Part shown: positions 1 through 64,000 of the stretch, one piece after another
How positions within the stretch are numbered: position 1 is the first letter of the stretch
Layout of the letters: every line of letters begins with the position of its first letter
NCBI RefSeq assembly: GCF_027563465.1
Contig: NZ_JAPFQA010000004.1
Coordinates: 248,001-312,000 of the forward strand
Direction of reading: 5' to 3'
DNA: 64,000 nucleotides
Origin: Mesorhizobium qingshengii
Lineage (GTDB): Bacteria; Pseudomonadota; Alphaproteobacteria; Rhizobiales; Rhizobiaceae
Program-made: the position numbers and the translations under genes
The notes under the pieces: model-generated
The model's input: only the letters and a program-made list of their open reading frames with translations
Databases searched by the model: none
Told to the model about the DNA's origin: nothing

Positions 1-1575
1 CTGGCGACGCTGTCGTCATCGGGTGCAAGCGAAGCCGATCTGCGTGGCATCATCGCCAAATTCGCGACGGCCAAGGGCTTCTCGGAGACAGGGGCTGTCG
101 TTCACGAACTGGCGGCCACAGGCGACCCGGCGGTGGAGCGGCCGCTTGCGGCACTTGCCGACGGAAATCTCTATATCCGCAAGGCCGATTCCCTTGTCTT
201 CGTCGGCAAGGAGACCGGCGACGGCGTTGAGTTGCTCGACCCGCTAAGCGGCGAGAAGTCGGCCGACGCCGCCAAGGATGACATCACCAAGATCAAGGTC
301 AACAACACGCTGCGCCGCGTCATCCGCGATGCGCTCGGCACGCTGACGCTTGGCGCCAAGGACCCGGCCGTGCGCATCGCCGCCGCCGACACCATGTTCA
401 AGACGCCCGATGCCGCAAACATCGAGCCGCTCGACACCGCGATCGCCAATGAGACCTTGGCAAGCGTCAAGGCCCTGCTCGAACAGGCCCGCGCCGCCTC
501 CGTGCTTGTCTCCGACCGGCCGGATGCCGACAAGCTCGCCGCAATCGCGCTGATCGGCGCACGGGGCGACCGCGACGCGGTTTCGCTGCTTACCTCGGTC
601 GAGGCGAACGCCCCGGACGCGGTCAGGGAAGCGGCGACAGCGGCTATTCGCAACATCAATTCGACGCTGGCGTTCTGGGATGCCGGCCAGAACATCTGGT
701 ACGGCATTTCGCTGGGCTCGGTCTTGTTGCTCGCCGCGATCGGGCTTGCCATTACCTTCGGCGTCATGGGCGTCATCAACATGGCGCATGGCGAGATGGT
801 CATGCTCGGCGCCTACACCACCTTTGTTGTCCAGCAGGTGATCCGCACATCCTTTCCCGGCCTGTTCGACTGGTCGCTGGTGATCGCGCTGCCGCTCGCC
901 TTCCTCGTCGCCGCGCTCGTCGGGCTTGCCATCGAGCGCGGCGTCATCCGCTTCCTCTACGGGCGGCCGCTGGAGACCCTGCTGGCGACTTGGGGCGTCT
1001 CGCTGATCCTGCAGCAGGCCGTGCGCAGCATATTCGGGCCGACCAACCAGGAGGTTGGCAATCCGTCGTGGATGTCGGGCTCGTTCAATGTCGGACAACT
1101 CGCGATCACCTGGAACCGCCTGTGGATCCTGGTTTTCGCGCTCAGCGTCTTCGCGGTGCTGCTCTATGTGATGAAACGCACGCCCTGGGGGCTGCAGATG
1201 CGCGCCGTCACCGCCAACCGGCGCATGGCCGCTTCGATGGGGATCAGGACGCCATGGGTCGACGCGCTGACCTTCGCGCTCGGATCCGGCATTGCCGGGA
1301 TTGCCGGTGTCGCGCTCAGCCAGATCGACAACGTCTCGCCCAATCTCGGCCGCGGCTACATCATCGACAGCTTCATGGTCGTCGTTTTCGGCGGGGTCGG
1401 CAATCTCTGGGGCACGCTGGTCGGCGCCTTCTCGCTCGGCATCGTCAACAAGTTCCTCGAGCCCTATGCCGGCGCGGTGCTCGGCAAGATCGTCGTGCTG
1501 GTCCTCATCATCCTGTTCATCCAGAAGCGCCCGCGCGGCCTGTTCGCGCTCAAGGGCAGGGCGGTGGAAGCATGA
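1..1575 (+). CDS. urtB: Urea ABC transporter permease UrtB (5' end outside window)
   Basis: Inner-membrane permease of the UrtABCDE urea importer. The reading frame is open from base 1, so the start codon and signal peptide lie upstream; 524 residues are visible. The first ~225 are a soluble, Ala/Asp-rich region (the long N-terminal extension typical of UrtB). They are followed by hydrophobic segments of the branched-chain-type permease fold, starting around YGISLGSVLLLAAIGLA and including the conserved NMAHGEMVMLGAY segment. The stop TGA overlaps the urtC start in an ATGA junction, indicating translational coupling. Identification rests on the fold plus four consecutive urt genes. Confidence 0.93.
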   Translation: MATLSSSGASEADLRGIIAKFATAKGFSETGAVVHELAATGDPAVERPLAALADGNLYIRKADSLVFVGKETGDGVELLDPLSGEKSADAAKDDITKIKVNNTLRRVIRDALGTLTLGAKDPAVRIAAADTMFKTPDAANIEPLDTAIANETLASVKALLEQARAASVLVSDRPDADKLAAIALIGARGDRDAVSLLTSVEANAPDAVREAATAAIRNINSTLAFWDAGQNIWYGISLGSVLLLAAIGLAITFGVMGVINMAHGEMVMLGAYTTFVVQQVIRTSFPGLFDWSLVIALPLAFLVAALVGLAIERGVIRFLYGRPLETLLATWGVSLILQQAVRSIFGPTNQEVGNPSWMSGSFNVGQLAITWNRLWILVFALSVFAVLLYVMKRTPWGLQMRAVTANRRMAASMGIRTPWVDALTFALGSGIAGIAGVALSQIDNVSPNLGRGYIIDSFMVVVFGGVGNLWGTLVGAFSLGIVNKFLEPYAGAVLGKIVVLVLIILFIQKRPRGLFALKGRAVEA

Positions 1576-2801
1576 TCAGCGGACGCTTCTTCGCCGCGGG
1601 CGCGGACCGCCGCATCGCCATTACCATCTTCATCCTGCTGGCGGTGGCCATCATCGTGCCGCTGCTTAATCTCGTCGTATCGCCGACGAGCGCCTTCTAT
1701 GTCCCGTCCTATATCGTGGCGCTGACCGGCAAATATCTCTGCTATGCGCTGCTTGCCTTGGCGCTCGACCTCGTCTGGGGCTATTGCGGCATTCTCTCGC
1801 TGGGCCACGGCGCCTTCTTCGCGCTCGGCGGCTATGCGATGGGCATGTATCTCATGCGCCAGATCGGTTCGCGCGGCGTCTATGGCAACCCCATCCTGCC
1901 GGACTTCATGGTGTTCCTGAACTACAAGGAATTGCCGTGGTTCTGGACCGGCTTCGACCATTTCTGGTTCGCTGGCCTCATGGTGCTGGCCGTGCCCGGC
2001 CTGCTCGCCTTCGTCTTCGGCTGGTTTGCCTTCCGCAGCCGTGTCACTGGCGTCTATCTCTCGATCATCACGCAGGCGATGACCTATGCGCTGCTGCTCG
2101 CCTTTTTTCGCAACGACATGGGTTTCGGTGGCAATAACGGCCTGACCGACTTCAAGGATATTCTAGGGTTCAATGTGCAGGCCGACGCGACGCGCTCGGC
2201 GCTGTTCGCCGCCAGCGCGGTGACGCTCGCCCTCGCTGTCTTCGTCACCTGGGCAATCGTCGGCTCCAAATATGGCAAGCTGCTGATGGCCGTGCGTGAC
2301 GCCGAGAGCCGCACGCGCTTCCTCGGCTGGCGGGCCGAGAACGTCAAACTGTTCGCTTTCACTGTCTCGGCCGTCATGGCCGGCACAGCCGGCGCGCTCT
2401 ACGTGCCGCAGGTAGGCATCATCAACCCCGGCGAATTCGATCCGTCCAATTCGATCGAGGTGGTGATCTGGGCAGCCGTCGGCGGTCGTGGCACCATTGT
2501 CGGACCAATCATCGGCGCTCTGCTCGTCAATGCCGGCAAATCCTGGTTCACCGGTGTGCTGCCGGAATTCTGGCTGTTCGCGCTGGGCGGCCTGTTCGTC
2601 GCCGTCACGCTGCTCTTGCCCAAGGGCATCATCGGCATGTGGGATTCCTGGCGCGGTAACGCCAGGGCGTTGCGGGCGGCTTCTGCCGCGCAAGAAGCCG
2701 GCACGTATGTCGACCCGGCGCCGCCGAAGATCATTCGGGCACCAGCAAGAACGCCGGGTGAATGGTCTTCGTCCAACCCCGAACCCCAGCCGGCGGAGTA
2801 A
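1572..2801 (+). CDS. urtC: Urea ABC transporter permease UrtC
   Basis: Second membrane subunit of the urea ABC importer, 409 aa. The start ATG at 1572 overlaps the urtB stop (ATGA). The N-terminus has a hydrophobic helix (ITIFILLAVAIIVPLLNL), then multiple membrane segments of the LivM-like permease family with the conserved stretch LSLGHGAFFALGGYAMGMYL. The C-terminal ~50 residues are Pro/Ala-rich and probably cytoplasmic. It lies in a tight operon with the two ATPase genes that follow. A longer frame extends upstream inside urtB, but the coupled ATG is the obvious start. Confidence 0.93.
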   Translation: MISGRFFAAGADRRIAITIFILLAVAIIVPLLNLVVSPTSAFYVPSYIVALTGKYLCYALLALALDLVWGYCGILSLGHGAFFALGGYAMGMYLMRQIGSRGVYGNPILPDFMVFLNYKELPWFWTGFDHFWFAGLMVLAVPGLLAFVFGWFAFRSRVTGVYLSIITQAMTYALLLAFFRNDMGFGGNNGLTDFKDILGFNVQADATRSALFAASAVTLALAVFVTWAIVGSKYGKLLMAVRDAESRTRFLGWRAENVKLFAFTVSAVMAGTAGALYVPQVGIINPGEFDPSNSIEVVIWAAVGGRGTIVGPIIGALLVNAGKSWFTGVLPEFWLFALGGLFVAVTLLLPKGIIGMWDSWRGNARALRAASAAQEAGTYVDPAPPKIIRAPARTPGEWSSSNPEPQPAE

Positions 2802-2806
2802 GGGAC

Positions 2807-3553
2807 ATGTCGAAGAGCAGCACCATCCTCTACCTCGACGGCGTCTCGGTCTCGTTCGACGGTTTTCGCGCCATCAACAATCTGTCGCTGGTGCTCGGCA
2901 AGGGTGAGATGCGCGCCATCATCGGCCCCAACGGCGCCGGCAAGACGACGATGATGGACATCGTCACCGGCAAGACGCGGCCCGACGAGGGAGAGGTGTT
3001 CTTCGACGGACAGGTCGACCTGACCAAGCACGACGAGGCCGAGATCGCCATGATGGGCATCGGCCGCAAATTCCAGAAGCCGACCGTCTTCGAAAGCCAC
3101 ACGATCGAGGAGAACCTGATGCTGGCGCTGAAGGGGCCGCGCTCGATCTTTCCGGCGCTGTTCCACCGGCGCTCGGCTGCGGAGGCGCGGCAGATCGACG
3201 ACATCCTCGGCATCATCCGGCTTGGCGACAAGCGCGACGAACTGGCGGCCAATCTCAGTCACGGCCAAAAGCAGTGGCTGGAGATCGGCATGCTCTTGGC
3301 GCAGGACCCGAAGCTGCTTCTGGTCGACGAGCCGGTTGCCGGCATGACCGATGCCGAGACCGAGGAAACCGCACGGCTGCTCAAGGACATTGCGCGCGAC
3401 CATTCGGTCATCGTCGTCGAACACGACATGCATTTCGTGCGCGAGCTCGGCGTCAAGGTCACCTGCCTGCACGAGGGCTCGGTACTGTCCGAGGGCACGC
3501 TTGATTTCGTTTCGGCCGACGAGCGCGTCGTCGAAGTCTATCTGGGGAGATGA
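2807..3553 (+). CDS. urtD: Urea ABC transporter ATP-binding protein UrtD
   Basis: Cytoplasmic ATPase of the urea importer, 248 aa. The start ATG at 2807 is preceded by a GGAG at 2794-2797; an upstream in-frame ATG at 2762 would overlap urtC by 40 nt and is less likely. Walker A is GPNGAGKT (residues 40-47) and Walker B is LLLVDEPVAGM. The signature reads LSHGQ instead of LSGGQ, a variant familiar in UrtD proteins. The H-loop lies in VIVVEHDMHFV. Together with UrtE it powers the UrtBC channel. Confidence 0.93.
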   Translation: MSKSSTILYLDGVSVSFDGFRAINNLSLVLGKGEMRAIIGPNGAGKTTMMDIVTGKTRPDEGEVFFDGQVDLTKHDEAEIAMMGIGRKFQKPTVFESHTIEENLMLALKGPRSIFPALFHRRSAAEARQIDDILGIIRLGDKRDELAANLSHGQKQWLEIGMLLAQDPKLLLVDEPVAGMTDAETEETARLLKDIARDHSVIVVEHDMHFVRELGVKVTCLHEGSVLSEGTLDFVSADERVVEVYLGR

Positions 3554-3621
3554 GCATGGTGTGGCGGGTTCAGTTCCATCGCTTCGATCTGTCCTTCCTG
3601 AGGTTCTGGAGAAGGCGCTGA
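3550..3621 (+). CDS. Possible 23-aa coupling peptide between urtD and urtE
   Basis: A 23-codon frame whose ATG overlaps the urtD stop (ATGA) and whose TGA ends one base before the urtE ATG. It encodes an Arg/Phe/Trp-rich peptide beginning MSMVWRVQFHRF. The GGAGAAGG that serves urtE lies inside its last codons. The arrangement suggests ribosomes could run from urtD through this frame into urtE. No homologue is recognised, and chance is a real alternative for such a short frame. Confidence 0.3.
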   Translation: MSMVWRVQFHRFDLSFLRFWRRR

Positions 3622-3622
3622 C

Positions 3623-4318
3623 ATGCTCGAAGTTTCTGATGCCACGCTTCATTACGGCGCCGCCCAGGCGCTGCGTGGCGTGTCGCTGAAGGCGGGCGCC
3701 GGCAAGATCACCTGCGTGCTCGGCCGCAACGGCGTCGGCAAGACCAGTTTGATGAGATCGATCGTTGGCCACCATCGGCTGACGAGCGGAAGCGTTGCCT
3801 TCGAGGGGAAGGCGCTCGACCGGAGCGCGGCGTATGACCGCGCCCGGTCGGGCATCGCATTCGTACCGCAGGGCAGGGAGATCTTTCCGCTGCTGACGGT
3901 GCGGGAAAACCTCGAATCAGGCTTCGCGCCGCTGAAACGGGCCGACCGCAATGTGCCCGCCCATGTCTTCGAGCTGTTTCCGGTCCTGAAGCAGATGCAG
4001 GGTCGCCGTGGCGGTGACCTTTCCGGCGGCCAGCAGCAGCAGCTTGCTATTGGCAGGGCATTGGTGATGCGGCCGAAACTGCTGGTGCTCGACGAGCCGA
4101 CGGAAGGCATCCAGCCTTCGATCATCAAGGATATCGGCCGTGCCATCCGCTATTTGCGCGACCAGGCCGGCATTGCCGTGCTCCTGGTCGAACAGTATCT
4201 CGATTTCTGCCGCGAACTCGCCGACGAGGTGAACATCATGGACCGGGGGCTGATTGTCCACACTGGTCCGGCGGAAGATCTCGACAGGGCGGACGTTCGC
4301 AAGTTCCTGACGGTGTAG
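3623..4318 (+). CDS. urtE: Urea ABC transporter ATP-binding protein UrtE
   Basis: Second ATPase of the urea importer, 231 aa, LivF-like. Walker A is GRNGVGKT (residues 34-41), the signature is LSGGQQQQLAIG, and Walker B is LLVLDEPTEGI. The start ATG has a good GGAGAAGG ribosome site nine bases upstream. It is the last urt gene; no urease genes follow within the window, so urea released in the cell must be handled by genes elsewhere. Nothing recognisable lies in the ~260 bases downstream. Confidence 0.93.
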   Translation: MLEVSDATLHYGAAQALRGVSLKAGAGKITCVLGRNGVGKTSLMRSIVGHHRLTSGSVAFEGKALDRSAAYDRARSGIAFVPQGREIFPLLTVRENLESGFAPLKRADRNVPAHVFELFPVLKQMQGRRGGDLSGGQQQQLAIGRALVMRPKLLVLDEPTEGIQPSIIKDIGRAIRYLRDQAGIAVLLVEQYLDFCRELADEVNIMDRGLIVHTGPAEDLDRADVRKFLTV

Positions 4319-4578
4319 TCCGTCTGGTCGTCACCCGCGCCGTGGTGCCCAATCTTTCTTCAAAGACACCTGCGCAACCCTGGCACGTCGACCATGGCGT
4401 GTTAGTCTTTGATTGGCCTTGGTGAGTCGGCCGCTTTCCGTATCAGTCTGGTTGGTTGCAGATCAGGGGAAGGCGCAGGCTTCAGCCGGCAAGTTCCACG
4501 CAAGCAAGGCTTCCTAACTTCCCTCCTGCGATCTGTTTGTCGTTCAACGCGTTTGGGCACACAGGCCAAGGGACAGCC

Positions 4579-4755
4579 ATGGAACGCTATGTCGAAGATT
4601 ACCAGAAACGGCGGCTTACGGAGCGCGTCGACATCATCACCGCCATCAACATATTGAGGTCCCAAGGGTACGAATACGACGAGCTGATCGAGGAAATCAC
4701 CAAGGTCTTCTATGTCGACCTCGATGCCTTCAATGAAATCGTGATGGCGGCGTAA
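4579..4755 (+). CDS. Small conserved rhizobial protein of unknown function (58 aa)
   Basis: 58 residues, soluble, acidic, beginning MERYVEDYQKRRLTERVD and predicted mostly helical. The start is taken at the ATG at 4579, which has an AAGGGA six bases upstream; the frame remains open further upstream without a good start context. It stands alone between the urt operon and a divergently oriented GGDEF gene. I recognise the type as a small hypothetical common in rhizobia, but no function can be given. Confidence 0.6.
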   Translation: MERYVEDYQKRRLTERVDIITAINILRSQGYEYDELIEEITKVFYVDLDAFNEIVMAA

Positions 4756-4831
4756 AGCTGCCTTCTCCTCTCAGGATCGTCTTGCTGAAACAGGCAAGGC
4801 GGCCATCGCGGTCGACATGTCAGGATCGCAG

Positions 4832-5983
4832 TTAGCCCGCGCGGCGGAATGCCGAGGCGGTGACTTGGTTGCGGCCGCCGCGCTTGGCGGCGTAGAGCGC
4901 CTTGTCGGCGGCGCTGAGCACCTTGTCGAAGCTGAGACCTTCCTTGGTGCCGAAAGCAAATCCAGCGCTGACCGTGCATGTCAGGGGCCCCGCCTCGGTT
5001 TCGATGCGGTACGCGGCGAAAGCTGCCCGTATCGTCTCCGCGGTGGCCTCCACCGTTTCGGGCAAGGTCCGTTTCAACACCAGCGCGAATTCCTCGCCGC
5101 CCATGCGTGCGGCGACGTCGGTCGGTCGAAGATTGCCGGCGAGTTCGCCGGCAAATACCTTCAGGACTTCATCGCCCGCGGCGTGGCCAAATTCATCGTT
5201 GATGGCCTTGAAGCTGTCGAGATCGAACACGACCACGGCGGTGAATGCGCCGACTGGTGCATTGCCATGCAGATCGAACAAGGCGCGGCGGTTAAGCAGG
5301 CCGGTCAAGGGATCGGTCAGCGCATTGCGGCGGTGATGTCTGGCCAGGCGTCCCTGATTGAGCGCCAGCGACAAGGCGCCAATGCCGGTCATGCTGGCGA
5401 TGACGACGATGAGGCTCAGATCCTCGGCCCAGTTGCTTGGTGCATGTCCAAGGATCAGCCTGCCATCCCATGCCAGTGCCGCAGCACACAGCACGAAGGA
5501 TGTGGCCGTTGCCGAATAGAGCACGGCGGCACCGATCGCCAGGGCAGGGGCCTCGGCGCGCCCCTTCCAGTATTCGGCCGCCGTCGCGAACAAAAGCAGC
5601 GCGGCGAACATGTTTTCGAACATGAAGCCGAGACCGTCATAGCCTAGAGCCATGGGCGGTAGCGTCAGCGCAAGCGAAATGCCGCTACCCATCAGGATAC
5701 CTGGCATGGGTGAGCCGCCGCTTCTGAACTGATGGGCGGCGCCAAGCATCATCGAGAAGCCGACAAGCAGCAAGGTGAAGGTGGCCAACCCGAGGACACG
5801 TCCGGGCGTGGCAATGTAGGCGTCATAGGTGAAGACGTCGCCGACCACCAGCAGTGCGCTGATCGCCCATGTCAGCAGGAACTTGTCCGTACGAGCGGTC
5901 AGCCACGTGCCGAACAACGTCAGGCTCAGGCAGGCAGCCGAAAAACCAACTGCCAGCAGAAGTGAGTTGTAGTCGAGCGACAT
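4832..5983 (-). CDS. Membrane-bound diguanylate cyclase (GGDEF domain)
   Basis: Predicted to make cyclic di-GMP from two GTP. Of 383 aa, roughly residues 1-190 form six or more hydrophobic segments (an integral-membrane sensor region). The GGDEF domain occupies the C-terminal ~165 residues, beginning near LTDPLTGLLNRRALFD. The active-site motif is GGEEF, an active form. Five residues before it is RPTD, matching the RxxD inhibitory site, so product feedback inhibition is likely. There is no EAL domain. The start MSLDYNSLL was chosen because the upstream extension is hydrophilic and lacks a ribosome site. Confidence 0.85.
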   Translation of the reverse strand: MSLDYNSLLLAVGFSAACLSLTLFGTWLTARTDKFLLTWAISALLVVGDVFTYDAYIATPGRVLGLATFTLLLVGFSMMLGAAHQFRSGGSPMPGILMGSGISLALTLPPMALGYDGLGFMFENMFAALLLFATAAEYWKGRAEAPALAIGAAVLYSATATSFVLCAAALAWDGRLILGHAPSNWAEDLSLIVVIASMTGIGALSLALNQGRLARHHRRNALTDPLTGLLNRRALFDLHGNAPVGAFTAVVVFDLDSFKAINDEFGHAAGDEVLKVFAGELAGNLRPTDVAARMGGEEFALVLKRTLPETVEATAETIRAAFAAYRIETEAGPLTCTVSAGFAFGTKEGLSFDKVLSAADKALYAAKRGGRNQVTASAFRRAG

Positions 5984-6183
5984 GCCCCTCGTTCCTTGCC
6001 CGCGGCGGTCCCGGATATGCGACTTGGCCAAGCTGGATTCATGCAGCAAGGAGGTATCGATAAGGTTACGATGAGGGCGAAGATGCGCGATTCCGCTGCG
6101 TCAAGGGATCTGAAGCAAAGTGGAAACCGGTTTTGGGATCCGAGGCTCAGGACAAGAAGCTGAAGGGCAGCCGTCCCCGCCCT

Positions 6184-6987
6184 CTAGCTCACGCGTTTCA
6201 TCAGCGCCATCGCCCCGAATGGCGCGCGCACCTTGCCCTCGGTGATGAAGTAGACGAACACGTCGCGTGGCTGCACGGGCGCCTCGGTGGCGGGATCCGC
6301 GCGCGCCAGGTCGGCTGGCACCTTGCCTTCCGCCCAGGTCCTTGCGCGTGCCGCCCACTCATCGAGACCTTTCGGCGTGTAGCAGTCCGGATTGTCATCG
6401 CTGCCGGTCTGCAGCCGGGCATAGATGAAATCGGCGGTGACGTCGGCGATCGCAGGATATTTGGCATGGTCGGCATAGACGATCGCGACCTTGTATTTGC
6501 GAGCGAGCGCAACGAATTCCGGCACGATGAAGCTGTCGTTGCGGACCTCGACCGCATGGCGCAGCGCAACACCGTCCTGCTTTGCCGGAAGCAGTTTCAG
6601 AAAGGCTTCGAAATCATCGGGATCGAATTTCTTGGTCGGCGCGAACTGCCACAGGATCGGTCCGAGCTTTTCGCCGAGTGCGGCAACGCCCGAGCCAAGG
6701 AAACGCATCATCGATTCGCCGGCCTCGCCGAGCACGCGGCGGTTGGTGACGAAGCGGTTGCCCTTCAGCGCATAGACGAACCCGTCGGGCGCCTCGCTTG
6801 CCCATTTGACGAAGGTCGGCTCCTTGAAGCTCGAATAATAGGTGCCGTTGACCTCGATGCTCGGCACTTGCCGGCTGGCATAGTGCAGTTGCTTCGCCTT
6901 GGACAGTTTGTCGGGATAGAAGGACGTGTCCCAGGGCTCGAAGGTCCAGCCGCCCATACCCGAACGGATTGTTCCCGATTTGCCCAT
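6184..6987 (-). CDS. DUF72 (YecE-like) family protein
   Basis: 267 aa, soluble. The N-terminal GTIRSGMGGWTFEPWDTSFY and the following NGTYYSSFKEPTFVKWASEAP are hallmarks of the DUF72/YecE family, a TIM-barrel fold with no established reaction. It also has the family's NDSF and YADHAKYP segments, and ends with a DVFVYFITEGK-type strand. Start is the MGKSGTIRSG methionine, preceded by a GGAGAAG ribosome site on the minus strand. It is a monocistronic minus-strand gene. Confidence 0.8.
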   Translation of the reverse strand: MGKSGTIRSGMGGWTFEPWDTSFYPDKLSKAKQLHYASRQVPSIEVNGTYYSSFKEPTFVKWASEAPDGFVYALKGNRFVTNRRVLGEAGESMMRFLGSGVAALGEKLGPILWQFAPTKKFDPDDFEAFLKLLPAKQDGVALRHAVEVRNDSFIVPEFVALARKYKVAIVYADHAKYPAIADVTADFIYARLQTGSDDNPDCYTPKGLDEWAARARTWAEGKVPADLARADPATEAPVQPRDVFVYFITEGKVRAPFGAMALMKRVS

Positions 6988-7058
6988 GGACTTCTCCTCC
7001 AACATGTTTTCGCTAGGTATTGCGTTGGTCAAATTCGATCCGCAAACGGCTATTTCGA

Positions 7059-7673
7059 TCAGGCGGGCGGCCGCCAATCCGCTGGAAAGATTGTCGGGGT
7101 TCCCGAGGGGTAAAGGCCTTTCCGCAGCCGCATAACGCGAAACTGATTTCCGTCCTCGACGATATCGTAGAGAGCCTTGATCGGCTGATAGCGTGCGCGG
7201 CGATAGTCATGCAACATGACGATCGTATCGGCGTGACATAGCAGTGTCGCCATGAACGCGCATTCCATCCGGCGCCGGCCGTCAATGAAGATGAAGTCGA
7301 ATTTGCGCTTCAGGCTGAACGGCCAGGTCGAATAGTTGAGTTCCGGATCGCGGTCGCCGAGCATGGGGCCCCGGAGGTCGAGGCAGATCGGATGGAAACC
7401 GCTCCACCGCGGCAGCTGAGGCAGGAGTTGATCGAGGAAGGACTGATTGTCGTCGATCGAAAACAGATTGTCGATGGCGAGCTGATGCCTCAACTCAAGC
7501 ATCGCCAGCGTTGTGTGGCCCGCGCCCCATTCCAGATAGGCTCGCGTGCCGGGTTTTACATGCTGCAGCAGGATGCGCTGGAATTCGGACAAATAGTCGG
7601 CGCCGTAAGCATGCGACGAGCGGACCACACCACCCAAGGTCAGTTTGTTTTCCATAGAGCTTCCGGCCTGCAT
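7059..7673 (-). CDS. Class I SAM methyltransferase-like protein
   Basis: 204 aa if started at the ATG that overlaps the stop of the upstream GNAT gene (TGATG); a second ATG six codons later (MENKLTLGG) is also possible. The segment YLEWGAGHTTLAML resembles the glycine-rich SAM-binding motif I of class I methyltransferases. It is followed by a SIDDNQSFLDQLL stretch suggestive of the acidic loop and by FIFIDGRRRMECAF, an IDG motif seen in O-methyltransferase-like proteins. Substrate unknown. The coupling to an acetyltransferase suggests joint expression. Confidence 0.6.
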   Translation of the reverse strand: MQAGSSMENKLTLGGVVRSSHAYGADYLSEFQRILLQHVKPGTRAYLEWGAGHTTLAMLELRHQLAIDNLFSIDDNQSFLDQLLPQLPRWSGFHPICLDLRGPMLGDRDPELNYSTWPFSLKRKFDFIFIDGRRRMECAFMATLLCHADTIVMLHDYRRARYQPIKALYDIVEDGNQFRVMRLRKGLYPSGTPTIFPADWRPPA

Positions 7674-8125
7674 CACATCGCCTTCGCCATGTCGACGAGC
7701 ATCCATCCCGGCCGGTAGGGATTGGGCCGGCGACCGGTCTCGTGGAAACCATAGGCCAGATAAAGCGCGATGTTCCGCTCCATCCTGGCATTGGTGTAGA
7801 GGCGTACCTCCGGCAAGCCCCACAGGCGGGTCTGTTCATCCGCGTGCTTGAGCGGCGCGATGCCGAAGCCCTTGCCCTGAAATTCTGGCGCGACAGCCAC
7901 GGAGAAGATCATGGCGTGATCGTCATGCCGCTCGAGCGTCAGCAGTCCAGCCAACTCGCCGCCACTCTCCAAGAGCCAGACCTCGCCGCCTGCGATGCGT
8001 GGCGCATAATCCTCGGTGACCGGGATCGGCGGTGCGCCAAACAGCGCGGAATAGGGGGCATAGGCCGCCGTGGTTAGCGAGACGACAGTTTGGAGATCAC
8101 AGGCAAGGGCTTTTCTGAGGGTCAT
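7673..8125 (-). CDS. GNAT family N-acetyltransferase
   Basis: 150 aa. The acetyl-CoA-binding motif is visible as VAPEFQGKGFGIAPLKHADEQ, corresponding to the Q/RxxGxG/A loop. It is followed by the typical VRLYTNARMERNIALYLAYGF segment containing the conserved N and Y of motif B. It starts MTLRKALACDLQTVVSLT, a standard GNAT N-terminus. The acceptor is not predictable. Its stop overlaps the start of the downstream methyltransferase-like gene. Confidence 0.8.
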   Translation of the reverse strand: MTLRKALACDLQTVVSLTTAAYAPYSALFGAPPIPVTEDYAPRIAGGEVWLLESGGELAGLLTLERHDDHAMIFSVAVAPEFQGKGFGIAPLKHADEQTRLWGLPEVRLYTNARMERNIALYLAYGFHETGRRPNPYRPGWMLVDMAKAM

Positions 8126-8162
8126 TCAAAAGCTCTCCAGCAGGCTCCAAGCGATCCGGCCA

Positions 8163-11084
<2,922 letters not shown>

Positions 11085-11236
11085 CGCCGGTCGCCGCCTC
11101 AAATCTGGAATTCGTGGGATTGGCGGGTGTTTCCCGGCCATCCCCTATGTAGGTTTTTTTGCCGCCACGTCGAGAGACGCCACAACTCTCGATCAGAAGC
11201 GTTTAACCGTCTTTCGCGCAAAGGGGCAAGCAGAAA

Positions 11237-11251
11237 GAACAAAGGTCGAAC
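11237..11251. promoter_or_regulatory. LexA (SOS) box upstream of uvrA
   Basis: GAAC, seven bases, GAAC: an exact match to the alphaproteobacterial LexA motif (GTTC-N7-GTTC on the other strand). It lies in the uvrA leader, 153 bases from the uvrA start. uvrA is a classical LexA target, so function is likely. It also ends right at the ATG of a 25-codon frame on the plus strand. Confidence 0.75.
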
Positions 11252-11329
11252 ATGCTCCTGACAAAAGCTGGAATATCCACCATTGCTTCAGGAGGCCTGG
11301 CGATCACATTTTTCATAATCGGCTATTGA
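11252..11329 (+). CDS. Possible 25-aa membrane peptide
   Basis: ATG-initiated frame of 25 codons, divergent from uvrA, starting immediately after the LexA box. The peptide has a charged start (MLLTKAG) and then a wholly hydrophobic segment ending AITFFIIGY, enough for one membrane span. There is no clear ribosome site. If transcribed it would be under the same LexA box, resembling SOS-induced toxic membrane peptides. This is inference from position and hydropathy only. Confidence 0.25.
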   Translation: MLLTKAGISTIASGGLAITFFIIGY

Positions 11330-11708
11330 ACGGTTGACGTCCCCGACTCAGGGGAGCAGACTCCAATGGTCAACGAAGCCGGCCGTCTTTCGATGGCCTC
11401 GCCGCCCAGAGGCGGCTTGCGAGACGCCGCAGGCATTTGCGATTGGCGCTTCGGGACGACAACGTCGCAATGGACAAGGAGCGGAGCATGACGCCACCGG
11501 ACAGTCCCTTGAGGCTCCACGTGTCGCTGGAGCCGCGGCAGGCATAAGTGCCAGGGCCAGGCGTTTGCGCCGCCCGACAAACCGTGACCTGCCATATCCC
11601 ACAAAAATCAGAGACTGCTAGTCGGATCGTCGGCTGAATACCGCGAAGCATCCGAAATCAAACGCCGGCAGTACACTCCCGGCAAAATATGGATTTTAGA
11701 TCCAGAAA
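11330..11708. other. Gene-free stretch
   Basis: Short overlapping frames only; none has a ribosome site, family motif or consistent composition. It ends at a strong hairpin with a T run, so part of it could be the body of a small RNA. I see no conserved RNA family that I can name. Confidence 0.4.
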
Positions 11709-11749
11709 AGCCCCGTCCGTTGCTCAAAGCACGGCGGGGCTGTTTTTTT
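11709..11749 (+). terminator. Rho-independent terminator
   Basis: The arms AGCCCCG(T)CCGT and ACGGCGGGGCT form an 11-bp stem with one bulged T around a ten-base loop, followed by seven T residues on the plus strand. On the minus strand it is followed by TTTT, so it could also act weakly in that direction. No annotated plus-strand gene precedes it closely, which raises the possibility of a small RNA ending here. Confidence 0.75.
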
Positions 11750-11779
11750 GTGCGCGACGGTATTTTGGCACGCGCAACG

Positions 11780-12076
11780 TCAGTGACGCGGCAGTCCGAT
11801 TGCACCAGCACCCATATCGACAGTGATGCTGCCGGAAATCCTGACATCCGTATCGCCGATCTTGAACTGGCCATTCCCATTGCTGGGGAGCGCATCGTCG
11901 GGTTCGGGCTCGGGGGCCGGCTTGGCGATGCGATAATCGCTTGTCACGCCGGGCAGCGCGCCCTGCTGTGGATTTGGCGAGCTGTCTCCGGCAACGGCAG
12001 TGCCGCAGGTGATGGCAGCGGCGGCGACGCCAGCAATCAGCCGGTTCAAACCAGTATGTGAAACCTTGAGGAGCAT
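11780..12076 (-). CDS. Small exported hypothetical protein
   Basis: 98 aa. The N-terminus MLLKVSHTGLNRLIAGVAAA is a positively charged region plus hydrophobic core ending in a plausible AVAGD signal-peptidase site. The mature part is short, Pro/Asp-rich (APEPEPDD) and ends with a predicted beta segment (IGDTDVRISGSITVDMGAGA). No domain is recognised. It is a monocistronic minus-strand gene placed between a terminator and clpP. Confidence 0.55.
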   Translation of the reverse strand: MLLKVSHTGLNRLIAGVAAAAITCGTAVAGDSSPNPQQGALPGVTSDYRIAKPAPEPEPDDALPSNGNGQFKIGDTDVRISGSITVDMGAGAIGLPRH

Positions 12077-12176
12077 TGGCCAACCATAGTGCCGCGACCG
12101 GGGCGAAGCCAGAGCGGCGGCGGCAAAAATCGCCGGCGGCCGATCGACCTCTGTTCAGCGCGGCGGCTGCGTGCCT

Positions 12177-12782
12177 TCACGCGGCCTGCTTGCGCGTATC
12201 GAAAACATGGTCGACGATGCCCCAGGCTTGGGCCTCGCGGGCCGTCATGAAGTGATCGCGATCGAGTGTGCGTTCGACCTCCTCATAGGTGCGGCCGCAA
12301 TGCTGCGCATAGAGTTCGGCCATGTGCCGCTTTGTCTGGCCGATGCGCTCGGCATGGCGCTGGATGTCGGAGGCCTGGCCCTGGAATCCGCCCAGCGGCT
12401 GATGCAGCAGGATGGTGGCGTTCGGCAGGGAGATCCGGCGTCCGGCCGTGCCGGCCATCAGCAGGAACGAGGCCATCGAAGCGGCAAAGCCCATGCACAC
12501 GGTCGACACCGGGCAACTGATGTATTGCATCGTGTCGTAGATGGCGAAACCGCTGGTCACCACGCCGCCGGGCGAGTTGATGTAGAGTGAAATCTCCTTG
12601 TCGGGATTGTCCGATTCCAGCGACAGCAGTTGCGCGCAGACCAGCGCCGAGACGTCGTCGTTGATCTCTCCGTTAATGAAGACGATGCGCTCGCGCAGCA
12701 ACCGCGAGAAGATGTCGAAGGCGCGTTCGCCGCGGCTCGATTGCTCGATCACCATCGGCACCAGATTGGCAAGGCCGCTCAT
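12177..12782 (-). CDS. clpP: ATP-dependent Clp protease proteolytic subunit, secondary paralogue type
   Basis: Serine protease ring subunit acting with ClpA/ClpX. 201 aa. The catalytic triad is visible: Ser102 in [11 protein letters not shown], His127 in ILLHQPLGG and Asp176 in LDRDHFMTA. The start at the ATG of [14 protein letters not shown] is the usual family start; the frame extends upstream with non-homologous sequence. There is no clpX or tig neighbour as in the main clpP locus. Rhizobiales usually carry several ClpP copies, so this is probably an accessory paralogue. Its neighbours on the same strand are the SRPBCC and ArsR genes upstream. Confidence 0.88.
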
Positions 12783-12807
12783 CACTTCTCTCCGTTGGTT
12801 TCGTTGT

Positions 12808-13308
12808 TCAGGCCGCGCGCAGCAACAGCAAGGGCGTGTTCGCGGCGATGGGCTGTCCGGCTCCGCGCAATCCCAGTGAAAGCCGGCAGCCGGCGCCCGC
12901 CATGGTGAACGCGGGCATTGCCGTTCGGGCAAAACCGTCATGGACAATGCGCAGGTGCGTGCCGCCCGAGATGGTGCGGGCGAGTGTAAAAGTGACGGTG
13001 CTGTCGAGCGGGTCCTGCCGCGCGGCATCGCCTTGCTGCGGCCGCTCGCGCCAGGAATAACGCAAAAGTCGTTCGGGCTCGGCGTCGAGAATTTCGCATT
13101 CGATCGGCGCGCCCGGTCCGGCGAAGGCAAAACGATTGCCGATCTCCGGCCTGATGTCGTTCGGCATCATCCAGGCGGCGAGCAGGTCCGGCATGGTCAG
13201 CGCCCGCCACACCTTTTCCGGCGGCTCGGCAAGGTCATATTCGAACTCGAGTGCATCGGGAGCGGCTTCGCCCTGGCTCTCGTTGGTCATTGATCCGGTG
13301 TCCTTCAT
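12808..13308 (-). CDS. SRPBCC (AHSA1-like) domain protein
   Basis: 166 aa. The N-terminal half matches the activator-of-Hsp90/START-like fold used in small stress or ligand-binding proteins: [20 protein letters not shown], then GNRFAF, an [14 protein letters not shown] segment and a [19 protein letters not shown] strand pair. The C-terminal ~30 residues are Leu/Ala-rich. Its ATG overlaps the stop of the ArsR gene upstream (AATGA), a pairing seen very often for this family, so the two are co-translated and probably functionally linked. Confidence 0.75.
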
Positions 13309-13619
13309 TGATCCATGTCCTTCAAAACCGCCTTCAGCCTATCGATGCGCTCCGGCCAGAAGATCCGGTAGCGTTCGATCCAGGAGAGCAGGGGAGCAAG
13401 CCCTTGCGGATCGGCACGATAGTAGGCGTTGCGGCCGGCCCGCCGCTCGACCACCAGGCCAGCGCCGCGCAACACCGCCAGATGCTGAGACACCGCCGGC
13501 TGCGACACCGTCATGCCGCTGCGCAGTTCCGACACGCTCATCTCGCTGGTGGCGAGGCGCTCGTAGACGGCGCGGCGCGTCGGGTCGGCCAAGGCCCGGA
13601 AAATCTCTGCTTCGATCAT
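13305..13619 (-). CDS. ArsR family transcriptional regulator
   Basis: 104 aa winged-helix repressor. The helix-turn-helix is in VSELRSGMTVSQPAVSQHLAV, followed by the wing LVVERRAGRNAYYRADPQGL. No CxC metal-binding motif in helix 3, so it is the non-metal subgroup usually found upstream of AHSA1-type proteins. It probably represses its own two-gene operon with the downstream SRPBCC gene. Confidence 0.85.
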   Translation of the reverse strand: MIEAEIFRALADPTRRAVYERLATSEMSVSELRSGMTVSQPAVSQHLAVLRGAGLVVERRAGRNAYYRADPQGLAPLLSWIERYRIFWPERIDRLKAVLKDMDQ

Positions 13620-13703
13620 GGCAAAAGCATAAGTCGATACTTATCGATTTGGCAAGTGCTGTTTTGAAACCCATATACGGGCCTCGGGCATTGCTGCCAT
13701 TCC

Positions 13704-13744
13704 TTGACAATCAGCGGCGATGCATATAGGAACGAAAAGGGAAC
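13704..13744 (+). promoter_or_regulatory. ssb promoter region with LexA (SOS) box
   Basis: A TTGACA element at 13704-13709 and a TATAGG at 13725-13730 form a plausible, short-spaced promoter. Overlapping its downstream end is GAAC, seven bases, GAAC (13730-13744), an exact alphaproteobacterial LexA motif placed where binding would block transcription of ssb. The rest of the 226-base gap holds no gene. Confidence 0.7.
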
Positions 13745-13845
13745 AAAAACCTTGTGGGAAAAGGCAGCCACGGCAGGCGGGGATCGTCCGGAGCCTGTAA
13801 GGTGCGCCAACAAAAAATAGTTTCGGATGAGCGCGGAGAAATAAG

Positions 13846-14361
13846 ATGGCGGGTAGCGTCAACAAAGTCATTCTGGTCGGCAATCTCGGCGCGGACCCTG
13901 AAGTCCGCCGGCTGAATTCCGGCGAGCCGGTCGTCAACATCCGCATTGCGACGTCGGAAAGCTGGCGTGACAAGAATTCCGGCGAGCGCAAGGAAAAGAC
14001 CGAGTGGCACAACGTCGTCATCTTCAATGACCAGCTCGCCAAGGTGGCCGAGCAATATCTGAAGAAGGGCATGAAGGTCTATGTCGAGGGCCAGTTGCAG
14101 ACGCGCAAATGGCAGGACCAGACCGGCAACGACAAGTACACGACGGAAGTCGTGCTGCAGAAATTCCGTGGCGAGCTGCAGATGCTCGACGCGCGTGGGC
14201 AGGGTGAAGGTGGCCAGGTCGGCGGCTATTCCGGTGGCGGCAGCAGCCGTGGTTCCGATTTCGGCCAGTCCAGCCCGAGCGAGAGCTTCAATCGTGGCGG
14301 CGGCGCTCCCAAGGGTGGCGGCGGTTCGTCGCGCGAACTGGACGACGAAATTCCGTTCTGA
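13846..14361 (+). CDS. ssb: Single-stranded DNA-binding protein
   Basis: 171 aa. The N-terminal OB fold begins [20 protein letters not shown] and includes [17 protein letters not shown] and [10 protein letters not shown] Gly/Ser-rich flexible linker follows from about residue 120, and the acidic tip DDEIPF, which recruits replication and repair proteins, closes the protein. Expression is likely SOS-inducible because of the LexA box at its promoter. Confidence 0.97.
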
Positions 14362-14404
14362 GACCAACTGACGGCTGACGAGAAGCAGATACAGGAGAGG
14401 GGCG

Positions 14405-14803
14405 ATGTCGCTGCAACCGCTGCTTGCCGCGCCCTCTCCAATTCCTTGGCATGCGTTCGCCGCCTTTGCCGCATTGGCGATAGGGGCCTCGCAGCTGGCG
14501 CTGCCGAAAGGAACGCCGCGTCATCGCATCGCTGGCTATGTCTGGGCGGCGCTGATGCTGGTCATTGCCATCAGCAGTTTCTGGATCCAGCAGATCCGCC
14601 TGATCGGCCGCTTCAGCCCGATCCATCTGCTGTCGATCCTCGTGCTGGTCACCGTTCCCCTGGCGGTGTGGCACGCGCACACCCATCGCGTCGAAAAGCA
14701 TCGGGGCGCCATGATCAAGCTCTATGTTTTCGCTCTGATCGGTGCCGGCATCTTCACGCTGCTGCCCGGCCGCATCATGCACGCGGTCGTGTTCGGTCAA
14801 TGA
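14405..14803 (+). CDS. DUF2306 family membrane protein
   Basis: 132 aa with four hydrophobic segments: near the N-terminus (AFAAFAALAIGASQLAL), VWAALMLVIAISSFWI, LLSILVLVTVPLAVWHA and MIKLYVFALIGAGIFTLL. Several histidines lie at membrane edges (TPRHRIAG, WHAHTHRVEKHRG), as is usual in this family. Function unknown. AGGAGAGG lies just upstream of the ATG. Thirty-one bases separate it from the broken OsmC gene. Confidence 0.7.
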   Translation: MSLQPLLAAPSPIPWHAFAAFAALAIGASQLALPKGTPRHRIAGYVWAALMLVIAISSFWIQQIRLIGRFSPIHLLSILVLVTVPLAVWHAHTHRVEKHRGAMIKLYVFALIGAGIFTLLPGRIMHAVVFGQ

Positions 14804-14834
14804 TCCCCGCGATACAGTCGGAAGGAAGAGTTCA

Positions 14835-15260
14835 GTGAAAGCACGTGTCAAATGGGTCGAGGAGCGCACCTTCGTCGGTGAATCCGGCAGCGGTCACAAA
14901 CTGGTGCTGGGCACCGCGCTCTGACCGGAAGGCAAGACGCCGGGCCCGAGCCCGATGGAGCTGGTGCTGATCGGCACCGGTGGCTGTTCGGCCTATGACG
15001 TGGTGCATATCCTCGAAAAGGGGCGCGAGGCGGTCGAGGACTGCGTCGTCGAGCTCGACGCCGACCGGGCCGAAACCGAGCCCAGGGTTTTCACACGCAT
15101 CCACATGCATTTCGTCGTCAAGGGCCGGGCGCTGTCCAGCGACAAGGTCAAACGAGCAATCGACCTGTCGATCGAAAAATACTGTTCGGCCTCCGCGATG
15201 CTGGCCAAGACCGCCACGATCACCCATGATTTCGAAGTGATCGATACGACGGCGAAGTAG
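14835..15260 (+). pseudogene. OsmC family protein gene with one in-frame TGA
   Basis: Reading from the GTG at 14835 (GGAAGG ribosome site) gives 141 codons, the normal OsmC length, but codon 30 is TGA (14922-14924). The frame and family homology continue on both sides: VKWVEERTFVGESGSGHKLV before, PEGKTPGPSPMELVLIGTGG after. The peroxidatic cysteine region GTGGCSAYDVVHIL lies after the stop. A single G-to-T change of a GGA glycine codon would explain it. An internal start at the ATG at 14955 would give 101 aa lacking the N-terminal strands. Recent nonsense mutation, sequencing error and readthrough are the options; the first two are most likely. Confidence 0.75.
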
Positions 15261-15286
15261 GGGCCGGCCTCAGGGTTGGTTTCGCA

Positions 15287-15916
15287 CTACCCTGCCATCA
15301 ACGCCTTGACGCCGTCGGCAACGAACTGCACGGCAAGCGCCGCCAGGATGACACCGAGCAATCGCGTCAGGATCGAACGGCCGGTGTGGCCGAGGATGCG
15401 GTCGATGCGCTCCGACAGCACGAACACCAGATAGGTGATGGCGAGGCAGACGAAGATGATGCCGACCAGCGCCGCCTGCGCGGCAAAACCCTGAAACGAG
15501 CCCGAAAGCAGCACGGTCGCCGAAATGGCGCCGGGGCCGGCGATCAGCGGGATCGCCAGCGGGAAAGCGGCGATGTTGTGGATCATGTCCTTGGTGATGG
15601 CCACGTCGCCGATCTTCTCCTTGCGGTCCTGCCGGCGCTCGAACACCATTTCGAAGGCGATGAAGAACAGCAGGAAGCCGCCGGCGACGCGGAAGGCCGG
15701 CAGCGTGATGCCGAACACGGACAGGATCGAGGCGCCTGCGACCGCGAACAGCGCCATCACCAGGAAGCCGATGACCGAGGCGCGGACGGAAACCTGCTGG
15801 CGCTCCTCGCGGTTCATGCCGCGCGTCACGGCGAGGAACAGCGGCGCCAGCCCGGGCGGATCGATGGTCACGAGAATGGTGACGAAGGCGTTGAACAGGC
15901 TGTCGAAATTCGGCAT
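15287..15916 (-). CDS. MarC family integral membrane protein
   Basis: 209 aa with six hydrophobic segments. Family hallmarks are FVTILVTIDPPGLAPLFLAVT near the N-terminus, AGGFLLFFIAFEMVF in the middle and FPLAIPLIAGPGAISATVLL after it. Members are multi-pass inner-membrane proteins of unknown transport function; the old antibiotic-resistance link is not supported for the family. The start MPNFDSLFNAFV was chosen because the upstream 17 codons are hydrophilic and unlike the family. Confidence 0.88.
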   Translation of the reverse strand: MPNFDSLFNAFVTILVTIDPPGLAPLFLAVTRGMNREERQQVSVRASVIGFLVMALFAVAGASILSVFGITLPAFRVAGGFLLFFIAFEMVFERRQDRKEKIGDVAITKDMIHNIAAFPLAIPLIAGPGAISATVLLSGSFQGFAAQAALVGIIFVCLAITYLVFVLSERIDRILGHTGRSILTRLLGVILAALAVQFVADGVKALMAG

Positions 15917-16018
15917 CTCTGACCCCTCCCACCGGGCAGAGCCCGCACCATGGTATTGGTAGAGCAAAGCCCGGTCGGTGGGAACTGTCGGAGCGACGAT
16001 ACTGGAGACGTGACTGGT

Positions 16019-16411
16019 TCAGCCGGCGGCGCCGCAATAGGCCTCGAGGCGGTAGCCGTCCGGATCGATGACAAAGGCGGCATAGTAGTTTTCACCGTAG
16101 TCAGCGCGCAGGCCCGGCGTCCCATTGTCGCTGCCACCTTCGCGCAGTGCACCGGCATGAAAGGCATCGACGCCGCCTCGCGTTGGCGCGGCGAAGCAGA
16201 AATGCAGGCCGGACTTTTCGTCAGCCGGTACCGGCCGCGGCACCTCGTTGACCCACAGCGCGACGCTCTGTGCGCCATAGCCGAGCGAGCCCGGGGATTG
16301 GCTGAGACAGCTGTAGCCAAGCGGCTTCAGCGCGGCGTCGTAAAAACGCTTGGATGTTGCCGCGTCGCGGACACCGATCGAGATGTGATCGAACATATTT
16401 TTCTCATTCAT
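16019..16411 (-). CDS. VOC family (glyoxalase/bleomycin-resistance fold) protein
   Basis: 130 aa. It starts MNEKNMFDHISIGVRDAATS with the first VOC beta strand and its metal-position histidine, continues with FYDAALKPLGY, and ends with AAFVIDPDGYRLEAYCG, the standard second-half motif carrying the metal-binding Glu. Single-domain VOC proteins of this type act on many small molecules, so no substrate is proposed. It lies 16 bases after the next minus-strand gene and is probably transcribed with it. Confidence 0.8.
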   Translation of the reverse strand: MNEKNMFDHISIGVRDAATSKRFYDAALKPLGYSCLSQSPGSLGYGAQSVALWVNEVPRPVPADEKSGLHFCFAAPTRGGVDAFHAGALREGGSDNGTPGLRADYGENYYAAFVIDPDGYRLEAYCGAAG

Positions 16412-16427
16412 TCAATGTCTTGTGGCA

Positions 16428-16979
16428 TCAGGTTGTTGTCACTCGGCGCGCCAGGAACTCGACCTCCAGCCGCCATGTCGCGCCGTTGTCGTGTGAGCGT
16501 TCGCCAAGCCAGCGGAAGCTGCTGTCGGTGATGCGGGAAAAACTCCAGCGCACCGAAGAGCCGGTGCCGTCGGCGCCCACCTGCACGATCGTGTCGCCCT
16601 CGGCACGGCCGAGCTGGCGGCTAAAATACTGGTTGCGCGGATCGCTCCAGAAAATGTGCCAGGCGTCGGCGCCAGGATCGTAAACCCGCAGCGTCGTGCC
16701 ATAAAAAGTCCATTTGCCAAGGGAAGGCGAGGGGCCAGCGTCGCGCGCGGGCAGGATCCACACATCCTGGATCGCGCGGCCTTCCAGCACCCAGCCGAAA
16801 TGCACCTCGCCGCGCCCGCTCAGCACGGTCCCGTCCTCGAGATGGCGCGAGGCCTCGAACGTCCAGGCGCCGACGAAGCGGCCATAAAGGGCCAGTTGTT
16901 GGGCAAGCCCTTCTGCTGGTCCGGCGCTGTGCAAGGCCTGTGCAAAGGAAGATTGGGCAAAGGAGGATTGGTCGAACAT
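16428..16979 (-). CDS. Hypothetical protein, lipocalin/START-like beta fold suspected
   Basis: 183 aa, soluble. The N-terminus has a short tandem repeat (SSFAQSSFAQ). The body alternates predicted beta strands rich in Trp and aromatic residues (FVGAWTFEASRHLEDGT, WVLEGRAIQDVWILP, WRLEVEFLARR), typical of small ligand-binding beta barrels. No family name can be assigned with confidence. It is divergent from an AraC-type regulator only 85 bases away, which makes it and the VOC gene behind it plausible targets of that regulator. Confidence 0.55.
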   Translation of the reverse strand: MFDQSSFAQSSFAQALHSAGPAEGLAQQLALYGRFVGAWTFEASRHLEDGTVLSGRGEVHFGWVLEGRAIQDVWILPARDAGPSPSLGKWTFYGTTLRVYDPGADAWHIFWSDPRNQYFSRQLGRAEGDTIVQVGADGTGSSVRWSFSRITDSSFRWLGERSHDNGATWRLEVEFLARRVTTT

Positions 16980-17064
16980 GGCTACGGCCTCTTCTTGTCA
17001 GGAGACCGGGAAGGGTAGGCGGTCACGGGGTTCTGGGCTTGGGAAAAATTGCTATAGTTCGGCC

Positions 17065-17964
17065 ATGACAGCGACCACGCGCGCACTCGCATCCGGACCC
17101 GGCTGGCAGGTGTCGGACGTGGTGTGCACGGCTGGCGCCGGCGACCGGCCGTTCGAGGAAACACACCGGGATTTCTGCGTCGCCGTGGTCACCAGCGGCA
17201 CGTTCCGTTATCGCGCGCAACAAGGCACGGCGATGCTGGCGCCCGGTTCCCTTCTGCTTGGCAATCCCGGCACGTGCTACGAGTGCGGGCACGAGCACGG
17301 CAGCGGTGACCGTTGCCTCTCGTTCCATTTCGGACCGGCCTACATGGAACGGATCGTCGCCGAAGTGCCGGGCGCCGGGAAACTGGCCTTCGAGGCGGCA
17401 CGCCTGCCGCCTTTGCCGGCCTTCGCGCCGCTGCTGGCCACGGCGGAAGCCGCGCGAGACATGGCCGACAACGACGCCTTCGAGGAACTCTCCCTACGCA
17501 TCGCAGGTGCTTCAGTGACGGCTGCCACCGACGCCACGCCTGCCAGGCGCGCGCCGAGCCGCCGTGATCAGAAACGGGTTGCCGAAGCGGTGCGGCGGAT
17601 CGAACTGGATGCGGACGGGCCGGTCTCGCTTTCGGCGCTTGCCGAGGAGACGGCAACCAGCCCCTATCATTTCCTGCGGATTTTCCGTCAGGTCGCCGGG
17701 ATGACGCCCTACCAATTCCTGCTGCGGACACGGCTGCACCGCGCTGCGGTGCGGCTGCGTATGGCGAACGAGACAGTCTCGGCGATCGCCTTCGCGGCCG
17801 GCTTCAACGATCTGTCGACTTTCAACCGTCGTTTTCGGCGCGTCATGGGTGAGACGCCCGGCGACTATCGCACCCGCCGGCCCGGCGGCGCCTTGCCGGC
17901 CACATCGGCAGTCGCGGCCTTGCGAGGTCAGTCCGACGTCGGGCCGCACCAGCCTGGCAGGTAG
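17065..17964 (+). CDS. AraC family transcriptional regulator
   Basis: 299 aa. An N-terminal cupin-like sensing domain (AMLAPGSLLLGNPGTCYECG, with several Cys/His in CGHEHGSGDRC) is followed by the C-terminal double helix-turn-helix. First HTH: VSLSALAEETATSPYHFLR. Second: ETVSAIAFAAGFNDLSTFNR, ending FRRVMGETPGDYR. Start at the ATG at 17065; an upstream extension would overlap the divergent gene. Its 3' end overlaps the convergent ParB/Srx gene by 37 bases. Confidence 0.85.
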   Translation: MTATTRALASGPGWQVSDVVCTAGAGDRPFEETHRDFCVAVVTSGTFRYRAQQGTAMLAPGSLLLGNPGTCYECGHEHGSGDRCLSFHFGPAYMERIVAEVPGAGKLAFEAARLPPLPAFAPLLATAEAARDMADNDAFEELSLRIAGASVTAATDATPARRAPSRRDQKRVAEAVRRIELDADGPVSLSALAEETATSPYHFLRIFRQVAGMTPYQFLLRTRLHRAAVRLRMANETVSAIAFAAGFNDLSTFNRRFRRVMGETPGDYRTRRPGGALPATSAVAALRGQSDVGPHQPGR

Positions 17965-18548
17965 TCGGCGTCCTTGTCCTTGGCCAGCGTCAGTGCCTCC
18001 TTCATCGCCTTGTCGAAGTTTTTCGCCACGACGTCCGGGTCGATGCGCCGGCGCAGGAAATCCGCCCACAGGAATTCGCTAAACGGGGTCGTGTCCTTGG
18101 CGAAGCCGCCTTGCCGGCGCAGCTCACCCGCCATGCTTCGGTAGGGATCGTCGACCAGTTCAGCCATGGTTTTCGGAATGGCGCCGTAGTCGCGCCGCCG
18201 ACCGGTTTCGTCGAACGGGTGCATCCAGCCGCGATTGTCGAGCACAACGAAAAAGGCGTCCTTGTCGAGCGCCGACAGGTCGCTGGTCACCGTGACGAAA
18301 ACATCCTTGATGCCTTCCTCGAGCAGCGCGCGGGCGAGGTGGTGATGATCGGTGACGTAGTTGCGTTTCTTTGGCCCCAGCACGACGGGGACCATGTGCC
18401 TGCCGAGAAACGTACCGGTCTTCCTGGCGCTCTGCGTGCGGATCATCTGGCGTTTCAAGGCCACTTCCCGCATGCCGACGGTGATCTGCGTCGGCCGCAG
18501 GTCCTTGACGGCGACGGGGTTCAGCAGAGGCTCTCTTTGGATGATCAT
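17928..18548 (-). CDS. ParB/Srx-like domain protein (ParBc_2 type)
   Basis: 206 aa. Segments MIIQREPLLNPVAVKDLRPT, LGRHMVPVVLGPKKRNYVTD and the HHHLARALLEEG helix match the ParBc_2 family, relatives of ParB/sulfiredoxin N-terminal domains that bind or hydrolyse nucleotides. No HTH is present, so it is not a partition protein. Role unknown. It lies 23 bases after the SulP gene on the same strand, suggesting one transcript. Confidence 0.7.
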   Translation of the reverse strand: MIIQREPLLNPVAVKDLRPTQITVGMREVALKRQMIRTQSARKTGTFLGRHMVPVVLGPKKRNYVTDHHHLARALLEEGIKDVFVTVTSDLSALDKDAFFVVLDNRGWMHPFDETGRRRDYGAIPKTMAELVDDPYRSMAGELRRQGGFAKDTTPFSEFLWADFLRRRIDPDVVAKNFDKAMKEALTLAKDKDADYLPGWCGPTSD

Positions 18549-18571
18549 GTCCGGCTCTCCTGTTTCGGCGA

Positions 18572-20323
18572 CTAACGGCCGGATTGCAGCGCCTTCACGG
18601 CGGCGTCGACGCTGTGGAATATCCGTTGCGGGCCGACGAGGTCGATGATGCCAAACCGCGCCAGCGCCGCCTGGGCGCGCAGGGACTCCATCCTGGCAAT
18701 GGCGAAGACCGCGCCCGCCTTGCGGCAATGCGTTATGGTTTCGATCAGTGCCTGGGCGGCGGTATAGTCGATTTCGACGATGCTGCTGGCCTCCAGCACG
18801 ACGAGTTTCACGCGTCCATTGCCGGCGTCGACCAGATCACAGAAGCCGCGTTTGAAGCGATCGGCATTGACGAAGGACAGAGGTGCCTGAAACGCGGCGA
18901 CCAGCACGCCTGGCAGCCGTTCGCCGGCGTTTCCGACGGTCGGCGGCCACCAGACCGACGTGCCGGGAACCTGCTCCAGTTCGATGGGCTGCGTTCGCGT
19001 CGCGCTCCACACACCATGCAGCAGCGAAAGGCCGATGCCGATCGCCACACCGATCTGTATGGGCAGCACGACGATAGCCGCCATGGTAATCAGGATCAGG
19101 AGGAATTCGAGCGGCGCCTGCCGGTAGACATTGGCGAACACCTGCCAGCGCAGGATACGCCGAGCCACGAACAGCAGCACGCCCGCCAGGGCCGCCTGCG
19201 GGATGTTGGCCAGCAAGCCGCCACCGAACGCGCCGAGCGCCAGCACGATTGCGGCGGCGAAGAGGCCTGCCAGTTGCGAATGGCCGCCGGTATGGGCGGC
19301 GATGGCCGTGCGCGGCGGGCTGGCATTGACCGGAAAGCCGGCAAACAGTCCCGACGCAATGCTGCCGGCGCCAACGCCGACAAAATCGCGGTTGACGTCC
19401 GGGGCTTCGCCCTGTTGCGAGACGAAAGAGCGGGCGGTGGCCGCCGTCTGCACCATGACGACGATGGCAATCAGCAGTGCCAGTGGAACCAGCGCCCGGA
19501 TGTCGCCGAGGCGGACCAGCGGCAGGCCGGCACGCGGCAGGCCGTTCGGCAAGGCGCCAAGCACGGCGACGCCGCGATCCGCGAGACCGAAGGCGACGAC
19601 GGCCAGCGTCGCCAGCACGAGGCCGATCAGCGCGCCGGGGATACGAGCGCTGATACGCTCGGCGAGGAAGACGATGGCGAACACGCCAAGCCCCAGCGCC
19701 AGGCTGTAGGGGTTGGTGAGATGAAGGTTGGCGGCGATCTCACCGACGCGCCGCAAGGTATCGCTGCTTTCGGCGGGCAAGCCAAGCAGTCCCGGCAGTT
19801 GCGAGATGATGATGTGGATGGCTATGCCGGCCAGAAAGCCGGTCGTGACCGGCACCGACAAGAGGTCGGCGATCCAGCCGAGGCGCAACGCCCCGCACAG
19901 CACGACGACCAACCCGACCATCACCGCCAGTGTCGCGGCAAGCGCCAGATATTGGGGCGAGCCGGTGGCGGCAAGCAAGGCAAGACCGCCCGCGAACAGC
20001 GGCGTTATGGTCGAATCCGCGCCGGCCGAAAGGTAGCGACTGGCGCCGAAGACGGCAAAGGCCAGCGATCCGGCGACGAAGACGAAAAAGCCGATCTCGG
20101 GTGCGAAGCCGCCCAGACGGGCGGTGGCCATCTGCTCGGGAATGGCAATCGCGGCCAATGTGAAACCCGCGACGAGATCACCATTGAGATATTTCGGTGC
20201 CCACCCATTCAGCGAGCGGAACGGCAGCCACGAGGTCCAGTTCGTCACGCTTGTGGTCCTCGCTCGGGAAACACGCTCCACCCTGGCCTTTGCTCCGGTG
20301 TTCGCAAAAAGCACCTCGGCCAT
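18572..20323 (-). CDS. SulP family anion transporter with STAS domain
   Basis: 583 aa. Multiple membrane segments from ~residue 45 to ~430, opening with YLNGDLVAGFTLAAIAIPEQ, the SulP signature region, followed by GFAPEIGFFVFVAGSLAFAVFG. The C-terminal STAS domain (from ~residue 460) includes VVLEASSIVEIDYTAAQAL. Probably imports sulfate or another anion; bicarbonate or dicarboxylates cannot be excluded. The divergent neighbour is gyrA. Confidence 0.85.
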   Translation of the reverse strand: MAEVLFANTGAKARVERVSRARTTSVTNWTSWLPFRSLNGWAPKYLNGDLVAGFTLAAIAIPEQMATARLGGFAPEIGFFVFVAGSLAFAVFGASRYLSAGADSTITPLFAGGLALLAATGSPQYLALAATLAVMVGLVVVLCGALRLGWIADLLSVPVTTGFLAGIAIHIIISQLPGLLGLPAESSDTLRRVGEIAANLHLTNPYSLALGLGVFAIVFLAERISARIPGALIGLVLATLAVVAFGLADRGVAVLGALPNGLPRAGLPLVRLGDIRALVPLALLIAIVVMVQTAATARSFVSQQGEAPDVNRDFVGVGAGSIASGLFAGFPVNASPPRTAIAAHTGGHSQLAGLFAAAIVLALGAFGGGLLANIPQAALAGVLLFVARRILRWQVFANVYRQAPLEFLLILITMAAIVVLPIQIGVAIGIGLSLLHGVWSATRTQPIELEQVPGTSVWWPPTVGNAGERLPGVLVAAFQAPLSFVNADRFKRGFCDLVDAGNGRVKLVVLEASSIVEIDYTAAQALIETITHCRKAGAVFAIARMESLRAQAALARFGIIDLVGPQRIFHSVDAAVKALQSGR

Positions 20324-20391
20324 ATCGTCGCAATCAGTGGTATCCTTTTGAAATTACCACCAAAAATGACACTGGAAAAGTGCTGCGGACA

Positions 20392-20419
20392 TTGGAGTTT
20401 CGGGCTTGCTTCCTATATA
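20392..20419 (+). promoter_or_regulatory. Probable gyrA promoter
   Basis: TTGGAG (20392-20397) and TATATA (20414-20419) are 16 bases apart and lie ~40 bases before the gyrA start. No operator is recognised. Supported only by match to the sigma-70 pattern. Confidence 0.45.
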
Positions 20420-20455
20420 AGCGTCAAGTGATTCCTGATTAGATTGTGATCCGAT

Positions 20456-23260
20456 TTGACCGACCAGAAGACACCGCGCGGCGCCGACGGCGGCCCCACC
20501 GGCATTGAGCCGATATCCATCGTCGAGGAGATGCAGCGCTCCTATCTCGATTACGCCATGAGCGTGATCGTCAGCCGCGCGCTGCCCGACGTGCGCGACG
20601 GCCTGAAGCCGGTGCATCGCCGCATACTCTTCGCCTCGCATGAGAGCGGTTACCACTGGAACCGCAAATATGTGAAGTCGGCCCGCCCGGTCGCCGACGT
20701 GATGGGTAAATACCATCCGCATGGCGACGCCTCCATCTATGACGCCTTGGTGCGCATGGCGCAGGACTGGTCGCTGCGCGTGCCGCTGATCGACGGGCAG
20801 GGCAATTTCGGCTCGATCGACGGCGATCCGCCGGCGGCGATGCGCTACACCGAATCGCGACTGACCAAGGTCGCGCATGAGTTGCTCGAGGACATCGACA
20901 AGGAAACCGTCGATTTCCAGGACACCTATGATGCCTCCGGCAGCGAACCGAAAGTGCTGCCGGCACGGTTCCCCAATCTGCTGGTCAATGGCTCCGGCGG
21001 CATCGCCGTCGGCATGGCGACAAACATCCCGCCGCACAATCTCGGCGAAGTCTGCAACGGCGCGATCGCCATCATCGACAATCCGGCGATCGACCTGCCG
21101 GCGCTGATGGAGATCATCCCGGGACCGGATTTCCCGACCGGCGGTATCGTGCTTGGCCGTTCCGGCATCTACAGCGCCTATGCGACCGGCCGTGGCTCGA
21201 TCGTCATGCGTGGCAAGGTCAACATCGAACAGCGCGGCAATGACCGCGAGTCGATCATCATCACCGAGGTTCCCTACCAGGTGAACAAGTCGTCGATGAT
21301 CGAGAAGATGGCCGAGCTGGTGCGCGACAAGCGCATCGAGGGCATTTCCGACATTCGCGACGAGAGCGACCGTCAGGGCTACCGCGTCGTCATCGAGCTG
21401 AAGCGCGACGCCGTCGCCGACGTCATTCTCAACCAGCTTTACCGCTTCACGCCGCTGCAGACGTCTTTCGGCGCCAATATGGTGGCGCTGAACGGCGGCA
21501 AGCCGGAACTGATGACGCTGACCGACATGCTGAAGGCCTTTGTGGCCTTCCGCGAGGAGGTGATCACCCGGCGCACCAAATTCCTGCTGCGCAAGGCGCG
21601 TGACCGTGCCCATGTGCTGGTCGGTCTGGCGATCGCCGTCGCCAATATCGACGAGGTCATCAAACTGATCCGCACCGCGCCCGATCCGCAGACGGCGCGC
21701 GAGCAGTTGATGGAGCGGCGCTGGCCGTCCGGCGATGTTGAATCGCTGATCCTTTTGATCGACGATCCGCGCCATCGTATCAATGAGGACGGCACCTACA
21801 ATCTGTCCGAGGAGCAGGCGCGCGCCATCCTCGAGTTGCGCCTGCAGCGCCTGACCGCGCTCGGCCGTGACGAAATCGCCGACGAGTTGAACACGATCGG
21901 CGCCGAAATCATCGACTATCTCGACATCCTGTCGTCTCGGGCCCGCGTCCAGCAGATCGTCAAGGACGAGCTTGCCGCAGTGCGCGACGAGTTCGGCACG
22001 CCACGCCGCACCGAACTCACCGACGGCGGCGCGGACATGGAAGACGAGGACCTGATCCAGCGCGAGGACATGGTCGTGACGGTGAGCCATTCCGGCTACA
22101 TCAAGCGTGTTCCGTTGTCGCTCTACCGGGCGCAGCGCCGCGGCGGCAAGGGCCGCTCCGGCATGTCGACCAAGGAAGAGGATTTCGTCACCCGGCTGTT
22201 CGTCGCCAACACGCACACGCCGGTGCTGTTCTTCTCCTCGCGCGGCATCGTCTACAAGGAGAAGGTCTGGCGGCTGCCGATCGGCAACCCGCAGTCGCGC
22301 GGCAAGGCGTTGATCAACATGCTGCCGCTGGAACAAGGCGAGCGCATCACCACCATCATGCCGTTGCCCGAGGACGAGACGAGCTGGGGCGAGCTCGACG
22401 TGATGTTCGCCACCACGCGCGGTACCGTGCGCCGCAACAAGCTCTCCGACTTCGTCCAGGTCAACCGCAACGGCAAGATCGCCATGAAGCTGGAGGAGGA
22501 GGGCGACGAGATTCTCGGCGTCGAGACCTGCACCGACAATGATGACGTGCTTCTGACCGCCAGCTCCGGCCAGTGCATACGCTTTTCGGTCGGCGACGTG
22601 CGCGTTTTCCAGAGCCGCAACTCGGTCGGTGTGCGTGGCATCGCCATGGCCGAGACCGACAGGGTGATTTCCATGGCGGTGATCGAGAATGTCGATGCGC
22701 CACCGGCGGAACGCGCTGCCTATCTCAAGCGAGCGGCGGCCGAACGGCGGCTTGCCGCCGGCATCGCCGCCGGCGAAGAGGAAGAGATCGCGCTGACCAA
22801 CGAAGAGGTCGGCGAGGAGACGGAGCTTTCCGATGAACGCTACGAGTTCCTGAAGGCACACGAGCAGTACGTGCTGACGGTGACCGAATATGGCTACGGC
22901 AAGCGCTCCTCGTCCTATGACTTCCGGCTGACCGGGCGCGGCGGCAAGGGCATCCGTGCCACCGACGTTTCGAAGACGGCCGAGATTGGCAGGCTGGTGG
23001 CGACCTTCCCGGTCGGCAACGACGATCAGATCATGCTTGTGTCGGACGGCGGCACCGTGATCCGGGTGCCGGTCAACGGCATCCGTTTCGCCAGCCGCGC
23101 CACCAAGGGCGTGACCATCTTCAACACGGCAGAAGGTGAAAAGGTGGTTTCGGTCGAACGGATATCGGAACCGCAATCGGACGAGGAGACCGAAGAGAGT
23201 GTCGAGGGCGGTGCCGTGACAGATCCGGTGGCGGACACAGGCCCGGATGGCGCGGCGTAA
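20456..23260 (+). CDS. gyrA: DNA gyrase subunit A
   Basis: Cuts and rejoins DNA in the gyrase heterotetramer. 934 aa. Initiation is at TTG (20456): an in-frame TGA lies just upstream and the next ATG would remove conserved sequence. The catalytic Tyr131 is in RYTESRL. The quinolone-determining region reads [14 protein letters not shown], with Ala92 where E. coli has Ser83 and Asp96 at the Asp87 position. The C-terminal beta-pinwheel region contains the GyrA-box-like [10 protein letters not shown] ~60-residue acidic insertion near residue 760-800 ([20 protein letters not shown]) is a lineage feature. Convergent with a small gene downstream. Confidence 0.98.
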
Positions 23261-23288
23261 GTCCGGCGGCGGGTTTTGACATAGCAAC

Positions 23289-23306
23289 GCCGGCCCTTCG
23301 GCCGGC
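23289..23306. terminator. Hairpin between convergent gyrA and a small gene
   Basis: GCCGGC, loop CCTTCG, GCCGGC. A tetraloop-like stem 28 bases after the gyrA stop with no long T run. As it sits between convergent genes it could serve both. Confidence 0.45.
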
Positions 23307-23328
23307 GCGGTAGCAAGTTCCGCCGATA

Positions 23329-23481
23329 TTAGTAGTGACGGTACGGCTTGCGGGGGCCGAAGCCTTCGAAGCGCTTGGTGTTGGCCTTGACGCGGACGCG
23401 TTGAGCCTCCTGATGCAGCCCGAATACGGTGGCGATCAGCATGGCGACTGTCATTGCGGTGGCGAGCATGTAGATCAGCAT
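23329..23481 (-). CDS. Small membrane-anchored hypothetical protein (50 aa)
   Basis: 50 residues: an N-terminal membrane span (MLIYMLATAMTVAMLIATVF), then a basic tail ending FGPRKPYRHY. An in-frame TAA and a clear minus-strand GGAGAA before the ATG support it. I recognise this basic-tailed single-span type as a recurring rhizobial hypothetical next to gyrA; function unknown. Confidence 0.6.
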   Translation of the reverse strand: MLIYMLATAMTVAMLIATVFGLHQEAQRVRVKANTKRFEGFGPRKPYRHY

Positions 23482-23675
23482 GTGCGTGTTCTCCTGCGCC
23501 TTATAACGGATAGATGGGATTTTGGTTTCATCTTATTAGGGTGCAACCTAGTGAACGCTGCGTGAAGGCTTCGTGATCAGCGTGTTCATCTGTCGTTCAC
23601 GCGCCGGAAAAGGTTCACGGCCGGCACACCAATCAGATTTGCCTTTGCGAGAGAGGCTCGCTAGAAGCACCAGCC

Positions 23676-24176
23676 ATGATCGAACGCATCGCCCTCTATG
23701 CCGGCTCCTTCGACCCGTTGACCAACGGCCATCTCGACGTGCTGAAGGCGTCGCTGGCCGTGGCCGACATCGTTTATGCGGCGATCGGCATCCATCCCGG
23801 CAAGACACCGCTGTTTTCCTTCGAGGAACGGGTGAGGCTGATCGAGACGGCTGCCAATGCGGAATTCGGCCACGATGGCGCCCGCATCAAGGTTGTCGCC
23901 TTCGACGGGCTGGTCATCGATGCCGCCAGGAAACAGGGCGCCTCGATCATGATCCGCGGCCTGCGCGACGGCACCGACCTCGACTATGAGATGCAGATGG
24001 CCGGCATGAACGAGACCATGGCGCCTGAGCTGCAGACGGTTTTTCTGCCCGCCAGTCCCTCCGTGCGCACCATTACCGCCACACTTGTCCGCCAGATTGC
24101 TTCGATGGGAGGCGATATCCGCCCCTTCGTGCCGGCGGCGGTTGCCGGTGCGCTCACCGCCAAATTCGCAAAATAA
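23676..24176 (+). CDS. coaD: Pantetheine-phosphate adenylyltransferase
   Basis: Transfers AMP from ATP to 4'-phosphopantetheine, the penultimate step of coenzyme A synthesis. 166 aa, usual length. The nucleotidyltransferase motif is [16 protein letters not shown] (TxGH-type ATP-binding site), and the C-terminal [14 protein letters not shown] corresponds to the ISSTxVR motif. The [18 protein letters not shown] stretch is diagnostic of PPAT. It begins a same-strand run with two cyclophilins, a DMT protein, queA and tgt. Confidence 0.96.
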
Positions 24177-24193
24177 GTTCCTCGGAGAAGATC

Positions 24194-24781
24194 ATGCAGC
24201 TGAAGAAGCTCGCCTCGTTCCTCATTGTGCTGGCCGGTCTGGTGACCGCATCGGTTTCGGCTTTCGCCGCAGATCCGGAAAACACCATGATCATCACGCT
24301 GAAGGACGGCGACGTCACCATTGCGCTGAGGCCCGACCTCGCGCCCAAGCATGTCGCCCAGATCAAGAAGCTGGTGCGCCAGGGCGCCTATGACGATGTC
24401 GCCTTCCACCGCGTCATCGACGGCTTCATGGCACAGACCGGCGACGTCAAGTTCGGCAACATGAAGAAAGGCTTCAGCGCGGAGGCCGTCGGCACCGGCG
24501 GCTCCGATCTGCCCGACCTGCCGGCCGAATTCTCGCAAACCGAGCACTATAAGCGCGGCGTGGTCGGCATGGCCCGCTCGCAGGACCCCAACTCCGCCAA
24601 TTCGCAGTTCTTCATCATGTTCGCGCCAGCGCCGCCGCTCGATGGCCAGTACACCATCGTCGGCAATGTCGTCAGCGGCATGGAACTGGTGGACCATATC
24701 AAGAAGGGCGACGAAGCGGACAACGGTACGGTCACCGATCCCGACCGGATGATCAAAGTGCGCATCGCCGCCGACAAATAA
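24194..24781 (+). CDS. Peptidylprolyl isomerase, exported cyclophilin
   Basis: 195 aa cyclophilin-type prolyl isomerase with an N-terminal signal peptide (KLASFLIVLAGLVTASVSAF, cleaved near FAAD), so it acts in the periplasm. Core motifs: VAFHRVIDGFMAQTGD and ARSQDPNSANSQFFIMF, containing the catalytic Arg and the Gln/Phe pocket residues. It sits 17 bases after coaD and 27 before a cytoplasmic paralogue, with which it shares about half its residues. Confidence 0.93.
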   Translation: MQLKKLASFLIVLAGLVTASVSAFAADPENTMIITLKDGDVTIALRPDLAPKHVAQIKKLVRQGAYDDVAFHRVIDGFMAQTGDVKFGNMKKGFSAEAVGTGGSDLPDLPAEFSQTEHYKRGVVGMARSQDPNSANSQFFIMFAPAPPLDGQYTIVGNVVSGMELVDHIKKGDEADNGTVTDPDRMIKVRIAADK

Positions 24782-24808
24782 ATCTGTTTTCTCAAAAGGA
24801 TATCTGAC

Positions 24809-25321
24809 ATGGCCGAAATCAAGGACCGCGAGAACGCGCTCATCATGGAAACGACCAAGGGCAAGGTCGTCATTGAACTTTTCCCCGACCTGGCACCCGG
24901 CCACGTTGCCCGCATCAAGGAACTGGCCCGCGAAGGCGCCTATGACGGCGTGGTCTTCCACCGCGTCATCGAGGGCTTCATGGCGCAGACCGGCGACGTC
25001 AAGTTCGGCAATTCCAGCAAGCCCACATTTGCCCCGTCCCAGGCTGGCATGGGCGGCTCCGAGAAGCCGGACCTGAAGGCCGAATTCTCCAACGCCAACC
25101 ATGGCCGCGGCACCTGCTCGATGGCCCGTTCGCAGAACCCGAACTCGGCCAACTCGCAGTTCTTCATCTGCTTCGACGATGCCGCATTCCTCAACCGCCA
25201 GTACACGGTCTGGGGCCAGGTCATCGAAGGCATGGATAATGTCGACAAGATCAAGCGCGGCGAGCCGGTGCAGGATCCCGACAAGATCGTGTCGCTGAAG
25301 GTCGCGGCAGACGTCAAGTAA
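24809..25321 (+). CDS. Peptidylprolyl isomerase, cytoplasmic cyclophilin
   Basis: 170 aa cyclophilin without signal peptide, hence cytoplasmic. VVFHRVIEGFMAQTGDVKFG and ARSQNPNSANSQFFICF carry the catalytic Arg and substrate-pocket residues. It is the tandem paralogue of the exported cyclophilin just upstream; the pair probably arose by duplication before acquisition or loss of the signal sequence. AAAGGATAT precedes the ATG. Confidence 0.93.
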   Translation: MAEIKDRENALIMETTKGKVVIELFPDLAPGHVARIKELAREGAYDGVVFHRVIEGFMAQTGDVKFGNSSKPTFAPSQAGMGGSEKPDLKAEFSNANHGRGTCSMARSQNPNSANSQFFICFDDAAFLNRQYTVWGQVIEGMDNVDKIKRGEPVQDPDKIVSLKVAADVK

Positions 25322-25333
25322 GGCGAAACGACA

Positions 25334-25783
25334 ATGATGGGCGTCGTCTGGTCGCTTCTCGGCATCCTGTCCGGCGCCTTCATCGCCATTCAGGCGCCGA
25401 TCAACTCGCAGTTGGCGCGCGGCCTGGGGCTCCCGGTCGCGGCGGCGGCCTTTTCGTTCCTGTCGGGCGCGGTCGTGCTCGGCATCATTTCCGTCCTGGT
25501 GGTGAAGCTGCAAGGCATTTCGCTCGACTGGAAGGCGCCGGCACCATGGCTGTTCGTGGCCGGCGGCATGCTCGGCGGCTTCTATGTCACGCTGTCGACG
25601 ATCCTGACGCCGCGCATCGGTGCCGCTGCCCTGATGGCGTTTCTCGTGGCCGGCCAGTTGCTGGCCGGCATGCTCATCGACCGTGTCGGCTTCCTGGGCG
25701 TCGCGGTGCGTGAGATCTCGCTCGGCCGCGTCGCTGGCGCGGTGCTGCTGCTGGCCGGAGCGCTGCTCGTCCGGCTCTACTGA
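25334..25783 (+). CDS. DMT family (DUF606/YdcZ-like) membrane protein
   Basis: 149 aa with five hydrophobic segments, about half the size of a full EamA transporter. It opens with [20 protein letters not shown] followed by [19 protein letters not shown], the DUF606 pattern with its conserved Gln and Asn. Such proteins probably act as dimers; substrate unknown. Its stop TGA overlaps the queA ATG by one base, so translation of the two is coupled, though no functional link is known. Confidence 0.8.
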
Positions 25784-26871
25784 TGCGCGTTGATCTCTTT
25801 GACTTTGATCTGCCGGAGGAGCGCATCGCGCTGCGCCCGGCAGAGCCGCGCGATCGCGCCAGGATGCTGGTGGTCAAGCCCGGCGAGGGGCTCGATGACC
25901 GGACGGTTGGCGATTTGCCTTCCTTGCTCCGCACCGGCGACGTGCTGGTTTTCAACGACACCAAGGTTATTCCGGCTCAACTCAAAGGCTTCAGACGGCG
26001 CGGCGAAGCGGTGGCGCAAGTCGAAGCCACGCTGCACATGCGCATGGCTCCGGATCGCTGGCTGGCCTTCATGCGGCCGGGCAAGCGCATTGCCGCCGGC
26101 GACCGCATCCATTTCGGCCATGACGGCAATTCCTGTTTCCTCGGCCAGCTCGATGCCACGGTGATCGAGAAAGGCGAGGGCGGCGAGGCACTGCTTGGCT
26201 TCGATCTGTCGGGGCCCTTCCTGGACGAAGCACTGCATGCGGTCGGCCACATTCCGCTGCCGCCGTATATCGCCTCGAAGCGCGACGACGACGAGCGTGA
26301 CCGAGCTGACTACCAGACCATCTACGCCAGGGAAGAAGGCGCCGTTGCGGCGCCCACGGCGGGCCTGCATTTCACGCCGGAGCTTTTTGCGGCTCTTGAT
26401 GCCAGGGGTGTCGAACGCCGCTTCGTCACTCTTCATGTCGGTGCCGGCACGTTCCTGCCGGTGAAGGCAGACGACACCGCCGACCACAAGATGCATGCCG
26501 AGATCGGTTCGGTCAGCGAGGCCACCGCCGACGCGCTGAACGCGGCCAAGGCGAGGGGCGGGCGCATCGTCGCCGTCGGCACGACCTCGCTGCGCCTGCT
26601 GGAGAGTGCCGCGCGTGAGGACGGCACTCTGGCTGCCTGGTCCGGCCCGACCGACATCTTCATCACGCCCGGCTACCGCTTTCGCACCGCCGATATGCTG
26701 ATGACCAATTTCCATCTGCCGCGCTCGACGCTGTTCATGCTGGTTTCGGCCTTCAGCGGCCTCGACACGATGCGCGCGGCCTATGCGCATGCCATCGAGA
26801 ACCGCTACAGATTCTATTCCTATGGCGACGCAAGCCTGCTTTATCGAGCGGAGACGAGCGATGGACGATGA
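25783..26871 (+). CDS. queA: S-adenosylmethionine:tRNA ribosyltransferase-isomerase
   Basis: Adds the epoxycyclopentane group, derived from SAM, to preQ1 in tRNA, the step after Tgt in queuosine synthesis. 362 aa, typical length. Conserved segments: [20 protein letters not shown] at the start, [30 protein letters not shown] (active-site region) and [11 protein letters not shown]. It is followed by a small gene and tgt in an overlapping run, giving two queuosine enzymes in one operon. Confidence 0.96.
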
Positions 26872-27130
26872 TCTCGACGGCCTGGACCGCGACGCACTGA
26901 TCGTGGAAATCAGGAAATTGCGCGCCGGCATTCGCCAGCATCGTGATGCCACCGGGCATGACCTCTGTTGGCATCATCCCGACCTGTGGAACCTTTTGCC
27001 AGAAAAGATCGAGCCGGCGATCGCCGTGCCGCCGTGGCCAAAATTCATGCGGGGCTGCATCCGCTACCGCCAGTCGCTCGACGAACAGGCTGCGGGCGCG
27101 CCGCTACATGACAAGGAATTCAATGGCTAA
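26861..27130 (+). CDS. Small conserved protein between queA and tgt (89 aa)
   Basis: 89 aa from the ATG at 26861, overlapping the queA end by 11 bases and the tgt start by 8. An acidic N-terminus ([20 protein letters not shown]) with a predicted helix is followed by a [20 protein letters not shown] segment and [20 protein letters not shown]. The HHPDLW region with nearby Cys and His could bind metal, but this is only a guess. The position suggests co-expression with tRNA-queuosine genes; function unknown. Confidence 0.65.
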
Positions 27131-28253
27131 GCCGTTCACCTTCAAGGTTCTGGCGACCGACGGCAAGGCGCGGCGCGGTGTGATCGACATGCCGCGCGGC
27201 GAGATCCGCACGCCGGCCTTCATGCCGGTCGGCACCGGCGGCACGGTCAAGGCGATGTACATGGACCAGGTCCGTGGCGTTGGCGCCGACATCATCCTCG
27301 GCAACACCTACCATCTCATGCTGCGGCCCGGCGCGGAGCGTGTGGCGCGGCTCGGCGGCTTGCATGAATTCGCCCGCTGGCCGCATCCCATCCTGACCGA
27401 CAGCGGCGGCTTCCAGGTGATGTCGCTGTCGAAACTGCGAAAGCTGACCGAGAAGGGCGTCACCTTCCGCTCGCATATCGACGGCGCGGCCTACGAGATG
27501 TCGCCGGAGCGCTCGATCGAGATCCAGGGGCTGCTCGATTCCGATATCCAGATGCAACTCGACGAATGCACGGCGCTGCCGGCCGAGATGAAGGAGATCG
27601 AGCGCGCGATGGAGCTATCGCTGCGCTGGGCCGAGCGCTGCAAGACGGCCTTTGGCGACCAGCCGGACAAGGCAATGTTCGGCATCGTGCAAGGCGGCGA
27701 CAACGCGGCCCTCAGGCTGCGGTCGGCGCAGGCGCTTAGCGCGATGGAGTTGAAGGGCTATGCCGTTGGTGGCCTGGCCGTCGGCGAGCCGCAAGCAGTG
27801 ATGCTCGAGATGCTCGACATCACCTGTCCGGAACTGCCGGCGGACAAGCCACGCTATCTGATGGGCGTCGGCACGCCGGACGACATCCTGAAATCGGTGG
27901 CGCGCGGCATCGACATGTTCGATTGCGTTATGCCGACACGGGCCGGCCGCCATGGCCTGGCCTACACCAGGCGCGGCAAGGTCAATCTGCGCAACGCCCG
28001 CCATGCCGACGATCCGCGCCCGCTCGACGAGGAAAGCGACTGCCCCGCCGCCCGGGATTACTCACGCGCCTATCTGCACCATCTGGTGCGCTCGCAAGAG
28101 GCGCTCGGCGCCATGCTTTTGACCTGGAACAATCTTTCCTATTATCAAAAGCTCATGCAGGACATCCGCGTCGCGATCGAAGCCGGCGGCTTCGAGACGC
28201 GCACGGCGGAGATTTCCGAAGGCTGGGCGAGGGGCGATATTCCTGCCCTTTGA
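27123..28253 (+). CDS. tgt: tRNA-guanine transglycosylase
   Basis: Exchanges guanine-34 for preQ1 in GUN-anticodon tRNAs. 376 aa. Catalytic and substrate segments are intact: [11 protein letters not shown] (general-base Asp), [18 protein letters not shown] and [14 protein letters not shown] (nucleophile Asp). The zinc site is not: the CxCx2C-H ligands of the Zymomonas enzyme align with Ser305, Cys307, Ala310 and Asn336. Start is the ATG at 27123, where family homology begins, with an AAGGA five bases upstream. Confidence 0.95.
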
Positions 28254-28327
28254 ATGAAGCATGCGTCTGCTTGACAAGGATTGACGGGTCGACTGTCCGG
28301 ACGCAGAGTCCGGTCGGGGGTCAAGCC

Positions 28328-29053
28328 ATGACCGTGACGTACGACTTTGGCGGCAAGACCGCGATCGTGACTGGCGGATCAAGGGGGATCGGCAAAGCCA
28401 TTGCCGTACAGTTGATGCTGTCCGGTGCCGATGTCTGGATATGGGATGCAGATCCCTTGCCTCTCGATGGCGCTCATTGCCAGACTGTCGACGTGACCAA
28501 GGCACACCAGATAAAGGACGCCTTGGCTGCGGTCACAGCCGAAGACAGGCGGATCGATATCGTCATCAACAATGCAGGCTACCTTGGCAGCTATCGCGGG
28601 TTCGATGCCTTCGATCCGACCGAGTGGCAACGGATCGTCGGCGTCAACCTGATGGGCGTTTTCGAAGTCACGCACCAGGTTCTGCCGATCATGCGCAAGG
28701 CCAGGAGTGGTCGTATCGTCAATATGGGTTCACTGGCTGGCAAGGAAGGACTGCCGAACCTCGCAGCCTATTCCGCGGCAAGCGCAGGTGTCATTGCCTT
28801 CACGAAAGCATTGTCGCGCGAGGTCAGTGACACCGATATCCGCGTCAATTGCGTCGCGCCGGGGCCGATCGATACCGAGCTCATCAGGCGCCTTGGCAAC
28901 GATGTCGTCAACGACATGATCAACGCCAGTCCGCTCAGGCGCCTCGGCTCCGCGGATGAAGTCGCGGCATTGGTGCTTTGGCTATGCTCCGATGCCAGCT
29001 CGTTCAACACTGGGGCGGTGTTCGACATGTCGGGCGGCAGAGCGCGCTATTGA
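28328..29053 (+). CDS. Short-chain dehydrogenase/reductase family protein with altered active site
   Basis: 241 aa Rossmann-fold protein. NAD(P)-binding motif VTGGSRGIG (residues 14-22), NNAG (81-84), Asn107, Ser135 and Tyr148 are present, but the YxxxK motif reads YSAAS, so the catalytic lysine position (152) is serine. Near the C-terminus it has the usual PLRRLGSADEVAALVLWLCS segment. It may bind nucleotide without the normal oxidoreductase activity, or use another residue. Sequence otherwise looks like sugar- or 3-oxoacyl-type SDRs. Monocistronic. Confidence 0.85.
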   Translation: MTVTYDFGGKTAIVTGGSRGIGKAIAVQLMLSGADVWIWDADPLPLDGAHCQTVDVTKAHQIKDALAAVTAEDRRIDIVINNAGYLGSYRGFDAFDPTEWQRIVGVNLMGVFEVTHQVLPIMRKARSGRIVNMGSLAGKEGLPNLAAYSAASAGVIAFTKALSREVSDTDIRVNCVAPGPIDTELIRRLGNDVVNDMINASPLRRLGSADEVAALVLWLCSDASSFNTGAVFDMSGGRARY

Positions 29054-29064
29054 GCCTTCTCTGC

Positions 29065-29484
29065 TCAGGTGCTGAGCGAATTCGACGCGCGCAGGCTGCA
29101 GCCAGTGATCTGGAACGTACCGTCGGGCTGTTGCTGCAGTGTGTAGACTGCCTCGTAGTCCTTGCCGTCCGGCCCAACGATCAGCACCTGCTGGACGATC
29201 GAACCCGGGCTCGTCTCCTCGACCTTGCCGAAGGAGTAGGTCTGTGGCTTGCGCACCGGCGGGTAGCCGTTGGTCACCATGTTCATGAAGGTGTCGACGG
29301 TCGGGAAGATCTGCTTCACGTTGGGCGCCGCGAAACTGTAGGCGGTGGCGCCGTCATTGGCGATGAACGCTTTCAACTGGCCGTCGATGGCTGCTTGCGC
29401 CGCCTTGACCTCTGTATCGCCGGCAAACGCCGACGAGGCCAGGATGAGCGGAACGAACGCGAATGCGAAAAACATGCGGCGCAT
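29065..29484 (-). CDS. DUF4864 family exported protein
   Basis: 139 aa with a signal peptide (MRRMFFAFAFVPLILASSAF, cut near AFAGD). The mature domain is a small alpha-plus-beta fold of the NTF2-like kind: AAIDGQLKAFIANDGATAYS, then FMNMVTNGYPPVRKPQTYSF and EAVYTLQQQPDGTFQITGC. These match DUF4864. Function unknown. Convergent with the SDR gene, separated by 11 bases. Confidence 0.75.
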   Translation of the reverse strand: MRRMFFAFAFVPLILASSAFAGDTEVKAAQAAIDGQLKAFIANDGATAYSFAAPNVKQIFPTVDTFMNMVTNGYPPVRKPQTYSFGKVEETSPGSIVQQVLIVGPDGKDYEAVYTLQQQPDGTFQITGCSLRASNSLST

Positions 29485-29569
29485 GGCCTGTCTCCGTTGC
29501 CCTCGAAAAGCCGCCTCCAGAAAAACTGTTCCAGGAGGCATCCTAACATACGCTTGGCGACGGTTCACG

Positions 29570-29883
29570 GTTTCAGCGGGATCGAATATTCGTCCAGCCT
29601 CGGCGTATTTCCTGTGGTTGAGCTTCCATCAAGGCGGGTCGCTCGTCGTGGTCCGGGGCGGGAGCGTGCAAGCCATGGGACGAATGATGTTCACACAGCC
29701 CGTCGACCGGCGCCCTTTTTGCTGAAGGGTGCTGCCAGCCTTGCCGTCTTGGCCGCTTTGCCGGCCTGGGCGGAGAATTCTCCGACGGTCAGCGCTGGCC
29801 GAGTACGGATTCCAGCGCTTGAAAGCCCGCCTCCAGTCTGCCAGAAGGGCCGCTTGGACTTGGAAGTTTAGCGGGACGAAGCC
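29570..29883 (+). pseudogene. Intergenic stretch with a possible remnant of a Tat-type signal peptide
   Basis: No intact gene. From 29677 an ATG-led frame gives MFTQPVDRRPF and stops; in the next frame from ~29718 comes FLLKGAASLAVLAALPAWAE, which looks like the hydrophobic core and cleavage site of a twin-arginine signal. A one-base shift would join them. Nothing recognisable follows before the stop at 29871. It may be the decayed start of an exported protein, or coincidence. Confidence 0.25.
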
Positions 29884-30120
29884 ATGAAGGCGTTTTTCGT
29901 GCAGATCAAATGCGAGCTGGGCAAATCCTATGAGGTTGCCAGCGCGCTCGCCGATGCCGAGATCGCCTCGGAAATCTACTCCACCGCCGGCAACTACGAT
30001 CTGCTCGCCAAATTCTATGTCGACGATGAGGAAGACGTCGGGCATTTCGTCAACGAGAAGGTGCAGGTTCTCCCCGGCATCAAGGACACGTTCACCGTCG
30101 TCACGTTCCGCGCCTTCTAG
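29884..30120 (+). CDS. Stand-alone Lrp/AsnC ligand-binding (RAM) domain protein
   Basis: 78 aa: the whole protein is one RAM-type alpha/beta sandwich (MKAFFVQIKCELGKSYEVAS, SEIYSTAGNYDLLAKFYVDD, LPGIKDTFTVVTFRAF) without the DNA-binding helix-turn-helix of full Lrp. Such proteins form rings that bind amino acids or small effectors and may tune other regulators. The start ATG follows a GGGACGA. The stop TAG is part of a long palindrome. Confidence 0.8.
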   Translation: MKAFFVQIKCELGKSYEVASALADAEIASEIYSTAGNYDLLAKFYVDDEEDVGHFVNEKVQVLPGIKDTFTVVTFRAF

Positions 30121-30156
30121 AGCCTGTTCGATCCCGATGGAATCGGGATGGCTCTA
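30118..30156. repeat. Long interrupted palindrome at the end of the Lrp-domain gene
   Basis: Outer arms TAGAGCC and GGCTCTA, inner arms ATCCCGAT and ATCGGGAT around a GGA loop. The first three bases are the stop codon of the gene before it. It could act as a terminator or be a mobile palindromic unit; there is no T run. Confidence 0.6.
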
Positions 30157-30167
30157 TCTGTCTGTTC

Positions 30168-30260
30168 GAGCATGATCTCTGGATAAACGGGAACCGTTTG
30201 TCCGAGAAAACCGGATTCCACTTTTTGCTGACGCGGTCCTTCGGTTCGGGATCATGCTCT
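30168..30260 (-). repeat. Rhizobial intergenic palindromic repeat, copy 1
   Basis: 93 bases bounded by perfect 10-base inverted ends GAGCATGATC and GATCATGCTC. The inner part, read on the minus strand, contains CCGAACCGAAGGACCGCG and a GTGGAATCCGGTTTTC block. The second copy, at 32808-32877, shares these blocks in the opposite orientation. Type resembles RIME-like elements. Confidence 0.7.
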
Positions 30261-30409
30261 GACCGCTGAGCGCACTTGCCCTGGCACGAGGCAAAGCCTG
30301 ACCAAGGTCGTATTTCAGCTGCCTCAATTTTAGGCAGCCCCGACATACTGATCGCCCGCATCCCCCAAATCACCGATTGCGCTTGATTTTCTGCGGCGAC
30401 GCCAGTGAA

Positions 30410-31846
30410 ATGGCGTCACAGGGGAGTATGCGATTGGCAGCGTTCGACGAAATGCTTCCGGAAGTCTCCGGATTGAGAAGACCATATTCGGCTTATGATC
30501 GCTGGCTGAAGGAGCAGGATCCAGCCAGGCTTACCGAGAAGATGCAGGACGCAGAACGCGTCTTCCGCAAGACCGGCATCACCTTCGCCGTCTATGGCGA
30601 GCAGGAAGCATCCGAACGGCTGATCCCGTTCGATATCGTTCCACGCATCATTTCAGGCAATGAATGGAGACGCCTCACGCAGGGCATCGAGCAGCGCGTG
30701 CAGGCGCTGAATGCTTTCCTCGACGATATCTACCATCGCCAGGAAATCCTGCGCGCCGGGCGCGTCCCCACGGAGTTGATCGCCAGGAACGAGGCTTTTC
30801 TGCCGGAAATGATTGGCGTGCGGCCGCCGGCCGGCGTCTACACCCACATTATCGGCGTCGACATCGTCCGCATCAGCGAGGACGAATTCTACGTGCTGGA
30901 GGACAACGCACGCACACCGTCGGGCGTCTCCTACATGCTGGAAAACCGTGAGACGATGATGCAGCTGTTCCCCGAGTTGTTCCAGAAGATCAAGGTGCGG
31001 CCGGTGGAGAACTACCCGCAGCTTCTGCGCCAATCGCTGGCGGCGGTGCGCCCGCAAGGCACCAAGGGAGCGCCTACCATCGCCGTGCTGACGCCCGGCA
31101 GCTACAATTCCGCCTATTTCGAACACGCCTTCCTTGCCGACCAGATGGGCGTTCAATTGGTCGAGGGCCAGGATTTGCGCGTCGTCGACGGCCATGTCGC
31201 GATGCGCACCACCGAAGGCTACAAGCAGATCGACGTGCTCTATCGTCGCGTCGATGATTCTTTCCTCGATCCGCTGACCTTCCGGCCGGATTCGGCGCTT
31301 GGCGTTCCCGGCATCATGGATGTCTACCGGGCCGGCAACATCACCATTGCCAACGCACCGGGAACCGGCATCGCCGACGACAAGGCGATCTATTCCTACA
31401 TGCCCGAGATCGTCGAGTTCTATACCGGCCGCAAGGCGATCCTCGGCAACATCCCGACCTGGCGCTGTTCCGAGCCCGACAGTCTGAAATACGTGCTCGA
31501 GCACATCCACGAACTGGTGATCAAGGAAGTGCATGGCTCCGGCGGCTACGGCATGCTGGTCGGCCCGGCGGCGACCAAGAAGGAGTGCGAGGCTTTTGCC
31601 AAGAAACTCCAGGCAAAACCCTCGAACTACATCGCCCAGCCGACACTGGCGCTGTCGACCTGCCCGATCCTGACCGACAAGGGGCTGGCGCCGCGCCATG
31701 TCGATCTCAGGCCTTACGTGCTGGTCTCCGACCGCATCCAGATCGTGCCCGGCGGGCTGACGCGCGTCGCGCTCAAGGAAGGCTCGCTGGTTGTCAATTC
31801 CTCGCAGGGCGGCGGCACCAAGGACACATGGGTGCTGGATGACTGA
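30410..31846 (+). CDS. Circularly permuted ATP-grasp protein of the Anbu cluster
   Basis: 478 aa from the ATG at 30410; TTG 30377 and ATG 30428 are alternative starts, and none has an ideal ribosome site. Conserved parts of the CP_ATPgrasp (DUF404/DUF407) family: RIISGNEWRRLTQGIEQRV, VYTHIIGVDIVRI, YVLEDNARTPSGVSYMLENR and VIKEVHGSGGYGMLVGP, the last resembling an ATP-grasp lysine/glycine loop. The family is predicted to form amide or peptide bonds using ATP. It heads a four-gene operon with alpha-E, transglutaminase and Anbu protease genes, the standard Anbu neighbourhood. Confidence 0.9.
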   Translation: MASQGSMRLAAFDEMLPEVSGLRRPYSAYDRWLKEQDPARLTEKMQDAERVFRKTGITFAVYGEQEASERLIPFDIVPRIISGNEWRRLTQGIEQRVQALNAFLDDIYHRQEILRAGRVPTELIARNEAFLPEMIGVRPPAGVYTHIIGVDIVRISEDEFYVLEDNARTPSGVSYMLENRETMMQLFPELFQKIKVRPVENYPQLLRQSLAAVRPQGTKGAPTIAVLTPGSYNSAYFEHAFLADQMGVQLVEGQDLRVVDGHVAMRTTEGYKQIDVLYRRVDDSFLDPLTFRPDSALGVPGIMDVYRAGNITIANAPGTGIADDKAIYSYMPEIVEFYTGRKAILGNIPTWRCSEPDSLKYVLEHIHELVIKEVHGSGGYGMLVGPAATKKECEAFAKKLQAKPSNYIAQPTLALSTCPILTDKGLAPRHVDLRPYVLVSDRIQIVPGGLTRVALKEGSLVVNSSQGGGTKDTWVLDD

Positions 31847-31867
31847 TTTTCATTTGAAGGTTTTTGG

Positions 31868-32809
31868 ATGCTTTTAGGCCGGACCGCCAACGGGCTTTAC
31901 TGGATGAACCGCTATATCGAGCGGGCCGAGAATATGGCGCGCCTGGTTGACGCCGGATTGCGCATGGCGCTGACCCGCACGCAGAGCGCCTCGGAAGAGT
32001 GGAGTTCGGTGCTGCTCAGCGCCGGTTCGGACGTCACCTTCAGCCAGAAATATTCTGACTATACCGCCGCCAATGTCGCCGACTTCCTGCTGCGCGATAC
32101 GTCGAACCCATCGAGCACGATGGCGGCGATCGAGACAGCCCGCAACAATGCCCGCATGGTGCGCACCGCGCTGACGCGCGAAACCTGGGAAAGCATCAAC
32201 GAAGCCTGGATGGCGCTGAAACGGATGCTGGCCAAGCCTATCGACGAGCGTGACCTGCCCAGCGTGCTCGACGCTATCAAGCGCGAGACGGCGCTGATCC
32301 GCGGCTCGTTCTACGGCACCATGCTGCGCAACGAGATTTTCGACTTCTCGCAGCTCGGCACCTATGTCGAGCGCGCAGACAACACAGCACGCATTCTCGA
32401 CGTGAAATACTATGTGCTGTTGCCGTCGATCTCCTGGGTCGGCTCGACGCTCGACAACTACCAGTGGGAATCGATCCTGCGCTCGGTGTCGGCGCACCGC
32501 TCCTACCGCTGGGTCTATGACGCCGACTACAAGCCAACCAACATTGCTGACTACCTGATCCTCAATGTCCGCATGCCGCGTTCTCTGACCTTCTGCTATC
32601 GCTTCCTGTGCGAACACCTGAAGTTCCTCGGCGACGACTACGGCGAACGTCACGCCTGCCACGCGACGGCCGAGAAGACGCAGACGATGCTGAGAGCCGG
32701 GTCGATCAAGGACATATTCGACGCCGGCCTGCATGAATTCCTGGCCGCCTTCATTCGCGACAACACCAAGCTCGGCAACGAGATCGCGCAGGATTACCGG
32801 TTCAATTGA
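31868..32809 (+). CDS. Alpha-E domain protein (DUF403)
   Basis: 313 aa, almost entirely alpha-helical. It begins MLLGRTANGLYWMNRYIERA with the characteristic N-terminal helix, then RMLAKPIDERDLPSVLDAIK and FSQLGTYVERADNTARILDV, both typical of the alpha-E family. The role is unknown, but it is nearly always encoded beside the circularly permuted ATP-grasp protein and thought to work with it. Twenty-one bases separate the two; a palindromic repeat starts at its stop codon. Confidence 0.9.
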   Translation: MLLGRTANGLYWMNRYIERAENMARLVDAGLRMALTRTQSASEEWSSVLLSAGSDVTFSQKYSDYTAANVADFLLRDTSNPSSTMAAIETARNNARMVRTALTRETWESINEAWMALKRMLAKPIDERDLPSVLDAIKRETALIRGSFYGTMLRNEIFDFSQLGTYVERADNTARILDVKYYVLLPSISWVGSTLDNYQWESILRSVSAHRSYRWVYDADYKPTNIADYLILNVRMPRSLTFCYRFLCEHLKFLGDDYGERHACHATAEKTQTMLRAGSIKDIFDAGLHEFLAAFIRDNTKLGNEIAQDYRFN

Positions 32810-32877
32810 GCGTGATCCCGAACCAAAGGACCGCGTCAGCGAAAAGTCGGAACCGGTTTTCGGACGAGATCATGCTC
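32808..32877 (+). repeat. Rhizobial intergenic palindromic repeat, copy 2
   Basis: 70 bases from GAGCGTGATC (overlapping the alpha-E stop) to GATCATGCTC. Shares the CCGAACCAAAGGACCGCG and GGAACCGGTTTTCGG blocks with copy 1 (30168-30260) in inverted orientation, but lacks ~23 bases of that copy's second half. It occupies the gap between two genes of one operon. Confidence 0.7.
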
Positions 32878-32894
32878 ACAAACGGAAAAAAAGC

Positions 32895-33689
32895 ATGCGG
32901 CTGAAGATCACCCACAGGACCGAGTACCGCTATGACGCGCCGGTGCAATATCTGTTGCAGCGGCTGCGGCTGCTTCCGGTCAGCGGATCGACGCAGACCG
33001 TTCTGTCCTGGGTTCTGGTCATCGAAGGCGCGCGCGAAGAGGTTCGTTTTGTCGACCATTTCGGCAACGATACACGGCTGTTGAGCGTCGAGGGCGAGCG
33101 TGACTTCATCACGGTGGAGGCAGCCGGCGAAGTGGTGACGCGCGACACCGCAGGCGTCTCCGGACCACATCAGGGCTTTACGCCGCTCTGGCTTTACAGC
33201 CATGAAACGCCGTTGACGGCGGTCGGCAGCGGCATTCGCGGACTCGCCGCATCGGTCGACAAGGGGACCGATATCGAAAGGCTGCACAGGCTGATGGCGA
33301 TCATCGGTGAACGCGTCGCTTACACGCCGGGCAGCACAACCGCGACGACCCCGGCAGAGGAAGCCTTGGCGCTCAAGAGCGGTGTCTGCCAGGATCACAC
33401 CCATATCTTTGCCGCCGCCGCGCGCGTCATGGGCTTTCCGGTCCGTTACGTCAGCGGTTATCTGATGCTGGACGCGACGGTTGAGCAGGCGGCAAGTCAT
33501 GCCTGGGCCGAGGCGCATGTCGCGGGACTTGGCTGGGTTGCTTTCGATGCCGCCAACGGCATCTCTCCAGACGAACGCTATGTAAAGGTGGCAACCGGTC
33601 GGGACTACCGCGACGCCACACCGGTGTCGGGGATTCGACTGGGACAGGCGGAAGAACAGCTTGCGGTCACCGTCACGGTGGAGCAGTAA
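32895..33689 (+). CDS. Transglutaminase-like protease of the Anbu cluster
   Basis: 264 aa. An N-terminal beta region (MRLKITHRTEYRYDAPVQYL) precedes the transglutaminase-like core. The catalytic triad is Cys in LKSGVCQDHTHIF, His in ASHAWAEAHV and Asp in WVAFDAANG. These enzymes are thiol peptidases or amide-transferring enzymes; the target here is unknown. Start is the ATG at 32895, just after the palindromic repeat. It is the third gene of the Anbu operon. Confidence 0.9.
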   Translation: MRLKITHRTEYRYDAPVQYLLQRLRLLPVSGSTQTVLSWVLVIEGAREEVRFVDHFGNDTRLLSVEGERDFITVEAAGEVVTRDTAGVSGPHQGFTPLWLYSHETPLTAVGSGIRGLAASVDKGTDIERLHRLMAIIGERVAYTPGSTTATTPAEEALALKSGVCQDHTHIFAAAARVMGFPVRYVSGYLMLDATVEQAASHAWAEAHVAGLGWVAFDAANGISPDERYVKVATGRDYRDATPVSGIRLGQAEEQLAVTVTVEQ

Positions 33690-33719
33690 TCCCCCAGGAT
33701 TGCAGCTAGAAGAGAATCC

Positions 33720-34451
33720 ATGACCTATTGCGTCGGCCTGAAGATCGATCGTGGGCTCGTGTTCATGTCGGACACCCGCACCAATGCCGGCATGGATTCG
33801 ATCTCCACCTTCAAGAAGATGCATGTCTGGGAAGAGCCCGGCGAGCGCGTCATCGTCTTGATGTCGGCCGGCAACCTGGCGACGACGCAGGCGGTGGTCA
33901 GCCTGCTCGACGAGCGCACCAAGGCTATCTCCGAGCGACACTCCACTTTGCTGGAAACGCCGTCCATGTACCAGACGGTGCGGATGGTCGGCGATACCGT
34001 CAAGGAGGTGATCGCCGGTTCGTCACCGGCCGGCGAAAAGGCGGATTCCTACTTCAATGCTTCCTTCATTCTCGGCGGTCAGATCAAGGGCAGCGAGCCG
34101 CGGCTTTTCATGATCTATCCCGAGGGCAATTTCATCGAATCGACCGACGACACGCCTTTCTTCCAGATTGGCGAGACCAAATACGGCAAGCCGATCATCA
34201 TCCGCGCCTATGAAAAGACGATGAGCCTTGCCGAGACGGTGAAGCTGCTTCTGGTGTCGTTCGATTCGACGCTGAAGTCGAATTTGTCCGTCGGCCTGCC
34301 GCTCGACATGCTTTTCCTGGAAAAGGATGCTTTCAAGGTCGGGTTGAAGAGGCGGATCGGCCAGGACGACCAGTATTACCGCACCATCTCGGACGGCTGG
34401 TCCAACGCATTGAAGACGGCCTTTGCCAGCCTGCCGGATTTCCCTGGCTAG
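33720..34451 (+). CDS. Anbu, proteasome-related Ntn-hydrolase
   Basis: 243 aa, ancestral beta-subunit-like protein. The sequence begins MTYCVGLKIDRGLVFMSDTR: after Met removal Thr2 would be the N-terminal nucleophile, Asp18 and Lys32/33 (STFKKMHVW) matching the proteasome catalytic Asp17 and Lys33. Later IYPEGNFIESTDDTPFFQIG and SLAETVKLLLVSFDSTLKSN are Anbu hallmarks. Anbu assembles into open helical or lock-washer particles in solved structures. In this operon it may act on products of the ATP-grasp/alpha-E/transglutaminase proteins; substrate unknown. Confidence 0.92.
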   Translation: MTYCVGLKIDRGLVFMSDTRTNAGMDSISTFKKMHVWEEPGERVIVLMSAGNLATTQAVVSLLDERTKAISERHSTLLETPSMYQTVRMVGDTVKEVIAGSSPAGEKADSYFNASFILGGQIKGSEPRLFMIYPEGNFIESTDDTPFFQIGETKYGKPIIIRAYEKTMSLAETVKLLLVSFDSTLKSNLSVGLPLDMLFLEKDAFKVGLKRRIGQDDQYYRTISDGWSNALKTAFASLPDFPG

Positions 34452-34548
34452 GGGCGCCTGGCTGGCGGTTGCTTGTATTTCAAATGTATTGATCTTGAAG
34501 AAGCCAACCGCGACGGATGGCGGCGAGGGATCATGTCGGGAGGACAAG

Positions 34549-35961
34549 ATGAACAACGATGAATTCCGGCATTGGTCGCTGCGCGCCGCTGACTGGGGCG
34601 CCGACTACCGCAACACACTGCGCGAGCGGCCGGTGCGGCCGCTGGTCAAGCCCGGTGACATTTTCAGAAGCATCGAAGCTTCGCCGCCTGAAGACGCGGA
34701 GCCGATGGACAGGATCTTCGCGGACTTCGAGGAGAAGGTTCTGCCGGGGATGACGCATTGGCAGCATCCACGCTTTTTCGCCTATTTCCCTGCGAATGCC
34801 GCGCCGGTCTCGGTGGTGGCGGAGTATCTGGTGTCGGCGATGGCCGCCCAATGCATGTTGTGGCAGACCTCGCCGGCGGCGACCGAACTCGAAACGCGCA
34901 CCGTCGACTGGATGCGCCAGGCGCTCGGCCTGCCGGAAGGCTTCTCGGGGGTGATCCAGGATTCGGCCTCGTCGGCGACACTGGCAGCGGTATTGACCAT
35001 GCGCGAGCGGGCGCTCGACTGGCAAGGCAACAAAAGGGGACTGGCCGGGCAGGCGAGATTGCGCATCTATTCGTCGGACCAGGTGCACACCTCGATCGAC
35101 CGGGCAATCTGGGTATCGGGCATCGGCGAGGACAATCTCGCACGAATCCCGGTCGCCGGCCGTTTTCGCGCCATGGATACCGCGGCTCTCGAAGCGGCAA
35201 TCGTTGCCGACCGGCAAGCCGGAATGCAGCCCGCGGGCATCATCGCCTGCGTTGGCGGTACCAGCACAGGCGGCACCGACGACATTGCCGCGATGGCAGA
35301 GGTGGCGAAACGGCACGGGCTCTATCTTCACGTCGATGCGGCATGGGCGGGATCGGCGATGATCTGCCCGGAGTACCGGCATTTCTGGGCCGGCGTCGAA
35401 GGCGCCGATTCGATCGTCTTCAATCCACACAAATGGCTGGGCGCGCAGTTCGACTGTTCGATCCAGTTCCTGCGCGATCCCGAAAGCCATGTCAGGACGC
35501 TGGCCATCAAGCCGGACTATCTGAAGACCCACGGCCATGACGGCATCATCAACTATTCCGAATGGTCGGTACCGCTGGGCCGGCGCTTCCGCGCGCTCAA
35601 ATTGTGGTTCCTGCTGCGTGCGCACGGGCTGGAAAACCTGCGGACGATGATCCGCAATCATGTGGCGTGGAGCGAGGGTGTTGCCGAGCGGCTGGCAAGG
35701 GAGGCGGACTTCGAGATCGTCAGCGAACCCATGCTGTCGTTGTTTTCGTTCCGGCACAAAGCTGCAACCAGCGCCGACGCAGACGAACACAATCTGCGAT
35801 TGGTCAATGCGATCAACGATGATGGTCGCATCTATCTGACACAAACGAGGGTCGACGGAAGGGTGGCGATCCGGTTCCAGGTCGGCCAGTTCGAAGCGAC
35901 CGCCGCCGACGTCGACGAGGCTTACGTCGTCATCACCGAAATCGCGCGCGGCATGACTTGA
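34549..35961 (+). CDS. PLP-dependent group II amino-acid decarboxylase family protein
   Basis: 470 aa. Family of aromatic-L-amino-acid, tyrosine, tryptophan and related decarboxylases. PLP lysine in FNPHKWLGAQFDCS, cofactor Asp in YLHVDAAWAGSAMI, and the substrate-region HPRFFAYFPANAAP near the N-terminus. Length fits the aromatic decarboxylase group. Ribosome site GGGAGGA precedes the ATG at 34549. It lies 97 bases after the Anbu gene on the same strand; whether it belongs to that operon is not evident. Substrate not predictable with confidence. Confidence 0.85.
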   Translation: MNNDEFRHWSLRAADWGADYRNTLRERPVRPLVKPGDIFRSIEASPPEDAEPMDRIFADFEEKVLPGMTHWQHPRFFAYFPANAAPVSVVAEYLVSAMAAQCMLWQTSPAATELETRTVDWMRQALGLPEGFSGVIQDSASSATLAAVLTMRERALDWQGNKRGLAGQARLRIYSSDQVHTSIDRAIWVSGIGEDNLARIPVAGRFRAMDTAALEAAIVADRQAGMQPAGIIACVGGTSTGGTDDIAAMAEVAKRHGLYLHVDAAWAGSAMICPEYRHFWAGVEGADSIVFNPHKWLGAQFDCSIQFLRDPESHVRTLAIKPDYLKTHGHDGIINYSEWSVPLGRRFRALKLWFLLRAHGLENLRTMIRNHVAWSEGVAERLAREADFEIVSEPMLSLFSFRHKAATSADADEHNLRLVNAINDDGRIYLTQTRVDGRVAIRFQVGQFEATAADVDEAYVVITEIARGMT

Positions 35962-36040
35962 TCGGGCCTGGTCGGGATTGCGTTGGCGTTTGCCTTTGCA
36001 ATCATGTGATTTTCATTAGCCGGCTTATGCCTTTTCATCT

Positions 36041-36076
36041 ATTTCGTTTTCGACTATAGACAAGAAAAACGAAAAC
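36041..36076. promoter_or_regulatory. Probable GlpR operator in front of glpR
   Basis: ATTTCGTTTTCG followed by CGAAAACG on the other side of a short spacer, just upstream of the glpR ATG. TTCG-rich boxes like these are typical of DeoR-family repressors and resemble the sites before glpD, suggesting autoregulation. Confidence 0.45.
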
Positions 36077-36089
36077 GGGAGCTTGCCTT

Positions 36090-36857
36090 ATGTATCTGTC
36101 GCCACGTCATGCCGAAATCATCCAGATGGCCAAGGACCACGGTCGCGTGCTGGTCGATGATCTGGCCAGCCATTTCAACGTGACGCCGCAGACCATACGC
36201 AAGGATCTCAACGACCTGTGCGACCAGCGGCTGCTTTCCCGCATCCATGGCGGCGCGTTGTTTCCATCCGGCATAGAGAACATGGAGTATGAGGCCAGGC
36301 GCAAGATCGCCGCCGAGGAGAAGGAGGCGATCGGCCGCGCGGCCGCAAGGCTGATTCCCGACAACGCCTCTCTGTTCATCAACATCGGCACGACGACGGA
36401 GGCGGTCAGCAAGGCGCTGCTGGATCACAGCGGCCTGATGGTCATCACAAATAATATCAATGTTGCCAATAGGATGCGCATATACCCTTCGATCGAGGTG
36501 GTGATCGCCGGCGGGGTAGTGCGCGGCTCCGATGGTGGCGTTGTCGGCGAAGCGGCGGTCGATTTCATCAGGCAGTTCAAGGTCGACTATGCCGTGATCG
36601 GCGCGTCGGCGATCGACCATGACGGCGCCTTGCTCGATTTCGACTTTCGCGAGGTCAAGGTGGCGCAAGCGATCATCGCCAATGCAAGGCACGTCATTCT
36701 GGTTTCCGACCAGACCAAGTTCGAGCGCACGGCGCCGGTGCGCATTGGCCATCTGTCGCAGGTCAACACTTTCATTACCGACCGTTGCGATATCCCGTCG
36801 GTGCGCAAGATCTGTCAGGAAGCGGAGGTTCAGCTCATCGAGACGTCGGTCGATTAG
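36090..36857 (+). CDS. glpR: DeoR family regulator of glycerol genes
   Basis: 255 aa. N-terminal helix-turn-helix VLVDDLASHFNVTPQTIRKD, typical DeoR; the C-terminal sugar-phosphate-sensing domain contains INIGTTTEAVSKAL and ASAIDHDGALLDFDFREVKV. Assigned as the glycerol regulator because it directly precedes glpD and the glycerol ABC genes on the same strand. By family knowledge it probably represses them until glycerol-3-phosphate binds. Confidence 0.85.
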   Translation: MYLSPRHAEIIQMAKDHGRVLVDDLASHFNVTPQTIRKDLNDLCDQRLLSRIHGGALFPSGIENMEYEARRKIAAEEKEAIGRAAARLIPDNASLFINIGTTTEAVSKALLDHSGLMVITNNINVANRMRIYPSIEVVIAGGVVRGSDGGVVGEAAVDFIRQFKVDYAVIGASAIDHDGALLDFDFREVKVAQAIIANARHVILVSDQTKFERTAPVRIGHLSQVNTFITDRCDIPSVRKICQEAEVQLIETSVD

Positions 36858-36901
36858 CGGCTTTCAGGGCGCCATCACGAGCCTCTCACGTGCTTGTGAT
36901 A

Positions 36902-36931
36902 TTTCGTTTGACATTCGTTCTCATTTCGAAA
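36902..36931. promoter_or_regulatory. Triple TTCG operator in front of glpD
   Basis: Three TTCG boxes start at 36903, 36914 and 36925, exactly 11 bases apart, within TTTCGTTT, ATTCGTTC and TTTCGAAA. The one-turn phasing places them on the same face of DNA, as expected for a DeoR-type multimer. They lie ~65 bases before the glpD start. Confidence 0.55.
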
Positions 36932-36994
36932 TAATTCCGCCACGGTTTCGTAAAAAGCCAAAAATGGTGCAATGCGAAATCGTTGGAGGAACTT

Positions 36995-38521
36995 GTGGAC
37001 GCATCTCCGATCCGTGACATTTTCGTCATAGGTGGCGGCATCAATGGTTGCGGCATCGCCCGCGATGCCGCCGGACGTGGCTTTTCCGTCTTTCTCGCCG
37101 AGATGAATGACCTGGCCAGCGGAACCTCCTCGGGCTCGACCAAGCTGATCCATGGCGGCCTGCGCTATCTTGAGTTCTATGAGTTTCGTTTGGTGCGTGA
37201 GGCGCTGATGGAACGCGAGGTTCTGTGGAAGAACGCTCCCCATATCATCTGGCCGATGCGTTTCGTGCTGCCCTATGCCAAGGGCCTCCGGCCCGCCTGG
37301 CTGATCAGGCTCGGTCTCTTTCTCTACGACCACATTGGCGGCCGCAAACTGCTGCCGGCGACCAGGACGCTGGATATGGCCAGGGACCCGGCCGGCAAAC
37401 CGTTGAAACCGCTTTTCAAGAAGGCCTTTGAGTATTCGGATGGCTGGGTCAACGATGCGCGCCTGGTGGCGCTCAATGCCCGGGATGCCGCCGATCGTGG
37501 CGCAACGATCCGAACCCGCACGAAGGTGGTTGGAGCGCGCCGCGAAGGCGGCGTGTGGACAATCAAGATCGAGAACCTGCAGAACGGGGAGATCGAAGAG
37601 ATCAAAGCACGGCTGCTGGTCAATGCCGCCGGACCATGGGTCGATCATGTGCTTTCCGGCGTCGTCGGCCTGAACGATGTGCACAATGTCCGCCTCGTGC
37701 AGGGCAGCCACATCGTCATCGCTAAGAAGTTCGACGATCCGCGCGCCTATTTCTTCCAGAACAAGGATGGCCGCATCATCTTCGCCATTCCTTACGAGGA
37801 CGAATTCACGCTGATCGGCACCACCGACCAAGACTACCCCGGCGATCCGCACGACGTGAAGATCAGCGAGACCGAGATCGATTATCTGTGTGCCGCGGCG
37901 AGCGAGTATTTCGCGCAGCCGGTCAAGCGTTCGGACATCGTCTGGACCTATTCCGCCGTCCGTCCGCTTTACGACGACGGCGCCTCCAAGGCGCAGGAGG
38001 CAACGCGCGATTACGTGCTGAAGGCCGATGGCGGCGAGGGCACGGCCCCGATCGTCAACGCCTTCGGTGGCAAGATCACCACCTATCGCCGGCTGTCGGA
38101 ATCGATGCTTGAGAAGATCGAGGGTTTCCTCGGCAAGCGTGGCAAGCCATGGACGGCAAATGCACCGCTGCCGGGCGGCGATTTTCCGGCGACCGGTTTT
38201 GACGCCGAAGTGGCGAAACTGAAGTCGGCCTACCCGTTCCTCGACGCGCGCTTGGCCCGCCGGCTGACCCGGCTTTACGGGACACGCGCCCGGACACTGC
38301 TCGGCCTTGCCAGGTCGAATGCCGATCTCGGCCGCTGCTTCGGCGCCGATCTCTACGAAGCCGAGGTGCGTTATCTCGTTGAAAACGAATGGGCCGTCAC
38401 GGCCGAGGACGTGCTGTGGCGCAGGACCAAGCACGGCCTGCATCTGGGCCGCGAGCAGGCGGCGGCACTTGACGAATTCATGCGAGGAATAAGCCGGCGG
38501 CATGTCGCGGCCGCCGAATGA
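36995..38521 (+). CDS. glpD: Glycerol-3-phosphate dehydrogenase (FAD, respiratory)
   Basis: Oxidises glycerol-3-phosphate to dihydroxyacetone phosphate at the membrane. 508 aa. FAD-binding motif VIGGGINGCGIARDAA; then GTSSGSTKLIHGGLRYLEFY, the GlpD signature, and TLIGTTDQDYPGDP. The start is GTG at 36995, placed four bases after a perfect GGAGGA; a TTG 12 bases upstream overlaps that ribosome site and is unlikely. First gene of the glycerol operon. Confidence 0.96.
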   Translation: MDASPIRDIFVIGGGINGCGIARDAAGRGFSVFLAEMNDLASGTSSGSTKLIHGGLRYLEFYEFRLVREALMEREVLWKNAPHIIWPMRFVLPYAKGLRPAWLIRLGLFLYDHIGGRKLLPATRTLDMARDPAGKPLKPLFKKAFEYSDGWVNDARLVALNARDAADRGATIRTRTKVVGARREGGVWTIKIENLQNGEIEEIKARLLVNAAGPWVDHVLSGVVGLNDVHNVRLVQGSHIVIAKKFDDPRAYFFQNKDGRIIFAIPYEDEFTLIGTTDQDYPGDPHDVKISETEIDYLCAAASEYFAQPVKRSDIVWTYSAVRPLYDDGASKAQEATRDYVLKADGGEGTAPIVNAFGGKITTYRRLSESMLEKIEGFLGKRGKPWTANAPLPGGDFPATGFDAEVAKLKSAYPFLDARLARRLTRLYGTRARTLLGLARSNADLGRCFGADLYEAEVRYLVENEWAVTAEDVLWRRTKHGLHLGREQAAALDEFMRGISRRHVAAAE

Positions 38522-38563
38522 AGCGAGCTTGGAGCTGATGCATAAAGCCTGGGAGGAGGCGTC

Positions 38564-39643
38564 ATGCTGGAACTGAGAAACGTCACCAAGACGGTCGGTG
38601 CGGCGGAGCAGATCCGCGATGTGTCGCTGACGCTTCAGCATGGCTCGCTCAACGTTCTGCTCGGACCCACGCTTTCCGGCAAGACCAGCCTGATGCGGCT
38701 GATGGCGGGTCTTGATGTGCCGACCTCCGGTTCGGTCTGGTTCGACGGCCAGAATGTCACCGGCGTGCCGGTGCAGAAGCGCAAGATCGCCATGGTCTAC
38801 CAGCAGTTCATCAACTATCCGGCGATGACCGTCTACGAGAACATCGCCTCGCCGCTGAGGGTGGCTGGCGTCGAGCAGGCCAGGATCGACAGCCAGGTGC
38901 GGGAGGCTGCAGCGCTGCTCAAGCTGACGCCCTATCTCGACCGCACGCCGCTGAACCTGTCGGGTGGCCAGCAGCAGCGCACCGCGCTGGCGCGCGCCAT
39001 CGTCAAGAATGCCAGCCTGGTGCTGCTCGACGAGCCGCTGGCCAATCTCGACTACAAATTGCGCGAGGAACTGCGCGCGGAGCTGCCGAGGATTTTCGCC
39101 GCCGCCGGCACCATCTTCGTCTACGCCACGACCGAGCCGCACGAGGCGCTGCTGCTCGGCGGCAACACGGCAACATTGTCCGAAGGCCGCATCACCCAGT
39201 TCGGACCGACCATCGACGTGTTCCGCAGGCCGATCGATCTGGTGACGGCCAGGACCTTCGCCGATCCGCCGCTCAACACCATCGTGCTGGCCAAGAAGAG
39301 CGCCGACTTCCTGCTGGAAGGTGGCGTCAAACTGCCGGTGCCCGCTGAGCTCGTCGGCATTGCCGATGGCAACTATACGGTCGGCTTCCAGCCGCATCAT
39401 CTTTCGCTTGAACGGCCCAATGCCTCGGCGGTGCCGGTGCGGGCGAAGGTGACGATCACCGAGATCACCGGGTCGGAAAGTTTCATCCATCTCGACTTCG
39501 CCGACGTGCGCTGGGTTATGCTGACCCACGGCATTCGCGATTTCGAGACCGATGAGGTGGTCGACGTGTTCATCGATCCGCGCCACATCATGGTGTTCGA
39601 CGAGCACGGTCGCGCCGTGACCGCACCCAAGCTGGCGGCATAG
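38564..39643 (+). CDS. glpS: Glycerol ABC transporter ATP-binding protein GlpS
   Basis: 359 aa ATPase of the rhizobial glycerol ABC importer. Walker A is GPTLSGKT, an unusual form; signature LSGGQQQRTALARAI; Walker B LVLLDEPLANLD. A C-terminal regulatory OB-type domain begins around residue 240 (VTARTFADPPLNTIVLAK). Ribosome site GGGAGGAGG lies just before the ATG. Together with GlpT it forms a heterodimeric motor, as in the described glpSTPQUV system. Confidence 0.9.
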   Translation: MLELRNVTKTVGAAEQIRDVSLTLQHGSLNVLLGPTLSGKTSLMRLMAGLDVPTSGSVWFDGQNVTGVPVQKRKIAMVYQQFINYPAMTVYENIASPLRVAGVEQARIDSQVREAAALLKLTPYLDRTPLNLSGGQQQRTALARAIVKNASLVLLDEPLANLDYKLREELRAELPRIFAAAGTIFVYATTEPHEALLLGGNTATLSEGRITQFGPTIDVFRRPIDLVTARTFADPPLNTIVLAKKSADFLLEGGVKLPVPAELVGIADGNYTVGFQPHHLSLERPNASAVPVRAKVTITEITGSESFIHLDFADVRWVMLTHGIRDFETDEVVDVFIDPRHIMVFDEHGRAVTAPKLAA

Positions 39644-39652
39644 GAGGGCGAT

Positions 39653-40720
39653 ATGGCGCGCATCGACGTCAATCACATCCGCCATTCCTATCTGCCGAAT
39701 CCGCGGAAGGATGCCGATTTCGCCTTGCGGGAAGTGCATCATACGTTCGAGGACGGCGGCGCTTATGCGCTGCTTGGGCCTTCCGGCTGCGGCAAGACCA
39801 CGCTGCTCAACATCATTTCGGGCCTGCTTCATCCCTCGCACGGCCAGTTGCTGTTCAACGGCAGGGATGTGACCAGTCTGTCGACGCAGGAGCGCAACAT
39901 CGCGCAGGTGTTCCAGTTCCCCGTCATCTACGACACCATGACCGTCTATGACAATCTGGCGTTCCCGCTGCGCAACCGCGGGGTTCCGGAAGCAGACGTA
40001 GACCGCAAGGTGCGCGAGACGCTGGAGATGATCGACCTGGCGTCCTGGGCGAAGAAGAAGGCGAGGGGCCTGACCGCCGACCAGAAGCAGAAGATATCGC
40101 TCGGCCGCGGTCTGGTGCGCTCCGACGTCAACGCCATCCTGTTCGACGAACCGCTGACCGTTATCGACCCGCACATGAAGTGGGTGCTGCGCTCGCAGTT
40201 GAAGCAGCTTCATCGCCGGTTCGGCTACACCATGGTCTATGTCACCCACGACCAGACCGAGGCGCTGACCTTCGCTGACCAGGTCGTGGTGATGTATGAT
40301 GGCGGCATCGTCCAGATCGGCACGCCGGCGGAACTGTTCGAGCGGCCGCGCCACACCTTTGTCGGCTATTTCATCGGCTCTCCCGGCATGAACGTCATGC
40401 CGGTGGCGATCGACGGCAGGACGGCGACCCTCGGCTCGCAACGGATCGAGTTGCCGGGCGTGCCGAAAGCAGGCGGCGGTGCTGTCGAGCTTGGCATCCG
40501 TCCCGAATATGTGCGGCTCGGCCGCGAGGGCATGTCCGTATCCATCAGCAAGGTTGAGGATCTCGGCCGCCACAAGGTCGTGCGCGCCAGGCTGGAAGGC
40601 CGCGAAATCGCGGCGGTCATCGGCGAGGACGAGACGTTACCCGCCCATCCGAAGGTGCGGTTCGACCCTGCGGGCATCAACATCTATGCCGATTCCTGGC
40701 GTGTCGAGATGGGGGCATAG
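39653..40720 (+). CDS. glpT: Glycerol ABC transporter ATP-binding protein GlpT
   Basis: 355 aa, second ATPase. Walker A GPSGCGKTTL is intact and Walker B is AILFDEPLTVIDPHM, but the signature is LTADQKQKISLGRGLV instead of LSGGQ. With GlpS normal there, only one of the two composite ATP sites has a consensus signature. The C-terminal regulatory domain is present. GGAGGGCGAT precedes the ATG. The gene ends one base before the glpP start. Confidence 0.9.
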   Translation: MARIDVNHIRHSYLPNPRKDADFALREVHHTFEDGGAYALLGPSGCGKTTLLNIISGLLHPSHGQLLFNGRDVTSLSTQERNIAQVFQFPVIYDTMTVYDNLAFPLRNRGVPEADVDRKVRETLEMIDLASWAKKKARGLTADQKQKISLGRGLVRSDVNAILFDEPLTVIDPHMKWVLRSQLKQLHRRFGYTMVYVTHDQTEALTFADQVVVMYDGGIVQIGTPAELFERPRHTFVGYFIGSPGMNVMPVAIDGRTATLGSQRIELPGVPKAGGGAVELGIRPEYVRLGREGMSVSISKVEDLGRHKVVRARLEGREIAAVIGEDETLPAHPKVRFDPAGINIYADSWRVEMGA

Positions 40721-41587
40721 ATGGACAAGACCTGGAACAACAAGGCTTGGTTCCTGGTGTTGCCGGTGCTGGTGCTGGTGGCATTCTCGGCCGTCATACC
40801 GCTGATGACCGTCGTCAACTATTCGGTGCAGGACACGTTCGGCAACAACGTCTTCTTCTGGGCAGGTACGGAGTGGTTCGAGGAACTGCTGTCGTCGCGC
40901 CGCTTCTGGGAGGCGATGGCCCGCAACCTGATTTTCTCATTCATCATCCTCGCCATCGAAGTGCCGCTCGGCATCTTCATCGCGCTCAACATGCCGAAGA
41001 AGGGCTGGGGCGTACCGGTCTGCCTGGTGCTTATGGCCTTGCCGCTGCTGATCCCGTGGAACGTCGTCGGCACCATCTGGCAGGTGTTCGGGCGCAACGA
41101 CATCGGCCTGCTGGGCTACTACGTCAACGCGCTGGGCATCGACTTCAACTATGTGCAGGACCCGTTCGACGCCTGGGTCATCATCATCGTCATGGATGTC
41201 TGGCACTGGACCAGCCTCGTCGTGCTGCTTTGCTACGCCGGCCTGGTCTCCATCCCCGACGCCTTCTATCAGGCGGCCAAGATCGACGGTGCCTCGCGCT
41301 GGGCGGTGTTCCGCTACATCCAATTGCCCAAGATGCAGCGCGTTCTCCTGATCGCCGTGCTGCTGCGCTTCATGGACAGTTTCATGATCTACACCGAGCC
41401 TTTCGTCGTAACCGGCGGCGGTCCGGGCAATTCGACGACGTTCCTGTCGATCGACCTCGTCAAGACGGCGCTTGGCCAGTTCGACCTCGGTCCGGCCGCG
41501 GCCATGTCGCTTGTCTACTTCCTCATCATCCTCCTGTTGTCGTGGGTGTTCTACACCGTGATGACCAACTACGACGCGGAGCGCTGA
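40721..41587 (+). CDS. glpP: Glycerol ABC transporter permease GlpP
   Basis: 288 aa, six membrane segments. MalF-type permease with the cytoplasmic EAA loop: IPDAFYQAAKIDGASRWAVF, which docks the ATPase. It opens with WFLVLPVLVLVAFSAVIPLM. The ATG directly follows the glpT stop. Pairs with GlpQ to form the membrane channel for glycerol. Confidence 0.92.
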   Translation: MDKTWNNKAWFLVLPVLVLVAFSAVIPLMTVVNYSVQDTFGNNVFFWAGTEWFEELLSSRRFWEAMARNLIFSFIILAIEVPLGIFIALNMPKKGWGVPVCLVLMALPLLIPWNVVGTIWQVFGRNDIGLLGYYVNALGIDFNYVQDPFDAWVIIIVMDVWHWTSLVVLLCYAGLVSIPDAFYQAAKIDGASRWAVFRYIQLPKMQRVLLIAVLLRFMDSFMIYTEPFVVTGGGPGNSTTFLSIDLVKTALGQFDLGPAAAMSLVYFLIILLLSWVFYTVMTNYDAER

Positions 41588-41588
41588 G

Positions 41589-42509
<921 letters not shown>

Positions 42510-42570
42510 TGAAACAAACGCATGAGTTCATCCGCAACACCATCGCCAAGGGCTTCGCCCTGGGGAGGGT

Positions 42571-42864
42571 ATGATCATGAATTTCGACCTCACCTGGATG
42601 GCGTGGACGTGGCCGACGGCGGCCTTCTTCACAACCATCCTGCTGTTGCTGTGCGGCATGGCGGTGTGGGAATACGCCTCGCCGGGCGGCAATCCGCGCG
42701 TCGGCATCCTGCGCTTCGAGACGACGCGCGGCGACCGTCTTTTCCTCTCGCTGCTTGGCAGCGCCTTTATCCATCTCGCTTGGCTGGGTCTTGTCGGATC
42801 CAACCTGTGGTGGGCTCTCGCTCTCTCCGTAGTCTACGCCATTGGCGTGTTCCGCTACGTATAG
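42571..42864 (+). CDS. glpU: Small membrane subunit GlpU (DUF2160)
   Basis: 97 aa with three hydrophobic segments (AWTWPTAAFFTTILLLLCGM, LLGSAFIHLAWLGLVG and WWALALSVVYAIGVF). Corresponds to the DUF2160 protein GlpU encoded in the rhizobial glycerol ABC operon; its precise role in the transporter is not established. Two ATG codons are possible (42571 and 42577). The ribosome site lies in the duplicated segment. Confidence 0.85.
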   Translation: MIMNFDLTWMAWTWPTAAFFTTILLLLCGMAVWEYASPGGNPRVGILRFETTRGDRLFLSLLGSAFIHLAWLGLVGSNLWWALALSVVYAIGVFRYV

Positions 42865-42943
42865 AGGGGGAAACTGTTGGAGCGACAGCGTGCCGGCCGC
42901 CGCTCCAGATCGCACTTGAAACCTGAAACAGTGGAGGAAACAC

Positions 42944-44671
42944 ATGCGACGGCAATTTTTAACATCAACGACTGCCCTTGTCCTATTGCTGGGCGCGGGC
43001 AATGCCTACGCGGGGATGGACGAAGCAAAAGCCTTTCTGGACAAGGAGATAGGCCCGCTTTCGACGCTTTCGCGCGCCGACCAGGAAGCCGAAATGCAGT
43101 GGTTTATTGACGCAGCCAAGCCGTTCGCCGGCATGGACATCAAGGTCGTCTCCGAAACCATCGCCACGCATCAGTATGAATCGCAGGTGCTGGCGCCGGC
43201 CTTTACCGCCATCACCGGCATCAAGATCACGCATGACGTCATCCAGGAAGGCGACGTCGTCGAGAAGATCCAGACCCAGATGCAGACCGGCCAGAATCTC
43301 TATGACGGCTGGGTCAACGATTCCGACCTGATCGGCACCCACTGGCGCTACCAGCAGGTGCGCAATCTGACCGACTGGATGGCGGGCGACGGCAAGGATG
43401 TTACCAATCCGAACCTCGACCTGAAGGATTTTATCGGCACCTCCTTCACGACGGCTCCGGACAAGAAGCTCTACCAGCTTCCCGACCAGCAGTTCGCGAA
43501 CCTCTACTGGTTCCGTTACGACTGGTTCAACGACGAGAAGAACAAGGCGGACTTCAAGGCCAAGTACGGCTACGACCTCGGCGTTCCGGTCAACTGGTCT
43601 GCCTATGAGGATATCGCCGAGTTCTTCACCGGCCGCGAGATCGACGGCAAGAAGGTCTATGGCCACATGGACTACGGCAAGAAGGACCCGTCGCTTGGCT
43701 GGCGGTTCACCGATGCCTGGCTGTCCATGGCCGGCAATGGCGACAAGGGCATCCCGAACGGCCTGCCTGTCGACGAATGGGGCATCAAGGTCGACGAGAA
43801 TTCACGACCGGTCGGCTCCTGCACGGCACGCGGCGGCGACACCAATGGTCCGGCTGCCGTCTACTCGATCCAGAAATACCTCGACTGGCTGAAGGCCTAC
43901 GCTCCGGCGGAAGCCCAGGGCATGACCTTCTCGGAATCGGGACCGGTCCCGGCGCAGGGCGCGGTTGCCCAGCAGATCTTCTGGTACACAGCCTTCACCG
44001 CCTCGATGGTCGACGCGGGCGCCAAGGCGGTGCTGAACGACGACGGCACGCCGAAATGGCGCATGGCACCGTCGCCGCACGGTGTCTACTGGAAGGACGG
44101 CATGAAGCTCGGCTACCAGGACGTCGGTTCCTGGACGCTGATGAAGTCGACGCCGACGGACCGCGCCAAGGCCGCCTGGCTCTACGCGCAGTTCGTAACC
44201 TCGAAGACCGTGGACGTGAAGAAGAGCCATGTCGGCCTCACCTTCATCCGCGAGAGCACGATCCACGACAAGAGCTTCACCGAACGTGCGCCCAAGCTCG
44301 GCGGTCTGATCGAGTTCTACCGCTCGCCGGCCCGTGTGCAGTGGTCGCCGACCGGCACCAACGTGCCGGACTATCCGAAGCTGGCACAGCTCTGGTGGCA
44401 GGCGATCGGCGATGCATCGTCGGGTGCCAAGACGGCGCAGGAAGCGATGGACTCGCTGTGCGGCGAGCAGGAAAAGGTCATGAGCCGTATCGAGAAGTCG
44501 GGCGTCCAGGGCGATATCGGCCCGAAGATGGCCGAAGAGCATGATCTCGCCTACTGGAACGCCGACGCGGTCAAGAAAGGCAATCTCGCGCCTCAGCTGA
44601 AGATCGAGAACGAGAAGGAAAAGCCGATCACCATCAATTATGATGAGCTGGTGAAGAGCTGGCAGAAGTAA
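42944..44671 (+). CDS. glpV: Glycerol ABC transporter substrate-binding protein GlpV
   Basis: 575 aa periplasmic solute-binding protein. Signal peptide [20 protein letters not shown], cleaved near AYAG. The mature protein is long for the family, with [40 protein letters not shown] and a C-terminal [20 protein letters not shown]. Binds the substrate and delivers it to GlpPQ. A strong GGAGGAA lies before the ATG. Followed by two hairpins before glpK. Confidence 0.92.
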
Positions 44672-44709
44672 GACTGTCCTATGCGGGCGCTCGCGCCCGT
44701 GTGAAATTG

Positions 44710-44740
44710 GGGAGGCGGCTTGTTGCCGTCTCCCTTCTTT
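44710..44740 (+). terminator. Terminator or attenuator between glpV and glpK
   Basis: GGGAGGCGGC and GCCGTCTCCC pair over ten positions (one G-T) around a TTGTT loop, followed by TTCTTT. Another stem, CGGGCG-CTCG-CGCCCG, lies just upstream at 44684-44699. Together they probably end or reduce transcription before glpK, lowering kinase relative to transporter. Confidence 0.55.
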
Positions 44741-44763
44741 GTATGAAGGCGGAGAACGTTGGA

Positions 44764-46257
44764 ATGAGCGGTTTTGTGCTGGCAATCGACCAGGGAACGA
44801 CATCGACCCGGGCGATCCTGTTCGACGACCAGATGAAAGTCGCTGGCAGTGGGCAGAAGGAATTCACCCAGCACTATCCGGCCTCCGGCTGGGTCGAGCA
44901 CGATCCGGAAGAGATCTGGGCAAGCGTCGTGGCGACGGTCAAGGCTGCGCTGAAGGCCGCTGGGCGTGCGGCATCGGATGTCGCGGCCATCGGCATCACC
45001 AATCAGCGCGAGACCGTCGTCATCTGGGATAGGGCGACCGGCAAGCCGATCCACAATGCCATCGTCTGGCAGGACCGGCGCACCGCGCCGCTGTGCCAAA
45101 AGCTCAAGAAACAGGGTCTGGAAAAGACTTTCACGAAAAAGACCGGCCTGCTGCTCGATCCCTATTTCTCCGGCACCAAGATCGCGTGGATGCTGGACAA
45201 GGTGAAGGGTGCGAGAAAACGCGCCGAGAAGGGCGAACTGCTGGCCGGCACCATCGACAGCTTTTTGATCTGGCGGCTGACCGGCGGCAAGGTCCACGCC
45301 ACGGACGCCACCAACGCCTCGCGCACGCTGGTCTACAACATCGCAGAGAATGCCTGGGACGACGAGCTGCTGGCCATCCTCAACATCCCCGCCAAAATGC
45401 TGCCGGAGGTCAAAGACTGTGCCGATGATTATGGAAATACGGAGAAAAATCTCTTTGGTGCCGAAATAAGAATCCTCGGTGTCGCCGGCGACCAGCATGC
45501 GGCGACCATTGGCCAGGCCTGCTTTGAGCCGGGCATGATGAAGTCCACCTATGGCACCGGCTGTTTTGCGCTGCTCAACACCGGTGCCGATCTGGTGCGT
45601 TCGAAGAACCGGCTGCTGACGACCATCGCTTACCGGCTGAACGGCAAGACGACCTATGCGCTGGAGGGCTCGATCTTCATCGCCGGTGCTGCCGTGCAGT
45701 GGTTGCGCGACGGCATCAAGGTGATCGGCAAGGCAGAGCAGAGCGGCAAGTTGGCGGCCGAGGCCGATCCGACGCAAAACGTCTATCTGGTGCCGGCCTT
45801 TGTCGGGCTCGGTGCACCGCACTGGGACGCCGAAGCCCGCGGCGCCATTTTTGGGCTGACCCGCAATTCCGGACCGGCGGAGTTTGCTCGCGCCGCCCTG
45901 GAAGCCGTGGCCTACCAGACGCGCGACCTGCTCGACGCCATGCGCAAGGACTGGAAGGAGGCCTCGGCCAAGACCGTGCTTCGGGTCGACGGCGGCATGG
46001 TGGCATCGGACTGGACCATGCAGCGACTGGCCGACATCCTCGATGCGCCGGTCGACCGCCCGACCATTCTGGAGACGACGGCGCTCGGTGCCGCCTGGCT
46101 GGCAGGGTCGAAGGCCGGGGTGTGGCCGAAGGCCCGGGAATTCGCCAAGAGCTGGGCGCTCGAGCGACGGTTCCTGCCGGACATGGATTCAGCCGTTCGA
46201 TCGGCCAAGCTGGCGGGATGGCGCGACGCCGTGCGCAGGACGTTGAGCACACAGTAA
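44764..46257 (+). CDS. glpK: Glycerol kinase
   Basis: Phosphorylates glycerol to glycerol-3-phosphate with ATP. 497 aa. FGGY-family motifs: [15 protein letters not shown] at the N-terminus, [20 protein letters not shown] with [33 protein letters not shown], and [16 protein letters not shown]. The C-terminal [20 protein letters not shown] is the family's ATP-site segment. The start [11 protein letters not shown] was chosen; the frame is open 21 codons further up with a poor context. Confidence 0.96.
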
Positions 46258-46706
46258 GCGCCCATCAGATAGTGATTATGCGGCTAAGGGAATTAAGTTG
46301 GACTGGTATCCCGTTTGTCGCGATCTGACGGCCGGAACGCCTTTGTTCTCGCAGGACAGGGCCGTCAGGGTCGTCGCCGGGATCCAGATTGCCGGTTCCA
46401 CGAGTCTCAAGGCGAGCAACTGGCTCTGGGCTTGGGCAAATTCAAATTGCCCAGCAAGCTGCTTGGCAATGCGAAGCAGGTTCGATCCTTCGGACAGATA
46501 AATGGCGCTGACGAACTGGCCCAGCCCTATGTGACGGATGCGGACAATCAGCTGGAAGTACCTGGTTGGGAACTCAGTGCGGTAATGTCTCGAATCTGCA
46601 AAGATTGGAGTGCTCCAGCAGCGAAGGTGGAGGCTTCTATCTGATGCTCAAGAGCATCAACTGGGCAAGCTGACGGCAAACAGTTCGTCTTCTGAACAGT
46701 CGATCA
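46258..46706. other. Gene-poor stretch after glpK
   Basis: Two overlapping frames start from TTG codons (46298-46501 and 46315-46644), the second ending VPGWELSAVMSRICKDW. Neither has a ribosome site or family motif. Composition is less GC-rich than the flanking genes and might reflect decayed sequence. I see no RNA gene. Confidence 0.35.
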
Positions 46707-46735
46707 GAAGCCCGCGCCGTCGCCGGCGCGGGCTT
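46707..46735. terminator. Strong hairpin before the BA14K gene
   Basis: A perfect 12-bp stem, GAAGCCCGCGCC with GGCGCGGGCTTC, around a five-base loop. No T run follows. It sits 38 bases beyond the end of the minus-strand BA14K gene and may terminate it. Confidence 0.55.
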
Positions 46736-46773
46736 CTATCAAACTCTCGTCAGCATCAATGCCTATTCCTGGA

Positions 46774-47271
46774 TCAATAGGGGGAGCGGCATTCCCGGCG
46801 AGGGCCGTAGTTCGGCTGGAAGGTGTTGTCCGAAGAGCGGTAGCTGCGATAGTGATCGTAGCACCACTGGACATGCGCGTTGCCTTCATAGACGCGGTTG
46901 TTCTCGTTGTTGATGATCGCGCCGCTGATCAGTGCGCCAGCTGCAAAGGCAGCCAGCGGGAACCAGTAGTCGCCGTGGCGACGGTAGCCGCGATGGTATT
47001 CGCGATAGCCGCGATGGCCATTCCAGTAGGCGCCGCCATCATTGTTCCGGGTAAAGTTCCGATTGCCGCTGAAATTGCGATTGAAGTGGCGGCGCTCTCC
47101 ATTACGTTTCTTCCATTGGAGATCCCCGTTTCGGGCTTCGACGTTCTGGATATTTGACGAGGCATCCGGTGCCTGCGGCAAGAACATCTGCGTCGCATTG
47201 GCCGGCATGGCTGCCGCCGCGAACGAAATTGACAGGGAGGTCGCCAGTATACCCGATACGATCTTGTTCAT
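46774..47271 (-). CDS. BA14K family exported protein
   Basis: 165 aa. Signal peptide [20 protein letters not shown], cleaved near ANA. An Arg/Asn/His-rich middle ([35 protein letters not shown]) is followed by a short membrane-like segment [14 protein letters not shown] and the BA14K signature [18 protein letters not shown], ending [10 protein letters not shown] with the paired cysteine. The family is named from an immunoreactive Brucella protein; it is envelope-associated with unknown biochemical role. Confidence 0.85.
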
Positions 47272-47508
47272 TGTCTTCTCCTTCGAAAGGGTGATTGACG
47301 TCCCTTGTGTCGAGACAACGGGCGATGCGGGGGAAGGTTCCTCGCCAAATGCCAAGTTGCTGATTTGTAACGTTTCTCCAGCCCGTGCGCAGCGCCGGGG
47401 AGAGGCGTACAATGACTTGGCCAGGGTCGTTTCCCTCTTGATTGAAACGGCCGGTTAGGCACGATGATAGGGCTGGGAAAGCCCGGCTTGCCAGTGCTCT
47501 TTTTCCGG

Positions 47509-47537
47509 TTGACCGGTCGAGGCACTCTCCCTATGTT
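47509..47537 (+). promoter_or_regulatory. Promoter of tRNA-Lys
   Basis: TTGACC (47509-47514), 17 bases, TATGTT (47532-47537), 36 bases before the tRNA. A good match to the housekeeping pattern. Confidence 0.6.
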
Positions 47538-47573
47538 CCGCGCAATTTCGAGGGCAGCCTTTCGCGCCCACGG

Positions 47574-47649
47574 GAGCGCGTAGCTCAGCCGGTAGAGCAA
47601 CTGACTTTTAATCAGTAGGTCATGGGTTCGAATCCCATCGCGCTCACCA
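47574..47649 (+). tRNA. tRNA-Lys (anticodon TTT)
   Basis: 76 bases folding as a complete cloverleaf: acceptor arms GAGCGCG and CGCGCTC, D arm with AGCTCAGCCGGTAGAGC, anticodon arm ACTGA-CTTTTAA-TCAGT (anticodon TTT), T arm ATGGG-TTCGAAT-CCCAT, discriminator A and encoded CCA. Its 3' half is the likely phage attachment site. Confidence 0.97.
47615..47649 (+). other. Probable attL core (3' half of tRNA-Lys)
   Basis: From the anticodon-stem 3' side to the CCA end. Tyrosine-integrase phages often recombine within the tRNA T arm and restore the gene's 3' end. The integrase gene less than 1 kb away points here. The matching copy (attR) would be right of the window; exact borders are not determinable. 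Confidence 0.6.
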
Positions 47650-47724
47650 AAGTTTCACGTGGAACATCAATACGTTAGCGGTTTTGCCAAAAGAACAGAG
47701 GCGGAACCTGTGCGACTTTTGCGA

Positions 47725-47751
47725 CCCGTGCGACTTCGAAAGTCGCACGGG
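47725..47751. repeat. Perfect 12-bp inverted repeat beside attL
   Basis: CCCGTGCGACTT, loop CGA, AAGTCGCACGGG. A further GTGCGACTT lies just upstream at 47710-47718. It could end the minus-strand gene at 47768 or be an integrase arm site. Confidence 0.6.
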
Positions 47752-47767
47752 CCGTTCGCGACCTGTT

Positions 47768-47974
47768 CTAGGCGGCTAGTCTCAGCAGCAGGCTGACATC
47801 GCGGTTGGCGGCCGCGATCTTGTCATGCGCGATATAGCAAAGGCTGGTTGCCGAGTGGCGCATCAGCTCGTGCTGGTGATCCTCTACGTTTTCGGAGATG
47901 AAGATCAGGGCATTCAGCAGATGGTCGATCTCGGCCAACTGCTGGTCTATGCGATGCAAAGGGTCTTGCTCCAT
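47768..47974 (-). CDS. Small phage hypothetical protein (68 aa)
   Basis: 68 aa, soluble, helical: MEQDPLHRIDQQLAEIDHLL, then LIFISENVEDHQHELMRHSA. No family recognised. It is the gene closest to the attachment site, in a position where phages often keep accessory or lysogenic-conversion genes. The ATG lacks a strong ribosome site. Confidence 0.45.
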   Translation of the reverse strand: MEQDPLHRIDQQLAEIDHLLNALIFISENVEDHQHELMRHSATSLCYIAHDKIAAANRDVSLLLRLAA

Positions 47975-48202
47975 GGTCGGTCGTTTTCCCGTGTGTTGCC
48001 TGTCGTGACGATCGGCCGTCTTGGGAGCGGCCTGCCTTTAATTCACGACCGCGTGATGGCAGGGTCAACGCGGCGGGCGGCTTTAGATAATATCGCTGTG
48101 GACGATGGTGGATACCGTGCAAAAGGTGGGACACGTTGTGGGATATTTTACCCATTCGCTGGGGCGATTTCCCCAGCCGGCGGACTCGGCCATAAGATCG
48201 TC

Positions 48203-48409
48203 ATGCCGAAGACAGACCGCCTCACGTCCCACATCCGATTATCGTCCGCGCTCAAGCGCAGGCTCAAGGTTGCAGCCGCCGAAAATGGCCGTAGCCTTAA
48301 CGAGGAAGTGGTGCTGCGGCTGGAAGGATCGTTCGAGATCGACGCCAGTCAGCGCGAACGGCTCAAGCTGTTGCTGGCGAACGCACAGGCCGTGCTGGAC
48401 GGTGGCTAG
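48203..48409 (+). CDS. Arc-type ribbon-helix-helix DNA-binding protein
   Basis: 68 aa from the ATG at 48203. TSHIRLSSALKRRLKVAAAE followed by NGRSLNEEVVLRLEGSF is the Arc/MetJ pattern: a beta strand reading SHIRL, then two helices with the conserved GRSLNEE turn. Such small regulators act as dimers. It is transcribed toward the integrase end, convergent with it, and might regulate phage excision genes or its own promoter. Confidence 0.7.
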   Translation: MPKTDRLTSHIRLSSALKRRLKVAAAENGRSLNEEVVLRLEGSFEIDASQRERLKLLLANAQAVLDGG

Positions 48410-48419
48410 CTGGCGATCG

Positions 48420-48587
48420 TCAAGAGCCCTGGCTGATGGCGAGGAAACGCGCAAGGTCGGCCTCCTTGCCGTTCAGCTTGCGGGCCTTGCCGTCCTTGAC
48501 GAGGTAGACGGTGTGCCAGTTGTCGGTGGAGTAGTAGACCCGGCCGTCAACCATTTCGACTTTCTCGGCGCCGGCCGGGATCTTCAT
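48420..48587 (-). CDS. Small protein coupled to the integrase (55 aa)
   Basis: 55 aa starting MKIPAGAEKVEMVDGRVYYS and ending ADLARFLAISQGS. The ATG overlaps the integrase stop (ATGA), so it is co-translated. It looks like a small beta-strand-rich fold with the DNWHTVYLVKDGKARKL segment. No family recognised; a recombination accessory role is a guess from position. Confidence 0.55.
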   Translation of the reverse strand: MKIPAGAEKVEMVDGRVYYSTDNWHTVYLVKDGKARKLNGKEADLARFLAISQGS

Positions 48588-49972
48588 ATCCCGAACTCCG
48601 TTTCGCCGCCGGCGTCGTACCAGGCGACCATCTTCCGGATGGCGGTATCGGCCATTTCCGGGTGCACCGCCAGATAGTGTTTCAGCACGCGCGTCGCGCT
48701 GGTCAAGCTGTGTCCAGTGATGGCGCAAATTTCGGGAATGGTGCAGCCGGCCAGCGCCAGCCAGGTCACCGCCGTGTCGCGCAGATCGGGCTCCTGAAAA
48801 TCGGCCAGCGTCTTGCAGGGCTTGATGATCCAGTCGACGCCGTTTTCAGCGCGGATGCCCTTCACGCCGATGTCGCGCACCTTGGCAAAAACATGGCTGT
48901 AGGTCTGGCCCTCGAACGGCCGCCAGAAGCATTTGTTGAAGCGCCTGTCGAGGTGCTCGTTGAGGATGACGCGCTTGAAACGGCGCTCGATCGCCGGCCG
49001 GTCCTCGGCCTCGGCGCCGAGCAGTGCCTCAGCCTTGGCGGCGCGCCGGCGCTCGGCCGACGCCGCAAGCCGGCGTTCGAGCTCGGGCGCTTCCAGCACG
49101 GCGACGATGGCGCCGGTCTTGGCCTGGCGGAAATGGCGGCGGCCCTTGATCAGGCCAAAATCCTCAAGCGCCAGCCGGTCGCCCTGGCGCTGGCCGCTCC
49201 ACACGCCCAACATAGTCATGTCGCCGCATTCGGGGACGCCGATGTGATCGGCGACCGCGATCAGCGTATCGATCTCGGTGCGGGTGCCGAAGCGGATGCG
49301 CGGCGGCGGCGTCGCCATCTGCAGATCCTGCGCCGGGTTGACGCCGAGGTTTTCGCGGAAGGTGAACTTGCCGCGCCGCTTGCCCCAGCCCAGCGCGATC
49401 GACAGCACGGCGATGGCGCCGCGCGCGGTGGAGATCCCGCGCTTGGCGACCAGCTCTTCATAGAGGCCGAACAGCACAGGCTGCGACAGCGCGTCGACCG
49501 GCGAAGCGTACAGCGTCGGATCGTGCTGCTCGATGACGCGCGCCTTCTGCTTGAAGTCGACCACGGACTTGCGCGCATAGACGTTCTTGGCCGCGACCTG
49601 CCGCTGCAGCTCGGCCTTGTCGGTGGGCAGCTGGAATTTTGTCGACTTGAACCAATCATCGAACAGCTGGCCGACCGTGTAGAATTTCGCGGTGCGCGTC
49701 GGCGCCGGCCTCGGCCCGGATTGTGCCTTGGCTTCCTTTGCCCGCTGCTTGCAGAAGGCATCGGACCAGTCCACGGCCTCGCCGCGGCTAAACCAGCGGC
49801 CGGCGTTCTTGTCGCCTGGCTGCAGCGCCGCCGGCGTCCAGCCTTGCGGCGGCTCTTCCGGCCAGCATAGGTTCGTGCCCTCGAAGCCTTCGGCGCGCAG
49901 CGTCTTGCCCGGCTGGAAGCGCGGGCGGCCGTCGCGCCATGAGACATGCTTGATCGAGGGTGGCTTGCGCAT
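48584..49972 (-). CDS. int: Phage tyrosine-recombinase integrase
   Basis: 462 aa. Catalyses site-specific integration and excision. The C-terminal catalytic domain shows the conserved Arg in EPDLRDTAVTWLALAG, the HxxR/K-box region with ITGHSLTSATRVLKHY, where His and the downstream Tyr of KHYLAVHPE are the expected catalytic pair. An N-terminal SAM-like core-binding domain lies around VGQLFDDWFKSTKFQLPTDK. The gene reads toward tRNA-Lys 0.9 kb away. Confidence 0.92.
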   Translation of the reverse strand: MRKPPSIKHVSWRDGRPRFQPGKTLRAEGFEGTNLCWPEEPPQGWTPAALQPGDKNAGRWFSRGEAVDWSDAFCKQRAKEAKAQSGPRPAPTRTAKFYTVGQLFDDWFKSTKFQLPTDKAELQRQVAAKNVYARKSVVDFKQKARVIEQHDPTLYASPVDALSQPVLFGLYEELVAKRGISTARGAIAVLSIALGWGKRRGKFTFRENLGVNPAQDLQMATPPPRIRFGTRTEIDTLIAVADHIGVPECGDMTMLGVWSGQRQGDRLALEDFGLIKGRRHFRQAKTGAIVAVLEAPELERRLAASAERRRAAKAEALLGAEAEDRPAIERRFKRVILNEHLDRRFNKCFWRPFEGQTYSHVFAKVRDIGVKGIRAENGVDWIIKPCKTLADFQEPDLRDTAVTWLALAGCTIPEICAITGHSLTSATRVLKHYLAVHPEMADTAIRKMVAWYDAGGETEFGI

Positions 49973-50030
49973 CGGGTGGCTCCGTTGCCGGTCTTTTCGC
50001 GCGCGAGGGTGAATCGCGCGCCGTGAAATG

Positions 50031-50381
50031 TCAAAGGCTGCGCGGCTGTTCCTCGCCGCCGGCGAAGTAGCTGGGGCGCCGCGTCAACTCGGCTTCCTCA
50101 AACATGTCGGCGAACAGCGGAACCTTTTTTTCAAGGCGTCGCCGCAAATTTCGCCGGCGCGCCTTGGCTTTCGCCTCGGGGCTCCATCGGCGAATAGGTT
50201 GCTGGGTGACCAGTTCCCAACCGATGCTGTAGCCACCGCCCGGCACCCAAAGTTCCAAGACTTCAGGTGGGCACGGTGTGCCGCGCGGCACCAGCATAGC
50301 CCTCAAGACGCGAGGCCCGGGGCAAGGCTTGGAATGGTTACGCCACGCCAGCGACCATCTTGCCATGTCAGTCGTCGTCAC
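50031..50381 (-). CDS. Phage hypothetical protein (116 aa)
   Basis: 116 aa if begun at GTG (50381), which has a strong GGAGAGAGAG ribosome site; an ATG five codons later has none. Central proline-rich region (PRGTPCPPEVLELWVPGGG), then a very basic helix RRWSPEAKAKARRRNLRRRL and an acidic tail PLFADMFEEAELTRRPSYF. The basic helix could contact nucleic acid. Its start lies directly behind a rho-independent terminator. Confidence 0.55.
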   Translation of the reverse strand: MTTTDMARWSLAWRNHSKPCPGPRVLRAMLVPRGTPCPPEVLELWVPGGGYSIGWELVTQQPIRRWSPEAKAKARRRNLRRRLEKKVPLFADMFEEAELTRRPSYFAGGEEQPRSL

Positions 50382-50393
50382 TGCTCTCTCTCC

Positions 50394-50432
50394 AAAAAAA
50401 GAAGCCGGGGTGCCATTCACGGCCACCCCGGC
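50394..50432 (-). terminator. Rho-independent terminator of the leftward operon
   Basis: On the minus strand: GCCGGGGTG arm, 11-base loop, CACCCCGGC arm, then TTC and seven T residues. It ends the leftward early transcript after the small membrane genes, 13 bases before the ribosome-bound start of the next leftward gene, so integrase expression would need readthrough or antitermination. Confidence 0.75.
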
Positions 50433-50541
50433 AGCTTCGCCCCTACCGAAGTGAATCGGGGCGGTTCGGCAGGTACGCGAGCGGGTGGGGTTGCTCATCC
50501 TGCCTGCGGGCCATCCGCACCGGGGGGAGCGGCGCGTACGG

Positions 50542-50658
50542 TCAATCTCCTTGCGGCTGCATCGCCTTACGGGCGGCGATCATGATCATGGCGGCGAACA
50601 GCCCGCCGCAGGTGAAGCCGGCGAGGAAGCCGAGCACGAGCGAGAATTCAGCGTTCAT
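50542..50658 (-). CDS. Tiny phage membrane protein (38 aa)
   Basis: 38 aa: MNAEFSLVLGFLAGFTCGGL followed by FAAMIMIAARKAMQPQGD. One membrane span with a short basic C-terminus. The ATG overlaps the 3' end of the preceding gene by 11 bases, so it belongs to the leftward early operon. Function unknown. Confidence 0.5.
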   Translation of the reverse strand: MNAEFSLVLGFLAGFTCGGLFAAMIMIAARKAMQPQGD

Positions 50659-50782
50659 AGCGAACCTCGAAACCCGTGCGCTTCGGCAGCGGCCGGTAAT
50701 GGGCGGCGGTGACGGCAAGGCCGAGCAGGAAGGCGATCGAGGCGCCGGCGCCGAGCATGAACAGGAAGGGCGCCAAGGTCAT
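50648..50782 (-). CDS. Tiny phage membrane protein (44 aa)
   Basis: 44 aa: MTLAPFLFMLGAGASIAFLL with GLAVTAAHYRPLPKRTGFEV after it. One membrane span, cytoplasmic basic tail. The ATG overlaps the stop of the upstream gene (ATGA). With its neighbour it makes a pair of single-span proteins in the early leftward operon, unlike lysis genes, which are normally late. Confidence 0.5.
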   Translation of the reverse strand: MTLAPFLFMLGAGASIAFLLGLAVTAAHYRPLPKRTGFEVRYER

Positions 50783-51069
50783 GCCGCCCTCTTCTGTTTT
50801 CTGGCGTCGGCAACGGCAAGCGTGTTGATGCCGGTTCCCGTCAGCTCAAGGCGGGGCTTGCCGTGGAAGTCGCGGCGGATGATCAGGCGCATGGCGCCGA
50901 GGATCTGCACCATGGCGTAGGTGACCAGCGGCGAGCCCGCCGTGCGCCAGCCCTTGGCGACGCGGTTGAGCCTGTAGAGTTTGATGGTGCGCAGGGCGGC
51001 CAGCTGGGTGCTGGTCAGGTCGCGCGGGTCGACCTGTCCCGGCGCGGGCGCATCGGAAACGAAGTTCAT
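50779..51069 (-). CDS. Phage hypothetical protein, possible DNA-binding (96 aa)
   Basis: 96 aa starting MNFVSDAPAPGQVDPRDLTS. A helix-rich middle TQLAALRTIKLYRLNRVAKG with WRTAGSPLVTYAMVQILGAM is followed by strands MRLIIRRDFHGKPRLELTGT and a basic end. Composition suggests a small winged-helix-like protein but no family is recognised. It is translationally coupled on both sides (ATGA junctions). Confidence 0.5.
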   Translation of the reverse strand: MNFVSDAPAPGQVDPRDLTSTQLAALRTIKLYRLNRVAKGWRTAGSPLVTYAMVQILGAMRLIIRRDFHGKPRLELTGTGINTLAVADARKQKRAA

Positions 51070-51347
51070 GGCGTTGCTCCATATCTTGCTCGAAGGGCAG
51101 CGGCGGCGGCGCTGATGGCGTCGCCGGCCTCTCCGTTCTGGTTGGCGGGCAAAGGCGCGGGCGCGAACTGCCCGGCCGAACGCAGCCACACTTCGACAGC
51201 CCGACGCGGCCAGACAAAGCCGGTGGGGATCTTGCGCGGGAAATTCAGCTCCTGGTGAAGCCGCAGCCAGTGCCGCTTCAACCACGCTGGCTTGCGGCCG
51301 ATCGCCTGGGCGACCTCTTCGAGCTGTGCGATTTCGTCGGTGAGCAT
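51066..51347 (-). CDS. Helix-turn-helix (excisionase/AlpA-like) phage protein
   Basis: 93 aa, first gene of the leftward operon. IAQLEEVAQAIGRKPAWLKR followed by HWLRLHQELNFPRKIPTGF and WPRRAVEVWLRSA resembles a MerR/AlpA-type HTH with a wing, as in phage excisionases. Begins just downstream of the left operator-promoter at 51378-51421. It would be a natural partner of the integrase. Confidence 0.55.
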   Translation of the reverse strand: MLTDEIAQLEEVAQAIGRKPAWLKRHWLRLHQELNFPRKIPTGFVWPRRAVEVWLRSAGQFAPAPLPANQNGEAGDAISAAAAALRARYGATP

Positions 51348-51377
51348 TGGTTGCCGTCCGCGTCATGAGTCGCGGGC

Positions 51378-51421
51378 AATATTCCGCAAATATGCGGATA
51401 TGTAAATAGGCTTGCGGATAT
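51378..51421 (-). promoter_or_regulatory. Leftward phage promoter with repressor operator (PL/OL-like)
   Basis: On the minus strand: TTTACA (51406-51401), a 17-base spacer, AATATT (51383-51378). The spacer holds the palindrome CCGCAAATATGCGG (51384-51397). TGCGGATAT occurs at 51393-51401 and again 20 bases on at 51413-51421. The same palindrome type sits in the rightward promoter at 52559-52593. Confidence 0.75.
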
Positions 51422-51442
51422 TGATGCGCGTTGAATGCGGAG

Positions 51443-51760
51443 ATGAGCGCCGAAGCCTCCGCGCGATTCGCGCTGGAGTGCGCCATAAAGCGCAGGCACT
51501 ATGGCCGGATGATCGTCTCGCTCATCCTCGGGCTCGCCCGCGCGCAATGGCAATGGCTGTTGCTCATCATTCCCGCCGCCGTGGCGGTCGAGTATATGCG
51601 GATATCGGCCGCCAGTGCCTGGTGCCATGAGGCCAGAGCAGCCCACTGCCTAAGCTTCGATGTTGAAACCGTTCTCTGGACGGTGGCCTTCAACGCAGCC
51701 GCGTACGGCGTCGGCAGGGTCGCGAGATTTGCCTTCGACCGCGCCCGAAAGACGGCCTGA
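51443..51760 (+). CDS. Phage-encoded membrane protein (105 aa)
   Basis: 105 aa from the ATG at 51443. One or two membrane spans (WLLLIIPAAVAVEYM and VLWTVAFNAAAYGVGRV), cysteines near the middle (AWCHEARAAHCLSF), basic C-terminus. It is transcribed rightward between the left operator and the repressor's 3' end, an interval where immunity or exclusion genes often sit; that role is inference. A TGCGGATAT site lies within it at 51597-51605. Confidence 0.45.
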   Translation: MSAEASARFALECAIKRRHYGRMIVSLILGLARAQWQWLLLIIPAAVAVEYMRISAASAWCHEARAAHCLSFDVETVLWTVAFNAAAYGVGRVARFAFDRARKTA

Positions 51761-51896
51761 CCGCTTAGTCAATTGCCGGGAAGCAAAAAGCGTATTCGCT
51801 TTGTCAACCGGCCATACCGTCCGCTTTGTCAATTGGTGGGGAGGTAAAAGCGTATTCGCTTTGTCAACCGCGCGGACGTGGCCGCTTTGTCAACTG
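51761..51896. repeat. 60-bp tandem repeat between convergent genes
   Basis: Units start near 51761, 51821 and 51882 (2.3 copies). Each begins CCGCTTTGTCAA (TTAG in the first) and contains AAAGCGTATTCGCTTTGTCA, itself with the inverted repeat AAAGCG-TATT-CGCTTT. Read on the minus strand each half-unit gives TTGACAAAGCG. It fills the gap between the membrane-protein stop and the repressor stop. Confidence 0.8.
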
Positions 51897-52507
51897 CCGG
51901 CGCGGGCGCGCAGCACCACGTCGACAACGCCCTTGATGATGACGGTGGCGTTGTCGACCGCGACCGGCCTTTCCACATTGGCGCGCAGGGAATGCGTCAA
52001 CAGGTAAGGCGCCTCGTACAGGCGAAACACCGTCTCTGACTTCATGCCTGACCAGTCGTAGATCTGCGCACAGACAATGTCGCGCGGGCGCGGCGTCACG
52101 TTCATGTCGACAATCAGCACGTCGCCAGGCATGACGCCGGCAAGTTCGAGCGCATAGCTCTTCATCACCCAGGCATCGCGCCCGTTGCGGCCCTTGACCA
52201 GTTCGCGCACGGCCCGGTTGAGATTATCGGCGGCGTCGTTGCGATCGTCATAGGTGAAAGGGCTGGCGTCGGCTTCGGCGAGGCCGCGCATGCGGGCCGG
52301 ATATTCCAAGGGCCGCAGGCCGGCGACTTCGGCCACCGCCGCCATCGACCGACCCGAGATCATACCGGGATAGGCGGGATCGTTGACCGGCCGCTGCAAC
52401 GTCGATGGCGCGATCTTGGCGCGCCGCGCCAGCTCGGTGAGTGAGATACCGAGATACTCCCTGACTGCGTTGATCCAGGCGACCTGTTCGTCTTTCGAAT
52501 GCTGCAT
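51890..52507 (-). CDS. Phage repressor, S24-like without clear catalytic residues
   Basis: 205 aa from MQHSKDEQVAWINAVREYLG. N-terminal helix-turn-helix ISLTELARRAKIAPSTLQRP; C-terminal domain of the LexA/CI S24 fold (AGVMPGDVLIVDMNVTPRPR, ATVIIKGVVDVVLRAR). The serine expected in a GDSM-like motif and the lysine expected in a VKR-like strand are not evident; the strand reads ETVFRLYEAP. It lies between two matching operators and divergently from a Cro-like gene, so it is the likely master lysogeny repressor. Confidence 0.8.
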   Translation of the reverse strand: MQHSKDEQVAWINAVREYLGISLTELARRAKIAPSTLQRPVNDPAYPGMISGRSMAAVAEVAGLRPLEYPARMRGLAEADASPFTYDDRNDAADNLNRAVRELVKGRNGRDAWVMKSYALELAGVMPGDVLIVDMNVTPRPRDIVCAQIYDWSGMKSETVFRLYEAPYLLTHSLRANVERPVAVDNATVIIKGVVDVVLRARAGS

Positions 52508-52558
52508 GGCCACGAAAGTACGAGCAGGGGATATGCAACTCGAAAACAAATGCACACC

Positions 52559-52593
52559 TTGACGTTCCGCAAAATTGCGGACTGATATCCGCA
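52559..52593 (+). promoter_or_regulatory. Rightward phage promoter with repressor operator (PR/OR-like)
   Basis: TTGACG (52559-52564), a 17-base spacer, CTGATA (52582-52587). The spacer contains the palindrome CCGCAAAATTGCGG (52567-52580), and ATATCCGCA (reverse of TGCGGATAT) covers 52585-52593. Architecture matches the leftward promoter at 51378-51421. Repressor promoter probably lies on the opposite strand here. Confidence 0.75.
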
Positions 52594-52621
52594 TCACAAC
52601 CACGGAAGTGATTCGCGGTCA

Positions 52622-52822
52622 ATGACGAGCTTCGAAGAAATCGAGAACAGCCGCGCCAAGGCCGGCATCACCCGCAAGGCGCTGTACCAGACGGCCGGCG
52701 TGAACAAGGAAACATGGCGTCGCATCGCGCAGGGCTCGAACCTGCCGAACACGCGAACCCTGCAAAAGCTCAAGGCGGCGCTCGATGCGCTGCTTGCACA
52801 GAGGGAGCGAAGCAATGGATGA
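52622..52822 (+). CDS. Cro-like helix-turn-helix protein
   Basis: 66 aa. The whole protein is a single HTH domain: AKAGITRKALYQTAGVNKET followed by WRRIAQGSNLPNTRTLQKLK. First gene of the rightward operon, divergent from the repressor with the shared operator between. Position and size match Cro-type early repressors that compete for the same sites. The next gene overlaps its stop by 8 bases. Confidence 0.7.
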   Translation: MTSFEEIENSRAKAGITRKALYQTAGVNKETWRRIAQGSNLPNTRTLQKLKAALDALLAQRERSNG

Positions 52823-53072
52823 AATCGTTACGGTGCAGGCCAAGGCGGCGATGAGCCGCCGCGCCGAACAGCTGGTGCGCGACCAGGTGCTGGCGGAGAT
52901 CTTCCGCGACCTGCCGGCATCGCCGAGCAGCCGGCTCAAAGGCGGCTATTATCAGCTGCTGACCAGCACAAGCCCGGTCGCCTTCGCCGCCGTTTGGCGG
53001 CATGGCAAGGGGCGCATCGCCGCCGCTGACCTGGCGGCCGCCGGCCGGCATCACGTGCGGTTCGGCGAATAA
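52815..53072 (+). CDS. Phage hypothetical protein (85 aa)
   Basis: 85 aa from the ATG at 52815, with GAGGGAGCGA in front. An N-terminal helix MDEIVTVQAKAAMSRRAEQL is followed by a basic/aromatic segment RLKGGYYQLLTSTSPVAFAA and a C-terminal helix. No family recognised. Coupled on both sides to neighbours in the early rightward operon. Confidence 0.5.
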   Translation: MDEIVTVQAKAAMSRRAEQLVRDQVLAEIFRDLPASPSSRLKGGYYQLLTSTSPVAFAAVWRHGKGRIAAADLAAAGRHHVRFGE

Positions 53073-53458
53073 TGCGCTCCATGGCCGTCATGGTCGACGT
53101 GCGCGACCTCGGCTCTGCCGGGGTTTCGGCCCGTCGCGTGGTCGGCCTCATGGATGACAACGCCACGATCGGCGTCTGTGCCATCCGCGACGGCGACAGA
53201 ACAGCCACCGCCGAACTCGAATTCAACCTGGGCGAGGCCGCCAGGCTGGCCGAGCTGATCCTTTCCGGCGACCAGCGGGCGAAAACCACGCCTGGGCTGG
53301 CCCGCATCCTTTCCGCCTCCGTCGCCGTGTTGTTCCGCGTCTCGCTCGCGGCGGGGGCCTTGCAGCAGCAACTTCAGACAGAGGATTTCGATGGCAGAGA
53401 CGGCGGACATCTGGACGATCAACTCGAAGCGGGCGGTGATGAAGATCCCGGTGACTAG
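53072..53458 (+). CDS. Phage hypothetical protein (128 aa)
   Basis: 128 aa. Its ATG overlaps the previous stop by one base. Predicted beta strands at the start (MAVMVDVRDLGSAGVSARRV, ATIGVCAIRDGDRTATAELE) with an acidic, glycine-rich tail (DDQLEAGGDEDPGD). The last 68 bases overlap the following gene in another frame, an unusually long overlap, so the true end or the next start could differ. Function unknown. Confidence 0.45.
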   Translation: MRSMAVMVDVRDLGSAGVSARRVVGLMDDNATIGVCAIRDGDRTATAELEFNLGEAARLAELILSGDQRAKTTPGLARILSASVAVLFRVSLAAGALQQQLQTEDFDGRDGGHLDDQLEAGGDEDPGD

Positions 53459-53912
53459 CCTGTGCGCGCAGGCCGGCGTCGGCACCACGACATGGTACGA
53501 GGCGATCGAGGGCGTGAAGGAAGCGCGGCCGGCGACGCTGGCCAAGCTTCAACTGGCGCTGCAGCGCTACAGGCTGGCCTATGCCGGCGACACCGGGCCG
53601 CTGATCGTGCGCGGCGCCTATATCGCCGCGCTGATGCTGGCGGCGCAGATGCTCAAGAGCGACGCCAAGGCGGCGCTGTTTTCCGACCCGGCGCGCAAGG
53701 CGACCGGCGATCCGGCATGGCTGGCGGCGGCGCGGGTGCGGCGGCTGGCGTTCTGGATGGCCAACGGCCTCATGGGTTTCAAGGTGTCGGAAATCGGCCG
53801 TGCCGCCGGGCTGACCAAGCAGGCGGTGTCGAAAGCCATCACCGATGTCGCCGACAGCACCGACGCCGAAATGCAGCGCGTCTGCAAAGATCTGGAAAGG
53901 ATGTTTTCATGA
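53391..53912 (+). CDS. Phage DNA-binding protein with C-terminal HTH
   Basis: 173 aa. An N-terminal HTH-like stretch IPVTSLCAQAGVGTTTWYEA and a clear C-terminal one, GFKVSEIGRAAGLTKQAVSK, with a helical middle (YIAALMLAAQMLKSDAKAAL). Two recognition helices suggest a regulator binding two sites or a replication-related adaptor. GAGG before the ATG. Ends in an ATGA junction with the next gene. Confidence 0.6.
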   Translation: MAETADIWTINSKRAVMKIPVTSLCAQAGVGTTTWYEAIEGVKEARPATLAKLQLALQRYRLAYAGDTGPLIVRGAYIAALMLAAQMLKSDAKAALFSDPARKATGDPAWLAAARVRRLAFWMANGLMGFKVSEIGRAAGLTKQAVSKAITDVADSTDAEMQRVCKDLERMFS

Positions 53913-54070
53913 ACATTTACGTTGATGAGAAAACCGCGAAGCGCATGGCAGTCATCGCTGTCGAGCGGGGCGAAAAGCCGGAAGTTCTGGCCGAATATGC
54001 CGTTGCCGAAGCCGCATTGGAATATTTCCGGCATCGCAAGGATGATCCGGCCAAGGCGGTGCAGCCATGA
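53909..54070 (+). CDS. Small phage protein, CopG-like size (53 aa)
   Basis: 53 aa beginning [20 protein letters not shown] and ending [12 protein letters not shown] short N-terminal strand then two helices, which would suit a ribbon-helix-helix fold, although the signature is weak. Overlapping ATGA junctions at both ends bind it to the early operon. Confidence 0.5.
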
Positions 54071-54339
54071 AGGCGCGCAGCCAGGATGACATCACCGAAA
54101 CCAGCCAAACGGTCGCCGCCGGCCAGCTGCGTGCGTTCATCGAGCGGATCGAGCGGCTGCACGAGGAAAAGCGCACGATCGAAATGGATATCGCCGAGGT
54201 GTTTTCCGAGGCCAAGGGCACCGGTTTCGACACCAAGGCCATGAAGTCGATCATCAGGCTGCGCAAAATGGACCAGGCGCAGCGGCAGGAAGCCGAAACC
54301 ATCCTCGATCTCTACAAAGCCGCGCTGGGGATGGTGTGA
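54067..54339 (+). CDS. GapR-like (DUF2312) nucleoid-associated protein
   Basis: 90 aa. [20 protein letters not shown] followed by [20 protein letters not shown] and [15 protein letters not shown] is the DUF2312/GapR pattern. In Caulobacter GapR clamps overtwisted DNA ahead of replication and transcription and stimulates topoisomerases. A phage copy could help its own replication or alter host chromosome handling. Length and motifs are complete. Confidence 0.85.
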
Positions 54340-54602
54340 TGCGCACCAAAGTCGTGGACGCCAGCAGGCAGCATGAAGAGTTGCGCAACGGCTTTATCGC
54401 GGCCATCCGCCAGATCGCCCCCGAAATGCCGGCCGACGAAATACTGGCCGTGGTCTGCGTGTTCGTCGGCCAGCTGATCGCCCTGCAGGACCAAAGGCGG
54501 TTCTCCAGCGACGCCATCATGGAGCTGGTCAGCTTCAACATCGAGGCCGGCAACAAGGTTGTGATCGATGACCTGTTGAAGACCAAGGGAGGGAACGGCT
54601 GA
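54339..54602 (+). CDS. Phage hypothetical protein (87 aa)
   Basis: 87 aa, helical, from the ATG overlapping the preceding stop by one base: [20 protein letters not shown], then ADEILAVVCVFVGQLIALQD and a Lys/Gly end. No family recognised. Lies between the GapR-like gene and the methyltransferases. Confidence 0.5.
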   Translation: MRTKVVDASRQHEELRNGFIAAIRQIAPEMPADEILAVVCVFVGQLIALQDQRRFSSDAIMELVSFNIEAGNKVVIDDLLKTKGGNG

Positions 54603-54787
54603 TGGACCCCTTCCTGCACATCGATTACGGCCCCGACACCGACGAAGAAATCCGGCTCAAGAAACAGCTGTTCGATCTGCGGTGCGAGTTTGAGGAAAAG
54701 GCCGCGCCGATCCTCAAGCGCCTTGCGGACATCCATGCGCTGAAGGCCCCGCGCTACGTGGTTGCTGTCTGCCGGGAACCGTCATGA
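54602..54787 (+). CDS. Phage hypothetical protein (61 aa)
   Basis: 61 aa: an acidic start MDPFLHIDYGPDTDEEIRLK and a coiled-coil-prone helix KKQLFDLRCEFEEKAAPILK. Coupled at both ends (start overlaps previous stop; stop overlaps the next ATG in ATGA). No function can be given. Confidence 0.5.
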   Translation: MDPFLHIDYGPDTDEEIRLKKQLFDLRCEFEEKAAPILKRLADIHALKAPRYVVAVCREPS

Positions 54788-55623
54788 ACGCGCGGCGCGA
54801 AAGCACGGCCGTCATGGCGCGGCGGGTCGAACCCGCCGACAGTCTCGATTTCTTCCCGACGCCGCCGTGGGGCACGCGGGCGTTCTGCGCGCATGTGCTG
54901 CCGCGCTTCGAGGCCTGCGACCTGCCCAGCGGCATGGTGCCGTTCACGGCGGCCGATCCGTGCTGCGGGCAGGGCCATATGGCGCTGGTGCTGCGCGAAT
55001 TCTTCCCGCTGGTGACCGCGACCGACATTTTCGACTACGGCTTTGGCGGGGTGACCGACTTCCTGCACCCCGACCACGCCCAGGCGCCGCGCGACTGGTT
55101 TTTCCTCAACCCGCCGTTCAACCTCGGGCTGGAATTCGTGCTGCATGCGCTGGAGCTGGCGACGCGCGGCGTGGCGGTGCTGGTGCGCACGGCGTTTCTG
55201 GAAGGCGAGGGGCGGCACGCCAAGCTGTTCGACCGGCGGCCGCCGAACCTGATCGCGCAATATTCGGAACGCATGCCGATGCATCGCGGCCGCTGGGTGA
55301 TCGATGGCAAGAGCGCCACCGCCTATTGCTGGCTGGTCTGGCACAAGCAAAGCCCGCGCCCTTCCGATCCGGCCTTCATGTGGATCCCGAAATCGCGCCA
55401 GACACTGACCCGGCACGACGACTGGCTGCGCTTCGGCGGCTGCGTCGATCTGCCGGCGACGCATCCGGTGATGGTGGCGATCGAGGCGGTGAAAAAGCCG
55501 AAGGTCTATCGCGAACCGGTGCTGACGCTCGCCCAGGTGCGGGAAGAAAAAGCGCGGCTGGAAGGCCGGCCGTCGCCGGCGACGATCGGCGATATCGCCC
55601 GCGAGCTGGGGGCCCTGCTGTGA
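54784..55623 (+). CDS. Phage N6-adenine/N4-cytosine-type DNA methyltransferase-like protein
   Basis: 279 aa. SAM-binding motif ADPCCGQGHMALVLREF and catalytic motif WFFLNPPFNLGLEFVL (NPPF) place it with amino-methylating DNA methyltransferases. LDFFPTPPWGTRAFC upstream is the usual lead-in of this phage group. No restriction partner is present, so protection of phage DNA or regulation is more likely than a restriction system. ATGA-coupled to its neighbours. Confidence 0.8.
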   Translation: MNARRESTAVMARRVEPADSLDFFPTPPWGTRAFCAHVLPRFEACDLPSGMVPFTAADPCCGQGHMALVLREFFPLVTATDIFDYGFGGVTDFLHPDHAQAPRDWFFLNPPFNLGLEFVLHALELATRGVAVLVRTAFLEGEGRHAKLFDRRPPNLIAQYSERMPMHRGRWVIDGKSATAYCWLVWHKQSPRPSDPAFMWIPKSRQTLTRHDDWLRFGGCVDLPATHPVMVAIEAVKKPKVYREPVLTLAQVREEKARLEGRPSPATIGDIARELGALL

Positions 55624-56282
55624 CGCGCGTTCTGGTTGGCTGCGAGATCTCCGGCATCGTGCGGCGGGCGTTCCTAGCTCTCGGCTATGACGCATGGTCT
55701 TGTGATCTGTTGCCCAGCCAGGACGGCAGCAACCGGCACATGGTCTGCGATGTTCGCGACGTGCTGGACGATGGCTGGGATTTGCTGGCCGTCATGCATC
55801 CACCCTGCACGCGGCTCTGCCGCTCCGGCCGGCGCTGGCTGTCAGGCCCCGGCAAGATGACACCGCCGAAGAAGCTGCCCGTCGGTCGGACGTGGGAAAG
55901 CATGATCGAGGAATTCGAAAACGGCGTGGACCTGTTCACGTCATGCTGGCGCGCGCCGATAGCTTGCGTGGCGATCGAGAACCCCGAAATGCACGATCTG
56001 GCCAAAGCGCGGATGCCGGACGATCTGCCAGCGCCGCACATGGTTCAGCCGTTCTGGTTTGGTCACCCCGAATACAAGGGCACCGGCTGGTATCTGCGCG
56101 GGCTGCGGCCGCTGACCGAAACCGCCAGGCTGGCCGAGCCTGCCAAGAACAGCGCCGAGTGGAAGGCTTGGAACCGCGTCTGGCGCATGTCGCCGCGCAA
56201 GGATCGTGGCCAGCAGCGCAGCCAGTTCTTTCCCGGAATGGCCGACGCCATGGCCTTGCAGTGGGGAGCGCAGGCGGCATGA
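55620..56282 (+). CDS. Phage C5-cytosine methyltransferase-like protein, short
   Basis: 220 aa from GTG (55620), overlapping the previous stop. VLVGCEISGIVRRAFLALGY and DAWSCDLLPSQ form the SAM pocket; LAVMHPPCTRLCRSG contains the PC nucleophile motif IV, and CVAIENPEMHDL matches motif VI (EN). It is about half the size of a standard Dcm enzyme and lacks an evident target-recognition domain. Second methyltransferase in a row. Confidence 0.7.
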   Translation: MTRVLVGCEISGIVRRAFLALGYDAWSCDLLPSQDGSNRHMVCDVRDVLDDGWDLLAVMHPPCTRLCRSGRRWLSGPGKMTPPKKLPVGRTWESMIEEFENGVDLFTSCWRAPIACVAIENPEMHDLAKARMPDDLPAPHMVQPFWFGHPEYKGTGWYLRGLRPLTETARLAEPAKNSAEWKAWNRVWRMSPRKDRGQQRSQFFPGMADAMALQWGAQAA

Positions 56283-57445
56283 GCGGCGATCTCGACATCA
56301 TCAAATCGGGGCTGATCGACCGCATCGAAAGCGTCTGCGAAAGGCTGTTGCCGGACGGCAAGCCCGAGGGCGGCCTGTGGGTGGCGTGGAATCCTGTCGA
56401 GCATGACCAGAAGCCCGGCCGCCTGCCGGCGCTGAAAGTGCGCATCCGCAACGGCGATATCGGCGCCTGGAGCTGCTGGCGCTCCGGCGCCAAGGGCGAC
56501 GTGCTGAAACTGGTCGCCTATGTCGAGCGAACCGACATCAAGGGCGCGCTGGCCTGGGGCCGCGATTTCCTCGGCATCCGCTCGATGTCGCCGGCCGAGC
56601 GGCAGAATTTGCGCAAGGCGGAAGTGGTGCGCCAGCGCGAGCGTGACGACAAGGCCGAGCGGTCGCGGCTGTTCAAGCTGCAGACGGCCGACCAGCTGTT
56701 TTTCGCCAAGCCGAGCGAGAAGGAAACCGGCCCGGCTTACTGCCCGCAAGGCACCTTTGCTTATGGAAGTGGCAGCGCGGCCGAGCTGCACGCCAAGGAT
56801 TATTTTCGCGGGCGCGGCCTCGACCTCGACGCGATCCCCGGCCTCAACCGCTATTCGTTCCGGTTCTCGCCGGCGACGGAATACTGGACGGCGGCGCGCT
56901 ACGAAAACAGCCAGGGCCGGCGCTGGAAGGCCGAGCGCGGGCCGCTGTTCCCGGCCATCCATTCGGCGATGCGCAACCGGATGGGCATCGTCACAGCCTG
57001 CCATGTCACCTTCCTCGACCCGGTCAAGCCGGTGAAGGCGCCGGTGAAGCCGGCAAAGCTGATCTGGGGCGAGGCCAAGGGCGCCGTCATCGAGATCTCG
57101 ATGGGGCCGAACGCGGTGCCGTTCTGGATGGCGGATCGCGACGGCCTGGTGCCCGATCCCCTGGTGATCGCCGAAGGCATCGAGACGGCGGCGAGCTTTT
57201 CGCAGCCGGTGCCGGAAGCGCGCGTGTGGGCCGGTGGCTCGCAGGCCGGCGTCGGCTCGGCGCCGGTCGGCCTCGACTGCGTCGAATGGGTGCTGTTCGC
57301 GCGCGACAACAACACCGGCAATGCGCAAGCGCAGAAACAATTCGATCAGGCACTGGCCGGGCTGGAAAGCCATGGCAAGCGCGTCGTCGTGGAAGCCAGC
57401 CACGTCGGCGACGATTTCAACGATCTGGCGCAAGGAGAAGAATGA
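56279..57445 (+). CDS. Phage Toprim-type DNA primase-like protein
   Basis: 388 aa. The C-terminal Toprim part is visible as PLVIAEGIETAASFSQPVPE (the catalytic Glu strand) and VEWVLFARDNNTGNAQAQKQ (the acidic metal-binding segment). N-terminal ~80 residues (LWVAWNPVEHDQKPGRLPAL) replace the usual zinc ribbon; no CxxC is present, so template recognition must differ. With the downstream helicase it probably primes phage replication. Confidence 0.75.
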   Translation: MSGDLDIIKSGLIDRIESVCERLLPDGKPEGGLWVAWNPVEHDQKPGRLPALKVRIRNGDIGAWSCWRSGAKGDVLKLVAYVERTDIKGALAWGRDFLGIRSMSPAERQNLRKAEVVRQRERDDKAERSRLFKLQTADQLFFAKPSEKETGPAYCPQGTFAYGSGSAAELHAKDYFRGRGLDLDAIPGLNRYSFRFSPATEYWTAARYENSQGRRWKAERGPLFPAIHSAMRNRMGIVTACHVTFLDPVKPVKAPVKPAKLIWGEAKGAVIEISMGPNAVPFWMADRDGLVPDPLVIAEGIETAASFSQPVPEARVWAGGSQAGVGSAPVGLDCVEWVLFARDNNTGNAQAQKQFDQALAGLESHGKRVVVEASHVGDDFNDLAQGEE

Positions 57446-57774
57446 TGAAAACCACCGGAAGCCTGGAAGCCGGCGACGCGGCCGCTGCCGCCGTTGCCAA
57501 GACCGACAAGCGGGTGACCCTGGCCAGCATGGAAGGCAAGGTCGAAACCGCGCAATTCTTCAACCCGACATGCGCGCCGCAGCTGACCATCTGCGTCATG
57601 ACGCTGACCAACGGCTTCACGCTGGTCGGCAAATCCGCGCCGGCCGACCCGGCCAACTTCAATAGTGAGCTGGGCGAGAAGTTCGCCCGCGAGGACGCCA
57701 TTCGCCAGATGTGGCCGCTCGAAGGCTACCTGCTGCGCGAAGAGCTTTCCAAGCGCGTCGACGTGGGGGTTTAG
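57442..57774 (+). CDS. Gp49-like phage protein
   Basis: 110 aa (109 if started at the second ATG). NPTCAPQLTICVMTLTNGFT followed by LVGKSAPADPANFNSELGEK and FAREDAIRQMWPLEGYLLRE matches the phage Gp49/Gp66 family of small proteins found in many temperate phages; function unknown. A strong AAGGAGAAG lies before the start, which overlaps the primase stop. Confidence 0.75.
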   Translation: MMKTTGSLEAGDAAAAAVAKTDKRVTLASMEGKVETAQFFNPTCAPQLTICVMTLTNGFTLVGKSAPADPANFNSELGEKFAREDAIRQMWPLEGYLLREELSKRVDVGV

Positions 57775-57778
57775 GATC

Positions 57779-58753
57779 ATGGGACGCAAGAGAGGAAGCC
57801 GTAATGTTGCAGGGAAGCCTGTTGCCGGTCAGCTCGCTGACGCCGCGCCCGTTTCTGGCGCCGGAGACGAGAATAGAGCCGCCGTATCGGATGGCGGGGT
57901 TGTGGACGCCACCGCTGCAGATCAAGCGGGTCAAGCGGCCGACACCGGAAGCGCGGAGGGTGCAGCGCTGGCTGCTGGAACCGACACTGCAAACTATGAT
58001 CCGGCGTCGGCTGCTGGCGCAGCTGTCGCGGCCGCAACGGAAACGGAAGGCGCCGCACCTCTGTACCTCTGCCACAAGCAGGTGCGGGCACTGAAAATCG
58101 CAGCGGTCGAAATTCTTCCGGAGGGCCGCAGCAAGATTGCTCCCAAGGATGCAGGTTACGCACCTTTCCTTGCTCCATCTGGATGGGGCGCCCGCTTCCA
58201 TGGCAGTGAGGACGATCTTGGCTATTACGTCCAATACGATGACGGCTATGCGTCGTGGTCGCCGTCCAAGGCTTTCGAGGACGGCTATAGTTTGATGCCG
58301 GCCACGGCGGCCAACGGCGATCAAGGCGACAGCGATCTGAACGATACGGCGACCGTTCTGTCGGTGGCCGAGTTGGCGCGGGCCGTCGCCGGCGGCGCGC
58401 GCGTGTTTGCAAACGGCGGCATGGCCGTCGATTTCGAGCATGTCTTTGACAGCGAGGAAGCCGCTATCATGGCCGATTTCGTGCGCGGCAATCCCGAGGC
58501 GCCGGCGGAAGCCATGTTCATCCACCTCGGCCTGAAAAAGCGTTACCCGCGCACTGAGCCGAACACCGCCGACCATTTCGTGCTGTCGCTGTTCCATGCG
58601 GCTTGTCGGGCGGCGCTCAAGTTCGAGCAGCAGGTTGCGGCCGAGAAGGCCGCTGCCGAGTTCGCGGCCGCGCCCGCCGGTGGCTGGCCTGGTGAGCGCG
58701 CGCTTGAACCACAAAAGCCGGCGTTCTCTCCCTCCGGCTTTTCCCCGCGCTAG
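57779..58753 (+). CDS. Phage hypothetical protein with Ala-rich N-terminal linker (324 aa)
   Basis: 324 aa. A basic start MGRKRGSRNVAGKPVAGQLA, a ~75-residue Ala/Gly/Asp-rich low-complexity region, a central compact domain (LYLCHKQVRALKIAAVEILP, GYYVQYDDGYASWSPSKAFE) and an Ala-rich tail. The central YASWSPSKAFEDGY is typical of a small phage domain often found in proteins next to Gp49-like genes; it has no known activity. Starts four bases after the previous stop. Confidence 0.55.
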   Translation: MGRKRGSRNVAGKPVAGQLADAAPVSGAGDENRAAVSDGGVVDATAADQAGQAADTGSAEGAALAAGTDTANYDPASAAGAAVAAATETEGAAPLYLCHKQVRALKIAAVEILPEGRSKIAPKDAGYAPFLAPSGWGARFHGSEDDLGYYVQYDDGYASWSPSKAFEDGYSLMPATAANGDQGDSDLNDTATVLSVAELARAVAGGARVFANGGMAVDFEHVFDSEEAAIMADFVRGNPEAPAEAMFIHLGLKKRYPRTEPNTADHFVLSLFHAACRAALKFEQQVAAEKAAAEFAAAPAGGWPGERALEPQKPAFSPSGFSPR

Positions 58754-58849
58754 GTCCGTTTGCCCCAAGACGCCTAGCGCCCTGGCCCGCCGGTGGGTGA
58801 ATACGCCGGCGGGTCCTTTTTCGACCCCTCCTAAAGCATGGAATGAGCA

Positions 58850-60712
58850 GTGGCGAAGGCGCAGACACAGACCGGTTCCAAGGCGCTCCGCGCCGCCTTC
58901 CTCGATGGCAAGCGCGCCAAGGATGAAGCCGACGCGCTGGCCGCGCTCGATCCCGATCCGAACCTGCCGCGCGACGGCATCAACCCCGGCATGTGGGAAG
59001 GCGCGCCGTTCGACACCATGCCGCCGGACTGCCCGGTGAAAGTCGTCGGCCGCGATTCGGACGGCAACGTCTACTGCATTTCGACCACGGGAAACCTGCG
59101 CAAGATCGAGCGATGGGACATGCCGGCGCTGGCCGACCTGTTCGCGCCGAAGATCAACACGCTGATGTGGGCATGGCCTGGCTGGGGCAAGAAGGACGTG
59201 TGGGACCCCGAGCAGGAAAAGATGGTGACCAAAAAGATCGTCAACCGCGTCGAGCGCGACAAATGCATGATGGCGATCATCAATGAGGCGGCGCGCAAGC
59301 CGGACTTCGACCCGAACACGCAACATCGCGGCCGTGGCGGCTGGGTGGACAGCCATGGGCGGTTCGTGTGGCATTCCGGCGGCTGGCTGTGGCTGGTCGA
59401 CGGCAAGCGGCTGGAACAGGCCCGGCCGGCGCAGCATGACGGGTTTCTCTACACCAAGCAGGCGCCGACGATCGAGCCCTGGGCCGAGCCGGTGACATCG
59501 GAGGAAAGCCCGGCGCGGCGCATCCTCGAAGATCTCCGCACATGGAACTGGCAGCGGCCCTATCTCGACCCGGTGCTGGTGCTGGGCTGGATCGCCACGG
59601 CGCTGATGGGCGGCGCCTTGAAGGCGCGGCCGATCATCTTTGCAACGGGCGGCGCCGGCGTGGGAAAAAGCCGCTTGCAGGAAGTGGTGAAATCGGCGCT
59701 GCACGGCGCGGTGACGGCTTCCGTCAACACCACGGCCGCCGGCATCTACCAGCGCGCCAAGACCGACAGCCTGCCGTTCATGATCGATGAGCTGGAATCA
59801 AAGCCCGGCTCGACCAGGGCGGAAAGCGTCATCGAGCTGGCCCGCGTCGCCTACACCGGCGGCGACATCAGCCGCGGCGGCCAGGACCACGAGGCGACCA
59901 CGTTCACGGCGCGCAATTCGTTCTTCTTCTCGGCCATCATCCCGCCGCCCATGGGCGCGCAGGACAAGACGCGCATGGCGATGCTGAACCTGTCGCAGCT
60001 CGACCGGCCGGGCAAGAGCGGCCGCGACCTGGTGCTGAAGCCGGAGACGGACGGCCGCATGATCCTGCGGCAGATCATGGATGGCTGGAAAGAGTTCAAC
60101 GAAGTGCTGATGCCCGACCTTGCCACGATCCTGGGCGAGCGCGGCCTGTCGGCGCGCGCGATCGACACCTTCGGCACGCTGCTGGCGGCCGCCAGGCTGC
60201 TTGTCGGCGACGATGTGCTGGAAGAGATCGGCCTGCCGATGGCCGACGCCACGCACCTGGGCGAGCTGATCGCCGAGGCGACCTCGGCCGACCGCACCGA
60301 AAACCTCGACCACTGGCACAAATGCATCGACACGCTGTTCCAGAGCCAGATCGACGCCTGGCGCGATGGCGTCAAGCCGACGATCGGCGGCGTGTGCGAG
60401 CTGCTGCGCACCGGCGAATGGAATGCCAAGGGCGCGCGCGAGCGGCTGGAGCTGGTCAGCCTCGGCTGTTTCGATCGCGGCAAGGTGGAGCCCAACGCCG
60501 GCGCCGTGCTGGCCGTTCCGGCGAGCGCGCCGCAGCTGCATCGGATCTTCGGCGATACCGATTTCCACAAGGGCGGCTGGTACACGGCGCTGAAACAGGC
60601 GCCCAAGGGCATCGTGCTGCCGGCGCGCAAGGTCAAGATCAACGGCAGCACCACGCATTGCATGCTGATCGACCTCGATGCGTTCGAGAAGCATGTTGGA
60701 GCGGGGCTGTGA
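58850..60712 (+). CDS. Phage P-loop helicase/ATPase (replicative)
   Basis: 620 aa from GTG at 58850. Walker A GGAGVGKSRLQEVVKSAL and Walker B LPFMIDELESKPGS sit in a DUF927/SF3-like ATPase core that spans about residues 235-420, with NSFFFSAIIPPPMGAQDKTR as sensor region. An N-terminal ~200 residues may contact DNA. With the Toprim primase three genes upstream it forms the likely phage replication pair. Ninety-six bases without a gene precede it. Confidence 0.75.
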   Translation: MAKAQTQTGSKALRAAFLDGKRAKDEADALAALDPDPNLPRDGINPGMWEGAPFDTMPPDCPVKVVGRDSDGNVYCISTTGNLRKIERWDMPALADLFAPKINTLMWAWPGWGKKDVWDPEQEKMVTKKIVNRVERDKCMMAIINEAARKPDFDPNTQHRGRGGWVDSHGRFVWHSGGWLWLVDGKRLEQARPAQHDGFLYTKQAPTIEPWAEPVTSEESPARRILEDLRTWNWQRPYLDPVLVLGWIATALMGGALKARPIIFATGGAGVGKSRLQEVVKSALHGAVTASVNTTAAGIYQRAKTDSLPFMIDELESKPGSTRAESVIELARVAYTGGDISRGGQDHEATTFTARNSFFFSAIIPPPMGAQDKTRMAMLNLSQLDRPGKSGRDLVLKPETDGRMILRQIMDGWKEFNEVLMPDLATILGERGLSARAIDTFGTLLAAARLLVGDDVLEEIGLPMADATHLGELIAEATSADRTENLDHWHKCIDTLFQSQIDAWRDGVKPTIGGVCELLRTGEWNAKGARERLELVSLGCFDRGKVEPNAGAVLAVPASAPQLHRIFGDTDFHKGGWYTALKQAPKGIVLPARKVKINGSTTHCMLIDLDAFEKHVGAGL

Positions 60713-60954
60713 GCAAGCCGGAAATCGTCATCTGCGGAGATTGTCTTCGTATCTTGCCTTACACCGATGAACGGCATTGCGACATCGAGCCATGCCCCTG
60801 TGGCGGCCAATTGTGCGGCTGCGAGCTTTGCACCTATACGGCGATATGGCTGCGCCAAGGCGTGCGCAATCGCGCCTTCCTCGGTCTGCAGCCTGGTCCC
60901 AATCTCGGCTTCTGGTGCGAAGAGACGGGCATCGAGGATCGTGCGAGCGATTGA
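60709..60954 (+). CDS. Cysteine-rich small phage protein (81 aa)
   Basis: 81 aa from GTG overlapping the helicase stop. Cysteines in CGDC, DIEPCPCGGQLCGCELC and WCEE suggest two zinc-binding knuckles. A zinc ribbon could mediate contact with nucleic acid or protein partners of the helicase. No family recognised. Confidence 0.5.
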   Translation: MSKPEIVICGDCLRILPYTDERHCDIEPCPCGGQLCGCELCTYTAIWLRQGVRNRAFLGLQPGPNLGFWCEETGIEDRASD

Positions 60955-61219
60955 CCGCACCACGCGGCTCTTTCTGGCGTCTGTGAATGACGCGTTGCCC
61001 GGCCTGCGCACGCAAGTGAGCAAGTCCCATAATGCCGCTGGTCGCTCGACCTATGTTTTCATCTTCACCAGCCGCCGCAGCTTCAAGGTGCGCATTTCCG
61101 ACCACGCGATCGGCATGCGCCGCGCCATGCGTGGTGAGGAAGATCTCTACATCTTTGCCGGCTCCAAGCCTGCCAGCTGGGCCGTGTGGCTCGGTGAGCT
61201 GGTGCGGCGCCTGTCCTAG
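60941..61219 (+). CDS. Phage hypothetical protein (92 aa)
   Basis: 92 aa from GTG (60941) with GAGGATC just before; overlaps the previous gene by 14 bases. AGRSTYVFIFTSRRSFKVRI followed by SDHAIGMRRAMRGEEDLYIF looks like a small alpha/beta domain with a basic strand. Last gene of the rightward early operon. Confidence 0.5.
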   Translation: MRAIDRTTRLFLASVNDALPGLRTQVSKSHNAAGRSTYVFIFTSRRSFKVRISDHAIGMRRAMRGEEDLYIFAGSKPASWAVWLGELVRRLS

Positions 61220-61640
61220 GCTCCGGCGGCCATAGGCCGCCCTGGCGCGCGTCCAGCGCGCCTTGCAGTGCGATTCCCTTGCCCTTCTGGATGATGAGCG
61301 CACCCAGCGCCTTCCCGTCCATTGCCGTGCCCTGGTGCGCGGCGCTGCTGCAATGCGTCGCGTCAAGACAACTTGCAGCCCGGCAGGGCTGCGCCGCTTT
61401 CCCTAGACCAGCCCTCGCAGGGCAATTGAAGTCGATTTTTCGGCGGTATTTGAGCCGACCCCGCGCCCGTTTCGCCGGGTCAAATCGTGACATTCTGTCA
61501 CCATTTCCCGCGCCCCATTTGACGCCCTTTGCCCTCGCCCGACCAGAGTTCAAGGGTGTTCCGCCGCGCCAAACCATGGCTTGCAATTGACGATAGGCGG
61601 TTTCGGCGAGGCTGATTGAGCCGCCAACGGGAGCGGGAGC
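61220..61640. other. Gene-poor start of the early-late boundary
   Basis: No convincing gene. There is a short palindromic stretch GGCGGCCATAGGCCGCC at ~61225 and another, GGCGCGCGTCCAGCGCGCC, right after it, either of which could end the early transcript. Small frames (61279-61590 on plus) have no ribosome site. Confidence 0.45.
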
Positions 61641-61854
61641 GGTTACCGGGTTACCTGATGGTTACCCACGCGGTAACCGGAAAATGCCAAGGAAATCAAC
61701 GACATGAGCTATTTTGTTACCGGTTCCCCGGCTAATGCGACCTCGCATCGTACGCGCGCGCGCATGCGCTGTATGAGGTAACCACGTAACCGGTAACCGT
61801 AGGGGTATATCCATTTGAATTATCTATCGAAAAGCCGGTTCCCGAAAGGTTACC
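61641..61854. repeat. Cluster of GGTTACC/GGTAACC sites before the terminase genes
   Basis: GGTTACC at 61641, 61649, 61660 and 61848; GGTAACC at 61672, 61777 and 61792; near matches GTTACC at 61716 and GTAACC at 61786. Spacings of 8-15 bases within two dense groups separated by ~95 bases, with a CG-alternating tract (ACGCGCGCGCGCATGCG) between. Typical of a multi-copy protein-binding site such as a packaging site or late operator. Confidence 0.75.
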
Positions 61855-61884
61855 CAAGGCCTCGATCGGGAACCGGAATAAAAA

Positions 61885-62532
61885 ATGGCACATGGAGCGC
61901 TTTCCGTGGCGGATGACGCTGACCAGGGGCATCCAGACGCCCACACACCGCCGCCGGCCGAGCTCCCTGGCGCCGATCCGCTCGACCTCCTGGCCGGCTT
62001 GCCAGATGGCGAGGGCACTGACGCTCTGGCGCTGGCGGCCGAAATCGTTGCTGCGCCAGCTCGGGCGCGGGGGAGGCCGCTTGGTGCCGCCAACCGCAAG
62101 AACGGGGATCTGATCCGCTACCTGCAAGCGCGCGGCCATCGCGACCCGATGGTGACGCTGTCCATGATCCAGTCGGCCGACTTCGGCGCGCTCTGCCGCC
62201 TGGTGGGCGCTGGCGGTGCCAAGCAGAAGCTGGCGGTCCTCGGGATCATTCGCGGCGCTGCCGCCGACCTGATGCCGTACCATCACGCCAAGAAGCCGCT
62301 GCAGCTGGAACTGCCGGCCGGCGACAAGCGCCCGCTGATGGTGTTCGGCAACGTCGAGAACATGCAGGTCGTGGCCGATGGCGACGGCTTCATGAGCGCT
62401 GGCATGATGCCGACCGATCGCGCCGAAAAAGCCAATGAAATCAATGGTGATGCCGTGCGACAAGCGGTAGACCAGTCGCACGAGAATGCTAACGCGTTGA
62501 AAGGCAACGACAATCCGGGGTCAAGCGACTGA
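61885..62532 (+). CDS. Probable terminase small subunit
   Basis: 215 aa. A disordered Ala/Pro start, then RGRPLGAANRKNGDLIRYLQ, a GRPxGxxNR box with HTH-like helix often seen in small terminase or packaging-associated phage proteins, and DPMVTLSMIQSADFGALCRL. The C-terminal third is hydrophilic. Placed directly before the large terminase and after the GGTTACC cluster, where TerS would bind. Family assignment is by context more than motif. Confidence 0.6.
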   Translation: MAHGALSVADDADQGHPDAHTPPPAELPGADPLDLLAGLPDGEGTDALALAAEIVAAPARARGRPLGAANRKNGDLIRYLQARGHRDPMVTLSMIQSADFGALCRLVGAGGAKQKLAVLGIIRGAAADLMPYHHAKKPLQLELPAGDKRPLMVFGNVENMQVVADGDGFMSAGMMPTDRAEKANEINGDAVRQAVDQSHENANALKGNDNPGSSD

Positions 62533-62547
62533 TTGCAAATCAGTTGC
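62525..62547. terminator. Hairpin at the end of the probable small terminase gene
   Basis: GCGACTGATT and AATCAGTTGC pair over ten positions with a three-base loop, covering the stop codon. No T run. The next ~285 bases up to the large terminase start contain no recognisable gene. Confidence 0.45.
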
Positions 62548-62833
62548 GATATTGAAAACCGGAATCGCGAGGGCAGTTCTCGCGCACGTGCACGTGAGGC
62601 CAGCGCCGCCTGGTGTAGGGCCTCGACCCCGCCCCCCATGCCTTGCCCAGCCCGAACCGGCCGGGCCGAATTTCGAAAACCGCCAGGCCCCCCCACCGCC
62701 CACGGCCCTTCGGTCGCACACACGCGACCTATTCCGTTGGCTCGCAATGGACTCGCTGGGCGGCCGAATAAATTCTCGGCGTTGAATCGGGACGCGGGCG
62801 CGCGGGCCGGGCGAAAATCGAGGGTTGCGGGCA

Positions 62834-64000
62834 ATGGGTACAGGGCCAGATTTCCAAGGCGATTTCGATATCACCCGCTTCGAGCCGGCCGGTCCAGTCT
62901 GCAAGGCCTTCATCGAGAGCAACGGCCCCTTCGACTTCATTCGAGGGCCATGGGGTAGCGGCAAGACCGTCTCGGCCGTGTTCAAGATCGCGCAGAAGGC
63001 CGGCACGCTGTTTCCGGTCTGCAAGGATGGCAAGATCAACGTCCGCTGCGCCGCCGTGCGCGAAACCTACCGCGAACTGGCCAAGACCGCGCTGCCGACC
63101 TGGCTGCGCTTCTTCCCGAAATACGGCCCGTACACGGCGAAGGAAAAGGATGCCTATTCCGGCGGGCAGGACAGGCCGGTCAACCACATCCTCGAATGGA
63201 ACGTGCTGCGGCAATGGCCGCAGGGCTGGAAAGAAACGACCGTGCGGCTGGAAATGCAGTTCGGCGCGATCGGTTCGGAAAACCTCGAAAGCTTCTTCAA
63301 GGGCTACGAAATCTCCTATGGCTGGCTCAACGAGTGCGACACCATGCACGAGGACGTGCCGGGCCTGCTGTTCGGGCGAACCGGGCGCTATCCGCCGCGC
63401 GACACGATCATGGAGTGGGAGGGCGAACGGCTCGGCTATGAGACCGACCCCGACACCGGCCAGAAGGTCATCAAGATCCCGCGCATGGTATTCGGCGACT
63501 TCAACCCGCCCGACGAAGTAAACTGGACCTACAAGCGCGAGATCGAGGAGCCGGAAAAGTGGCCGGGCTATAACTTTTTTGCGCAGCCGTCAGGGCTGGC
63601 GGCCAATGCCGAGAACCGCAAGCGCAAGACCAGGGCGGATTACGAGGCCGAGGAACGCGGCTTTGGCGGCCCGAAGGCGGCCGACAGCATCCGCAACGTG
63701 CACGGCAAGTACGCGCCCAAGAAAGTCGGCACGATCATCTACGACACGTTCGACCTGGCCGTGCACCGCTCGCCGGAATTGCTCGAACCGATACCGGGCT
63801 TGCCGATATCGCTGGGCTTCGACGGCGGCGGCCGACCGGCGCTGGCGCTCGGCCAGTTCCTACCGGACGGCCGGCTGCGGGCGTTGCGCGAGATCGTCTC
63901 GCAGCCCGATGTGGTGACCGGCGCGACGCGCTTCGCCACCTACTGCGTCGAGCTGCTGCTCGGGGATTTCAAGGGCTATCGCATCGAGGGCGCATATGGC
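62834..64000 (+). CDS. Phage terminase large subunit (3' end outside window)
   Basis: 389 codons visible, open to the end of the window. Packaging motor and nuclease. Walker A is GPWGSGKTVSAVFKI (around residues 38-45), followed by the adenine-motif-like RCAAVRETYRELAKTALPTW and Walker B-like EISYGWLNECDTM. The C-terminal nuclease domain begins at LPISLGFDGGGRPALALGQF, whose Asp is the first metal ligand of the RuvC-like site. It starts the late, structural part of the prophage. Confidence 0.9.
   Translation, partial: MGTGPDFQGDFDITRFEPAGPVCKAFIESNGPFDFIRGPWGSGKTVSAVFKIAQKAGTLFPVCKDGKINVRCAAVRETYRELAKTALPTWLRFFPKYGPYTAKEKDAYSGGQDRPVNHILEWNVLRQWPQGWKETTVRLEMQFGAIGSENLESFFKGYEISYGWLNECDTMHEDVPGLLFGRTGRYPPRDTIMEWEGERLGYETDPDTGQKVIKIPRMVFGDFNPPDEVNWTYKREIEEPEKWPGYNFFAQPSGLAANAENRKRKTRADYEAEERGFGGPKAADSIRNVHGKYAPKKVGTIIYDTFDLAVHRSPELLEPIPGLPISLGFDGGGRPALALGQFLPDGRLRALREIVSQPDVVTGATRFATYCVELLLGDFKGYRIEGAYG

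Follow-up and report, generated by a model that had tools for sequence, protein, structure and literature searches.

An array of 12 short repeats directly in front of the terminase genes of a Mesorhizobium qingshengii prophage is very probably the replication origin of that phage, its iterons predicted to be bound by the C-terminal winged helix of the phage helicase, with one helicase hexamer on each half-origin. The array lies in the window, by which we mean the whole 64,000-nucleotide stretch of DNA analyzed here. Its four-block, two-fold layout is conserved in related phages, the repeated word switches in concert from phage to phage, and the layout accompanies the helicase even beside unrelated terminases. 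The preliminary description of this stretch had offered cos/pac, origin or late operator as readings; of these the origin is now favored, and cos/pac binding by TerS is unlikely as the main role, though it may be an additional one.

A perfect 47-bp repeat occurs at 47604–47650, at the 3′ end of a tRNA-Lys (47574–47649), and again at the window-equivalent of 86491–86537 (L011:5491–5537). The two copies are probably attL and attR and, because they flank it, the prophage is probably ~38.9 kb long. Its virion genes (head-tail connector, capsid, tail, and internal virion proteins) are of the short-tailed phage type, and the nearest named relative by the small terminase subunit (TerS), among the genomes scanned, lies in Mesorhizobium jarvisii. 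ARAGORN also placed a tRNA-Ala at 52721–52793 within the prophage, overlapping a small HTH gene and possibly a false positive. Genes follow the order Toprim primase, variable protein, AAA+ helicase, small ORFs, noncoding stretch with the array, terS, and terL, and the small ORFs lie within the ~930 bp between the helicase stop and the array. Window coordinates are as follows.

48584–49972: integrase
56279–57445, forward strand: Toprim primase of 388 aa (Toprim_3, DUF7146), presumed partner of the helicase
57665–58753, forward strand: variable protein of 362 aa, between the primase and helicase genes
58850–60712, forward strand: AAA+ primase-helicase/initiator of 620 aa, the predicted array reader (phrog_35358 DNA primase, 5.9e-35)
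60362–60709, forward strand: predicted C-terminal winged-helix domain of the helicase, residues ~505–620, from the helix/strand order in the model (pLDDT 71–89 per ten-residue block from residue 501)
60623–60667, forward strand: putative β-wing, residues 592–606, the top word-covarying 15-residue window, which holds K596
61641–61678: outer left block, with exact GGTTACC at 61641+, 61649+, 61660+, and 61672−
61679–61714: A+T-rich gap between the outer and inner left blocks, assigned from sequence
61715–61728, forward strand: inner left block, TGTTACC (61715) and GGTTCCC (61722), each with one mismatch, at positions kept in close relatives
61749–61768: central alternating purine-pyrimidine tract CGTACGCGCGCGCGCATGCG, with inverted CCTC/GAGG on its flanks
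61777–61798, reverse strand: inner right block, 61777−, 61785− (one mismatch), and 61792−
61799–61836: A+T-rich gap TATATCCATTTGAATTATCTATCG, conserved among close relatives
61837–61874: outer right block, 61837+ (one mismatch), 61848+ (exact), and 61868− (one mismatch)
61909–62532, forward strand: TerS, likely with a GTG start at 61909 behind the ribosome site GGAGCG
62834–64000, forward strand, continuing beyond the window to L010:3444: large terminase subunit TerL, ~28% identical to the TerL of BcepC6B

TerS probably starts at GTG 61909 and not at ATG 61885, since the ribosome site and the MAD... start of its relatives agree. The protein had no Pfam, PHROGs or NCBIfam match, and its weak structural model (mean pLDDT 54) contains several short helices in residues 63–124.

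The seven exact GGTTACC/GGTAACC sites first noticed, in both orientations, were all recovered (61641+, 61649+, 61660+, 61672−, 61777−, 61792−, and 61848+). Near matches are present as well, at five one-mismatch sites (61715, 61722, 61785, 61837, and 61868) and not the two originally counted, so that 12 sites lie within 234 bp (61641–61874). The clustering stands, with the alternating tract lying between the groups and both terminase genes following directly, but four blocks (61641–61678, 61715–61728, 61777–61798, and 61837–61874) describe it better than the two dense groups of the preliminary description. Over both strands of the window GGTTACC occurs eight times exactly against 1.65 expected (sd 1.27), a count of at least eight was reached in 0 of 100 shuffles, and the densest other 241-bp stretch holds three places at up to one mismatch. 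The host genome (6.51 Mb) contains 275 exact copies, ~1 per 24 kb for both strands together, and the word is therefore rarer than the once per ~8 kb per strand at first assumed. Positions 61600–61900 matched only themselves in their own genome at E ≤ 0.001. Cumulative GC skew had no extreme at the array, and a skew minimum was rejected as origin evidence.

TerS relatives were drawn from viral contigs, named genomes, family genomes (match in 18 of 394), and class genomes (4 of 385). They carry a repeated word at the same place (L033 among them), nearly always around an alternating purine-pyrimidine tract; the exceptions are two contigs that begin inside terS (L007 and L025), the weak match L057, and L035, which conforms only loosely. 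GGTTACC is the word in most of these relatives, and elsewhere it is replaced by CGGTTGAA, GTTGCC, CGGTTAGA, TAGACAG, GGGACAA, AAGACACC, TGGAACA, CCTAACG, or CGTTAC, among others; GGTTGAA, CTAACC, TTGTCCC, and GTTCCA also occur as the word. The copies inside one phage switch word in concert, as expected for many sites with one protein reader. One locus (L070, G121:C1:787719–807718), apparently a decayed prophage, has an integrase, a terS that is broken, and a AAGACACC array that looks intact; it borders host genes on its far side, and its 20 kb yielded no match to the helicase.

Strong helicase matches occurred in 20 of 394 family genomes, all 20 with an array, including two (G058 and G368) that the TerS search had missed. 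The array travels with the upstream helicase gene, and the layout also extends to distant helicase homologues in phages of other hosts. In Synechococcus phage MinM1, 12 sites of the word CTCACA lie right behind such a homologue; the gene after the array is antiterminator-like, and the TerS and TerL of this phage match other PHROG families. A GGTAACA array directly behind the homologue in phi1422 is followed by a gene without a TerS match, a GTCCCC array in the genome locus L110 (G268) by a gene without a match, and S-H1 has the same layout in less regular form. Acinetobacter phage Acjo_20 has a GTTACA/TGTAAC array upstream, not downstream, of its helicase homologue (L120:3001–3540). Weaker helicase matches in five genomes (G111 left out) gave the L110 array and none in L111, L112, and L113. 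Helicase matches were listed in 23 phage records, of which nine were scanned; L114, L118, and L119 had no array, and the scans found none beside the homologues of PHB04, PY223, and Mwe-JY13.

Two helicase-alignment scans of viral contigs gave at least 149 loci after removal of repeated contigs; these are distinct contigs, though maybe not distinct phages. Among the matches listed, 73 of 146 loci had at least eight copies of one 6-mer in 330 bp within the first 1.5 kb behind the helicase, compared with 0 of 133 upstream of it and 1 of 149 inside the gene. When genome and phage loci were included and the downstream range was extended to 4 kb, 144 of 181 loci had at least eight copies, including L137, which looks like a coding repeat; the other 37 had fewer, 17 of them seven, and several of the 37 were truncated contigs. 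Seven or more copies were present in 161 loci, and after two (L137 and L168) were dropped for coding-like words, 159 arrays remained, with a median of 12 sites and exactly 12 in 60. Both a usable helicase and a usable TerS were available for 144, or for 116 phages once helicases at least 90% identical were removed. In this non-redundant set the median and mode were again 12 sites (47 of 116), and a separate one-mismatch count likewise had a median of 12. Four blocks were recognized in 84 of the 116, most commonly split 6+6 (36 of 84), and the inner blocks were oppositely oriented in 82 of 84. Median spacing was 8 bp in inner and 11 bp in outer blocks, with 44 bp between outer and inner blocks, 61 bp at the center, and a total span of 248 bp. 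Array gaps of 38–49 bp had a median A+T fraction of 0.62 (n = 250) versus 0.35 for whole loci, and alternating runs of at least 12 occurred in 137 of 232 array gaps of 50–100 bp versus 6 of 477 random 50-mers.

The main alternative, which we consider improbable, is that the array is a cos or pac site, bound by TerS, with packaging starting at or beside it. Phage lambda provides the model, with the cosB repeats of its packaging site immediately upstream of the small-terminase gene nu1, and the array studied here likewise lies just before such a gene. Position speaks for this alternative: in most relatives the array lies directly ahead of terS or runs into the beginning of its frame, with the last site within 150 bp of that frame or overlapping it in 125 of 145 cases, and it sits closer to TerS (median 26 bp) than to the helicase, whose stop codon lies a median of 603 bp from the first site (n = 159). 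Apart from the weak L057 and the loosely matching L035, an array is present wherever the sequence upstream of a TerS relative is long enough, and L070 keeps one with a broken terS and without a helicase. Against it, 19 of 145 arrays end at least 500 bp before terS, and MinM1, phi1422, and L110 have the array without a homologous TerS beside it. The two-fold symmetry would, moreover, offer no packaging direction.

Covariation of the word with the two proteins bears on both readings. Over all 6,670 pairs of the 116 phages, the word correlated with the winged helix (0.311), the helicase C-terminus (0.200), the TerS HTH (0.262), and whole TerS (0.275); given AAA identity, the values were 0.245, 0.084, 0.212 (permutation p 0.002), and 0.210, respectively. 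With both in one model, the winged helix retained 0.215 and the TerS HTH 0.177. Helicase and TerS are poorly separated over all pairs, and only close pairs separate them. Close pairs were examined because the all-pairs Mantel result (C-terminus 0.084 versus TerS HTH 0.212) went against the helicase reading, and the tests were matched on AAA identity because the winged helix evolves more quickly than TerS and a given percentage of identity therefore stands for different degrees of relatedness in the two. Among 1,125 pairs with AAA domains at least 50% identical, the partial correlations were 0.372 for the winged helix and −0.023 for the TerS HTH; at 60% (400 pairs) the partial rank correlations were 0.582 and −0.243, and at 70% (150 pairs) the partials were 0.536 and −0.225. 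In the 400 pairs, word sharing was predicted with an AUC of 0.856 by the winged helix, 0.811 by residues ~420–503 before it, 0.708 by the AAA domain, and 0.527 by the helicase N-terminus, as against 0.540 by the TerS HTH and 0.498 by whole TerS; logistic weights were 2.02 for the winged helix and −0.01 for the TerS HTH. Thus, TerS adds nothing among pairs with similar helicases, and covariation of the sites with TerS is absent in close relatives (AUC 0.498–0.540) and weak over all pairs (0.177 after the helicase).

A word was common to 129 of 136 pairs at least 60% identical in helicase residues ~553–606, compared with 164 of 316 pairs at least 60% identical in the TerS HTH and 17 of 29 at 80%; the 12 of 29 with differing words include L224/L247, whose TerS HTHs are 96% identical. 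Two close relatives, L051 and L053, share the TerS HTH and are 78% identical in TerS as a whole, yet their words are CTGTCTA and TTGTCCC, which argues against TerS as the reader; that first hypothesis was dropped on this pair and the close-pair statistics. The 61885–62532 product, TerS, proposed at the outset as the binding partner, is probably the wrong protein, as words in close relatives follow the winged-helix end of the helicase. A fast-changing 282–292-aa protein upstream of the helicase was also rejected as reader, since L078 and L079 keep the array with this protein not beside the helicase. We take close-pair word sharing as good, though not conclusive, evidence that the C-terminal end of the helicase reads the word.

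Within the helicase, the best 15-residue window is the putative β-wing (0.336, partial 0.279), whereas the best TerS window lies in the N-terminal tail (0.281, partial 0.134), and the windows of its HTH score 0.263 at most. The top of 765 columns was helicase K596 (partial r 0.377), against maxima of 0.350, 0.355, and 0.378 under three within-cluster permutation schemes (300 each), the third of which reached 0.377 at least once. Weighing against the helicase as reader, winged-helix columns taken together scored no higher than its other columns (P 0.19). So does the pair L075 and L077, in which the winged helices are 76% identical and the putative recognition helices identical but the words differ, though residue 596 is T in one and R in the other.

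Six stretches from TerL relatives in the phage collection (17 records, ~25–28% identical) were scanned for arrays and are uninformative on cos. No comparable array was found near the terminases of BcepC6B, Ss1, and Y3, and Pmp11 has a repeat inside its terS. The Vibrio phage VA-RY-3 (L060:2720–3160, TTTATCC) and the Pseudomonas phage Rollin (L061:240–640, TATGCAA), both with a distantly related TerL and absent from the 23 phage records with a helicase match, have arrays away from terS. Genome ends of cultured TerL relatives were set aside as cos evidence, the TerL proteins being only ~25–28% identical.

Less probable still is a late-gene operator, at which a phage regulator such as the 57665–58753 protein or an HTH protein would bind the array and time the terS-terL operon. 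The array does lie at the early-late boundary, and the protein beside the helicase does change much faster than its neighbors: in L075 and L077 (10684–11532 and 10642–11520, respectively) this low-complexity-rich protein between the primase and helicase genes is 42% identical, compared with 76–82% for primase, helicase, TerS, TerL, and portal. However, L078 and L079 keep the array where the variable protein is not beside the helicase, the layout is found as well at loci that have no terminase gene immediately behind it, and the Acjo_20 array lies upstream of the helicase. A chance or compositional repeat, for which general C+G richness and nothing further speaks, is practically dismissed by the shuffles, none of which reached eight copies, and by a layout that is conserved while the word changes.

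The helicase model had a mean pLDDT of 67.3 and a pTM of 0.38, with most of the ATPase core below 60. Its top Foldseek matches were SF3/D5-type initiator helicases, led by the NrS-1 primase-helicase (E 1.8e-4) and followed by MPXV E5, papilloma E1, SaPI5 Rep (0.037), and related enzymes, at TM-scores of ~0.2–0.3, with only three matches at E < 0.001 and unrelated enzymes also high in the list; JCV T-antigen was among the weaker matches. VIA returned generic AAA+ matches (Z < 6), and neither P4 alpha nor SaPI Rep was among the matches listed, which is not evidence of absence. Pfam gave weak AAA/DUF5906 matches in one or two of 17 helicase members, and no confident family was assigned in Pfam or NCBIfam. 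PDB profile searches with the helicase and TerS alignments yielded a P-loop protein and weak matches, and the C-terminal alignment (13 rows, of which L151 and L163 end short of the wing) found no relative in that search. For model residues 480–620, VIA gave the TcpK structure 5vfy (Z 4.9, rmsd 4.0 Å, 96 aligned), a score that may reflect a common arrangement alone. At the pCW3 oriT, the winged-helix protein TcpK recognizes tandem repeats of 9 nt mainly via its β-wing (PMC6137059); unlike the protein here, it is an accessory conjugation protein without a helicase.

For the favored reading, the array as replication origin, we propose that the 12 iterons, six on each side of the alternating tract, are bound by the winged-helix domains of the helicase (58850–60712), with one site per subunit. 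Two hexamers would assemble on the two half-origins, open the DNA at one A+T-rich gap between outer and inner blocks or at both, and load themselves, and the adjacent Toprim primase (56279–57445) would prime. The principle is known from SaPI Rep-ori and from SCCmec Cch2, where a self-loading initiator helicase reads several short iterons downstream of its own gene with its C-terminal domain, and the helicase model matched the fold of SaPI5 Rep at E 0.037. A SaPI-like C-terminal dsDNA-binding domain reading the iterons would fit both the modeled order of winged-helix elements and the word sharing of close relatives. The putative origin of Cch2 has three iterons (PMC7581432). Here, by contrast, the element is a complete tailed phage and not a satellite, with a separate Toprim primase and four blocks, most often 6+6, with two A+T gaps, a central alternating tract, and terS adjoining; compared with the SaPI iterons, the surveyed arrays are also downstream, with a first site at a median of 603 bp past the stop and often not directly behind it.

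Other systems share parts of this arrangement. At the SV40 and papillomavirus origins, the SF3 helicases T-antigen and E1 form double hexamers on short words that are arranged with two-fold symmetry and accompanied by A+T tracts. These initiators read their origin by an N-terminal domain (PMC7581432), whereas here the reader appears to be the helicase C-terminus. Phage P4 alpha comprises a Toprim-type primase, a helicase, and a winged-helix origin-binding domain that reads repeats (PMC4234260). Alpha is a single polypeptide, unlike the primase and helicase here, which are encoded by separate genes (56279–57445 and 58850–60712). The P4 word GGTGAACA resembles GGTTACC, and we know of no two-fold, four-block layout in P4. 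Lambda cosB differs in that the words of close relatives here do not follow TerS and that the array also stands beside unrelated terminases.

A self-loading helicase with a C-terminal iteron reader is a known principle; the four-block 6+6 layout with word switching appears to be new, no counterpart having been recognized among the open-licence papers listed. To our knowledge, how self-loading viral helicases come together as double hexamers at an origin is known mainly from work on a few eukaryotic viruses and SaPI. The family described here supplies a single origin in many natural versions, with a near-fixed geometry (6+6 sites, two A+T gaps, and one center) and a changing word. It thus allows direct tests, with small phage proteins, of whether each subunit takes one site and of which residues recognize the word. 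In many genomes of temperate podoviruses, the layout can also serve to find the likely origin. Repeats ahead of terS would naturally be taken for packaging sites, and the present results correct that assumption. That the array so often touches terS may reflect only the early-late operon junction, or a coupling of replication with packaging or late transcription. We further hypothesize, at about even odds, a general 6+6 grammar in which 12 sites place exactly two self-loading hexamers in opposite orientation, the word is rewritten together with a few β-wing residues, and the arrangement is kept across very different hosts. If this grammar is true, these phages would amount to a ready-made natural collection of numerous origin-initiator pairs that exclude one another, and the place of the array before terS may also couple replication to late transcription or packaging.
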